A stretch of 38,425 bases of DNA. Origin: a virus. Position numbers and translations under genes: made by a program. This document shows, in pieces, positions 1-38,425 of this stretch. The notes under the pieces were generated by a model. It was given only the letters and a program-made list of their open reading frames with translations, was not told where the DNA came from and ran no database searches. The stretch covers positions 1 through 38,425 of the IMG/VR virus record IMGVR_UViG_3300038358_000011. One strand, 5' to 3'. Position 1 is the first letter of the stretch, and the number at the start of each line of letters is the position of its first letter.

Positions 1-1136
1 ACTGCTTCATCTAAGTCAACAGACTCACCTAAAGCATTCATTACATAATCGGCAACATTGTCAAGTTCTTCTTTACCTAAACCTTCACGTGATAATACTT
101 TCAATACATCTTTATGTGATTTAGCATTTTTCTTCTTAGCAAGTGTTACATACTTATCGTATCCACCTTTCTTACCAAAACCAATACCTTTTGCATTTTT
201 CATTGAAACTGCTTCTTCAACTGATTCCATACGACCTTTAACTTTGAATACTTTATATTCACCACCTACACGGTCAATTGAGTTACCACGTTTAGCATAC
301 TTATCTGCTTCTGCTTTAGTCTTGAAGTTTTTAAACTTATCATCTACTGCATTCTTATTACCATTATAGTATTGAACGTTGAAGTAGTCTTCTCTCAACT
401 CTTCTTCAAACAATGAGTCTAAGTCAGTTTCAACTGATTCGTTAATTTTAGTCCAAGTGTCAAATTGAGTTATAGGCATTAAAGATTGTTTCTTGCCTTT
501 TTTCTTAACTGTAACTTTCTTGCCGCTGACAGCTATTACCTTTAATGTTAATTTGTTCTTTTCAAATTCATCGCCAACTTTCACATCAGTATTGCCGTAT
601 CCTGCGGGTTTTGATTCTTCAAATGATTCTTTTAGTTGTGGGATTAACTCATCAAGATAATCGAGAGTCAATTGACCACGTTGTCCTTTAATATTAACAA
701 CCCATAAACCAGAATCATCTTCTAATGAGAAGTCGCCAATTGCTTTACCTTTCTTCTTAATAGTATGTACACCACGATTACCCCTTACAAGTTCTATATC
801 ACCAGACTTAACAGACTTAGCACCTTTCTGCCACGCATTTGCTATTGGAGTTTTACCTTCATCAAGTTCCTCTTCATTTAAATCGTCACCCCATTGTTCA
901 ACCCCTTCATTAGCAAGTTTCAATGCTTTAGCAACGATAGGGAAGTCAGCAAGACCTTTCTTAATCTTTTCAATCTTTGCCCATGCTGCATCAAAATTAC
1001 CTGAAGAACGTTTAGCAACCTTCATTGCTTTCTTAACTAACGAATCCTGAAACTTTGCTGCTTCAGCAATTTCCTTATCGATAGCAGTATCTTCATTAAT
1101 ATTATGTAAGTTTTTAATTGTGTTAATTAAGTTCAT
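1..1136 (-). CDS. Late-expressed virion-associated hypothetical protein, partial
   Basis: An open frame runs from an ATG at 1136 (complement) to the left edge without a stop, giving at least 378 residues; the C-terminus is outside the window. I do not recognise the family. The protein is Lys/Glu-rich, with a stretch near residue 200 (VGDEF then VIAVSGKKVTVKKKGKK) that could be a small beta-barrel. Its N-terminus has E-containing sites (NINED, EIAEA) that could fit a T4 prohead protease. It contains a peptide, ETDLDSLFEEEL (encoded at 396-443), almost identical to the C-terminal region of the next gene. A T4-type late promoter lies 36 bases upstream (1172-1179), so it is probably expressed with virion proteins. 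Gene reality is well supported by frame length and promoter; function unknown. Confidence 0.8.
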   Translation of the reverse strand, partial: MNLINTIKNLHNINEDTAIDKEIAEAAKFQDSLVKKAMKVAKRSSGNFDAAWAKIEKIKKGLADFPIVAKALKLANEGVEQWGDDLNEEELDEGKTPIANAWQKGAKSVKSGDIELVRGNRGVHTIKKKGKAIGDFSLEDDSGLWVVNIKGQRGQLTLDYLDELIPQLKESFEESKPAGYGNTDVKVGDEFEKNKLTLKVIAVSGKKVTVKKKGKKQSLMPITQFDTWTKINESVETDLDSLFEEELREDYFNVQYYNGNKNAVDDKFKNFKTKAEADKYAKRGNSIDRVGGEYKVFKVKGRMESVEEAVSMKNAKGIGFGKKGGYDKYVTLAKKKNAKSHKDVLKVLSREGLGKEELDNVADYVMNALGESVDLDEA

Positions 1137-1171
1137 TCTGGAATCCTGATATTTAATTTGTTATTATGCTA

Positions 1172-1179
1172 TATTTATA
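1172..1179 (-). promoter_or_regulatory. T4-type late promoter
   Basis: The octamer TATAAATA (complement) is an exact match to the T4 late promoter recognised by gp55, which is encoded in this window. It lies 36 bases before the ATG at 1136. The gap 1137-1301 otherwise shows no gene. Confidence 0.8.
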
Positions 1180-1301
1180 ATTTATTCTTTATATACTTTA
1201 TTGCGTGGGGTATCATCAACCATATGACATTAACCCTCACCTTCATCATCAACCACCAACTATCGTCTTTACTTAATGGTTGCATCCAAGGGAATATGAA
1301 A

Positions 1302-1733
1302 TTAGTCTTTTTCAAACATATTCTCGAATGTATTATCTTTTAATTCTTCTTCAAATAGTGAATCCAAATCGACTGTTTCATTTGTAGCACGTGCTTTCTT
1401 GACACGTTCAACTTCATTCTTTCTGACTTGAGGCATTAGTTTCTTAGCAAGTGCTTTAATCTTAGCAGGTGTTGCTTTCTTTATTACCATCTTATCAACA
1501 GACATTTTTTCAGATGGACTTAATTGAGCATAATTTAAACCTTTCTTACCAGCAACCTTCTTACGGATTTTGACTTTGGCTGCTTTCATTGCCTTCATCA
1601 TCATCTTCTTAGGATCTGCCATACGTTTCGCCATACGTTTCCTAGACTTTGCCATCTTAGGAGCAAGACGTTTCATCAGACGACCTCTCGCCATCCTCTG
1701 TTGTATTGTCATTGGTTTACGGTTTTCTTCCAT
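1302..1733 (-). CDS. Basic Lys/Arg/Met-rich protein, putative internal head protein
   Basis: 143 residues, extremely basic over residues 1-120 (runs of K, R and M such as RMAKRMADPKKMMMKAMKAAK split over about residues 33-53), then an acidic C-terminus with DLDSLFEEEL near residue 125-134. The central part (KKVAGKKGLNYAQLSPSEK) resembles a conserved small protein of T4-like cyanophages that sits in the same neighbourhood, recalled from memory rather than searched. The start overlaps the stop of the upstream gene (TAATG at 1731-1735), so it is translationally coupled as the last gene of the late operon that begins at 6243. A DNA-binding or internal head role is inferred from charge and context only. 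Confidence 0.75.
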   Translation of the reverse strand: MEENRKPMTIQQRMARGRLMKRLAPKMAKSRKRMAKRMADPKKMMMKAMKAAKVKIRKKVAGKKGLNYAQLSPSEKMSVDKMVIKKATPAKIKALAKKLMPQVRKNEVERVKKARATNETVDLDSLFEEELKDNTFENMFEKD

Positions 1734-2611
1734 TATCTTATCGTTCCTTTTAATGATTTCTGGAAGTCGTTCTTAGGGATGTTATCAACAACCCAATTCA
1801 ATAATTGTCTCATCACCTTATCTTCAGATGTTAATGGTTTACCACGTTTCTTCAATGTCAAGTATGTGAAGTCTTTAACAACTTTTTCATTCTTTTTACC
1901 AGATATCTTAGATGTTCTATCAGCACCAGATGGTTCAAAGTACACAGTGTTCTTCTTATTATTTAAGATGACGTGTATCTCACCATTAATCTGCATCTTC
2001 TTACCTTGACCAGTAACATAATTGTAAACTGTTGAAGAAGCACCTTCGTGTGTTTGTAGCATAATATCAGAAGGAACTACTCTATCTCTATCTGCATTCT
2101 GTTTAATAGCAATTTTGTAATCAGTCAATACCCATACTAAGTGTATGTTAGCAGGGTTATAACCTGCTGCAAGTAAACGGGGCAAAAACTGAGTAACATC
2201 TTTAGTATCTTTAGCAGTAATATCAAACATAATGTTAGGTAACTTCTTTCTATCTTTAAGTTGCCCGAGCATTAAGTCAAGTGTCTTATCTTTAAGACCA
2301 AGTTTCTTAATGAACATATGAAGTTTAGCAACATCAGCAGGTTTCTTCAAGTCTAATCCTTTAACTTCAGGGTACTTTGCTTGTGTATCAGCAATCTTTT
2401 GAAAGGTTTTCTTCCACTCATCAACATCACGGACTTTAAACTTTTCCTTTTCCATAAAGTTGGATGCAGCGAAACCTTTACCAGAACCAGCACCACCTGC
2501 TAAGAAAACGATCTGTCCATCTTTACGACCGTTGTTCAGCATAATGAGTTTCTCTTCAAGGTATTCCTCAAAGAGTTTCTGTTCAGTAATAAATTCGTTA
2601 AACTTTTTCAT
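1733..2611 (-). CDS. P-loop kinase, zeta-toxin-like, with capsid-targeting-like N-terminus
   Basis: 292 residues. A Walker A motif GGAGSGKG lies at residues 39-46, followed by a DVDE acidic motif near 62-65 and an Arg-rich segment NADRDRVVPSD that resembles the lid of zeta-toxin/polynucleotide-kinase-type P-loop kinases. The substrate is not visible. The first eleven residues, MKKFNEFITEQ, match the pattern MKxFxxxIxE shared with neighbouring genes and with T4 internal head proteins, where the prohead protease cuts after (L/I)xE. It belongs to the late operon starting at 6243 and is coupled to the gene downstream by a TAATG overlap. The kinase fold is likely; the specific reaction and virion packaging are inference. 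Confidence 0.8.
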   Translation of the reverse strand: MKKFNEFITEQKLFEEYLEEKLIMLNNGRKDGQIVFLAGGAGSGKGFAASNFMEKEKFKVRDVDEWKKTFQKIADTQAKYPEVKGLDLKKPADVAKLHMFIKKLGLKDKTLDLMLGQLKDRKKLPNIMFDITAKDTKDVTQFLPRLLAAGYNPANIHLVWVLTDYKIAIKQNADRDRVVPSDIMLQTHEGASSTVYNYVTGQGKKMQINGEIHVILNNKKNTVYFEPSGADRTSKISGKKNEKVVKDFTYLTLKKRGKPLTSEDKVMRQLLNWVVDNIPKNDFQKSLKGTIR

Positions 2612-2612
2612 A

Positions 2613-2840
2613 TTATTTTAATTCTTTTGGTGCCTTAACGTCTTTCATACCTAATGAACCAAACCACTGTGATGCCATTCTATCATAGACTTGTTTTGCT
2701 TCTTTTTGAATTGTATTATTCACACCAACAAATTTCATTTGGGCATACACTGCTGCGAAATCGTTTAATGTTTTTTCTGCTTTCTTCTCGTCAAACTTCT
2801 CAATTAGGTTCTGTTCTTTTAAATCGTTATACTTAATCAT
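2613..2840 (-). CDS. Small hypothetical protein of late operon
   Basis: 75 residues, not recognised. The N-terminus MIKYNDLKEQNLIEKF resembles the short amphipathic leader of its neighbours and has two (L)xE sites (LKE, LIE), so it may also carry a capsid-targeting peptide. The rest is predicted helical (TLNDFAAVYAQMKF). It overlaps the start of the upstream gene by four bases (2837-2840, ATGA) and is followed one base later by the kinase-like gene, so it lies inside one co-translated operon. Confidence 0.65.
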   Translation of the reverse strand: MIKYNDLKEQNLIEKFDEKKAEKTLNDFAAVYAQMKFVGVNNTIQKEAKQVYDRMASQWFGSLGMKDVKAPKELK

Positions 2841-3418
2841 TTTTTCATTCCTTTTTTAACTGTTTTAAATACTGCTTGAGCATCCCCATTTGATACACCT
2901 TTAGGCATACCTGCTTTGAATGCATCGAAGTCATCCTTTGATGCGTGGTTTCTCATATCTGTACCAGAAACACCTGCCTTTCTTTCACCAGAGTTAATCA
3001 CTTCAAACTTATCAAAACTATAATGAGGTTTGGTTTTATCTTTCTGATCAACGTATGGTCTAATTCTTTTTTCGAAGTCGGCAACTCTATCACTACCAAC
3101 TACAAATGAAACGTCAGTATATCCTTGGTCAGACAACCACTCAAGTATTTGAAATGGAGTTTTCAACTTAGGGATATCCATAATAACTGCTCTAGGGAAG
3201 AACTTCTTCAAATACTTTATCTTATCTTTGTATGGTAAAGGATTCTTCTTAACATCATTAGACTGAGAAGTGAATATCATTCCTGTTCCACCCCGTGCCT
3301 TTTTAACTACGAAGTCGATTAACTCACCGTGTCCCTTAGTGATTGGATTAAAACGTCCAAACGTAAAGACAACTGGTTTGTTCTTTGCTTCTAGTAAATG
3401 TTCTTTGAACGATTTCAT
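2837..3418 (-). CDS. Cytidylyltransferase-like nucleotidyltransferase with capsid-targeting-like N-terminus
   Basis: 193 residues. VFTFGRFNPITKGHGELI near residues 17-34 is the (H/T)xGH signature of the HxGH nucleotidyltransferase superfamily (here T27-K-G-H30), and SGTDMRNH near 150 corresponds to the C-terminal ISSTxxR-type motif. Such enzymes transfer NMP to a small phosphorylated substrate; which one is not evident. Similar proteins occur in T4-like marine phages. The leader MKSFKEHLLEAK fits the T4 internal-protein pattern with predicted cleavage after LLE. ATGA overlaps link it to both neighbours (3415-3418 and 2837-2840). Confidence 0.85.
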   Translation of the reverse strand: MKSFKEHLLEAKNKPVVFTFGRFNPITKGHGELIDFVVKKARGGTGMIFTSQSNDVKKNPLPYKDKIKYLKKFFPRAVIMDIPKLKTPFQILEWLSDQGYTDVSFVVGSDRVADFEKRIRPYVDQKDKTKPHYSFDKFEVINSGERKAGVSGTDMRNHASKDDFDAFKAGMPKGVSNGDAQAVFKTVKKGMKK

Positions 3419-3735
3419 TCTTCAATCTCTCTAGGTTTACGTTTAGAACCTTTAAGTCTACTCTTTTCTGCCTTACCTCTATTTACTGAGGCATCTTCAT
3501 ATCCAACAATCTTACCTTTAACGTGAGACGCATCCATCCCCTCGTGCTCAGGTTTTCTATTCTTTCTATTATACCTGTTTAATTCGGCACGGTATGCTTT
3601 CTTTTCATCAGATGATTGAAACTTATCATACTCTTTTCTGTAATCACGTAGATGACACCACTTACATCCAGGAACTGGTTTAAGTGCTTTCTCTTCAACT
3701 ATCTCACAAAAATCTTTAAATGTTAATGGATTCAT
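3415..3735 (-). CDS. Hypothetical basic protein of late operon
   Basis: 106 residues, not recognised. A GCKWCH motif near residues 23-28 provides two Cys and a His that could bind metal, followed by a highly charged region rich in Lys, Arg and Tyr (YRAELNRYNRKNRK). The C-terminal third is basic. The start region NPLTFKDFCEIVEEK resembles the leader of neighbouring proteins, with IVE as a possible prohead-protease site. A nuclease or nucleic-acid-binding role would be a guess. It starts one base after the gene upstream ends and overlaps the next by ATGA. Confidence 0.7.
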   Translation of the reverse strand: MNPLTFKDFCEIVEEKALKPVPGCKWCHLRDYRKEYDKFQSSDEKKAYRAELNRYNRKNRKPEHEGMDASHVKGKIVGYEDASVNRGKAEKSRLKGSKRKPREIEE

Positions 3736-3736
3736 A

Positions 3737-4966
3737 TTAACCCCAATTCTTTATTGCGTTAAAATTATTCTTACTAAACTCTAATCGGTTTACTAACTTC
3801 ACCGCACTATTCGATAACGTATCGATGGCGACAAAACCCTCAGGTCCAGTAACTTTATAACCAGTTGGTGTCTTGATGAAGGCAGGTATCTTATTAACCT
3901 TCTCCATCTTCTTAATAAGTAGCAACTTAATATCAGCAATATCATCATGCCATTGTAAGGCATATGCTAACGTTCCACCAATTTTACGGTTCTTATTGAT
4001 TATATTTATTAAATCTTCAAGCGACGATTGCTTCTTCGCTTTACCCTTTTCGGTCTTTAGTTTAGCAATCATAGGGTTGTATCTCTTTCTTAGGAATTCA
4101 ATAAACCCACCAACTGCTTGTTGCTTTCCTGAAAACTTCTTACCTTGCTTAGTTAAGTCGTTGATATAAATTTTCATATTAAATGCAATCTCAGTCTTAC
4201 CAAACATAACCTTCAATGATGGTTTATCAAGTAATGACAATTCCCTCTCAGCAGATGCTAACCTTTTCTGAATGAATGCCATCTCGGCAACCGTTAAGGT
4301 GGCAGTTCCAGATACGTCTGAGAAGTTTGTGTCAGTAAACCATACGTCTTTAGTTTTCTTTAGTTTAGATATATCAATCTTAAAGTGAGCAGATAAATCA
4401 GCAATCGTATCACCACTATATGTTGTATGCCACACAACACCAACGTTTGCTTTAGTTATTTCTTTAGCAAGATCCGTCCCAGCAGGAACAGCATATGTAA
4501 TAGTATTTGGTGTGAATGTAATATATTTCTCGTCATCAATTTCTTCTTTCTTTATGTCTGATGGAACAAACATAAAGTCGCCTTGGATAATACCCTTAAT
4601 TCCCATCTTAGGAAATTCTTTAAGAGCAATTTTCATTTTCTCTGCTAGACTTGCAGCATGCCCGTGGTTCTTATCAACGTCAGCATTTGTATAATTTAGT
4701 TTAGGGTTTCTATTGAATACTGCCTTAGTTCCTACAAAGAACTTACCATTCTCAGGGTTAATTCCTGCTACGATACTTGGAGCACCGTCCACTTTTGCTT
4801 GAATGTTCATCGGTTTCTTACTATGCCCAGCAAGTGTATCGGCAACACCATTTAATATTTTAAGTGCTTCAACTCCACCTGCATAACCATCGTCAAAGAT
4901 TGCATCTTCGATGTGCTCAAGGTGAGTTAGTTTTGCTTCGTTTATTAGTGTCTTAAATCTTTTCAT
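3737..4966 (-). CDS. DUF6267-like protein with ligase-type nucleotidyltransferase motifs
   Basis: 409 residues. I recognise it as a family conserved in T4-like marine phages (annotated DUF6267, from memory). KVDGAP at residues 58-63 matches the KxDG active-site motif I of ATP-dependent DNA/RNA ligases and capping enzymes. GIIQGDFMF near 145 could be motif III, PEGFVAI at 375-381 motif IV (EGFV) and VKLVNR at 389-394 motif V. The order matches the superfamily, although the spacing between III and IV is long. The leader MKRFKTLINEAK fits the capsid-targeting pattern. The start overlaps the upstream stop (TAATG). The gene call is very secure; ligase-like chemistry is inference from motifs. Confidence 0.85.
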   Translation of the reverse strand: MKRFKTLINEAKLTHLEHIEDAIFDDGYAGGVEALKILNGVADTLAGHSKKPMNIQAKVDGAPSIVAGINPENGKFFVGTKAVFNRNPKLNYTNADVDKNHGHAASLAEKMKIALKEFPKMGIKGIIQGDFMFVPSDIKKEEIDDEKYITFTPNTITYAVPAGTDLAKEITKANVGVVWHTTYSGDTIADLSAHFKIDISKLKKTKDVWFTDTNFSDVSGTATLTVAEMAFIQKRLASAERELSLLDKPSLKVMFGKTEIAFNMKIYINDLTKQGKKFSGKQQAVGGFIEFLRKRYNPMIAKLKTEKGKAKKQSSLEDLINIINKNRKIGGTLAYALQWHDDIADIKLLLIKKMEKVNKIPAFIKTPTGYKVTGPEGFVAIDTLSNSAVKLVNRLEFSKNNFNAIKNWG

Positions 4967-6243
4967 TATTTCACGATGGCCTTGAACCCTAATTTATTTC
5001 TATGTGGGTTTGGTGCTCCACCTTGCCACTTAAAATTAAAATTAAAATTCTTAAATTTTTCACGTTTGAAGTTTAGTGTTTTCGACTTAACGTCAACGTT
5101 CATTTGCAGCAAAGTGATCGACCTTGCCACTTTAGATAATATTTTAGATGATTTGTCTGAATTCAAGACTTTAACAATAGAATGACCCATTGGTCCAATT
5201 AACACTCCGATAGGTTTTGTTAATGTAGATTCGTCATACCGTTGCCAAGTTTTGTCGTCTATATTATTTCCAAGCAATGAATAAAACTCAGATAATAAAG
5301 GTTTTAGTTCGTCAGACGATTTCCCCTTCAACCAAGAAGATAAAGTAGCAACAGACATATTATTTAATGCAATTTTAGTAACTGAACTCAATTCAATTAT
5401 AGATTTTGTATTATATATTACGTGGGCATGAATGAAACCTTCCATCACCGACATATCATTCATTGCGATAATCATATCTAGTATGTTTTTCTCTTCTGAC
5501 GTAAACTCGGCAACAAAAGTGTCGTCTTCCAACTTATCTTGTATCAAAGATGTTATATTTTTGATGGAAGTGGGAGAACCTCCTCCAGATTTAACTGAAA
5601 TAGGATACCTCAATTTACCACGAACTCCATAGAAATCGACCAAAGGTTCGTTAATTGCTTCTGGGAAAAATGCTTTATTGAATCCAATATTTTTTATCGA
5701 CCATACCGCACAACACAATTCCCCAAAATCCGCAGAGATAGTAGACAATTCGGCGGTAGTAATATCTTCAGCAACAATATCTATTTTGTTTCCCTTTTGA
5801 TTCGATTTTTCTATCAAATCAACGAGCAAGTCTTTTATTCCGTCTGAGTAGTTTAGAGTAGGAACTTTCTTCTTTACGGATGCAATGATGCCATCAGCCG
5901 TCATATCTTTTCCTGTTACATCAAATTTATCAGGAGCAAGTTCTTTTGTCTTAATAGAAGAATTGCTTCTAGTTTGATTTACAAAAAACACAGAACCTAA
6001 TTTAGAAGTGATAACATAAGTAGAATACATACCAGATAAACTTATATCAGCATCCTTCACCCTATATCCAAGTTTTTTGAAAAACCCATCAACATCGTTT
6101 CCAGCAGGAAACCTCAAGTGCCACTGTAATTTAGCACTAGAAGCATTCTTCGGCAACTTAGTTTTGCTTTTGATATCGTTGAAAATGGAGGTTCCTATCG
6201 CAGTCGCCTTTGCCTCAGAAATATAAGACTTAAATGATTTCAT
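4966..6243 (-). CDS. First gene of late operon; possible PD-(D/E)xK-type nuclease
   Basis: 425 residues, family not named with certainty. VDFYGVRGKLRYPISVKSGGG (residues 202-222, read here in two parts around L211) places D203 and K218 as in the D-x(n)-(D/E/S)xK core of restriction-like nucleases, and E175 in a preceding helix (DFGELCCAVW) could be the extra acidic residue. The leader MKSFKSYISEAK matches the T4 internal-protein leader with predicted cleavage after ISE. A late promoter is 27 bases upstream (6270-6277). The nuclease call is tentative because the usual acidic residue before x-K is Ser here. Confidence 0.75.
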   Translation of the reverse strand: MKSFKSYISEAKATAIGTSIFNDIKSKTKLPKNASSAKLQWHLRFPAGNDVDGFFKKLGYRVKDADISLSGMYSTYVITSKLGSVFFVNQTRSNSSIKTKELAPDKFDVTGKDMTADGIIASVKKKVPTLNYSDGIKDLLVDLIEKSNQKGNKIDIVAEDITTAELSTISADFGELCCAVWSIKNIGFNKAFFPEAINEPLVDFYGVRGKLRYPISVKSGGGSPTSIKNITSLIQDKLEDDTFVAEFTSEEKNILDMIIAMNDMSVMEGFIHAHVIYNTKSIIELSSVTKIALNNMSVATLSSWLKGKSSDELKPLLSEFYSLLGNNIDDKTWQRYDESTLTKPIGVLIGPMGHSIVKVLNSDKSSKILSKVARSITLLQMNVDVKSKTLNFKREKFKNFNFNFKWQGGAPNPHRNKLGFKAIVK

Positions 6244-6269
6244 AATTGGTTAAAAGTTATCATAATAGA

Positions 6270-6277
6270 TATTTATA
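6270..6277 (-). promoter_or_regulatory. T4-type late promoter for the 1302-6243 operon
   Basis: Exact TATAAATA on the complement, 27 bases before the ATG at 6243. It would drive six overlapping genes as one late transcript. Confidence 0.85.
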
Positions 6278-6284
6278 ATAACTG

Positions 6285-6469
6285 GATGGGGAATAGGGAG
6301 CAGTTTATAGAGGGCAGACATGCTGAGGTCTGTGGAGGGATGCGACGAAAAAACATAACAAAGGAGTTCGCATCCAACTTAAAAATAGGGTGAGCACTGC
6401 ATGACCATGATTGAGTCGTCAGGAGTATGGCAGTACTCGTGGTAGTTTTTCGGGGGAGTCTCAACTACC
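6285..6469 (-). ncRNA. Candidate structured non-coding RNA
   Basis: The stretch between the SprT-like gene and the late operon is about 48% GC by my count, against roughly a third in neighbouring genes. It holds four perfect inverted repeats: GGTAGTT at 6441-6447 with 6463-6469 (overlapping the upstream stop codon), GAGTA with TACTC at 6423-6438, an 8-bp stem at 6338-6345 with 6368-6375, and CAGAC with GTCTG at 6315-6332. No convincing ORF is present on either strand. Strand is assumed from the strong minus promoter upstream (6821-6849). It could be a processed 3' UTR or a free RNA. Confidence 0.45.
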
Positions 6470-6787
6470 AAAAGACTTTTTATATTTATCTGCTAACACA
6501 GATTCTAATTCTTCTGCTTCACGTTCATCTGATTTATCCCCTTCAGAATATTGTCTTACGTGAACCATTTCGTGACACAATGTCACAAGCATTTCTTCAT
6601 CATTTAAAGTTTCTTCAAGTTCGATGTCATATACGTTTAGTTTAAAGTTATGAAAGTCGGCTGGTTTAATACACCAACCATGAGCATTATCTTCAGTCAA
6701 ATCTCCTAGAGAAACTTCAACCTTAACACTGTCCATAATGCCTAACTCACTTCGGCAAAACCTAATAACTTTTTGAACATCAATCAT
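6461..6787 (-). CDS. SprT-like small zinc metalloprotease
   Basis: 108 residues. CHEMVHVRQ near residues 71-79 is a HExxH zinc site, and DEREAEELE about 10 residues later offers a third acidic ligand, as in SprT/minigluzincin-type proteases. It is shorter than cellular SprT (about 160 residues) and lacks its C-terminal zinc ribbon. Small HExxH proteins of this kind are common in T4-like marine phages. A Shine-Dalgarno AGGGG precedes the ATG, and a near-consensus sigma70 promoter lies at 6821-6849. The substrate is unknown. Confidence 0.75.
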   Translation of the reverse strand: MIDVQKVIRFCRSELGIMDSVKVEVSLGDLTEDNAHGWCIKPADFHNFKLNVYDIELEETLNDEEMLVTLCHEMVHVRQYSEGDKSDEREAEELESVLADKYKKSFGS

Positions 6788-6820
6788 ATTACACCCCTAT
6801 AACTCAATCTCTATACTACT

Positions 6821-6849
6821 ATTATACCCTAGTTTAGAGGAAAAGTCAA
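6821..6849 (-). promoter_or_regulatory. Sigma70-like early promoter TTGACT-17-TATAAT
   Basis: On the complement, -35 TTGACT (6849-6844) and -10 TATAAT (6826-6821) are separated by 17 bases. The leader contains GTATAGAG and TTGAGTT, which recur after other promoters in the window. Drives the SprT-like gene. Confidence 0.85.
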
Positions 6850-6853
6850 GCGT

Positions 6854-8242
6854 TTATACTTTTAATTTACCAAATGATTTCTTTTCGCCACCAACCTTAA
6901 TAGTCTTATTAAACTGATGAGGTTCTTGTTTTGTTCCACCCATTAAATCTAACTGAGCATTTGATTCAACATCATACAACCTCATCTTAGGTCTATCAAT
7001 ACCAACCACAAAACGTTTGTTAGTTCCAGGATCGCCATATCTATTCTTCAACTGCTTAATAAGTATTTGGTCAATTGCTTCCATTTCTTCAGTAGAAATT
7101 AGTGCTAACATTAAGTCAGTCGTAGCAGGTAAACCAAACGATTCAGATGTATCTTCTAATCCAAAGTCACTGTCACCATAACCAGTTCTATTAACCTGAG
7201 TTGCTGTCACGATTGGAACATTAGATTCAACTGCTAATCCTCTTATCTCTTCAGCAATTGCCTTAACATAAGTATATGAATTCACACTAGCACCCATCTT
7301 CATTCTACTTGACATACAAATATTTAAGTAGTCGATGTAGATAATATCTGGGACGAAACCTTTCTTCAACTTCAACTCATTTAATAAGTGCCTAAAGTGA
7401 CCAACACCTGCTGATGATGTAGGATATTCCTTAACAACCATTTTACCTGATGTCTTACCTTTAACCTTAGCAATCTTTTTCTGGTATATCATCTTAGGTA
7501 TATCAGCCAAGCCATCAAGTTTAATGTTCAATAAGTTCGCATCAATACGTTCAGCAATACGTTCTTCTGCCATTTCCATAGTAATGTATAAAACGTTCTT
7601 ACCGTCTAACACATTAGCAGAGGCAAAGTGACACATTGCTAAAGACTTACCAACACCAGTTCCTGCCATTAATACTGTCAAAGACTTCTTAGGTAAACCA
7701 CCCTTAGTAATCTTATTCAGATACTCAATGTCAAAAGGCACACGTTCTTCAGTTCTATGATAAAAATCATAACGTGCATCAGCATCATCAATAAGATCGT
7801 GACCAACGTTCGGGTCAAATGAAACACTTAGTGCTTCCGATAATATTTCTGGAATTGCCCCTTTATCTTGTCCTTCTTCGTTGCCATCAATAATAGCAAT
7901 CGAATCCATAATAGCATTATATAATGCTTTCTCTTGACAAAACTTTTCAGTGGTATTAACTAACCAATCTTTATCTTCTTTCTCATCATCAATGAGAGTT
8001 CCGATATATGCACCACACCCACTAAAATCTTTTTCAGACATACCTTTGCGGTTGTCCAATTCAATTACTAATGCTTCTCTTGTAGGTAATGAATTATACT
8101 TTGTGATGAACTCATCAATTTGTTCATAAACAATCTGCTCGACATGATCATCAAAGTATTTCGGTTTTAGGTATGGTAACGTAGATCTTGCATATTCTTC
8201 ATTATGTATTAAGTTCTTTAAGATTAAGTGGGTTACATTCAT
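6854..8242 (-). CDS. 41: Replicative DNA helicase gp41
   Basis: 462 residues, close to the 475 of T4 gp41. It is a DnaB-family hexameric helicase that unwinds the replication fork and works with primase. AGTGVGKS at residues 193-200 is Walker A; DIIYIDYLNI near 290 is Walker B; ATQVNRTG fits the DnaB H3 motif. The N-terminal 150 residues correspond to the primase-interacting domain. It follows the UvsX region closely, which in this group of phages is a conserved order. No separate promoter is evident in the 29-base gap upstream, so it is probably read from the uvsX promoter at 9673-9701. Confidence 0.95.
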   Translation of the reverse strand: MNVTHLILKNLIHNEEYARSTLPYLKPKYFDDHVEQIVYEQIDEFITKYNSLPTREALVIELDNRKGMSEKDFSGCGAYIGTLIDDEKEDKDWLVNTTEKFCQEKALYNAIMDSIAIIDGNEEGQDKGAIPEILSEALSVSFDPNVGHDLIDDADARYDFYHRTEERVPFDIEYLNKITKGGLPKKSLTVLMAGTGVGKSLAMCHFASANVLDGKNVLYITMEMAEERIAERIDANLLNIKLDGLADIPKMIYQKKIAKVKGKTSGKMVVKEYPTSSAGVGHFRHLLNELKLKKGFVPDIIYIDYLNICMSSRMKMGASVNSYTYVKAIAEEIRGLAVESNVPIVTATQVNRTGYGDSDFGLEDTSESFGLPATTDLMLALISTEEMEAIDQILIKQLKNRYGDPGTNKRFVVGIDRPKMRLYDVESNAQLDLMGGTKQEPHQFNKTIKVGGEKKSFGKLKV

Positions 8243-8271
8243 ATATTAGTATCTCAAGGTGTTTCATTAGT

Positions 8272-8571
8272 TTAGTCTTTAGATTCTTTATGTTCTTCCT
8301 CAGACTCGTCCATTCTCTCAGCAATAATTTTTACTAAGATATCACCTATTATACCTGAAAACTCGTCATCCGTCAAGTCCTCTTCGTTCGGATTTGAAAC
8401 CGTAATAGTGTTAAACTTTAGAGATGCATCTGTGCCTTCTTCGTCTAGTTCTTTAAAATTGATTGTGTCATATTGATATACAACACCTTTGAATTGCCCT
8501 TCTTCAATTTCAACACACCAGTGCTCATCGTGAAATCCGTTAGGGTGGTCTACTAATTTATACTTTGTCAT
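8272..8571 (-). CDS. Conserved acidic hypothetical protein after uvsX
   Basis: The likely start is the ATG at 8571 (MTKYKLVDHPNGF), giving 99 residues. A longer frame exists upstream but lies entirely within uvsX. The N-terminal half looks like a small beta-domain (HWCVEIEEGQFKGVVYQYDT), and the C-terminus is highly acidic (ERMDESEEEHKESKD). The start overlaps the 3' end of uvsX by 14 bases, consistent with coupled translation. I recall similar proteins next to uvsX in T4-like cyanophages but know no function. Confidence 0.75.
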   Translation of the reverse strand: MTKYKLVDHPNGFHDEHWCVEIEEGQFKGVVYQYDTINFKELDEEGTDASLKFNTITVSNPNEEDLTDDEFSGIIGDILVKIIAERMDESEEEHKESKD

Positions 8572-9637
8572 TTTCTTTTTCCTCTTGTTGTGTAATAGTT
8601 TCTTCTTCGTCAATAGTTGGTTCTTCTTCAAACTCACCATACATAAACTCTTTTCTTGCTGCGGTGTCGAGTTGATCAAGAATATCAGGGGTGAATACCT
8701 TCTCAGGATTAGCATTTATCGCTTTACCGAATACTTTACTACCGTCTGGGAGTTCGTAACGGGTTGATACCTTCTTGATAATCTCGTACTTCTCTGCTAA
8801 TTCTAGGAGTCCGTAGTACCTATCAAGTCCTTTGTCGAACGATAGTTTAACTTCCACCTTTTTATTCTCTTTAGTGAATCGCGACTTATGAGTTGCACAC
8901 CCAATAATGTTACCAACAATTTCAGTACCATCCTTATCCTTTTTCTTACCAAGCATAATAATAGAACTTGCTGCATACTTCAAACCCTTACCACCACTGA
9001 TTTCTTTCTGTGGGAAGTAAGAACCAATCACATCATATACGTGGTTGGTCAGCATTAATGGAACGTTTGCCTTAGCAAGTTTCAATGATAATACTCTAAA
9101 CGTACCACGAAGCAATTGTGCCTTAGTCATATCTCGTTTGTCAGTACCTGCTTCAGTATCCTCTAATTCTTTCTTAGATGACAACATACCTAAAGAGTCA
9201 AGCACCATCATCATCGGTTCTTTCTCCTTTTCAGGTGTGTCAATATAACTTGTTAGGATTCGGGTAGCATCTGTTCTGAATTCTTCAATAGATGATGGTT
9301 CTACGATAACAACTCTAGATGAGTCAATACCTCTGTCCTCCATCATCTTCTTCGTAACAGCAGCCTCAGTGTCAAAGTAAATCACACCACCAGTTGCATT
9401 ATCCTTCATAAACTGTTTGATTACACCTAGTACGAAAAAGGTTTTACCTGTTGCTGACTCACCAGCAAATGCTACAATCTTATTATTGGGAACACCACCG
9501 TAAATACTACCAGATACCAGTGCATTTAAAATATACGATCCCGTATCAATCGTTCCTGAAAACTCAGAACTATTTCCACCATCTGATAATAGATTGGCAG
9601 TATCAATTCCCTTTGTCATATCACTTAAAAAACTCAT
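8558..9637 (-). CDS. uvsX: UvsX RecA-like recombinase
   Basis: 359 residues. It forms filaments on single-stranded DNA and drives strand exchange and recombination-dependent replication. GESATGKT at residues 59-66 is Walker A; MMMVLDSLGMLSSKKE is Walker B plus the following loop; LTNHVYD corresponds to the RecA motif that couples ATP to DNA binding. The C-terminus is acidic (EEEPTIDEEE), as in T4 UvsX. Its mediator UvsY is encoded at 35973-36407. It has its own promoter at 9673-9701 and a good Shine-Dalgarno (AGGAG). Confidence 0.95.
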   Translation of the reverse strand: MSFLSDMTKGIDTANLLSDGGNSSEFSGTIDTGSYILNALVSGSIYGGVPNNKIVAFAGESATGKTFFVLGVIKQFMKDNATGGVIYFDTEAAVTKKMMEDRGIDSSRVVIVEPSSIEEFRTDATRILTSYIDTPEKEKEPMMMVLDSLGMLSSKKELEDTEAGTDKRDMTKAQLLRGTFRVLSLKLAKANVPLMLTNHVYDVIGSYFPQKEISGGKGLKYAASSIIMLGKKKDKDGTEIVGNIIGCATHKSRFTKENKKVEVKLSFDKGLDRYYGLLELAEKYEIIKKVSTRYELPDGSKVFGKAINANPEKVFTPDILDQLDTAARKEFMYGEFEEEPTIDEEETITQQEEKENDKV

Positions 9638-9672
9638 TCAAACTCCTATATAAATTATTCTGTTCATACCTT

Positions 9673-9701
9673 ATTATACTATAAACCGACTAAAAAGTAA
9701 A
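9673..9701 (-). promoter_or_regulatory. Sigma70-like promoter TTTACT-17-TATAAT
   Basis: Complement -35 TTTACT (9701-9696) and -10 TATAAT (9678-9673), with the shared ACCTTTACTTT surround. About 30 bases of leader before uvsX. Confidence 0.85.
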
Positions 9702-9704
9702 GGT

Positions 9705-9965
9705 TTACGACTTATAAATTTCACTTAACATTTCTTCAAACTGTTCAACCTTATCAACTCGGTTTGGCCAGAGGATATATTCCTTCTCCGGATTCTGCTT
9801 CAGGTTGTTAAGCAACGGTGTAATCGCATTATACAAATTATCAACCTTTTCTTGTACGTGGTCGAAGTTGGACGAACTTTGCTCAGCAACCTTAGATATC
9901 TGCTGTACTGCGTCTAACTCTGTCTCATCAACTAAACTAAAACCAAAATCGAAATCTCTACTCAT
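9705..9965 (-). CDS. Conserved small protein of T4-like marine phages, unknown function
   Basis: The likely start is the ATG at 9965 (MSRDFDFGFSLVDETEL), preceded by GGAG; the frame extends 12 codons further upstream but into the MazG-like gene. This gives 86 residues. A middle segment (AEQSSSNFDHVQEKVDNLYN) looks helical and may be a coiled coil, followed by NPEKEYILWPNR, which I recall as conserved in cyanophage homologues. No catalytic motif is visible. It ends just before the uvsX promoter and overlaps the upstream gene by eight bases. Confidence 0.75.
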   Translation of the reverse strand: MSRDFDFGFSLVDETELDAVQQISKVAEQSSSNFDHVQEKVDNLYNAITPLLNNLKQNPEKEYILWPNRVDKVEQFEEMLSEIYKS

Positions 9966-10218
9966 AACTTTCTCCTTTAAATAAATTTGACCACTTCTCA
10001 AGTTTTGCTCTCTTACGTGGTATTTGTTTTTCTATCTGTTCCCAATCTAACATATCCCAATCATACATTATTTCTAACATACACATTAGGTCGCCAAGTT
10101 CAGTTGCTAATTTGTCAGATCCCTCATCGAACCTCAGCATCTTAGAACACTCAACTTGAATTTCAGCACACTCTTCCATAATAATGGTTAAGAGTTCCTG
10201 CTTCTTATCGGAAATCAT
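9958..10218 (-). CDS. MazG-like nucleotide pyrophosphohydrolase
   Basis: 86 residues. EECAEI (E15, E16, E19) followed by ELGDLMCML (E40, D43) is the ExxE..ExxD metal-binding pattern of all-alpha NTP pyrophosphohydrolases (MazG/HisE/dUTPase-2 group). Members hydrolyse (d)NTPs to NMP and PPi; phage versions have been linked to nucleotide pool or alarmone control, but the substrate cannot be read here. It overlaps the stop of DNA polymerase by four bases (10215-10218). Confidence 0.7.
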   Translation of the reverse strand: MISDKKQELLTIIMEECAEIQVECSKMLRFDEGSDKLATELGDLMCMLEIMYDWDMLDWEQIEKQIPRKRAKLEKWSNLFKGESYE

Positions 10219-12689
10219 CCAAAGAAGTCCATTAGGTTATTTGTTTTCTCAACTTCCCATCCAACAGCATCTAGAATTGCCCTTAGTGGTTGAATGAATG
10301 CCTTATCGAACTGTGACTCATAGTCGATATACTTTTCCATTTCAAATGCTTGGGGTAATGTGCTCACGATACTCAGAACGTTTTGTCTTGATGGGTTTGG
10401 CATCTTCATATAGCAGAACTTAATCTTCTCGCCATCTTTGATTTTCTCAAACTTCTTAGTCAGATTGTTTTCCTCTAACAGATGGTTGAACACCAACGCA
10501 CCTCTTGCGTGGATCGGTGTGCCTTTAGGTATAATCAACCCATCCCCTTTCTCATTGTATTTATTTAGGTCCGAGATACTTCTAGGAAATGCTATGTCTT
10601 CGAATTGTTGCTTAAAGAATTCCTCTTTGAAGTCTGTGATGTATTTTTGTACAGTTGCTTCATCAGTAGTCAGGATAATATTCAACGACTTCTTCAATGC
10701 ATCACGGCAGATTGATGGAGTTGAAGACTTAACCGTTTCAAGACCCATCACTTTAAGTTTGGGTGTAGTATATCTCACACCCTCATTATCGTGTACATTC
10801 AATACATATCGTTTCTTAGCAGTCCAAATACCTTTGTCGGCAATTACCTCTCGATCCATAAACATCTTCTGTTCATAAGCATTCATATTCTCTGCCAATT
10901 CTTCATAGCATTTATTAATGAACGGTTCGAATTGCTGTTTACCTGCTTTATCAAGGAAGTCTACTGGGTTCTTAGGATTAACCTTTGCAACAAGATCTCC
11001 AACATCCACATACACAGAGTCAGTATCAATCGCAATGATATAATCCTTATCAGTTTTCAACAACTTGTTAATGTATTCGTTAAGTTTCTTTTCAATCCAT
11101 CTAATTGATAACTGACCAGATAACGTAATACTCTCAGCAATTCTAACATCAAAGAATCTCGCATACTGATTTCCTAAGAAACCATAGGCAGAGTTAAGTT
11201 GTACTTTCTTTGCTAACTGTAAGTTGCTGTACTTAGAGATATCCTTCTCAATATTATGAGTATCGACACCAAGTTTCTTTGCTTCTTCAAGTTTGGTCTG
11301 AGACTCAAGCATTTTCTTCTTGTAAATAACACGGTCGTCATATAACTTCTGCATCATCTCAGGAAGAAACCCTTGCTTATCTTTTCGATACGAATACCCA
11401 CTTGCGGATAAGCAGTCTTTACTTTTTGGAATATCACCGTTGATGAGTCCGTCAATCGTCACATCATTATACACACCTTCAATAAACGTTTCGGGTGAGA
11501 TATTATACTGCATAATCAAATGAGGATATAGGGATGCCAAGTCAAAACTCATCACCCAGTTATGTAATCCAACCTGAGGTACTTTAACGTATGCCCCAGC
11601 GAATTGAGTTTTCTTATCAATATCTTTCTTCTGAGGTACAACGATATTCTTATCAATCAAATAGTTGTGGATTAACACATCCCACATTCTAACCTGAGCA
11701 AATGTATCCTTGTAATTTACCTTAGCATCATATGCCAAAGCAAATACAGCATCGATAAACTTATTCTTGTCATCAATTTGATTAACTAACTCAACGTCTT
11801 TGATATTGTAGTCAATAAACTTTTCATAGTCAGTTTCATACAACTGGTGTAAACTTTCAACTTCAGAGTAGTCAAGTTTCCTTTCACCCAATTCTACGTG
11901 AGCAATATGGTCAAGTCTATAACTTTCCTGCTGAGAGTATGTGAACTTCTTATAAGTTTCTAGATAGTCAAGTGTCGTAATACCACCCAACTCATACTCA
12001 GTCTGTTCACGATTGAAGATCGTTTGTACACGTTCATTAATAATACCATCAGGGGAAAACTTCTTAGTAATTTTATTACCGAGTAACTTCCTCATTCTAT
12101 TAACTAGATACGGTATATCAAAGAATCTGATGTTCCAACCAGTAACAATATCTATGTCAGCACTTTCCCAGAACTGTAAGAAACGGTGTAACAAATGTTT
12201 CTCATCGTGACATAGGATATACTTAACGTTATCCGTCTTAGGCACGTAATCCTGGCAACCAAACGTATAATACACACCTTTATAACTAGCAGTGATTGCT
12301 GTTACTGGATGTGCTGATTGGTCTGGATGTGGGAAACCGTCACCCGAATAAACCTCGATATCAATACATACAGTATTAATTAAGTCTGGGTCATATGAGT
12401 TGTCGAAGGTTTCGTTGATATGCACATATTCGTAAAGGTTTGTACCACATACTTCGAAGTTCTCAATCCCATCATACTTCTGATAGAATTTTCTAGCATC
12501 GCCCATCGAGTCCTGCTTGATTGCTTCTAGTGGTTCACCTTTGATATTTGTGTATTCAGTGTCTTTGTTAGTGGAAACAAAAAGGGTTGGTTCGTACCAG
12601 ATCTTATCTTTGAAACGTTTCCCATCTTCATATCCACGAACATAGACAGAATTACCTCTGCGGTAAAAGTTCGTGTAAAATTTCATCAT
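10215..12689 (-). CDS. 43: Replicative DNA polymerase gp43 (family B)
   Basis: 824 residues, slightly shorter than T4 gp43 (898). It has a 3'-5' proofreading exonuclease: CIDIEVYSG at 108-116 (Exo I, D111/E113), GWNIRFFDIPY at about 184-194 (Exo II) and YNIKDVELV near 294 (Exo III). The polymerase has DLASLYP at 383-389 (motif A), KKVQLNSAYG at 494-503 (motif B) and DTDSVY at 555-560 (motif C). The C-terminal peptide NLMDFFG resembles the clamp-binding tail of T4 polymerase. A second ATG follows immediately (12686). The promoter at 12697-12725 would place the transcript start about one base before the ATG; AGGGG in front could serve as Shine-Dalgarno on read-through transcripts. Confidence 0.97.
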   Translation of the reverse strand: MMKFYTNFYRRGNSVYVRGYEDGKRFKDKIWYEPTLFVSTNKDTEYTNIKGEPLEAIKQDSMGDARKFYQKYDGIENFEVCGTNLYEYVHINETFDNSYDPDLINTVCIDIEVYSGDGFPHPDQSAHPVTAITASYKGVYYTFGCQDYVPKTDNVKYILCHDEKHLLHRFLQFWESADIDIVTGWNIRFFDIPYLVNRMRKLLGNKITKKFSPDGIINERVQTIFNREQTEYELGGITTLDYLETYKKFTYSQQESYRLDHIAHVELGERKLDYSEVESLHQLYETDYEKFIDYNIKDVELVNQIDDKNKFIDAVFALAYDAKVNYKDTFAQVRMWDVLIHNYLIDKNIVVPQKKDIDKKTQFAGAYVKVPQVGLHNWVMSFDLASLYPHLIMQYNISPETFIEGVYNDVTIDGLINGDIPKSKDCLSASGYSYRKDKQGFLPEMMQKLYDDRVIYKKKMLESQTKLEEAKKLGVDTHNIEKDISKYSNLQLAKKVQLNSAYGFLGNQYARFFDVRIAESITLSGQLSIRWIEKKLNEYINKLLKTDKDYIIAIDTDSVYVDVGDLVAKVNPKNPVDFLDKAGKQQFEPFINKCYEELAENMNAYEQKMFMDREVIADKGIWTAKKRYVLNVHDNEGVRYTTPKLKVMGLETVKSSTPSICRDALKKSLNIILTTDEATVQKYITDFKEEFFKQQFEDIAFPRSISDLNKYNEKGDGLIIPKGTPIHARGALVFNHLLEENNLTKKFEKIKDGEKIKFCYMKMPNPSRQNVLSIVSTLPQAFEMEKYIDYESQFDKAFIQPLRAILDAVGWEVEKTNNLMDFFG

Positions 12690-12696
12690 TACCCCT

Positions 12697-12725
12697 ATTA
12701 TATACTAATACTCCCCCAAAGTAAA
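12697..12725 (-). promoter_or_regulatory. Sigma70-like promoter TTTACT-17-TATAAT, very close to gene 43 ATG
   Basis: Complement -35 at 12725-12720, -10 at 12702-12697, then seven bases to the ATG at 12689. The expected +1 is about 12690. Confidence 0.8.
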
Positions 12726-12727
12726 GT

Positions 12728-13006
12728 TTAAACTACAATTTTAGGTTTTGGGGGTACAACAACATCGCCAATCATACTTCTATACTGTGCTTCTAAATCG
12801 TCAGAAGGTTTCACTACGAACATCACGTTGCGTTCTTTAAATGTAATTTCTTCAATATCAGCATACGGCATGTATGGCATAAAAGTTAATTTGCCATCGT
12901 TAGTCGGTAGCATAATCACTGGGGATTCAACTGTTAGGTTATCACCTTCCATTTTACATAGAAGTTCTTCACCCGTTGTTAGTCTTACGATTTTAACTTC
13001 TCTCAT
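12728..13006 (-). CDS. Small beta-rich LSm-like conserved protein
   Basis: 92 residues. VKIVRLTTGEELLCKMEGDN resembles the first strands of an Sm/LSm-like barrel (a 'G-E-x-h' turn), and the same pattern begins the protein at 34140-34514. Homologues are common in T4-like marine phages, as far as I recall. No catalytic residues. A GGAG Shine-Dalgarno precedes the ATG. An RNA-binding function would be inference from fold resemblance only. Confidence 0.7.
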   Translation of the reverse strand: MREVKIVRLTTGEELLCKMEGDNLTVESPVIMLPTNDGKLTFMPYMPYADIEEITFKERNVMFVVKPSDDLEAQYRSMIGDVVVPPKPKIVV

Positions 13007-13007
13007 A

Positions 13008-13310
13008 CTATACTCCGAAGAAGTCTTTAACGGTCTGCCAGATAGATTTATCTTTTGGTGCGACCGCAGCAGGTTTCTTTTGAGGAATCATTACTGGTTT
13101 GCCGATAACAATTGATTTTTTCTTTGCCTTTGCTTTCTTAGCATTAGGTTTTGCCATTGATTTTTGTTTAGGTTTTGATACTTCAGTTGTTCTTGATGCC
13201 TTGATTGCTGCGAGTAGATCTTTCTTAGTTTGAGTTTTGCCTGCAGTAATTCCATATGTCTTAGCATATTCAATTAAATCTGTTTTATTCATTCTTGATG
13301 GGTTTGCCAT
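13008..13310 (-). CDS. SAP/HeH-like small basic protein
   Basis: 100 residues. Residues 7-36 (MNKTDLIEYAKTYGI then KTKKDLLAAI-type helices) look like the SAP/HeH helix-extended-helix DNA-binding motif. A long Lys/Ala/Pro-rich linker (PNAKKAKAKKK) and a short amphipathic tail (SIWQTVKDFFGV) follow. This suggests a DNA-binding anchor joined to a second interaction site. Shine-Dalgarno GGAG precedes the ATG. It ends one base before the next gene. Confidence 0.7.
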   Translation of the reverse strand: MANPSRMNKTDLIEYAKTYGITAGKTQTKKDLLAAIKASRTTEVSKPKQKSMAKPNAKKAKAKKKSIVIGKPVMIPQKKPAAVAPKDKSIWQTVKDFFGV

Positions 13311-13328
13311 TTTTATATCTCCATAGTC

Positions 13329-13344
13329 GGGGACCGAAATCCCC
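13329..13344 (-). other. Short hairpin between hsp20 and SAP-like gene
   Basis: GGGGA and TCCCC (13329-13333, 13340-13344) form a five-pair stem with a six-base loop. There is no U-run, so it is not a clear terminator; it may stabilise or process the transcript. Confidence 0.4.
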
Positions 13345-13356
13345 TATTCATTATAA

Positions 13357-13812
13357 TTAACCTAACAAGATCTTCTTAGCAGATTTAGTAAATTCGCCAA
13401 GATTAATTGTTTTTGGTTTTTCTTCTTCTGGTACAACGTTTTCAAGACCAATTAGTAATAGTCCATCTACAACGTCAGCACCAACAACTTTGATAGTATC
13501 AGCAAGTGTGAAAGAACGTTTGAAGTTACGGTTAGAAATACCCTTACGAATATAATCAGTTATCCCTTCTTTCATTTTCTTATCACCTGCGACAGTCAAA
13601 ATACCTTTCTCCAAAGTTAAGTCAATATCTTCAGATTTAAATCCTGCGACAGCGATCTCAATAAGATAATGATTCTCATCTTTCTTTACCACGTTATATG
13701 GTGGGTATGATTGTTTTGATTGTTGATTGTCATTGTATTGATATAGATTATCAAACAAACTATCGAATCCCAAGAATAGATCTCTCGGGAAGTTATATGC
13801 ACTTTGTGTCAT
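13357..13812 (-). CDS. hsp20: Small heat-shock protein Hsp20 (alpha-crystallin)
   Basis: 151 residues, a typical length. YNVVKKDENHYLIEIAVAGF opens an alpha-crystallin domain (about residues 39-130), DIDLTLEKGILTVAGDKK is its conserved core, and GLLLIGLENVVPEEEKPKTI contains an I-x-L-like C-terminal anchoring region. Hsp20 oligomers hold unfolded proteins for refolding; phage copies are frequent in T4-like marine phages. It lies downstream of the tRNA and tmRNA, with AAGGAG before the ATG. Confidence 0.95.
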   Translation of the reverse strand: MTQSAYNFPRDLFLGFDSLFDNLYQYNDNQQSKQSYPPYNVVKKDENHYLIEIAVAGFKSEDIDLTLEKGILTVAGDKKMKEGITDYIRKGISNRNFKRSFTLADTIKVVGADVVDGLLLIGLENVVPEEEKPKTINLGEFTKSAKKILLG

Positions 13813-13890
13813 ATTGTTTCTCCTTATATTAAGCGAGTTATAAAATGAGTCCTCTATTGAGCAACTCGTTATTTGCCCTCATGGCAAATT

Positions 13891-13967
13891 TGGTAGCAGG
13901 ACTTGGATTTGAACCAAGGACTTCCAGGTTATGAGCCTGGATTTCTACCCGACTGAATTACCCTGCA
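13891..13967 (-). tRNA. tRNA-Met (CAT), initiator-like acceptor end
   Basis: 77 bases including an encoded CCA (13893-13891). The anticodon loop CTCATAA sits between CCAGG and CCTGG. The T arm is CTTGG-TTCAAAT-CCAAG. Acceptor bases 2-7 pair with 66-71, but position 1 (T) faces position 72 (T). An unpaired 1-72 is the hallmark of bacterial initiator tRNA. The anticodon stem lacks the full three G-C pairs and 11-24 is T-A, so the initiator call is uncertain. A stem TTTGCC/GGCAAA follows the CCA. Confidence 0.9.
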
Positions 13968-14033
13968 ATAATTTGGTGGAGGTTCATTTGGTTATAAGGA
14001 TGAACCTGCCTAATTCCTCAAATCACACTATGC

Positions 14034-14069
14034 CTATCAGGCTGCGATTGCGTAAGTATCTGCGTTTGC
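14034..14069 (-). other. tmRNA tag reading frame
   Basis: Ten codons starting GCA at 14069 encode ANADTYAIAA, followed by tandem stops TGA TAG (14039-14034). Compare the E. coli tag ANDENYALAA. The resume codon could be the AAC just upstream, since AGTA precedes it as in many tmRNAs. The stops lie in the loop of a GCC/GGC stem, as in helix 5 of other tmRNAs. Confidence 0.75.
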
Positions 14070-14130
14070 GTTTACTTTGGGTCTTACAACTATTTACCTT
14101 CTGTCACCTAGTCGATTCTAAATCAACCCC

Positions 14131-14177
14131 ATTAAGGAATACACTACACAGTGGGGGAGGATGTATAATGTATTCCT
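14131..14177 (-). other. Intervening segment of the permuted tmRNA precursor
   Basis: Linker between the acceptor CCA and the 5' G of the coding piece. Its ends are complementary (AAGGAATACA against TGTATTCCTT), extending the acceptor stem into a long hairpin, as expected for the segment removed from permuted precursors. Confidence 0.7.
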
Positions 14178-14280
14178 TGGTGGAGTTGGTGGGATTCGCA
14201 CCCACGTGTTAAATGACTCCAGTCAATAGTAAGTGGTAAATACTCTGATTAAATCATTTCCTTACCAAATTAGTAGACAG

Positions 14281-14371
14281 TTTTTTGTTCATATGAGGAC
14301 TTCTTCCGTCAAACCTCAGCACCGAGTGCCTATGGGTGATTATATGGTATCACCAAACCATTACATAGATT
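14281..14371 (-). other. Hairpin-rich leader between small membrane gene and tmRNA
   Basis: No ORF. Contains GGTGAT/ATCACC, GCAC-TCG-GTGC and TGAGG/CCTCA stems on the complement, followed by an A-run. It may be the 5' part of the tmRNA precursor or a separate structured leader. Confidence 0.4.
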
Positions 14372-14590
14372 TTACTTATTGAAAATCTTATATAAAACTG
14401 CAGCAGCAACAAGACCAACAAGACCTTGAGCACCAAGTTGTGCAACAATACCAGTGATAGTAGCGATAATATCACCACCAATGAATGGAACTGTACCACC
14501 AAAAATCACTTGTAATACGATTGCGAATGCAATCAATGCAACACCTGCTTCTGTGCCAGACTTAATCCAGCTTACGATATCTTTAAACAT
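14372..14590 (-). CDS. Small two-helix membrane protein, holin-like candidate
   Basis: 72 residues. A hydrophobic stretch at about 15-34 (AGVALIAFAIVLQVIFGG) and a second at about 40-68 (IIATITGIVAQLG..GLVGLVAAAVLY) are separated by a short turn with PFIGGD. The N-terminus is short and charged, and the C-terminus is KIFNK. Size and topology would suit a holin or other small virion or inner-membrane protein, but no lysis gene is adjacent. It has both a sigma70-like promoter (14685-14713) and a late promoter (14661-14668), and precedes the tmRNA on the same transcript. Confidence 0.75.
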   Translation of the reverse strand: MFKDIVSWIKSGTEAGVALIAFAIVLQVIFGGTVPFIGGDIIATITGIVAQLGAQGLVGLVAAAVLYKIFNK

Positions 14591-14660
14591 ATTCTTACCT
14601 TTTGTTATTAAAAATAGTTTAATGTCGTCACGGACATTTCCTTATCAGGAATGTTCAGTT

Positions 14661-14668
14661 TATTTATA
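14661..14668 (-). promoter_or_regulatory. T4-type late promoter
   Basis: Exact TATAAATA on the complement, 71 bases before the ATG at 14590. Would also transcribe the tmRNA, tRNA and hsp20 late. Confidence 0.65.
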
Positions 14669-14684
14669 TTAGTTCATTACCTTT

Positions 14685-14713
14685 ATTATACCTTGAAACG
14701 GTATGAAAGTAAA
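14685..14713 (-). promoter_or_regulatory. Sigma70-like promoter TTTACT-17-TATAAT
   Basis: Complement -35 at 14713-14708, -10 at 14690-14685, preceded by AAAAAC. It starts the membrane protein/tmRNA/tRNA/hsp20 unit. Confidence 0.85.
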
Positions 14714-14725
14714 GTTTTTAGGGAA

Positions 14726-15115
14726 TTAAAAATTCTTTCCTAGGTTATACTTTGGTTCTAGATTCCATTCACGTTTTTCTTTAAACGGAAGGATTTTGAT
14801 TTGTGAAAGTGGAGCAACTGGTTCAGTGCTCATTTCAGGTTTAACAAGAGTCACAAGACCCCATTCTGCTAGAAGGTTGGCAATAGTATTTCTACGTGCA
14901 GTATCTTCATCACCGAAGTTATTTGGTTTACCGTCTAGTGCAAATAGTTCTTTAAAATGCACAATGTAATAACTGCCACGTTTATGTAAAATATGGCACG
15001 ACTGGTAAATTGTTTTATTCTTTTGAGATGATACACCTATACGAGTAAGTGTTTCTCTAATCTTTAAAAAGTCATCTTCTTTTGCAAGAGTGACTTCTAT
15101 CATTGTGTCAATCAT
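14726..15115 (-). CDS. regA: RegA translational repressor
   Basis: 129 residues (T4 RegA 122). RegA binds ribosome-binding regions of early phage mRNAs and blocks translation. DDFLKIRETLTRIG, YQSCHILHKRG and YYIVHFKELFALDGK match T4 RegA nearly throughout, and the C-terminus EWNLEPKYNLG corresponds to T4 EWKLVPKYTIG. T4 begins at the equivalent of the second Met here (15103), so the first four residues may not be used. It lies in the T4 order 43-regA-62-44-45, although separated from 43 here by the RNA and small-gene block. Confidence 0.95.
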   Translation of the reverse strand: MIDTMIEVTLAKEDDFLKIRETLTRIGVSSQKNKTIYQSCHILHKRGSYYIVHFKELFALDGKPNNFGDEDTARRNTIANLLAEWGLVTLVKPEMSTEPVAPLSQIKILPFKEKREWNLEPKYNLGKNF

Positions 15116-15145
15116 ATGTATCTCATAATTATTGGATTATCAGAT

Positions 15146-15153
15146 TATTTATA
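15146..15153 (-). promoter_or_regulatory. Possible T4-type late promoter before regA
   Basis: Exact TATAAATA on the complement, 31 bases before the ATG. Late expression of regA would be unexpected from T4 biology, so this is less sure than the others. Confidence 0.5.
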
Positions 15154-15158
15154 ATATA

Positions 15159-15557
15159 TCATTCTTTCCCACCCTTCTCTAACTTATTTCTTATCGCAGA
15201 TATCTGCTCTTTAGTCAGAATGGTGAGTGCTTGTCTTGCTTTAATGTCATTGTATTTATAGTATTCTTTAATGAGGTCGACCTCTCCACCCTTCTCTTTC
15301 TTAGACCACTTAGCATACCTTTTCTTAGGACGTATAATGTTCAATAGAAATTCATACTGTAAACGTTTGTCAAGGAAATGGTTAGTGTTCATCTCATTAG
15401 CAATAGCAACTGTATCATTATGATATGACAATGCCCTATTAGTTAGGAATGGACTGTAAGATTTCTCAGCGAGCACATCGTTATCAGTACCACGCATCAA
15501 ATTCTTTTTAGACGTGTTGATTGAGTTTGTGAAGTCAAATGGGTTAGTCTTTGCCAT
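15159..15557 (-). CDS. 62: Clamp loader small subunit gp62
   Basis: 132 residues, shorter than T4 gp62 (187) but typical of the marine phages as I recall. It joins four gp44 subunits to load the gp45 clamp. NPFDFTNSINTSKKNLM at the N-terminus and IIRPKKRYAKWSKKEKGGE in the middle are recognisable; the latter matches RGKRYGKWAK of T4. The C-terminus is helical (RQALTILTKEQISAIRNKLE). It overlaps the 3' end of the dexA-like gene by 14 bases, giving coupled translation within the clamp-loader operon. Confidence 0.92.
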   Translation of the reverse strand: MAKTNPFDFTNSINTSKKNLMRGTDNDVLAEKSYSPFLTNRALSYHNDTVAIANEMNTNHFLDKRLQYEFLLNIIRPKKRYAKWSKKEKGGEVDLIKEYYKYNDIKARQALTILTKEQISAIRNKLEKGGKE

Positions 15558-16143
15558 AGATTGTCCTTATTAAAAATTGCATTCTAATCACGTCCATTGC
15601 TACATCGTGTTCTGGATCGTGCTGCACAAATTTATCCGTCAGTTCTTTGGGAATGAAGTCGTGGTTAATATCCGTCCCATAAGTAAAACCGTCCACATAA
15701 GACCTGACGTCCCTGATGACCCACCATGGAGTCGGATCGACCAATCCAAGCGAATCGCAGATTGACCGTGTGAACACTGGATCGAATGAATTACCTCTAG
15801 TGAATACTTTCTTGGCATTTTTGATATCAAGTGTATTTAAGAATGGTATCAGTTCGGTGATTGACACATCATTATCTGATGGTAGCAATTGCTTTTGAGC
15901 ATCTTTAGACTGTTTCTTCCACCAATCTAATGAACCTTTCTGAACCTTACGACCATACTTAACTTGGTCTGCTACATCAAACTTAACATACTCACACATA
16001 TCGAGCAGTTCTTCATAGGTGTATGGGTTGGTTAAAAACCTAGACTCATCATAAGCAATGCCAGCAACTGACAATGCTACACCATCGAAGGCATTTTGAC
16101 TTAACGTTTCATAATCATAGATTACACACTTCACTTCTTCCAC
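15544..16143 (-). CDS. dexA: DexA-like 3'-5' exonuclease
   Basis: 199 residues (T4 DexA 227). A DEDD-family nuclease: IYDYETLS gives D9/E11 of Exo I; RGNSFDPVFTRSICDSLG corresponds to Exo II (SFD); WVIRDVRSYVD matches T4 NQRDIRT; HDPEHDVAMDV near the end is the Exo III HxxxD. T4 DexA degrades DNA from 3' ends. Its position between genes 44 and 62 differs from T4, where dexA is elsewhere. It overlaps gene 44 by 13 bases upstream and gene 62 by 14 downstream. Confidence 0.9.
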   Translation of the reverse strand: MEEVKCVIYDYETLSQNAFDGVALSVAGIAYDESRFLTNPYTYEELLDMCEYVKFDVADQVKYGRKVQKGSLDWWKKQSKDAQKQLLPSDNDVSITELIPFLNTLDIKNAKKVFTRGNSFDPVFTRSICDSLGLVDPTPWWVIRDVRSYVDGFTYGTDINHDFIPKELTDKFVQHDPEHDVAMDVIRMQFLIRTIYGKD

Positions 16144-17072
16144 TCAGTATCAACCATAATCTCAGTCAATAATGCCATAGTGTTAATCTCTTGGTCGGCA
16201 GCAAATGCTGACTTATGTTGATAGTCTGCTAATGTCACTACGATTTGGGGAATGCTACTCGGTTCTGCATGGTCATAGATTGTATCATATAACTTACGGA
16301 AGAAAGGAGCAACGTCTCCATCAATATTTTGACCCACCCATTTCCTCGTGGTAGAGAACTCTTTTGCCTTCAGAGCATCCATTAGGGTCTTGAAATTAGC
16401 ATCTGACGAGTTGACCAAGATGCCAGAGTCAATCTTACCACTCGCACTGTATCGTTGTAATTCATTCAAGACACGTCTATTGTCAGGGAAGTGCTTAGTA
16501 ATAACTTCGGCAATGACTTTGTCTTCATATTCAATGTTCTCAAAATCAAGAATCATACAAACACGATGATAGAACTCACTCGCCATTTTAGGTTTATCTT
16601 TATTACCAATCTTAAACTCTACAACCGAGCAACGTGAATGTAACGGGGCAATAATCTTATTGACAAAGTTACACGTTAGGATGAATCCACAGTTAGATGA
16701 GTATTCCTCCATAAAGTTTCTTAGGGCAGGTTGTACAGTCTCAGCATTCAGATAGTCTGCTTCATCTAGGATAACATATTTGCGTCCACCTGATAATGAC
16801 ATACTTGAAGCAAAGTTTTTAATCTTTGTTCTCAGTGTGTCAATCAAACGACCTTCATCTGAACCGTTGATTACAATATAGTCAGCACCAATCTCTTCCA
16901 ACATTGCCTTAGCAATCGTGGTCTTACCCACACCAGCTGGGCCAGTTAGTAATAAGTTTGGTACATTTTTATTGTCAACGAACTGTTGAAACGTTGCCTT
17001 TAGATCTGCTGGTAATACGGTATCAGCAACCGTTTTGGGTCTGTATTTCTCGACCCACAAAAAGTCTTCCAT
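16131..17072 (-). CDS. 44: Clamp loader large subunit gp44 (AAA+)
   Basis: 313 residues (T4 gp44 319). ATPase that opens the sliding clamp together with gp62. GPAGVGKT at 44-51 is Walker A, VILDEAD at 100-106 is Walker B (the DEAD-like box), and LHSRCSVVEF supplies the SRC arginine finger typical of RFC-like loaders. NFMEEYSSNCGFILTCN matches T4 almost word for word. Reads from the promoter at 17120-17148. Confidence 0.97.
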   Translation of the reverse strand: MEDFLWVEKYRPKTVADTVLPADLKATFQQFVDNKNVPNLLLTGPAGVGKTTIAKAMLEEIGADYIVINGSDEGRLIDTLRTKIKNFASSMSLSGGRKYVILDEADYLNAETVQPALRNFMEEYSSNCGFILTCNFVNKIIAPLHSRCSVVEFKIGNKDKPKMASEFYHRVCMILDFENIEYEDKVIAEVITKHFPDNRRVLNELQRYSASGKIDSGILVNSSDANFKTLMDALKAKEFSTTRKWVGQNIDGDVAPFFRKLYDTIYDHAEPSSIPQIVVTLADYQHKSAFAADQEINTMALLTEIMVDTEWKK

Positions 17073-17119
17073 TCAAGTTCTCCATCATCAAAAAGTATAT
17101 AGTATATGGTATATAGTAT

Positions 17120-17148
17120 ATTATACCGTAAACCCGACTATAAGTAAA
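17120..17148 (-). promoter_or_regulatory. Sigma70-like promoter TTTACT-17-TATAAT
   Basis: Complement -35 at 17148-17143, -10 at 17125-17120, leader of about 40 bases rich in TATA repeats. Drives 44-dexA-62. Confidence 0.85.
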
Positions 17149-17151
17149 GTT

Positions 17152-17397
17152 CTAAGCAGTCAGAGTTTCGTACAGATCCTCGACTTCACTGTTTTGTGCT
17201 TGTACTTCAGCAAGGTTTTGCTTATAGTAAATGTTCACAACTTTACGGATATGCCCTTTGTCCATCTCATACTTAGCATTCAAACCAATGATTGCTTCTT
17301 TGATAAACTCACGTTCACCCTCCATACGAGTTAGTGAGTCAGAGCAATCTTTGATTACGTGTAAAATATCTTTCTTATCTTGTTCATTTAATGTCAT
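17152..17397 (-). CDS. dsbA: DsbA-like double-stranded DNA-binding protein
   Basis: 81 residues (T4 DsbA 89). In T4 DsbA binds double-stranded DNA near late promoters and modulates late transcription. The C-terminal part, VVNIYYKQNLAEVQAQNSEV then EDLYETL, resembles T4 LLALYHKDNRDVFEAETEEV then VELYDTV. The N-terminus (KDILHVIKDCSDSLTRMEGE) is helical and contains a RxEG-like turn. It sits between gene 45 and gene 44, next to the clamp that late transcription also needs. The call rests on short similarity. Confidence 0.65.
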   Translation of the reverse strand: MTLNEQDKKDILHVIKDCSDSLTRMEGEREFIKEAIIGLNAKYEMDKGHIRKVVNIYYKQNLAEVQAQNSEVEDLYETLTA

Positions 17398-17423
17398 AAT
17401 ATAATTCCTATTTAAATTGTCAA

Positions 17424-18083
17424 TTAACCGTTGTATTTAGAACCTGCTTCAGTAGCAATCCAGTACTGTGCGATTTCACCTTTAAAGTTAGCAATTCCCT
17501 TAGACGAAATAGTGACGGTATAATCGCCAGCAATCATCTTGAAGTTCTCAACTTTAAATACGAAGTCAAACACGGCAGAGTCTGTGCTCACATCAACAGC
17601 AAATTCATTAGAGGTTGGATTCTTAACATCAGTTGCTACTAATTTAACAGTAGTACCATCACCACGAACAACTACTTCAGGTAATTGTAATTGGTTTGCT
17701 GCATTAGCAACTCTAGCAAATACGTCCTTCTTCATAACGAAAGTAATTTCCTCAGAAGGCAATTCAATATTCTTCTCAGGTGGAGCAGTTACCATTGATG
17801 CATCTGTATAGGTGTATCGTGATTTAGTAGAACCCTCACTTAGTGTTACGTTGTTGTCTTTAAAATCAAATTCAGCATCGTCAAATAAACTTGCCAGTCC
17901 TAGGAATTGGTTCAACTCATAGATAGCAAAGTCTTTAGGGAAGTCTTCAGGAACGATTGCTTGAGCAAGAATGTTTTTCTGCTCAGATACTGTTCTGATT
18001 TTATTACCTGCTTTGAATGCCATTGATGGATTCACTGTTGCGAAATTCTTTAAAATTTCAACTGTCTTTTCACTTATCTTCAT
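17424..18083 (-). CDS. 45: Sliding clamp gp45
   Basis: 219 residues (T4 gp45 228). Trimeric processivity ring for gp43, and in T4 also the activator of late transcription through gp55 and gp33. VEILKNFATVNPSMAFKAGN, FAIYELNQFLGLASLFDDAE and the C-terminal FKGEIAQYWIATEAGS match T4 gp45 segments. The leader between its promoter and the ATG contains two hairpins with identical loops (18142-18190). Good Shine-Dalgarno AAGGAA. Confidence 0.95.
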   Translation of the reverse strand: MKISEKTVEILKNFATVNPSMAFKAGNKIRTVSEQKNILAQAIVPEDFPKDFAIYELNQFLGLASLFDDAEFDFKDNNVTLSEGSTKSRYTYTDASMVTAPPEKNIELPSEEITFVMKKDVFARVANAANQLQLPEVVVRGDGTTVKLVATDVKNPTSNEFAVDVSTDSAVFDFVFKVENFKMIAGDYTVTISSKGIANFKGEIAQYWIATEAGSKYNG

Positions 18084-18141
18084 TTCTATTTCCTTATCAT
18101 TTATGTTTCATCATTTTCTCCTATTGTAATTGATAAAGTGC

Positions 18142-18190
18142 TGTCTGTAATTCCAGACATAGTATTCAAAGCCAACTGTAATTCCAGTTG
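18142..18190 (-). promoter_or_regulatory. Tandem hairpins with identical loops in the gene 45 leader
   Basis: The 12-mer CTGTAATTCCAG (plus strand) occurs at 18145-18156 and 18176-18187, each centred in a perfect hairpin: TGTCTG/CAGACA (18142-18159) and CAACTG/CAGTTG (18173-18190). Both loops read GAATTA in the RNA while the outer stem bases differ, suggesting a protein or RNA recognition site. Confidence 0.6.
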
Positions 18191-18207
18191 TATAGTGTTT
18201 ATATTAT

Positions 18208-18236
18208 ATTATACTTTACTTTCGGTTGATTGTAAA
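18208..18236 (-). promoter_or_regulatory. Sigma70-like promoter TTTACA-17-TATAAT
   Basis: Complement -35 at 18236-18231, -10 at 18213-18208; a second TATAAT overlaps five bases further on (18208-18203). Leader to gene 45 of about 115 bases. Confidence 0.8.
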
Positions 18237-18514
18237 GTTTTATCGTGTTTTGTATCGTGTACGTGTAATGCCATTATCCCATAGTGGAGGACTTTCATCA
18301 AATCCTTTCTATAATCTTCAGGTGTTCCTTTCTTTCCATACCGTTGGGCATACTTAATAATATTCCCAATTGTAAACCCAGCACCGTGTCCAGCATCCAT
18401 TATAAATTCAGTAGACTGAATATTATTCATAGAGTAGTGCTCACCATAAGTTGCCGACACATAGTCGTACAACTCTTTTAGGATTTTATCTTCGCTGTAT
18501 TTAAATTTACTCAT
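18209..18514 (-). CDS. DUF3310-like protein
   Basis: 101 residues. HYSMNNIQSTEFIMDAGHG followed by FTIGNIIKYAQRYGKKG and YRKDLMKVLHYGIMAL is the pattern of DUF3310 (SaV-like) proteins: a helix with G-N-x-x-K-Y, then a basic turn, then a D-L-x-K helix. These are widespread small phage proteins annotated loosely as nucleotide kinases, without firm function. Its 3' end covers the gene 45 promoter. It overlaps the upstream glycosyltransferase by four bases. Confidence 0.75.
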   Translation of the reverse strand: MSKFKYSEDKILKELYDYVSATYGEHYSMNNIQSTEFIMDAGHGAGFTIGNIIKYAQRYGKKGTPEDYRKDLMKVLHYGIMALHVHDTKHDKTLQSTESKV

Positions 18515-19374
18515 TTCTTCATATTCTTAATTTGTTTAGCATCAGCAGTAGCACTCGCACCTAGAGATGCTAAGTCTGCTAAAGAACCACCGAACGTATA
18601 TGAACCCGTGTGTAATAGTTTCATCCAAGGTGCTAAGAAAGTTTCAACTCCAATCTCACGCATCCACTGACAGAACATATAGTCTTCAGACAAGTATCGT
18701 TTAGACTTCTCATCAATTAGTGCTTGAAAATACATATGGATCTCACGACTACCGTCAAAGTGTTTAGTTCTTACGTGGTCAGGGATATATGAGAAGTCAG
18801 GATATGCTTCACCGAACTTTTCAAACGCACTACGTTGTATCATCATAAAACCTGTGCCACCTTCAAGAACTGACACGGGTTTATCTAAACGAATTTCAGT
18901 TTGACCACCAGCAGGGTTGAATACATAATCACCCACAAAGTTCTCGAGGTCGCCTGGATTATCATCAGCATAACCTTTATCAACTGCAAGTTTAATCTTT
19001 TCCCAAGCAATAGTTTTCTTCGGGTATGGTCCACACATAATCTCTTTACGTTTCTTAGGATCCATCTCTTCTGGATCCATCAATGCTGCGAGGGATAATA
19101 CATCATTCGCATCAAAACCAATGTCAGAGTCAATGAACATCAGGTGAGTGTAATCACCACGCATAAACTCATCAACACAATAGTTTCTAGCACGAGTAAT
19201 TAGTGACTCGTTAAACAAATAGAAGAACTTGATGTCAACATCATATGCTTGTCCCATTTTAGCAAGGTCGGCAGATGATTTACAATACATACCGTGACAC
19301 TGTCCACCGTACATCGGGGTTGCCACAAAGATTTTTCTTTTTCTTAATTCAGATAATTCAATTTCTAATTCCAT
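18511..19374 (-). CDS. Family 2-like glycosyltransferase
   Basis: 287 residues. RKIFVATPMYGGQCHGMY opens a GT-A fold; THLMFIDSDIGFD at about 77-88 carries the DxD metal/nucleotide-sugar site (D82, D84). EGGTGFMMIQRSAFEKFG and SEDYMFCQWMREIGV supply the acceptor-side and catalytic acidic residues usual for GT2. Similar proteins occur in T4-like marine phages. The acceptor is unknown and could be DNA, a virion protein or host surface. The gene has its own promoter at 19403-19431. Confidence 0.8.
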   Translation of the reverse strand: MELEIELSELRKRKIFVATPMYGGQCHGMYCKSSADLAKMGQAYDVDIKFFYLFNESLITRARNYCVDEFMRGDYTHLMFIDSDIGFDANDVLSLAALMDPEEMDPKKRKEIMCGPYPKKTIAWEKIKLAVDKGYADDNPGDLENFVGDYVFNPAGGQTEIRLDKPVSVLEGGTGFMMIQRSAFEKFGEAYPDFSYIPDHVRTKHFDGSREIHMYFQALIDEKSKRYLSEDYMFCQWMREIGVETFLAPWMKLLHTGSYTFGGSLADLASLGASATADAKQIKNMKK

Positions 19375-19402
19375 TTTTCTCCAAGGTTAGTTCTCATATT
19401 AT

Positions 19403-19431
19403 ATTATACTATAAAAAAGGCAGGAAGTAAA
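19403..19431 (-). promoter_or_regulatory. Sigma70-like promoter overlapping a terminator
   Basis: Complement -35 TTTACT at 19431-19426, -10 at 19408-19403. The -35 lies in the loop and stem of the terminator at 19413-19440. Confidence 0.85.
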
Positions 19432-19440
19432 GTTCCTGCC
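19413..19440 (-). terminator. Intrinsic terminator after CobS-like gene
   Basis: Complement GGCAGGAA-CTTTAC-TTCCTGCC followed by six T. It ends the CobS-like transcript and overlaps the next promoter. Confidence 0.85.
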
Positions 19441-19464
19441 AATTTTATTTTTATTAGTTAGACT

Positions 19465-20622
19465 CTAGAAAGGGTTATCAATAACATCCTCATCCTCAAC
19501 TTTAGTCACACCAGACGCATCATCATACTGCTCAACACCAGCATCAACCTTAGTATATAAGTCAGCAAAAGACAATTTAGTGTCTTCATCAAAACGGTTA
19601 ATACATAAGTTAATTGCTTTCATTCGGTCATCAAAGATAGAAAATGCTTTAGCAACGTGAACCAGACGACGAGTAGAAATAATTTCGTCAACACCACCGT
19701 CATAAAAAGTCTTACGGATGATATCAGCCCAGTCTACAAGTTTCTCAACAAAGTCAGAGTCTTTAATATCTAACGACTCAAACACACGACCTAGGATTTT
19801 CTTCTCAATTGCTGGAGAAGGATATTCCTGCTCAACCGTAACTGGGAAACGTTCAAGGAATGCTTCATTCAGAATGTTAGTACCGATAAAACGACCATCA
19901 TCAGAACCTTTACCTTTAGTATTAGCAGTTGCGATAGCAGTAAACCCTTTCGCTGGAGTCACATACTCACCAGTCTTCTTAATGAAATAACCACCACCCT
20001 CAAGAATTGACTGAAGAGCCATAATCTTAGAAGGATTACCAAGGTCAATTTCGTCAAGTAACAATACCGCACCTTTTTCCATTGCTTTAATCACAGGACC
20101 TTTAAAGAATTTCGTTTCACCATTCACCAGACGGAAACCACCAATCAAGTCATCTTCATCAGTTTCAACCGTAAAGTTCACACGGATAACTTCCCGACCA
20201 GTTTGGGCACACGCTTGTTCAATACCGAACGTCTTACCATTACCAGACATACCAGTAACAAAGATTGGGTAGAACATTTTGCTCTGTAAAACTTTTTTAA
20301 CAGTAGCAAAGTTACCGAACGGAACAAACAATGGATCCTTCTCAGGAACAAGGTTTTCCGCAAACGAGTCACTCTCTACATTAAAGTCACTTACATTTAC
20401 CGTCATCGCAGCAACCGTATCAGGTTGTTTAGTAACAACTCTCTCAGCAAGAGGTGAACGGTATTGGCCACGACCAACCCTCATTTCTTTTCTAGTTAGA
20501 AAGTGCGGGAAAGGCATACCCATTTCCTCAGCAGTGTCAATAATGACACGGTTAGACATAGTATTGCCGTATTTTTCGAACAACACTTTGGTCAACTTAT
20601 TTTGCATTTCAATTTTATTCAT
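19465..20622 (-). CDS. cobS: CobS/MoxR-like AAA+ ATPase
   Basis: 385 residues. Walker A GMSGNGKT at 124-131, Walker B LLLDEID at 187-193, then ATANTKGKGSDDGRFIGTN as sensor 1 region and AFLERFPVTVEQEYP for the arginine finger. It resembles CobS, the ATPase of aerobic cobaltochelatase, which T4-like cyanophages carry. The next gene upstream (20727-22934) encodes a VWA protein, the usual partner of MoxR/CobS ATPases. The pair may act as a metal chelatase or as a remodelling machine for a phage or host complex. Shine-Dalgarno AAAAGGAG. Confidence 0.9.
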   Translation of the reverse strand: MNKIEMQNKLTKVLFEKYGNTMSNRVIIDTAEEMGMPFPHFLTRKEMRVGRGQYRSPLAERVVTKQPDTVAAMTVNVSDFNVESDSFAENLVPEKDPLFVPFGNFATVKKVLQSKMFYPIFVTGMSGNGKTFGIEQACAQTGREVIRVNFTVETDEDDLIGGFRLVNGETKFFKGPVIKAMEKGAVLLLDEIDLGNPSKIMALQSILEGGGYFIKKTGEYVTPAKGFTAIATANTKGKGSDDGRFIGTNILNEAFLERFPVTVEQEYPSPAIEKKILGRVFESLDIKDSDFVEKLVDWADIIRKTFYDGGVDEIISTRRLVHVAKAFSIFDDRMKAINLCINRFDEDTKLSFADLYTKVDAGVEQYDDASGVTKVEDEDVIDNPF

Positions 20623-20669
20623 AATATATACTCCTTTTATTTAACATATTAACTCAACCTACAATACCT

Positions 20670-20698
20670 ATTATACCCTAATTGCGACAGAAAGGTGA
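20670..20698 (-). promoter_or_regulatory. Promoter with TCACCT -35 and TATAAT -10
   Basis: Complement -35 TCACCT at 20698-20693, 17-base spacer, -10 at 20675-20670. Belongs to a group of three with (C/T)CACCT. The -35 lies in one arm of a hairpin (AAAGGTG/CACCTTT, 20691-20714) that follows the CobT-like stop. Confidence 0.65.
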
Positions 20699-20726
20699 AA
20701 GAATAACCACCTTTATTTTAAGGGTA

Positions 20727-22934
20727 TTAAGCAACCTCACGTACAAACTCATTCAATAAAGCACGAGAGTTTACTTTATTTTTACTTGCCTTCTTAAAGG
20801 CATTTCTCAACTGGGCAGTAGTCGCATCATCAGCAACCTGAAACTGACCATTAGCAGTTTGTAACTTACTACCACCACCAATTCCAAAATACTTGTCATA
20901 ACCATTTGAAGGAATTACACAATACTTATCGTTTCTCATTGCTTTTGACAACTCAGAATAGTCAGTATCATATGGTAAATAACCCAACTCTCTACGAATT
21001 CTATTGATTTGAGTCGGTAAGATACGGAAACCAATAGTAGTAGAACCAGTTCTCTCACGATAGATCTTCAAGAACATATCAGTAACTTCAATACGATTTG
21101 TTTCCTTAGTAAGAGGATATCTTTTCTTAGTCACTGGGTCAATCACATTAACTTGACCATTAAACCTCCATCCGAATAAATCATTCAGACCAGAACTTCT
21201 TTCAAAAGTTCTCACCTCACCATCAAAATTAGTGCTTGTTTCTACAATTCTAACAGGGGCATTATGACTATCACCATCAGTCAGGACAATCGTATTAACG
21301 ATATCAACTCGGTGCTGTTTCAAAAACATTCCGTGTAAACTAGACGCACCCATAAGAGAAACGTCAAGCGGTGTTCCGTGTAATTGATATTGATATGGCA
21401 TAGTTCTAGGATCTGAACCAAACGCAAGCATATATTTTTGCATTTGAATAAAATCCTTTTTATTCATCTTACTGTTAAACAACTCAAGATATCTAAAATT
21501 ATCTTCATAGTAAACAGTATCAGAATTAACATCATCATAAAACAGGTTTTTGCCTTTAAGTTTCTCAGTTGAACCCTCTAATTGATAACCAGTAGTGAAG
21601 GCATACACACGGAAAGGGATGTTCACAATTCGCGAGAAGTTCACCAAGTTTAAAAGTTGGTCCATAGTTGCTTTCATATCATAATGCATAGAACCTGACC
21701 AGTCAAGATACATAATCATTCCGTGAGATTTTCCTTCAGGGATGGTAGTAACTTTCTTAAAGATATCGTCATTATATAAGTAAGAGTTCATTTTAACTGG
21801 GTCAATAACACCAGTCTTAGCAGTAGTAGCACGGACATATTCCTTAGCTGACTTCTTCATCTCAAATTCTTTCACAAGATAAGCAATTGATTTCTTATTG
21901 TTTGCCATAAACTTAGTAAACAATTTCTCACCACGTTTACCAAGCAATAAAGAATTGCCCATATAATCGATAGACTCACCGATTGCTTTACGTTTTATAT
22001 CAAATTCTTCAAAATCAGAAATAATAGTTTTGTAATCAACAATCAGTGGAGAAACATCAGCAGTATTCAGCATAATATTTTTAACTTCAATTCCAGAGTC
22101 GTTGTTATAGTTGGCATTAATATTTTGACTTAATGCTTCATCAGTTTTAGATTTAACGTCATCATCGCCAGCACCTTTAATATTACTCTCACCAGTAGCA
22201 TCTTCGTCATCAGTTTCATCATCAGAAGTTTGGTCAGACTCTAAACCTTCAATCGATTCAGACTCACCGTCAATACTTTCGTCACCAAACTCATCATTAT
22301 CAAATTCATCATCACCATCTTCATCTTCATCACCAAACTCATGCTCCATTTCTTGGGCAAGTTCATCTTCCTCTTCTTTTTTCAATTTAGCATACTCATA
22401 AAGACGAGTAGCAACATCAACAACCTCATCCCAAGTTTCAAGTTTCTCAATCTCATCAACCCAAACTTGCTCATCAGTTTCAATAAGAACACCAGCAGTA
22501 GGACCTGCTTTAAAGAAAGTATTGATACGGTCAATTATCGGATAAGTATTAATTTTATCAATGTCACCACCGAAGAAACCGTCAGCAATCATTTTCTTAT
22601 AAGACATAACAAATGAACGTCTCAGTCCAGGATAACGTCTTTGAATTAGTTTTTCAATACGAGCATCTTCAACAACGTTCAAGAACGATTTGAAACCTGG
22701 ACCCATATCTTTTTTCTTTAGTTCTTTTTCCCAACCCTCAAATGGGGTGTAAAGGGCATGACCAACCTCGTGACCAGTCAAGTGGTCATAAGTTTCATTG
22801 GTCATATCGTTCCAGACTGGTAAAGTCAGGACACGATTTTTCACGTCAAACGACGCAGTCTTGGCATTAGCATGCATAACGGTAACATCTTCCGTAGCAA
22901 GTAATTTCGCAAGTAAATCTTTTTGGTTAAACAT
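20727..22934 (-). CDS. cobT: CobT-like VWA protein with HExxH zinc site
   Basis: 735 residues. HEVGHALYTP puts HExxH at residues 55-59, with NVVEDARIEK (about 86-95) as the probable third-ligand helix. An extremely acidic linker spans about 186-246. A C-terminal von Willebrand A domain starts at DWSGSM (411-416), the MIDAS DxSxS motif, with TDGDSHN as a later metal loop. This is the architecture of CobT-like VWA-peptidase proteins of T4-like marine phages. The adjacent CobS-like ATPase is its expected partner. Whether the protease site is active is not known. Near-consensus promoter at 22970-22997. Confidence 0.9.
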   Translation of the reverse strand: MFNQKDLLAKLLATEDVTVMHANAKTASFDVKNRVLTLPVWNDMTNETYDHLTGHEVGHALYTPFEGWEKELKKKDMGPGFKSFLNVVEDARIEKLIQRRYPGLRRSFVMSYKKMIADGFFGGDIDKINTYPIIDRINTFFKAGPTAGVLIETDEQVWVDEIEKLETWDEVVDVATRLYEYAKLKKEEEDELAQEMEHEFGDEDEDGDDEFDNDEFGDESIDGESESIEGLESDQTSDDETDDEDATGESNIKGAGDDDVKSKTDEALSQNINANYNNDSGIEVKNIMLNTADVSPLIVDYKTIISDFEEFDIKRKAIGESIDYMGNSLLLGKRGEKLFTKFMANNKKSIAYLVKEFEMKKSAKEYVRATTAKTGVIDPVKMNSYLYNDDIFKKVTTIPEGKSHGMIMYLDWSGSMHYDMKATMDQLLNLVNFSRIVNIPFRVYAFTTGYQLEGSTEKLKGKNLFYDDVNSDTVYYEDNFRYLELFNSKMNKKDFIQMQKYMLAFGSDPRTMPYQYQLHGTPLDVSLMGASSLHGMFLKQHRVDIVNTIVLTDGDSHNAPVRIVETSTNFDGEVRTFERSSGLNDLFGWRFNGQVNVIDPVTKKRYPLTKETNRIEVTDMFLKIYRERTGSTTIGFRILPTQINRIRRELGYLPYDTDYSELSKAMRNDKYCVIPSNGYDKYFGIGGGSKLQTANGQFQVADDATTAQLRNAFKKASKNKVNSRALLNEFVREVA

Positions 22935-22969
22935 AATATAAACTCCTTTTCAATCAATCAACACCATCA

Positions 22970-22997
22970 ATTATACCCTAATTTTCTCAAAAGTCAA
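22970..22997 (-). promoter_or_regulatory. Sigma70-like promoter TTGACT-16-TATAAT
   Basis: Complement -35 TTGACT at 22997-22992, -10 at 22975-22970, spacer 16. Drives the CobT-like gene. Confidence 0.8.
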
Positions 22998-23034
22998 GCG
23001 TTTTATCGCTTTTATTCCCACCTTTATAAAAGGG

Positions 23035-23205
23035 TTATTCAACAACTTCCCAACCTGAGAAAAACGGTTTTGACTCGCACCCAACTTGGTTAGAACGTTT
23101 AGTCGCAACACTTTTTTTCTCATCAGTTATTTTATCAAGGTATTCAAAAAACTCATCAACAATTTCTTTACCTAGAATATCTTCATTTTTATTTACATTT
23201 TTCAT
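23035..23205 (-). CDS. Small hypothetical protein, 56 residues
   Basis: ATG at 23205 preceded by AAAAGGAG, the same strong Shine-Dalgarno as the neighbouring genes, and ending TAA at 23035. The sequence is charged and helical at first (KEIVDEFFEYLDKITDEKKS), then SNQVGCESKPFFSGWEVVE. No family recognised. It has its own promoter (23333-23361) and a leader with a 12-bp inverted repeat, supporting that it is a real gene. Confidence 0.65.
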   Translation of the reverse strand: MKNVNKNEDILGKEIVDEFFEYLDKITDEKKSVATKRSNQVGCESKPFFSGWEVVE

Positions 23206-23231
23206 TTCAAACTCCTTTTAATTTTAATATC

Positions 23232-23297
23232 TATATAGAATGGAAGGAAAATAAGGCAGGGAAAATGAAACCCAAGAAAAACCCACCATTCTATATA
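23232..23297 (-). repeat. 12-bp perfect inverted repeat in a leader
   Basis: TATATAGAATGG at 23232-23243 and its exact complement at 23286-23297, separated by 42 bases, lie between the promoter at 23333 and the small gene at 23205. It would bring the promoter-proximal leader next to the Shine-Dalgarno. Confidence 0.6.
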
Positions 23298-23332
23298 AAT
23301 ACTACTTACTAACTCAACTCTCTATACTACCT

Positions 23333-23361
23333 ATTATACTCTCATTTTATCAAATAGGTGG
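23333..23361 (-). promoter_or_regulatory. Promoter with CCACCT -35 and TATAAT -10
   Basis: Complement -35 CCACCT at 23361-23356, 17-base spacer, -10 at 23338-23333, followed by AGGTAGTATAGAGAGTTGAG, a leader shared with other promoters here. Confidence 0.65.
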
Positions 23362-23418
23362 CTAATTTCAATATATTTTTCAATAATAAACCGACTTTAC
23401 AATCGGTTTTATCAATAC

Positions 23419-23604
23419 CTACCGAGACGGGGCAGTAGAAGAACCTTCAAGACATTCAGCAATATCCTCAGGGAAATCTTTCATATAAGCACGAGCCTCA
23501 TATTCAGTCATTTTAAAATGACACACAAGACTATCAAAAACAAGTTCAGGATTTACGAACTTATCAGCAAACTCATTAAAAACACTTTTTTCAACTTTTT
23601 CCAT
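23419..23604 (-). CDS. Small hypothetical protein, 61 residues
   Basis: Starts at the ATG at 23604, which has AAGGAG in front; the frame is open seven codons further but only from a TTG. Residues VFDSLVCHFKMTEYEARAYM then KDFPEDIAECLEG suggest a compact helical protein. Not recognised. It has its own promoter at 23639-23667. Probably one of the small early host-interaction proteins of T4-like phages, by context only. Confidence 0.65.
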   Translation of the reverse strand: MEKVEKSVFNEFADKFVNPELVFDSLVCHFKMTEYEARAYMKDFPEDIAECLEGSSTAPSR

Positions 23605-23638
23605 AACACACTCCTTATTAATCAACTCTATACCACCT

Positions 23639-23667
23639 ATTATACCCTAAACTGCAAGAATAGGTGG
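23639..23667 (-). promoter_or_regulatory. Promoter with CCACCT -35 and TATAAT -10
   Basis: Complement -35 CCACCT at 23667-23662, 17-base spacer, -10 at 23644-23639. Upstream TTATTCTT is shared with the 20670 promoter. Confidence 0.65.
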
Positions 23668-23705
23668 AAGAATAACACGGTAAATAGTAAGGGATTGCGA
23701 ATGTT

Positions 23706-23729
23706 AAAAAACCTCCGTTTAAGGAGGTT
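23706..23729 (-). terminator. Intrinsic terminator after DUF262-HNH gene
   Basis: Complement AACCTCC-TTAAAC-GGAGGTT followed by a T-run, 59 bases past the stop at 23788. Confidence 0.85.
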
Positions 23730-23787
23730 CTAAAATTACCAGATATTATAAGTAATAGTATCTGTTGGGGCGAAACTGAATACCTAT

Positions 23788-25176
23788 TTAAGCACTGGCA
23801 CGCTGATTACGTTGATACTCAAGGTGATGTCGGTATTCATCTAGATTCATTAAAGCACCCATTGCTACATTATGCTCTTTACGAATAATAGCACCATCTT
23901 CAATAGTACCACCCTTACTCCAAGGCGTGTCGTGTCCAAAGATAGCATCTTCAATACTCAATGGTTCACCGTCAATAGCACAACGGAAGTCTTGTTGTAC
24001 AAGCATCTCAAACTTCTTATCTTTAGTGATGGTTCTTCGGGTATCTTTATAAAGAATCGCATCATCAATATCCATCTCATGAAGATATAATTTCGCAACC
24101 TCATGTTGTTGAGATGGGTTTGAAGGATATTTAATCGCAGATCGAGCAAACGTCTTAACAAGTTCCTTAACAACCTTTGTAGTGTTACGTTCCCCAGTCT
24201 TGAACTCCCTAACGTCAATTTCATAATCAGCATTGCTATTGCCAGTTAAGTTTTTGTGTGCCTTAAAGAATTCTTCACCAAACTTTTCATGGTCTTTGAT
24301 TGCGAAAACCCTGTTACGTTCAAGCAGTTCAAACCATACTGCCTGAAAAGCACCGAAACTATTAGCATTCATCTTAGCATCAAATCCATCGAGTACCTTT
24401 AACGCATCATTAAAAAATGTATCAGTGAGTTTCTTAACTCTAGACGTGATAACTGGACCAGCATTTACGAGATCTTCAATCTCATCTAAACCTGCAGCAA
24501 CGTTACCACCACCCATAACTTTAATGAATACGATAGCAACATACTCATCCCACTTACGTCTTGGATTTACTGGTGTGTTCCAGTACAATGCTTTATCCTT
24601 ACCATCATCTTTCCTTTCAGTATTAAAGATTTTATGTTTTGTTGAAGTCGGTCCGTATTCTTTAAACGTTTTCACACGGGTTCTAATTTCTTTAGTTATT
24701 TGAGCAGTATCATTTGCCATAATCATTTCAATCTGATTAACTGGTGTTACTGTATTGAGTCTACGAAAGATCTCAGTCGATTCGTGATTGTCGCAGATGT
24801 AAACTTGGAATAACAATTTAGTAGTGTCAAATAATTCCCTTTGTTCATCGCTTAGAGAAAGGTATGTTTCTCCAGCAGTAGTAGTAAACTTGCCCTTTTT
24901 GAAATCCCTAATTGCTCTAATTCGATTTCCACCATCAATAACTAACCATTTGTAATCTTTGTAGACTTTTCGATTTTCATCATCATGCTCAATATCTCGC
25001 ACAGTGATTACACCGATTGAATATCTATTCAGAATAGAATCAATAATGCCTCGGGGTTTTTTAAGTCCAGTAGAAACTGCTGGTCTTTGACCGATTGGGT
25101 CTGGGTTGATTACTTTGTTACGGACATCTTCGATTGTGTCTTTAACTGTTTTTATTACGTTGTCGTGGTCTAACAT
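23788..25176 (-). CDS. DUF262 (ParB-like) plus HNH nuclease, GmrSD-like
   Basis: 462 residues. WLVIDGGNRIRAIRDFKKG at about 76-94 is the DUF262 signature (DGxxR), a ParB/Srx-type nucleotide-hydrolysing fold. The C-terminus has FRCAIDGEPL, then GHDTPWSKGG and KEHNVAMGAL, a treble-clef HNH nuclease pattern with H-N-H residues. DUF262 plus HNH-type domains is the architecture of the GmrSD type IV restriction enzyme, which cuts glucosylated hydroxymethylcytosine DNA. In a phage it could attack competitors, be a homing-type nuclease or process host DNA. The gene has a promoter at 25290-25318, a structured leader of about 105 bases and a terminator, so it is monocistronic. Confidence 0.85.
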   Translation of the reverse strand: MLDHDNVIKTVKDTIEDVRNKVINPDPIGQRPAVSTGLKKPRGIIDSILNRYSIGVITVRDIEHDDENRKVYKDYKWLVIDGGNRIRAIRDFKKGKFTTTAGETYLSLSDEQRELFDTTKLLFQVYICDNHESTEIFRRLNTVTPVNQIEMIMANDTAQITKEIRTRVKTFKEYGPTSTKHKIFNTERKDDGKDKALYWNTPVNPRRKWDEYVAIVFIKVMGGGNVAAGLDEIEDLVNAGPVITSRVKKLTDTFFNDALKVLDGFDAKMNANSFGAFQAVWFELLERNRVFAIKDHEKFGEEFFKAHKNLTGNSNADYEIDVREFKTGERNTTKVVKELVKTFARSAIKYPSNPSQQHEVAKLYLHEMDIDDAILYKDTRRTITKDKKFEMLVQQDFRCAIDGEPLSIEDAIFGHDTPWSKGGTIEDGAIIRKEHNVAMGALMNLDEYRHHLEYQRNQRASA

Positions 25177-25289
25177 ATTATTTCCTTGTATTATTAAAAA
25201 GTAATTAAACGGAACTTGAAATTAATCGTTCCTATCAGTTTTGAGGGAAAGTGAATTCTACTTAAAGTAAAACCTGACCCTCAATACTA
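25177..25289 (-). promoter_or_regulatory. Structured leader of DUF262-HNH gene
   Basis: No ORF. Stems TTGAGGG/CCCTCAA and GGAAC/GTTCC lie between promoter and start codon. Confidence 0.4.
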
Positions 25290-25318
25290 ATTATACTATA
25301 ATTTCAAACGGAAGTAAA
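25290..25318 (-). promoter_or_regulatory. Sigma70-like promoter TTTACT-17-TATAAT
   Basis: Complement -35 at 25318-25313, -10 at 25295-25290, with the AAAAACTTTACTT surround. Confidence 0.85.
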
Positions 25319-25322
25319 GTTT

Positions 25323-26333
25323 TTAGTGATTTAATTTCAAAAACTTCATAACACCGACTAATGACTGGTTTATCACTTGGTGCATGTCTAGATATTGATA
25401 TGTTCCGCAACGACCGATGAATGAAACTTTATCATTCGGTTCATCACGGTATTGCTTATAAACTTCAGTGTTAATCCCTTCAATGTCTTTGACTGGATAA
25501 TACCTTTCCATATTGTTACTTCTATAATCGCAAGGGAATTCGTATGTCAATGTTGTAGCATATAAATTCTTACCGTGATTAGGAAAGTTTTTCCATTCAG
25601 TTACACGTGTCGGACCACCAGAAGTGGTGAAGTTTGTTGTGGATGTTTTGTAAACCTTTTGCTCGGGTAATGTTACCGTCTCAAATTTAATACTTCGATA
25701 TGGCAACTCACCGTGTAGATTATCATAATACACGTCAATAGGCATACTATTAAACACGTGGTCGTATTCATCTTCCATATCTTTATTGAATGATGTATTC
25801 AACTTGACTGTAATATTTTCGTGGTCGAATATACGTTCAAACAATTTAGTATAACCTTCTGTCGGCATCTTTTGGAAACTGTCATCAGGGAAATACAATT
25901 CATTATCGTCATCACGAACTGGCACACGTTCAAGGATCTTAGGGTTGAGTTCTTCTAATTCTTTATCCCACATTTTCTTAGTGTATGGTTTGAAGAATAT
26001 ATCAAGTATATTTTTCTCACCTAGAAGTTCTTTAGTCTTACGATTGACTGGCAATACATAAAACTTTCCATCTGTATGCTTTGCTAATACTTTATGCTTA
26101 TACTCAGTCCATTCAGTGAAATTAGATAACCACTCAACAACCCTTTCGTTGTTAGTGTGGAAAATATGTGGACCATACTTATGCACACGGATGCCGTCAT
26201 CATTAATATAATCATACGCATTACCTGCGATATGGAATCTCTCATCTATTACAGTTACGTCATATCCATCTTCGGCAAGTTCTCTGGCATATACTGCTCC
26301 AGCAAAACCTGCACCGACAACTAGAACTCGCAT
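25323..26333 (-). CDS. glf: UDP-galactopyranose mutase
   Basis: 336 residues (bacterial enzymes about 370). Flavoenzyme that converts UDP-galactopyranose to UDP-galactofuranose. VVGAGFAGAVYARELAEDG at 5-23 is the FAD-binding GxGxxG, and HKYGPHIFHTNN at 51-62 is the family signature. FFKPYTKKMWDKELEEL and FIGRCGTYQYLDMHQVI near the C-terminus also match the family (substrate and flavin contacts). The gene is followed upstream by a glycosyltransferase and a GalE-like epimerase, which would supply UDP-galactose, so a full route to a galactofuranosyl donor is present. It overlaps the upstream gene by 13 bases. Confidence 0.93.
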   Translation of the reverse strand: MRVLVVGAGFAGAVYARELAEDGYDVTVIDERFHIAGNAYDYINDDGIRVHKYGPHIFHTNNERVVEWLSNFTEWTEYKHKVLAKHTDGKFYVLPVNRKTKELLGEKNILDIFFKPYTKKMWDKELEELNPKILERVPVRDDDNELYFPDDSFQKMPTEGYTKLFERIFDHENITVKLNTSFNKDMEDEYDHVFNSMPIDVYYDNLHGELPYRSIKFETVTLPEQKVYKTSTTNFTTSGGPTRVTEWKNFPNHGKNLYATTLTYEFPCDYRSNNMERYYPVKDIEGINTEVYKQYRDEPNDKVSFIGRCGTYQYLDMHQVINQSLVGVMKFLKLNH

Positions 26334-27358
26334 TCTAAATATTCCGTAATTTGTCTTTCAGTAATCGATTTATCCATAGGTTGAGAATCATAATATGCTT
26401 CTTTCTGATTTAAAGCAAGTGTGCCCAGTTCACCAACCGACATAGATTCAATCTTAGCACAAGTCAAACCTAGATACGGTTCGCCAAAGATAGCACCTTC
26501 TTTATCTTCACATATAAGAATTGAACCAACGTCAGCAGTTTGTTGTGGTCTTGCTCTCCACCAACCTGAACCTGCATGCCAATAACCTGCCATAAGGATT
26601 CCCCAATGGTCGTTGAATTTTGACATCATCTCTTGTTCAGTTAAACGTTTTTGTTTCTTAGACTTAGATCCGTATTGCATAATCTGCCAAGTAGCACCGT
26701 CAGTAACTTTATTAAACCACTTCTCAGTTTCTGATTGAATCAATCCAGCGAAGTTGAATACAAACTCTTTAGGTTCTGCGAATAAAGACCTAGAAGGTTC
26801 TCTATGCAACGTATATGCTGATGCATGCCAAGAAAACACTTTACTTTCGTCCCAATTAGGAAATAACATCTTAAAGTCTCCGCCAAGATGAGCAGGAAGG
26901 GTAATTGGAGTCTTTTGTTTTGTGATAGAACGTATTGCTCTTCCAAATGCGTCGTTCCATTCTGGACGTAATTCTTTCTCTGCAACGACATTGTTAATAT
27001 AGTAATCATTTGTGATTGATTCGAGAATCTTATCTTCTTTACCAACCCAAGTGTTAATGTTCTTAGGAGACTGCCAGTCCTCGATTGCAAACAAAGCATC
27101 GGGACGTTGAGAGATTGCCCATAACGCACCATACATATGTGTATTATAAGGTGAGATATGCATAAGGAAAACTACAACTTTATCATACTTCGAAATATCT
27201 TCACCAGCAGTTACTGGTCTTTGGTCGACTTCCCATCCCAATGCTTCTAATGCTTCAACGAAACTGTAATGTGCTGTACACAAACCTATCTGCGATTTCT
27301 CGTGAAAGTTTCTTGTGCAAGCTGCTCTGGTAAATCCAGTAACTAATATTTTCTTCAT
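26321..27358 (-). CDS. Putative GT-B glycosyltransferase
   Basis: 345 residues from the ATG at 27358, which has GGAG in front; the longer frame needs a TTG. KKILVTGFTRAACTRNFH is a Rossmann-type start, the middle is ordinary globular sequence, and HWGILMAGYWHAGSGWWRAR followed by VGSILICEDKEGAIFGEPYLG fits the donor-binding half of a GT-B enzyme (G-x(n)-E near the C-terminus). It may be related to phage DNA glycosyltransferases, though I cannot prove it. Its position between the mutase and epimerase suggests it uses the sugar nucleotide they make. Promoter at 27382-27410. Confidence 0.65.
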   Translation of the reverse strand: MKKILVTGFTRAACTRNFHEKSQIGLCTAHYSFVEALEALGWEVDQRPVTAGEDISKYDKVVVFLMHISPYNTHMYGALWAISQRPDALFAIEDWQSPKNINTWVGKEDKILESITNDYYINNVVAEKELRPEWNDAFGRAIRSITKQKTPITLPAHLGGDFKMLFPNWDESKVFSWHASAYTLHREPSRSLFAEPKEFVFNFAGLIQSETEKWFNKVTDGATWQIMQYGSKSKKQKRLTEQEMMSKFNDHWGILMAGYWHAGSGWWRARPQQTADVGSILICEDKEGAIFGEPYLGLTCAKIESMSVGELGTLALNQKEAYYDSQPMDKSITERQITEYLECEF

Positions 27359-27381
27359 TCTATACTCCAATCATTTATTAT

Positions 27382-27410
27382 ATTATACCCTACTACACAT
27401 CAAAAGTAAA
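27382..27410 (-). promoter_or_regulatory. Sigma70-like promoter TTTACT-17-TATAAT
   Basis: Complement -35 at 27410-27405, -10 at 27387-27382; leader of about 17 bases to the ATG at 27358. Confidence 0.8.
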
Positions 27411-27413
27411 GTA

Positions 27414-28163
27414 TTACACGATTTCTTCTAGGGTTTTTGTGGGTGTCATAAACTTCGACACGAATGGCACTTCTGATATTGGTAAATCACCTGGACGTCT
27501 ATCACCATAAATTACTTCAAATTCGTTTCCATACTTTGCTAGGTATGCATCAACATACTCTTTAACGGTATATGACTTTCCTGAACCTAGTGGTTCGTAG
27601 TCTGTCATCGCAGCAGGTTCATTAACTGCTCGGACTAATGCGTCAGTCAAATCTTCAATATGGAAATAATCCCGAACACACGTACCATCCTTCGTATCAT
27701 AATCATTACCAAAAATAGTGAATTGCCCTTTTTCTTTTGCGTTAATAATAGATCCAGGCAACCCATCTGGGTTAGTAGGAACTCCACCACCAACGTTATA
27801 GAACCTGAAGATGGTGTATTCTTTACAAATATCTTTAATCATTTGTTCAGACATAACCTTTGCGTGACCATACGGGGAGTCGGGACTGAATGCAGCACCC
27901 GTAGAAGCAAAAATGAATTTGGCATTAGGATATGCTTTAATAACGTTCAACGTTCCTGTAACATTTGTATCATAATACTCAGCAGGTTTTTCTACACTCT
28001 CACCCACACGAACAAGTGCTGCAAGATGAACAACACAAGTTACATCTGGATTGGGTTCAGTCGAATTACGAATATCCCATTCTTCAATATCAATTCCAGT
28101 TGCTTCTAACTTTTTCATTAAGGATGAACCGATATAACCTTTTGCTCCAGTAACAACAACCAT
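27414..28163 (-). CDS. galE: GalE-like NAD-dependent nucleotide-sugar epimerase
   Basis: 249 residues, shorter than bacterial GalE (about 335). Extended SDR: VTGAKGYIGSSL at 4-15 is the NAD-binding motif, YGHAK at 98-102 the YxxxK catalytic pair, with STG at about 87-89 as the third catalytic residue. DGTCVRDYFHIEDL near 157-170 is the GalE-specific substrate loop. It would interconvert UDP-glucose and UDP-galactose, feeding the mutase downstream. The shortening lies in the N-terminal NAD domain and the C-terminus; other UDP-sugars are possible substrates. The start overlaps the upstream stop (TAATG). Confidence 0.85.
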   Translation of the reverse strand: MVVVTGAKGYIGSSLMKKLEATGIDIEEWDIRNSTEPNPDVTCVVHLAALVRVGESVEKPAEYYDTNVTGTLNVIKAYPNAKFIFASTGAAFSPDSPYGHAKVMSEQMIKDICKEYTIFRFYNVGGGVPTNPDGLPGSIINAKEKGQFTIFGNDYDTKDGTCVRDYFHIEDLTDALVRAVNEPAAMTDYEPLGSGKSYTVKEYVDAYLAKYGNEFEVIYGDRRPGDLPISEVPFVSKFMTPTKTLEEIV

Positions 28164-29599
28164 TATGCGAAGAACCCCTCTAGTGTTGTGTGTTCTTCAA
28201 GTGCTTCAGGATGATAATTCTCTAACCATTCCTCACCTTTATCTTGTTCTCTTAGGTAATCATACCATTCATCGTCATGCCACATACTAGGTGATACTCC
28301 ATTCCAGAAAGGTCTCCACAATTTATGTTCTTTATTCAACCTACGACTATCAACATAAGCACGTCTAGTCTTTTCATAATCCCAAGTTCCTAACTTATCC
28401 ATATCCTCACGGTAATAGAAAATCAAACTCATTCTTAACATATCTTCAACACCCGAGTCAGGTGCTTCAATAGGGGTGTTGCCGTGGATGATACGCATAT
28501 TGTCAATCAATAGCAAATCACCTGGACGAATATCAATTGCAGCACGTACTTCTGGTGCTACAAGATAACCACCGTTCCAACTCTTACCGTCTTTAGTAAT
28601 TACTGTTAGGTTTGAGAATCCTTCATTCAAAGAACCTGCATCACGATGGCATGCCATTCTAGCATTTCTATCACTCTGAGTAGTATTCACAGTAATCGTT
28701 GTTAATGCAGTATCTTCACCAATTAAAAACTTAGGATCTAATCTATCTGCGAATTCTTTTTGTTTAGCATAACGACCTGGAATCAATCGAGCAAATTCTT
28801 TATCAAGTTTCCTTGCGAATGGATAACACTTCTCAAACTTAGCACGGTTATGTTCAACGTATGAAGTTTCTCTACCATAAGGAATACGTGGATATCTACC
28901 ATAAAACCCTGCGATACCTGACCACATTGGTGACGCATACGATGTATCTGATATCATATCCTTACGAACACTCTTAACATAGTCTGTTGCTTCAGAAACT
29001 TCCATTGATTTGAAACGTTCCATAGCAACATCAAAGAACCCAGTATATACACCGAACTCTCCCTCAATCTTAGAACGTAACCAAACCGACCCACGTGTTT
29101 CGTGTTGCTTAGTCTTGTGCTTTTCAATAATAGTTTCGATTGGGTCAGAACCATCTACTGGTGTTGGTTGCCCTTGAGCATAATATTCAAGGATATCTGC
29201 TTGGAACGGTGTTACCCAATCACGATGACCAGACTGTTCAACTCTCGGACCTGCTGCCATACCACGGTTATTTGACTCGACTGCTGAATCGTACAATCCT
29301 TCAAACGCACCCAACTGTTCTTCAGGGGTAAATACGTTCTTACGGAATTTGAATGCTAGTCTTGACTCATCTACACACTTAAAGCATACATTATCACAAT
29401 CTTGACTCTTAGTCATATCACATTCAGGGGGAAGATACACATCGGCATCGTTCTCAATTAGCACGTCATAAAATGATTCGTCTACGTACTTACCTAATAA
29501 TTTATCTTGGTCAATCATAAACTTTGCGATGAATACGTCTTGCCCTTCATCACCTTTATATTTCTGCCAAGTGTTGCCGTTGATTGTAATTTCTTCCAT
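28163..29599 (-). CDS. 2OG-Fe(II) oxygenase, TET/JBP-like candidate
   Basis: 478 residues. The double-stranded beta-helix core has CHRD (H318, D320), GGYLVAPE, GDLLLIDNMRIIHGNTPI (H372) and MLRMSLIFYYRED (R389 for 2-oxoglutarate). The H-x-D..GG..GD..HG..R-x-S layout resembles TET/JBP and phage thymidine hydroxylases, but other 2OG families share it. N-terminal Cys residues C60, C68, C72 and C75 could bind a metal. It is in one operon with epimerase, and directly precedes the glycosyltransferase and mutase. Product could be a hydroxylated DNA base for glycosylation. A perfect TTGACA promoter lies at 29623-29651. Confidence 0.75.
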   Translation of the reverse strand: MEEITINGNTWQKYKGDEGQDVFIAKFMIDQDKLLGKYVDESFYDVLIENDADVYLPPECDMTKSQDCDNVCFKCVDESRLAFKFRKNVFTPEEQLGAFEGLYDSAVESNNRGMAAGPRVEQSGHRDWVTPFQADILEYYAQGQPTPVDGSDPIETIIEKHKTKQHETRGSVWLRSKIEGEFGVYTGFFDVAMERFKSMEVSEATDYVKSVRKDMISDTSYASPMWSGIAGFYGRYPRIPYGRETSYVEHNRAKFEKCYPFARKLDKEFARLIPGRYAKQKEFADRLDPKFLIGEDTALTTITVNTTQSDRNARMACHRDAGSLNEGFSNLTVITKDGKSWNGGYLVAPEVRAAIDIRPGDLLLIDNMRIIHGNTPIEAPDSGVEDMLRMSLIFYYREDMDKLGTWDYEKTRRAYVDSRRLNKEHKLWRPFWNGVSPSMWHDDEWYDYLREQDKGEEWLENYHPEALEEHTTLEGFFA

Positions 29600-29622
29600 A
29601 TTTCTCCTAATGTATTACTATA

Positions 29623-29651
29623 TTATACCCTTATTTAGACATTCTGTCAAG
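29623..29651 (-). promoter_or_regulatory. Consensus sigma70 promoter TTGACA-17-TATAAT
   Basis: Complement -35 TTGACA at 29651-29646, -10 TATAAT at 29628-29623. Both hexamers are perfect. The -35 lies inside the end of def. Drives the oxygenase/epimerase genes. Confidence 0.9.
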
Positions 29652-30131
29652 TTTTTTCTTATTATGTTTTGCCCTGTCAAGGTGGAACTTAGACGTCTTT
29701 TGGGTAAATACCTCTCCTTGTAAATGGTCATACTCGTGTTGGAATGCTCGAGCAGTAAACCCGTCAAACTTAATAGTATCAACCTTACCATCGTGTCCGG
29801 AGAACCTTGCTTTAATGATATTCGACCTTTTAACCTTAACGAATAGGTTAGGGAATGACAAACAACCCTCTTCACCTAATGTAATTGCATCTGAGTAATC
29901 TACAATAGTCGGATTGAATACTGAGAACACACTGTCTTCAATATGAGGATTGCCAATAACAAATACGTTATACGGTAGTCCTACTTGATTTGCAGCAAGT
30001 CCTAGTCCGTTGTTAGCAATCATTGTATCTCTCAAGTTTTGAAATAACTCAGTCGGATCCATTGGTGGATTGCTAAAGTCAAATCGTTGAGTTGGTTCTC
30101 TTAATATTTCATCTGTCAATTTTAATATCAT
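29631..30131 (-). CDS. def: Peptide deformylase
   Basis: 166 residues, full length. Removes the formyl group from nascent proteins. GLGLAANQV at 42-50 (motif 1), EEGCLSFP at 87-94 (motif 2, C90) and QHEYDHLQG at 131-139 (motif 3, H132/E133/H136) are all intact, so the metal site is complete. Peptide deformylases are known auxiliary genes of T4-like cyanophages. The start overlaps the upstream oxygenase by four bases. The neighbours tmRNA, initiator-like tRNA and Hsp20 give the phage several translation-quality functions. Confidence 0.96.
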   Translation of the reverse strand: MILKLTDEILREPTQRFDFSNPPMDPTELFQNLRDTMIANNGLGLAANQVGLPYNVFVIGNPHIEDSVFSVFNPTIVDYSDAITLGEEGCLSFPNLFVKVKRSNIIKARFSGHDGKVDTIKFDGFTARAFQHEYDHLQGEVFTQKTSKFHLDRAKHNKKKLDRMSK

Positions 30132-30802
30132 GATGTTATTGTTTCTCCGTCTTTAAAAGTTATTGAATGTACATTTCCTGCCATAGAATACCTTTCATTA
30201 TCTGTGTAGAATGGATATACTTGATGTTTGTGCCCAGACTCAAAAATGAATACGTCTGCAGTTTTTGGGTTTAAATTAAAGTGAATATTTGTCCTATTTG
30301 AATCAAATTGAATCGTCCCTCTCGTTTTACCATTGGACTTTTGATTATAACATTCTTGCCGTATTTCTTCTGGTATATCTAAATACCAAACAAACGAGAA
30401 TAAACCAATGTGACTATGTGATGGGTTGTGTTCATAACGATGCATCACGTTCAACCATAAATCGGGTTTATCAGAACCCTTTCTGCAGAAAGAGATTTCA
30501 AGAATTTCCCTATCAAAACCCCGTTCCAAATTGACTTTAATAAAATTTTCAATATAACTAAAAGGGATATCCATGCCCGAACGATAATAATATTCTTCTT
30601 TAAGATCTCCTGCTAATGATTTTAATTCTTCTTCTTTTGGTGTTTCGTTTTTCCTGATAATTTTCCATTTTCGAAATAGTTGTTTTGTTAATTCTAAATT
30701 CGATTTTGCGTGATAAACCTTATCATCAAAATTTGAAAGATTATAATCAAAAAAAATGTGATTTTCACCTTCGTCCAATTCTGGTATTATTAGTTCGTTC
30801 AT
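30128..30802 (-). CDS. Small 2OG-Fe(II) oxygenase
   Basis: 224 residues. EHNPSHSHIGLFSFVWYLDI near 125-144 followed by FESGHKHQVYPFYTDNERYS near 188-207 resembles the 2OG-FeII_Oxy_5 family (N-x-H-x-H start, then H-x-V-x-P-(F)..E-R-x-S). Proteins of this kind are common in T4-like marine phages with unknown substrates. It lies between gene 46 and def with four-base overlaps at both ends, so it is read from the gene 46 promoter. Confidence 0.75.
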   Translation of the reverse strand: MNELIIPELDEGENHIFFDYNLSNFDDKVYHAKSNLELTKQLFRKWKIIRKNETPKEEELKSLAGDLKEEYYYRSGMDIPFSYIENFIKVNLERGFDREILEISFCRKGSDKPDLWLNVMHRYEHNPSHSHIGLFSFVWYLDIPEEIRQECYNQKSNGKTRGTIQFDSNRTNIHFNLNPKTADVFIFESGHKHQVYPFYTDNERYSMAGNVHSITFKDGETITS

Positions 30803-32511
30803 ACTATCCTGCTAAAGTTTTTAATTTTTTGGAATTCAATCTTACTTCTAAATTTATCAATCAATATGTCACCCTTATGGGAAATGACAAATACGCTTGT
30901 TTCAGTTCCTAAGTCGTGCAATAGTTTCAAGAACTCATCACAACCAGTTGAGTCTAGTGATGCATCAAATACTTCGTCTAGAATTAATAGGTTAGTGTTA
31001 GTTGAGTTCTTCATCTTAGCAATTGCTCGCCAAGTAAACAGTAATGCCAAATCTACACGCATCTTCTCGCCTTCAGAGAAATTGGCATATGAAAATATAT
31101 CACGATACCTACTCTTAATTGTTTCGTTGAACTCTTCATCCAATTCAAAGTTTACAAAGAACTCAAGGGATGCTAGATACTTATTAATCAACTTGTTCAT
31201 AATAGGAATATACTGACGGATGATTCTAGTCTTAATACCACCGTCCTTTAGCATACCTGAAGCAAACCCAAACAGTTCCTTCTCATTAGAAAGGATTTCT
31301 CTATTCGTACTATGTGAGTTAATACTCTTTTGTAATTCTTTTATCTTACTCTCAGCATTATTATCTTCTTTGTTCTTAGACTGGAGTGTTCTAATTCTTG
31401 TGTTAGCAGACTTACCGTTCTTCTGCATATGTTTCATTTCAGATTGGTGTTCCCTAATCTTCAACTGCTTATCTTGGATTGAATTTTGTAGCACGTCAAT
31501 CTTATCCATCTCAACCACAAGTTTATCCTGCTCTACAAGTAATGTTTCAATACCTGCTTCAGTTTCCTTAATAGTTTTCTGAGTGGTCTCGATTTTATCT
31601 GCCTTAATCTTCAAGTCAATCAATTGCTCGCACGTTGGGCAGTTATCATTCTTCTCAAAGAACATCATACGTTTAGTGCTGTTATGAGTTTTGTCGTGGA
31701 GTTTCTGTAATAAGTCAGATACCTTAGCAGACTTGTTCTTAACCTTTGCTTCGTGACCAACTTCACTTAGTAGTCCGTCTACAGCATCACCTAATTTAAA
31801 ACACTCACTCTCAGACGTATTGTATCTTTGTTCATAACCATTACGTTCAACTACAATAGAATTGATTTGGTCATCTACATCGTGTTTAAGTTGCTCAAGG
31901 TATTCCTGCTGTACTTGGATCTTGTCTTCAGATAAGTTGATTTGATATTCAATTTCTTGAGAGTCTTTCTTATTGGTTGATACCCTATCCTTCAGTAGTA
32001 AATTCATATTAGAGAATATTTGAATATCTAATAAGTCTTCAATAATAATTCTTCGGTCATACGGTTTCAACTGCATAAACGGAGTGAAGGATGCGTTACC
32101 CAGCACCACAATTTGAGTGAACGATCTGTAATTTAATTTGAGGATAGTGTCCTCTAGAGTTGCTTGATAATCTCTAGAACTTCCTGGCTGATTTAATAGT
32201 TCGTTGTTCTTATAGATTTCAAAGATGTTAGGTTTAATTCCCCTAAGAACTCTATAATCATTCGAACCGATTTTAAACTCAACCTCAACTAAAGCATCCT
32301 TGTTATTGATACTGTTTACAAGTTGTTGTTTCTTAATATCTCTGAACGGTTTATTAAACAACACGAAACACAAGGCATCAATTAGACTTGATTTACCTGC
32401 TCCATTCTCACCAACAACAATTGTGTTAGGAGAACGGTCTAGTTGGATTTCAGTGAACACATTACCTGTTGACAATATGTTTTTGTATTTCAATTTCGAA
32501 AAATGTATCAT
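30799..32511 (-). CDS. 46: Recombination endonuclease subunit gp46 (Rad50/SbcC-like)
   Basis: 570 residues (T4 560). ATPase subunit of the nuclease that resects DNA ends for recombination-dependent replication. GENGAGKS at 34-41 is Walker A, CPTC at 291-294 the zinc hook at the tip of a coiled coil, SFANFSEGEKMRVDLALLF-type sequence (here YANFSEGEKMRVDLALLF) the ABC signature, and LLILDEVFD Walker B. The ATG falls at the expected transcription start of the promoter at 32518-32546, so its own transcript would be leaderless. Works with gp47 encoded just upstream. Confidence 0.96.
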   Translation of the reverse strand: MIHFSKLKYKNILSTGNVFTEIQLDRSPNTIVVGENGAGKSSLIDALCFVLFNKPFRDIKKQQLVNSINNKDALVEVEFKIGSNDYRVLRGIKPNIFEIYKNNELLNQPGSSRDYQATLEDTILKLNYRSFTQIVVLGNASFTPFMQLKPYDRRIIIEDLLDIQIFSNMNLLLKDRVSTNKKDSQEIEYQINLSEDKIQVQQEYLEQLKHDVDDQINSIVVERNGYEQRYNTSESECFKLGDAVDGLLSEVGHEAKVKNKSAKVSDLLQKLHDKTHNSTKRMMFFEKNDNCPTCEQLIDLKIKADKIETTQKTIKETEAGIETLLVEQDKLVVEMDKIDVLQNSIQDKQLKIREHQSEMKHMQKNGKSANTRIRTLQSKNKEDNNAESKIKELQKSINSHSTNREILSNEKELFGFASGMLKDGGIKTRIIRQYIPIMNKLINKYLASLEFFVNFELDEEFNETIKSRYRDIFSYANFSEGEKMRVDLALLFTWRAIAKMKNSTNTNLLILDEVFDASLDSTGCDEFLKLLHDLGTETSVFVISHKGDILIDKFRSKIEFQKIKNFSRIV

Positions 32512-32517
32512 AATATA

Positions 32518-32546
32518 ATTATACCTTATTTCCCCATAAAAGTAAA
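32518..32546 (-). promoter_or_regulatory. Sigma70-like promoter TTTACT-17-TATAAT, leaderless placement
   Basis: Complement -35 at 32546-32541, -10 at 32523-32518, then six bases to the A of the gene 46 ATG (32511). Confidence 0.8.
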
Positions 32547-32547
32547 G

Positions 32548-33609
32548 TTATGCATCCATATGGATTGCTTCATTGTAGAGTTCTGACATCAACTGACTCA
32601 GGTCGTCTTTCGGTACATTATCTGGATAATTGCCGATATAAGAATTCATAATAGTGATAGTATCTTCTGCTTCATTCACGATATCCTCGTCATCCTCTAA
32701 GTTGAGGTTCAAGTGGTCTTCAACGATTTGGATATGAATTGGGTCTGCTTTGTACAACTTATCCATAAATAAATCGAACCAGTATGGATTATCAACCGTT
32801 TGCTTAATAACTTTCACATACGCACCCTTGTATGAGTCGAACGGGAAGTCTAGGATTTCCTCTGCTGATTTGTTATCATCTGAGTAGAATACCTTTTTGA
32901 ACATAGAGTTAGGGTTTCTAACGAACTCAAGTCCACGTGTATCTGTATCATATATGTGAAATCCTTTAGCATCGTTGAAGTCTGCCCAAGTTAATTCATA
33001 CGGACAACCAAGATACTCTACGTTTTTAGTAGTAGATTTGTGATGAAAATGTCCTGAGCATACTAAGTCAAACTTATCAAAGTCTGATACACGCATACCG
33101 TGAGGGTTAGGCATACCCACGTTCATTAAGCAACCAGCAATTTCTAGGTGACCAAACATAACTTGAGCAGGTGTTTTATCCATAGCATCAATTGCTACAT
33201 CATAATTCTGCTTGTTAATCCAAGGCATTATTAATATGTCGTGACCATCAAAGGTTAATGTCTCAGGTTTTGAATAGTATTCAACAAACGTATTATCAAA
33301 TAATTCATTCATAGAGTTCCATTCATTTGTATCTTTGAATGGTACATCGTGGTTGCCTACTATAACGTGTAAAGCAATTCCTCTCTTTTCACACTCATCA
33401 ATAAACATATCTTTCATTCTACGCAACGTGACATAGTTGATATACTTACGTCTGTCTACAATATCACCTAAGTGAATGATAGTAGTAATCCCCTCTGCTT
33501 CTAACTTAGGGAAAAACTGTTTGCTATAAAATTCTTCAAAGTAATCAAGGAAATGTAGTGAGTCATTCCTTACCCCAAAATGCGTGTCAGTTACTAAAGC
33601 AATCTTCAC
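32548..33609 (-). CDS. 47: Recombination endonuclease subunit gp47 (Mre11/SbcD-like)
   Basis: 353 residues (T4 339). Calcineurin-like phosphoesterase: VTDTHFGVRND at about 5-15, HLGDIVDRR near 46-54, VGNHD near 88-92, FGHLE and SGHFHHKS complete the five metal-binding motifs. It supplies the nuclease of the gp46/gp47 complex. It overlaps gene 55 by four bases (33606-33609), an organisation typical of T4-like phages. Confidence 0.96.
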   Translation of the reverse strand: MKIALVTDTHFGVRNDSLHFLDYFEEFYSKQFFPKLEAEGITTIIHLGDIVDRRKYINYVTLRRMKDMFIDECEKRGIALHVIVGNHDVPFKDTNEWNSMNELFDNTFVEYYSKPETLTFDGHDILIMPWINKQNYDVAIDAMDKTPAQVMFGHLEIAGCLMNVGMPNPHGMRVSDFDKFDLVCSGHFHHKSTTKNVEYLGCPYELTWADFNDAKGFHIYDTDTRGLEFVRNPNSMFKKVFYSDDNKSAEEILDFPFDSYKGAYVKVIKQTVDNPYWFDLFMDKLYKADPIHIQIVEDHLNLNLEDDEDIVNEAEDTITIMNSYIGNYPDNVPKDDLSQLMSELYNEAIHMDA

Positions 33610-34130
33610 TTCTTAACAACCGTTTTCTTTGCCTTAGTATTTTCGAAGTTCGTAATAAACTCATTCATATATTCTTGAGCACCATCACTTGACTTAACGT
33701 CAGCATTAAAATTGCCAGAAACATCGTGCCCTTGCATATCAGCAGTTTCTCCCATAGCATTAGCATTCTCAGTTGCTTTGAATTTGGTGTACAAATACTT
33801 TTTCTCTTTTTGAATACGTCTAAGAAATGCATAGTAAATAATCTGAGTAAAATATGCGAAAGGGTTTTGAGTTTTCTCAGGGTTGAAGTTATGCATATAC
33901 CTTAAACAGTTCTCAATGCCATCACCAATCATATCCTCTCTAAACGTATAGTTGATAAAGTTTGGTTTGAAGGATAGTCGGTTAGCAATTAACGAGATAC
34001 ATTCTGCAATGTAATTTGGGACTTGGGGTTTATCTTTACCAGCATCCTCTGCTAATTTAATTGCTTTTTGATATTCTACCATTGCTGCGTAGAAGTCTGG
34101 ATTATTTACATAGTTTCTTTTCTTTGCCAT
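33606..34130 (-). CDS. 55: Late-promoter sigma factor gp55
   Basis: 174 residues (T4 185). It directs host RNA polymerase to TATAAATA late promoters. KRNYVNNPDFYAAMVEYQK corresponds to T4 KYNYVNNKELLQAIIDWK; REDMIGDGIENCLRYMHNF and NPFAYFTQIIYYAFLRRIQK match the sigma region 2-like segment of T4 ([36 protein letters not shown]). Six exact TATAAATA promoters in this window are its expected targets. T4 also needs the co-activator gp33, which I do not see here. Confidence 0.95.
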   Translation of the reverse strand: MAKKRNYVNNPDFYAAMVEYQKAIKLAEDAGKDKPQVPNYIAECISLIANRLSFKPNFINYTFREDMIGDGIENCLRYMHNFNPEKTQNPFAYFTQIIYYAFLRRIQKEKKYLYTKFKATENANAMGETADMQGHDVSGNFNADVKSSDGAQEYMNEFITNFENTKAKKTVVKK

Positions 34131-34139
34131 AATATTTCC

Positions 34140-34514
34140 TTAGTGTATGCTTGTATTTGCTATTCTTAAAATTTCTCTTACAATTTCTGGTTTCACGTTT
34201 TCGTTATCAGACCAATCATCTGATGTTTCTTTTATTCTCATTTCATCTAATGATCCAGAATAATATTCTTTCATTTCCTTTGGTGCTTCTGCTATTGCTA
34301 TAATATGGTCAAACCTAATCTCGATATGAGTATCCTCGCCGAATAATGGTATCCAAGCAGATGAAAACATTTGCATCTTACGTGACTTCATATCCTCTTG
34401 CATTGTAATTTGTAATGGGTTTTTAGTTTCGATATCAAGTGTTTCTTCATCGTATGATAATACATCTGCCATTACCGTTTCTCCACTAGAGAGTTTTATA
34501 ATACTAATCGTCAT
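34140..34514 (-). CDS. LSm-like conserved protein
   Basis: 124 residues. ISIIKLSSGETVMADVLSYD resembles the start of the protein at 12728-13006 (VKIVRLTTGEELLCKMEGD), so the two are probably paralogues of an Sm-like beta-barrel family. The later part (WIPLFGEDTHIEIRFDHIIA) continues the beta pattern, followed by a helical tail rich in acidic residues. Function unknown. It overlaps the end of uvsW by eleven bases. Confidence 0.7.
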   Translation of the reverse strand: MTISIIKLSSGETVMADVLSYDEETLDIETKNPLQITMQEDMKSRKMQMFSSAWIPLFGEDTHIEIRFDHIIAIAEAPKEMKEYYSGSLDEMRIKETSDDWSDNENVKPEIVREILRIANTSIH

Positions 34515-35973
34515 AGTTTAATTTTATGTTGTAGAGAGAGTAATCAAACTCCTCTTGGTTGTATAATTTAATTCTAACAGCAAAGTGCTTAAGAGTATGG
34601 TTATGATAAGACTTCCAACTTAAATCGTCTGAAACATCATATAACGTTGCCTGCTCCTTACTGTCACCCTTTCTTAATCCTCTACCTATCGACTGAAGAT
34701 TTCGTACCCTACTTTTACTAGGAGAACCAAATATAATGTTATGAAGGTTCTTAATGTTAATACCAGTAGAGAACGTTCCGTAACTAGCGATAATGATTGC
34801 GTCGTTTTCTTTTTCTGTGATTGCTCTAATTTCTTCTCTTTCTGATGCATCTACACCTCCGTGAACAAAGAACACTTTTCTATCATCGTGACACTCATCT
34901 TTGATTGCGTCATATAATACCTTGCCGTGTTTTTCAACGTACTGGAATAATAATAGTGTATTCCCTTTACGAGTAATAGTCAAGTTTTTGATGAAGTTAT
35001 TTCTATGAGTATTACTGACAAGGAAATCCATCTCCTCTTGATAAGTAGTCTTCTTCATCCGTTTGCGTTCGTGGTCTGGATATTTCAACACTAGACACTT
35101 GATTCTAAATTCAGCAAGTGTTTCGTTGTCAATTAGTTCCTTAGTAGTGATAACTTTCATTACTGGTCCGAACAAACCTTCAAGTACAAGTTTATTTGTT
35201 TGGGTGTCATCTAATGTTCCAGTGAAACCAAACCTATATTTACAGTCGGTCAGTTTCTCCATAATCTTAGATAATGAGTTTGCTTTGAAGAGGTGCGCCT
35301 CGTCCCCTACGATCACGTCAAACTGGTCGAAGTATTTCTTCGGGAGTTTATATATGCTCTGCCATGTGGAAATAAAAACCCTTGCAGTAGGATGCTCCTT
35401 ATCCTGACCCGACATTATCTTATGAGTTTCGTGAAACGTACCATCTGAATAATCAGCGAAGTCAGAATTCATCTGTGAGACCAGAGAAGTGGTCGGAACG
35501 ATGACTAATGCTCTCTTACATTCCTTCCTTAAATAGTATTTGAGTAGCGAGTAAATGATGAACGATTTACCAGATGCTGTCGGGGATAATACTAATGCTC
35601 TATTATTTCTGATAGCATGGGCAACTGCTCTTAATTGATAATCACGAGGTTCAAACCGTTTCTCAGTTAGATATTTCTTAAGACCGTTTAACGGGATATC
35701 CATTGTATCTTCAAGACCATCGTGTACAATTACTTTGTAGTCCCTTTCCTTAGCAAACCTTTTGATATGCTCTAACAGTCCAACGTAGATTTGTTGAGTG
35801 TTTACATTATACAGTCTGATTTTACCATCCCAAATTCTATTACGAACTGCTGGCATAAACTTAGCACCTGGAACTTCAAACGTGAAGAACTCAGACAACT
35901 CCATAGAAGTGCCACGTTCACAATCCAATTTTAAATATACTTCGTCTTTTTTGTAGACTTCAATCTTTTCCAT
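34504..35973 (-). CDS. uvsW: UvsW ATP-dependent DNA/RNA helicase
   Basis: 489 residues from the ATG at 35973, whose TAATG overlap with uvsY and preceding AGGTGG make it the better start; the frame is open nine codons further. Superfamily 2 helicase that resolves recombination intermediates and R-loops. LSPTASGKSFIIYSLL is motif I, VIVGDEAHLF motif II (DEAH), FTGTLDD motif III, and SIGRGLRKGD motif VI. The N-terminal domain (CERGTSMELSEFFTFEVPGA, then WDGKIRLYN) matches the T4 UvsW accessory domain. Confidence 0.96.
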   Translation of the reverse strand: MEKIEVYKKDEVYLKLDCERGTSMELSEFFTFEVPGAKFMPAVRNRIWDGKIRLYNVNTQQIYVGLLEHIKRFAKERDYKVIVHDGLEDTMDIPLNGLKKYLTEKRFEPRDYQLRAVAHAIRNNRALVLSPTASGKSFIIYSLLKYYLRKECKRALVIVPTTSLVSQMNSDFADYSDGTFHETHKIMSGQDKEHPTARVFISTWQSIYKLPKKYFDQFDVIVGDEAHLFKANSLSKIMEKLTDCKYRFGFTGTLDDTQTNKLVLEGLFGPVMKVITTKELIDNETLAEFRIKCLVLKYPDHERKRMKKTTYQEEMDFLVSNTHRNNFIKNLTITRKGNTLLLFQYVEKHGKVLYDAIKDECHDDRKVFFVHGGVDASEREEIRAITEKENDAIIIASYGTFSTGINIKNLHNIIFGSPSKSRVRNLQSIGRGLRKGDSKEQATLYDVSDDLSWKSYHNHTLKHFAVRIKLYNQEEFDYSLYNIKLNYDD

Positions 35974-36407
35974 TAACCACCTGTGGTGAATTTTGCCCAA
36001 TCAATTGCACTCTTAATTTGGAATCCACGATTGTTTAAACTTTTAATTATTGAGTCAAGGTATGATACCTTTTCTTCTTGCATTGAAACTAACAATATAG
36101 ATTCGATGAACATATCATCTGACTCAATATATGTATTAACTTCGTTCTTAAGTAATTTCTTAAAGAATTGCTCACGACCAAGTTCAGATAATTCGTGTCT
36201 GTCTAATTCCCCAAGATAATACTCAAGCAAGGTTCTTTGGATTTTCTTATGCTTACCTTTCAGTTTGATAAGTTGCACACGTTCACCCATATAGTATTTA
36301 AGATACTTGTTATGGACTTGTGGGATGGTGGCAGAGGCACTGCCTAATTCGGTTTCATCTATCTTGGAATCTTTATTCCATTCAGATACTATTTGTTCAA
36401 TGTTCAT
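35973..36407 (-). CDS. uvsY: UvsY recombination mediator
   Basis: 144 residues (T4 137). It loads UvsX on gp32-covered single-stranded DNA. IVSEWNKDSKIDETELGSAS, KYLKYYMGERVQLIKLKGKH and the C-terminal IIKSLNNRGFQIKSAIDWAK correspond to T4 UvsY regions (LQEELKKDVFIDSTKL; AIKSRGFAIKHIQDM). The promoter at 36415-36443 is so close that the message would start about one base before the ATG. Coupled to uvsW by TAATG. Confidence 0.9.
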   Translation of the reverse strand: MNIEQIVSEWNKDSKIDETELGSASATIPQVHNKYLKYYMGERVQLIKLKGKHKKIQRTLLEYYLGELDRHELSELGREQFFKKLLKNEVNTYIESDDMFIESILLVSMQEEKVSYLDSIIKSLNNRGFQIKSAIDWAKFTTGG

Positions 36408-36414
36408 ACTATAT

Positions 36415-36443
36415 ATTATACCTTACTTCGTCTATAAAGTAAA
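36415..36443 (-). promoter_or_regulatory. Sigma70-like promoter TTTACT-17-TATAAT, leaderless placement
   Basis: Complement -35 at 36443-36438, -10 at 36420-36415, then seven bases to the uvsY ATG (36407). Confidence 0.8.
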
Positions 36444-36476
36444 GTTAGACCCAATGTAAATTAAATGCTTTAAAAC

Positions 36477-36505
36477 TTTACTAATCATCTAATTCGTAGT
36501 ATAAT
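36477..36505 (+). promoter_or_regulatory. Plus-strand sigma70-like promoter, divergent from uvsY
   Basis: TTTACT at 36477-36482, 17-base spacer, TATAAT at 36500-36505, inside the same AACTTTACT surround as the minus promoters. It is the only plus-strand promoter seen. Downstream is a hairpin AGAGG-TGTTG-CCTCT (36506-36520) and then antisense sequence to the structural gene; no plus-strand ORF. Confidence 0.65.
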
Positions 36506-36531
36506 AGAGGTGTTGCCTCTTTGATATAAGT

Positions 36532-37026
36532 TTAATCTATTGATGTTATTTGATAAGAACGATAAGTAAATGTTACATCACCAGTTAAATATTCTATATC
36601 TGATTGACCAATATCAAATTCTAATGAAGCAATATTAGTAGGATACAAATCAATAAACTTAACTTCTATGTTAGGTTGATACTGAGATGTCATAATAATC
36701 AACGAAGCATCAGAATAAGGTTCAGTTAAGAGTTTTCTTTGTTCGTAGTTATCAGGGAAACCTAAACCAGTCATCCAATCTACTATCTCTCGATAGTTCT
36801 TCATATCCTCATCTACTCTAAACTTTAATGACAAGTCACTAAACTCCATTTTATCTCCAGCAATTGGAAGTTTATTAAATGGGTTAGTTACTGTATCAAT
36901 ACGTCCAAGTGACATATCTGGAATAGATGCTGCAGTACAGAAATAATTTACGTGTGGTAATTTCTGGATTTGGAATCTAAACCCTATTGGGGATAGTAAT
37001 GATTTGTTTGTAGGTTCATTTGGCAT
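36532..37026 (-). CDS. Virion structural protein, tail-tube/baseplate-like
   Basis: 164 residues. GFRFQIQKLPHVNYFCTAAS then IPDMSLG, LSLKFRVDEDMKNYREIVDW and MTGLGFPDNY resemble a protein common in T4-like cyanophages and annotated as a structural or tail protein; the beta-rich pattern with a mid-helix is like tail-tube family folds. SDASLIIMTSQYQPNIEVKF near 105-124 is also conserved as I recall. The late promoter (37054-37061) fits a virion role. T4 has baseplate gene 25 near uvsY, but this is not clearly gp25. Exact tail position unknown. Confidence 0.75.
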   Translation of the reverse strand: MPNEPTNKSLLSPIGFRFQIQKLPHVNYFCTAASIPDMSLGRIDTVTNPFNKLPIAGDKMEFSDLSLKFRVDEDMKNYREIVDWMTGLGFPDNYEQRKLLTEPYSDASLIIMTSQYQPNIEVKFIDLYPTNIASLEFDIGQSDIEYLTGDVTFTYRSYQITSID

Positions 37027-37053
37027 AATGTGTCGGGTAAATTCCTTGTACTA

Positions 37054-37061
37054 TATTTATA
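37054..37061 (-). promoter_or_regulatory. T4-type late promoter
   Basis: Exact TATAAATA on the complement, 28 bases before the ATG at 37026. Confidence 0.85.
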
Positions 37062-37066
37062 ACACG

Positions 37067-37093
37067 AAAAAAATCCCTCAATTAAGAGGGATT
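37067..37093 (-). terminator. Intrinsic terminator after amtB
   Basis: Complement AATCCCTC-TTAATT-GAGGGATT followed by a T-run (37073-37067), 30 bases past the amtB stop. It separates amtB from the next late promoter. Confidence 0.9.
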
Positions 37094-37122
37094 GGGCATG
37101 TTGCGTAACAATGATTAAAGAT

Positions 37123-38286
37123 CTACTTGCTGTTATCCATAAATTCTGGATAAGCAGAAGAACCAGTCTCCCACATATCAGAACCAGCAAGTTCTTCATC
37201 TTCACCTACTCTCAGACCAATAGTCTTTTTGAGTAAGTACCAGACAATTAGTGAAGTACCAAATACAAATCCGAAGATTGCACCAGTACCAACTGCTTGT
37301 CCATATAACGTAGCATCAGTATTTAAAATTGGAACCAACATTAGTCCCACAATACCTGCTACTCCGTGAACACTGATCGCACCAACTGGGTCATCAATAC
37401 CCCATTTCTCTAGCAATGCCATAGAAATAGGAACAATCAAACCACCAATCGCACCATATAATGCAGCGATTTCAGGTGAAGGTGTTAGAGGATCTGCTGT
37501 AATAACTACCAGTCCTGCTAATGCACCATTCAGAGTCACATTCAAAACGGTCTTCTTTAACCAAAGTTTTGAGAGCACCATTGCACTCAGTAAACCTGCA
37601 GCAGCCGCAGTATTAGTATTAACAAAGATTTGAGCAACTGCGTTAGCATTGTCTAATCCTAAAATACTTAACTGTGAACCACCATTAAAACCAAACCAAC
37701 CCATCCAAAGAATAAGTGTACCTAGAGCAACTTGCGTTGTACTAGAACCGTGGATAGCAACGGGATTTCCGTTCTTATCATACTTACCCTTACGTGGACC
37801 AATTAGTAGTACTGCCGCTAATGCAGCTGCAGCACCTGCCATGTGTACAATTCCCGAACCTGCAAAGTCAAAGAATCCTACTTCTGACAACCAGCCACCA
37901 CCCCAACTCCAAGAACCTTGAATTGGGTAAATCACAGCAGTAAAGATTGCTGCGAAAACTAAGAATGACCATAGTTTCTTACGTTCAGCAACAGCGCCAG
38001 AAACCACTGACATTGCTGTTGCTACAAATACTACTTGAAAGAAAAAGTCACTCATTAATGCGTGGTCTTCTGGAGCATTCCAGCCACCGTACATTAATTC
38101 GTAACCCACAAACAAGAAGGTTAATGACGCAACACTATAAAGTGCTACGTTTTTTATAAGGATCTCAGTTACGTTCTTCGAACGAACCGATCCTGCTTCT
38201 AACATTGTAAAACCTGCTGCCATCCACATCACTAAGACTGCTGAGACAAGGAAGTACAATGTATTTAAGGCATAGCCTAATTCCAT
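37123..38286 (-). CDS. amtB: Ammonium transporter AmtB
   Basis: 387 residues, close to full length for Amt (about 400-430), with roughly eleven membrane helices. The conductance histidines are both present: GSGIVHMAGAAAALAAVLLIG (H148) and ISVHGVAGIVGLM (H307). The pore Phe region FFFQVVF (F81-F83), the Trp in WSWGGGW (126-132), D140 in DFAG and the MGWFGFNGGS helix match bacterial AmtB. The C-terminal tail GLRVGEDEELAGSDMWETG is the GlnK-facing tail, with a WETG ending unlike the E. coli version. The late promoter (38329-38336), AGGAG Shine-Dalgarno and terminator make it monocistronic and late. Host-derived metabolic gene, presumably for nitrogen uptake. Confidence 0.95.
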   Translation of the reverse strand: MELGYALNTLYFLVSAVLVMWMAAGFTMLEAGSVRSKNVTEILIKNVALYSVASLTFLFVGYELMYGGWNAPEDHALMSDFFFQVVFVATAMSVVSGAVAERKKLWSFLVFAAIFTAVIYPIQGSWSWGGGWLSEVGFFDFAGSGIVHMAGAAAALAAVLLIGPRKGKYDKNGNPVAIHGSSTTQVALGTLILWMGWFGFNGGSQLSILGLDNANAVAQIFVNTNTAAAAGLLSAMVLSKLWLKKTVLNVTLNGALAGLVVITADPLTPSPEIAALYGAIGGLIVPISMALLEKWGIDDPVGAISVHGVAGIVGLMLVPILNTDATLYGQAVGTGAIFGFVFGTSLIVWYLLKKTIGLRVGEDEELAGSDMWETGSSAYPEFMDNSK

Positions 38287-38328
38287 ATATTTCTCCTATA
38301 TTGAAATTGCTACACAACATTACAAACC

Positions 38329-38336
38329 TATTTATA
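38329..38336 (-). promoter_or_regulatory. T4-type late promoter for amtB
   Basis: Exact TATAAATA on the complement, 43 bases before the amtB ATG. Confidence 0.85.
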
Positions 38337-38353
38337 ACACTGAAATTAATGCG

Positions 38354-38381
38354 AAAAAAAACCCCAACCGAAGTTGAGGTT
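38354..38381 (-). terminator. Intrinsic terminator of a gene right of the window
   Basis: Complement AACCTCAAC-TTCG-GTTGGGGTT followed by T-run (38361-38354). A G-U pair forms only in the minus-strand RNA (a C-A mismatch on plus), so it acts on minus transcripts. The TTCG tetraloop adds stability. Confidence 0.9.
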
Positions 38382-38425
38382 TTATCTAGGGTTTAACCTG
38401 GATTACATTAAGTTAGTAATCTTAG

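Follow-up and report, generated by a model that had tools for sequence, protein, structure and literature searches.

A late phage operon of unrelated proteins with T4-type capsid-targeting leaders suggests an exchangeable, virion-delivered enzyme cargo

Four genes of one late phage operon encode unrelated proteins that begin with nearly the same ten-residue leader, and this leader matches the capsid-targeting sequence (CTS) of the phage T4 internal proteins. The leader is very probably a T4-type CTS, with the enzymes behind it packaged in the head, cut by gp21 and injected as an exchangeable set for takeover or counter-defence. Late in infection, it would bind the prohead core via F4 and an aromatic or hydrophobic residue 7, and the gp21 prohead protease would then cut after E10, within (I/L)-x-E. 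The mature enzymes would remain in the head and be ejected with the DNA into the next host. Their targets in the first minutes would most likely be the host's nucleotide/NAD metabolism, its RNA or its DNA, with takeover or counter-defence as the end.

The window analysed here, a fragment of 38 kb without head genes, is IMG/VR virus record IMGVR_UViG_3300038358_000011, positions 1 to 38,425. The four leader-bearing late genes lie on its minus strand from 6243 to 1733, and their ORFs, coordinates and N-termini are as given by the first-pass annotation, which had proposed a late operon with four near-identical leaders. Genes of the operon are contiguous, either overlapping or separated by only a few bases. 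An exact T4-type late promoter precedes the first of them; by itself, this motif is not rare in the AT-rich window (8 found versus 4.7 expected). In the near-identical contig IMGVR_UViG_3300037807_000069, the operon extends beyond the window end and two further leader genes follow (MKSFKEHLNEG and MKSFKELLSND). The features are:

6270..6277, minus strand: T4-type late promoter TATAAATA, exact match, directly upstream of the first operon ATG (6243)
4966..6243, minus strand: first protein, leader MKSFKSYISEA and a 415-residue orphan body, possible PD-(D/E)xK nuclease
6214..6243, minus strand: leader MKSFKSYISE, predicted gp21 cut before A11
3737..4966, minus strand: DUF6267 protein (PF19782, 362 bits) with leader MKRFKTLINEA, covalent-nucleotidyltransferase / RNA-ligase-like
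4937..4966, minus strand: leader MKRFKTLINE, predicted cut before A11, where leaderless cyanophage orthologues begin
3415..3735, minus strand: 106-aa protein whose start resembles the leader but is longer and weaker, MNPLTFKDFCEIVE then E (from sequence and orthologues)
2837..3418, minus strand: NMNAT/cytidylyltransferase-like enzyme (PF01467, E=5.9e-8; phrog_3041/395 cytidyltransferase) with leader MKSFKEHLLEA
3389..3418, minus strand: leader MKSFKEHLLE, predicted cut before A11, leader-bearing orthologues in four cyanophage virions
2613..2840, minus strand: 75-aa protein whose start weakly resembles the leader, MIKYNDLKEQNLIE then K (from sequence)
1733..2611, minus strand: P-loop kinase of Zeta-toxin type (PF06414, E=2.8e-5; phrog_5268, E=1.7e-53) with leader MKKFNEFITEQ
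2582..2611, minus strand: leader MKKFNEFITE, predicted cut before Q11 (from sequence)
1302..1733, minus strand: 143-aa operon member, very basic and here without leader
1172..1179, minus strand: second late promoter TATAAATA, preceding the next gene
3..1136, minus strand: start part of a 553-aa downstream gene without leader, continuing in IMGVR_UViG_3300037807_000069

The four leaders fit M-K-x-F-x-x-h-h-x-E followed by A or Q, a strict pattern found 4 times among the 50 called ORFs of the window against 0.15 expected from shuffled N-termini. All end in the gp21 cut motif (L/I)-x-E (ISE, INE, LLE and ITE), and in 10 homologues of the first protein (27-60% identity) M1, F4 and E10 are invariant. 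Compared with one another, the leaders agree at 5-7 of 11 residues, yet at the third codon position in only 4-6 of 11 codons; this divergence speaks against fresh DNA duplication of the leader. Chance similarity is ruled out by the shuffles, by a codon-permuted control scan and by the placement of the leader at ORF starts (both below). Weaker leaders had also been noted on the two ORFs coupled to these genes. Longer leader-like starts are present in the 106-aa and 75-aa proteins, but neither is individually significant; they are plausible longer forms of the leader, comparable to that of T4 IPI, which is also longer. Orthologues of the 106-aa protein start MKTLTFKDFCEIVED and MYTFQQFIEKY, while the homologues of the 75-aa protein are all very close ones. 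The basic 143-aa ORF has homologues that do carry a leader, in Melnitz (MKKFSELTSELIER) and in C48C1 (MLSFKQFVSEV).

In T4 internal proteins the CTS reads MKTYQEFIAE followed by A, with residues 4, 7, 8 and 10 as known determinants. The leaders described here agree with it at these four residues and at the (L/I)-x-E end, and their spacing is identical to that of IPII and IPIII. Shared with IPI, IPII and IPIII are the 10-residue leader with F/Y4, hydrophobic residue 7, I/L8, E10 and A11, the gp21-type cut motif, and the presence of unrelated bodies behind the leader in one genome. A leader weight matrix was trained on the leaders of the window family only; when the 272 T4 ORFs were scored with it, gp61.1, IPIII, IPII and IPI ranked first, so that the T4 internal proteins were retrieved blind. 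Because of this training set, matrix scores for the window and for contigs G001-G005 do not count as independent evidence, which comes from the other genomes. A gp21-type prohead protease was found in the complete relatives examined (the head genes lie outside the window fragment), and putative MCP cut sites in relatives match the leader ends (FLSE then A, VLTE then A, LAE then A). The first-pass reading of a T4-like capsid-targeting leader, and hence of virion cargo, is supported by these matches and by the published proteomes discussed below.

The bodies behind the leaders were analysed individually. Only the DUF6267 protein looks RNA-ligase-like, by its motifs and by a fold match. The KxDG on which a ligase-like nucleotidyltransferase had been proposed is real: it occupies residues 58-61, and K58, D60, G61, E376, G377 and K390 are invariant in 16 DUF6267 sequences. 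With motif I KxDG, motif IV EGFV and motif V KLVNR (lysine), the protein keeps the covalent nucleotidyltransferase motif set. The top VIA rows for its model are ligases, namely the Naegleria RNA ligase at Z 7.9 over 182 residues, just under the guide line of Z 8, with further matches to a tRNA ligase (Z 7.4) and T4 Rnl2 (Z 6.9). Foldseek with the same model gave no significant match, a PDB sequence search returned nothing relevant, and profile comparison with a leader-bearing RNA ligase gave an alignment limited to the KxDG region. The HxGH nucleotidyltransferase and the P-loop kinase were likewise correctly recognised in the first pass. The former has a superfamily motif reading TKGH / VSGTDMR and scores 33.4 bits against PF01467 (CTP_transf_like; gathering cut-off 21); it appears NMNAT-like, in a family acting on small molecules. 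The kinase matches the Zeta_toxin profile marginally, at 24.1 bits versus a cut-off of 22.3. For the first protein, a PD-(D/E)xK nuclease is possible: the E175...D203...SVK218 residues are invariant in 10 sequences, and the element order of an AF2 model (pLDDT 80.8) fits the alpha-beta-beta-beta-alpha core. To this extent the earlier suggestion of such a nuclease stands, but the structural matches, to HincII, SwaI and Hjc, are weak (VIA Z about 4, all <5), with nothing significant by Foldseek and nothing relevant in a PDB sequence search.

These bodies had been proposed to form a nucleic-acid repair kit, in which ligase, kinase and nucleotidyltransferase would seal defence-made tRNA or DNA breaks before phage transcription. 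Such a kit would fit the nucleotidyltransferase motifs (I, IV and V) that DUF6267 conserves, the RNA ligases at the head of its fold matches, the P-loop kinase of the same operon and a leader-bearing body elsewhere that matches RNA_ligase PF09414. We nevertheless consider the proposal unlikely, as the HxGH enzyme belongs by PF01467 and its NMNAT annotation to a small-molecule family, the kinase resembles Zeta toxin and not polynucleotide kinase, the first gene may encode a nuclease, the DUF6267 fold has no significant match by Foldseek alone, and cargo elsewhere is mostly unrelated to repair.

At least 120 IMG/VR stretches contain the leader pattern, whereas the codon-permuted control matched 17; among the matches listed, the pattern stood at a true ORF start in 83 of 87 cases (2 of 17 in the control). 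The bodies that bear it fall into at least about 70 unrelated clusters among the matches listed. This wider cargo includes SAM lyase, adenylate kinase, HAD phosphatase, muralytic domains, RNA ligase and protein kinase; such breadth suggests a delivery route that is general and exchangeable, not a single repair pathway. The leader does not single out T4-like contigs, since T4-like genes accompany 77 of 80 leader loci and 15 of 17 control loci among the matches listed. An assignment of leader-bearing bodies L162/L187 as capsid proteins was unsupported (E 0.02-0.19).

Homologues without the leader had been named as evidence that would count against packaging. Leaderless DUF6267 and cytidylyltransferase do occur in the cyanophages P-HM2, Syn1 and S-PM2 (P-HM2 and S-PM2 were without a leader in the matrix scan, and pattern and matrix scans of the HTVC008M ORFs gave no good leader); yet the leaderless DUF6267 proteins begin at the predicted cut, so that the leader behaves as a removable module and its role is not refuted. 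In a second alternative, leader proteins reach the prohead core but help to assemble the head or condense the DNA, as has been proposed for T4 IPIII, instead of acting in the next host. Mutants of IPIII affect head assembly, and there are small, very basic proteins among the leader-bearing neighbours, which would fit this. It is, however, improbable, because many bodies are enzyme families with conserved catalytic motifs, unneeded for assembly, and because the leader is retained where relatives differ in the bodies behind it.

Orthologues have been detected in purified virions by others. In the portions of the published proteomes available, the leader-bearing cytidylyltransferase/NMNAT is reported in virions of S-CREM2, S-SZBM1, S-SCSM1 and S-SM1, and the leader-bearing kinase in those of S-CRM01, among other leader proteins (statements on the S-SM1, S-CRM01 and S-PM2 protein tables rest on parts of PMC3037559 and PMC10665884). 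For S-CREM2, the top 5 of 215 ORFs ranked by the matrix are all virion proteins in the available data (p=0.0006). In keeping with packaging through the leader, the leaderless S-SZBM1 DUF6267 was not detected in the accessible virion data. Leader genes sought and not detected there were S-SZBM1 gp191 and gp192 and S-SCSM1 gp030, all small proteins, and no cleaved N-terminus was evident in any of the data. Virion packaging of leader proteins is well supported, we infer it for the phage of this window, and such phages probably carry and inject the enzyme set with their DNA. That these are instead ordinary cytoplasmic late enzymes, their shared N-terminus a translation or other signal and their detection carry-over, is very improbable: the S-CREM2 authors do raise, in the available text, co-purification of abundant cytoplasmic proteins, but their virion list, as available, includes all top-scoring leader ORFs and no polymerase, helicase or ribonucleotide reductase, conservation is at the protein level (M1, F4, E10) and not at synonymous sites, and the same signal retrieves the experimentally defined CTS proteins of T4. 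S-CREM2 gp12, labelled 'Cas9', has no Pfam match, and a packaged Cas9 is therefore not claimed.

The injected-cargo reading is a known T4 mechanism in a new variant, that of CTS-addressed enzymes. The T4 internal proteins have small, basic bodies, one of them an anti-restriction inhibitor, whereas the bodies here include enzymes of up to 425 aa (821 aa in relatives), and the leader genes stand in an operon beside DUF6267 and are found in many marine phages. T4 Alt, an ADP-ribosyltransferase, is a head-packaged, gp21-processed enzyme that is ejected to modify the host; the enzyme families here are, by description, other than Alt's. Dar/Hdf of P1 and the ejection proteins of the giant phages phiKZ and SPN3US, the latter processed by the prohead protease, are likewise head-packaged and tied to anti-restriction or takeover. 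The available parts of the cyanophage virion-proteome papers name no targeting signal for packaged enzymes, and a literature search on capsid targeting in cyanophages or pelagiphages returned no paper making the link. T4 CTS fusions are already used to deliver foreign proteins, so tools for testing the mechanism in laboratory phage exist.

We think it reasonably likely that with this one portable tag marine T4-like phages build an exchangeable injected arsenal of dozens of unrelated effectors with first-minute anti-defence roles, among them ligase-like, NAD/nucleotide, kinase, nuclease and SAM lyase enzymes. If so, injected effectors could be found in metagenomes by searching for the tag. The leader would offer a simple rule for telling probable injected proteins apart from the remaining hypothetical genes, would account for the 'metabolic' enzymes recurring in cyanophage particles, and makes at least about 70 protein clusters candidate effectors of takeover or counter-defence. 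Hundreds of phage records hold DUF6267 and cytidylyltransferase genes of unassigned role (468 and 497, respectively).

The window, a 38.4-kb genome fragment from IMG/VR that belongs to a T4-like marine myovirus, encodes what we take to be homologues of UvsX, DNA polymerase, primase-helicase, clamp loader, clamp, gp46/47, late sigma factor and UvsW. A tightly packed operon starts at 6243 on the minus strand, downstream of two other genes:

6854-8242: primase-helicase gene
6461-6787: short putative metallopeptidase gene
6270-6277: late promoter match TATAAATA, 26 bases upstream of the operon's first ATG
4966-6243, minus strand: first protein of the operon
3737-4966, minus strand: DUF6267 protein
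2837-3418, minus strand: predicted NMNAT/cytidylyltransferase-type enzyme
1733-2611, minus strand: predicted Zeta-type P-loop kinase
1302-1733, minus strand: basic protein

Four of its products start with a common leader (MKSFKSYISEA, MKRFKTLINEA, MKSFKEHLLEA and MKKFNEFITEQ). In a near-identical contig, IMGVR_UViG_3300037807_000069, the operon extends past the window end with two more leader genes, followed by genes resembling known virion proteins.

T4 IPII and IPIII begin MKTYQEFIAEA. In T4, the first ten residues of this capsid-targeting sequence (CTS) suffice for packaging, targeting depends on residues 4 and 7 and processing on residues 8 and 10, and the prohead protease gp21 cuts after (L/I)-x-E (PMC9026906). 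The marine leader resembles the T4 CTS at exactly those positions (F4, [YLHF]7, [IL]8 and E10, mostly followed by A11). Ten homologues of the first protein, at 27-60% identity, all keep M1, F4 and E10, while other leader positions and much of the body vary. Matching sites are carried by the relatives' major capsid proteins (FLSE↓AA, VLTE↓AP, LAE↓AP and ILTE↓AA, with cuts placed by analogy with T4 gp23). Leaderless cyanophage DUF6267 orthologues start MAKNTHLEHLED or MSKNTHLEHLED, and this start aligns with the position just past the predicted cut in MKRFKTLINE↓AKLTHLEHIED. Thus, as judged from these alignments, the leader is a discrete module attached to an otherwise complete protein. Separately, the motif DLDSLFEEEL occurs in two adjoining unrelated proteins (1302-1733, near the C-terminus of the basic protein, and 3-1136; loci L008 and L014), and may represent more (L/I)xE-type sites or another sorting motif.

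A strict pattern (M, K-like residue, x, aromatic, x, x, hydrophobic, hydrophobic, x, E) was observed 4 times in the window and 5 and 6 times in two relatives, versus 0.15 expected from shuffled N-termini. By the same shuffle test, Melnitz has 6 and C48C1 and S-CREM2 4 each (0.4-0.5 expected), and HTVC008M has 0. Because this pattern was written after the data had been seen, a weight matrix was built from 27 leaders of the window and its IMG/VR relatives, then used to score genomes outside the training set. Twelve such genomes yielded 35 ORFs scoring at least 5, versus about 4.5 expected. Among the 272 ORFs of T4, the top four were gp61.1, IPIII, IPII and IPI, the last three being the classical internal proteins with a CTS; with spacing and key positions also kept, the first-pass annotation's reading of the leader as T4-like and capsid-targeting is supported. 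The hypothetical gp61.1 (54 aa; NC_000866 18966-19130, locus L135), which outscores IPI-III, is a candidate unrecognised internal protein. A degenerate leader DNA pattern matched at least 120 IMG/VR stretches, versus 17 for a control pattern with permuted codons and equal composition; among the matches listed, 83/87 leader matches and 2/17 control matches lay at an ORF start. These listed matches and the complete genomes together hold about 70 unrelated clusters of leader-bearing bodies; a few clusters, mostly short singletons, are probably chance.

Body domains include adenylate kinase, SAM lyase, RNA ligase, HAD phosphatase, DUF192 and muralytic domains. Two small leader-bearing proteins (loci L143:3736-4149 and L196:342-770) resemble ADP-ribosyltransferase fragments by eye (YHGTP..., YRGI...GVGLYLT) and have no Pfam match. 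In the operon, the DUF6267 protein (PF19782, 362 bits) has invariant residues K58, D60, G61, E376, G377 and K390, which match the ligase/capping superfamily's motifs I, IV and V. For its AF2 model (pLDDT 76.9; leader part below 50), the best VIA matches were RNA ligases, led by a Z of 7.9 across 182 residues and with T4 Rnl2 at 6.9, and Foldseek alone gave no significant match; we regard it with moderate confidence as RNA-ligase-like. In some phages it is fused to the NMNAT/cytidylyltransferase. The first protein has conserved E175/D203/SVK218, with its structural elements in a suitable order, and weak C-terminal matches to HincII, SwaI and Hjc; it is possibly a PD-(D/E)xK nuclease.

The virion presence of several orthologues is shown by others' data. 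S-CREM2 has 52 virion proteins (PMC10665884, Table 3), and its top five ORFs by the independent matrix are all listed: gp154 (cytidylyltransferase), gp14 (kinase), gp6 (SAM hydrolase; SAM lyase by Pfam, E=2e-19), gp13 and gp136 (hypergeometric p=0.0006, with 50/215 matched ORFs virion-listed). The gene for gp13, small and with leader MKDLHSFLTEQ, lies just upstream of that for gp12 (S-CREM2 locus L069, 7704-10313), a virion-listed protein labelled 'Cas9', which has no Pfam match and contains an offset leader-like stretch, LRFASFMAEA, in its start region. The cytidylyltransferase/NMNAT is found in virions of S-SZBM1 (MRFRQFIIEA), S-SCSM1 (MKSFLQFLKEA) and S-SM1 (MKKFSAFLNEA), the last according to PMC3037559/PMC10665884. 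The S-PM2 counterpart has no leader and, according to PMC3037559, was not detected in virions, although the study, an older one, failed to pick up true structural proteins as well. The S-CRM01 kinase (MISFDQFLSEK), encoded between DUF6267 and the cytidylyltransferase in the same operon, is reported in virions (PMC10665884). In the syntenic S-SCSM1 operon, gp089, gp282, gp281, gp280 and gp279 are all annotated virion proteins, with a clear leader only on gp281; gp279 (locus L276, 11627-11836) ends in a leader-like RTFKEFLEYIE, by its sequence a possible C-terminal targeting signal. As counter-evidence, three proteins with good leaders (S-SZBM1 gp191 and gp192, and gp030 of S-SCSM1) were not detected in virions; given their size of about 105-165 aa, their absence from mass spectrometry data is not decisive.

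The sequences directly show a conserved, modular leader like the T4 CTS, and an operon preceded by a late promoter match. Mechanistically, the leader would bind the prohead core and be cut after E10; the mature proteins would be kept in the head, leave with the DNA on ejection and act early in infection. As for the nucleic-acid repair kit first suggested, repair is possible for the RNA-ligase-like DUF6267 protein, but nothing requires it; NAD/nucleotide metabolism or anti-restriction fit at least as well, the latter because a SAM lyase is among the relatives' cargo. The CTS itself and the idea that T4-like phages load various proteins by it are already published (PMC9026906), and we found no paper in the open-licence literature linking it to pelagiphages or cyanophages. 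New here are how far CTS use extends, the enzymes among its cargo, and its connection to proteins that were already known from particles.

Elsewhere in the window, ARAGORN predicts overlapping tRNA-Met and tmRNA genes (tmRNA tag ANADTYAIAA) at 13891-14271. By eye, 23788-25176 is GmrSD-like, with a DUF262-type N-terminus and an HNH-like C-terminus, and 37123-38286 is an ammonium-transporter-like gene (AmtB), possibly an auxiliary metabolic gene, with TATAAATA 42 bases upstream.
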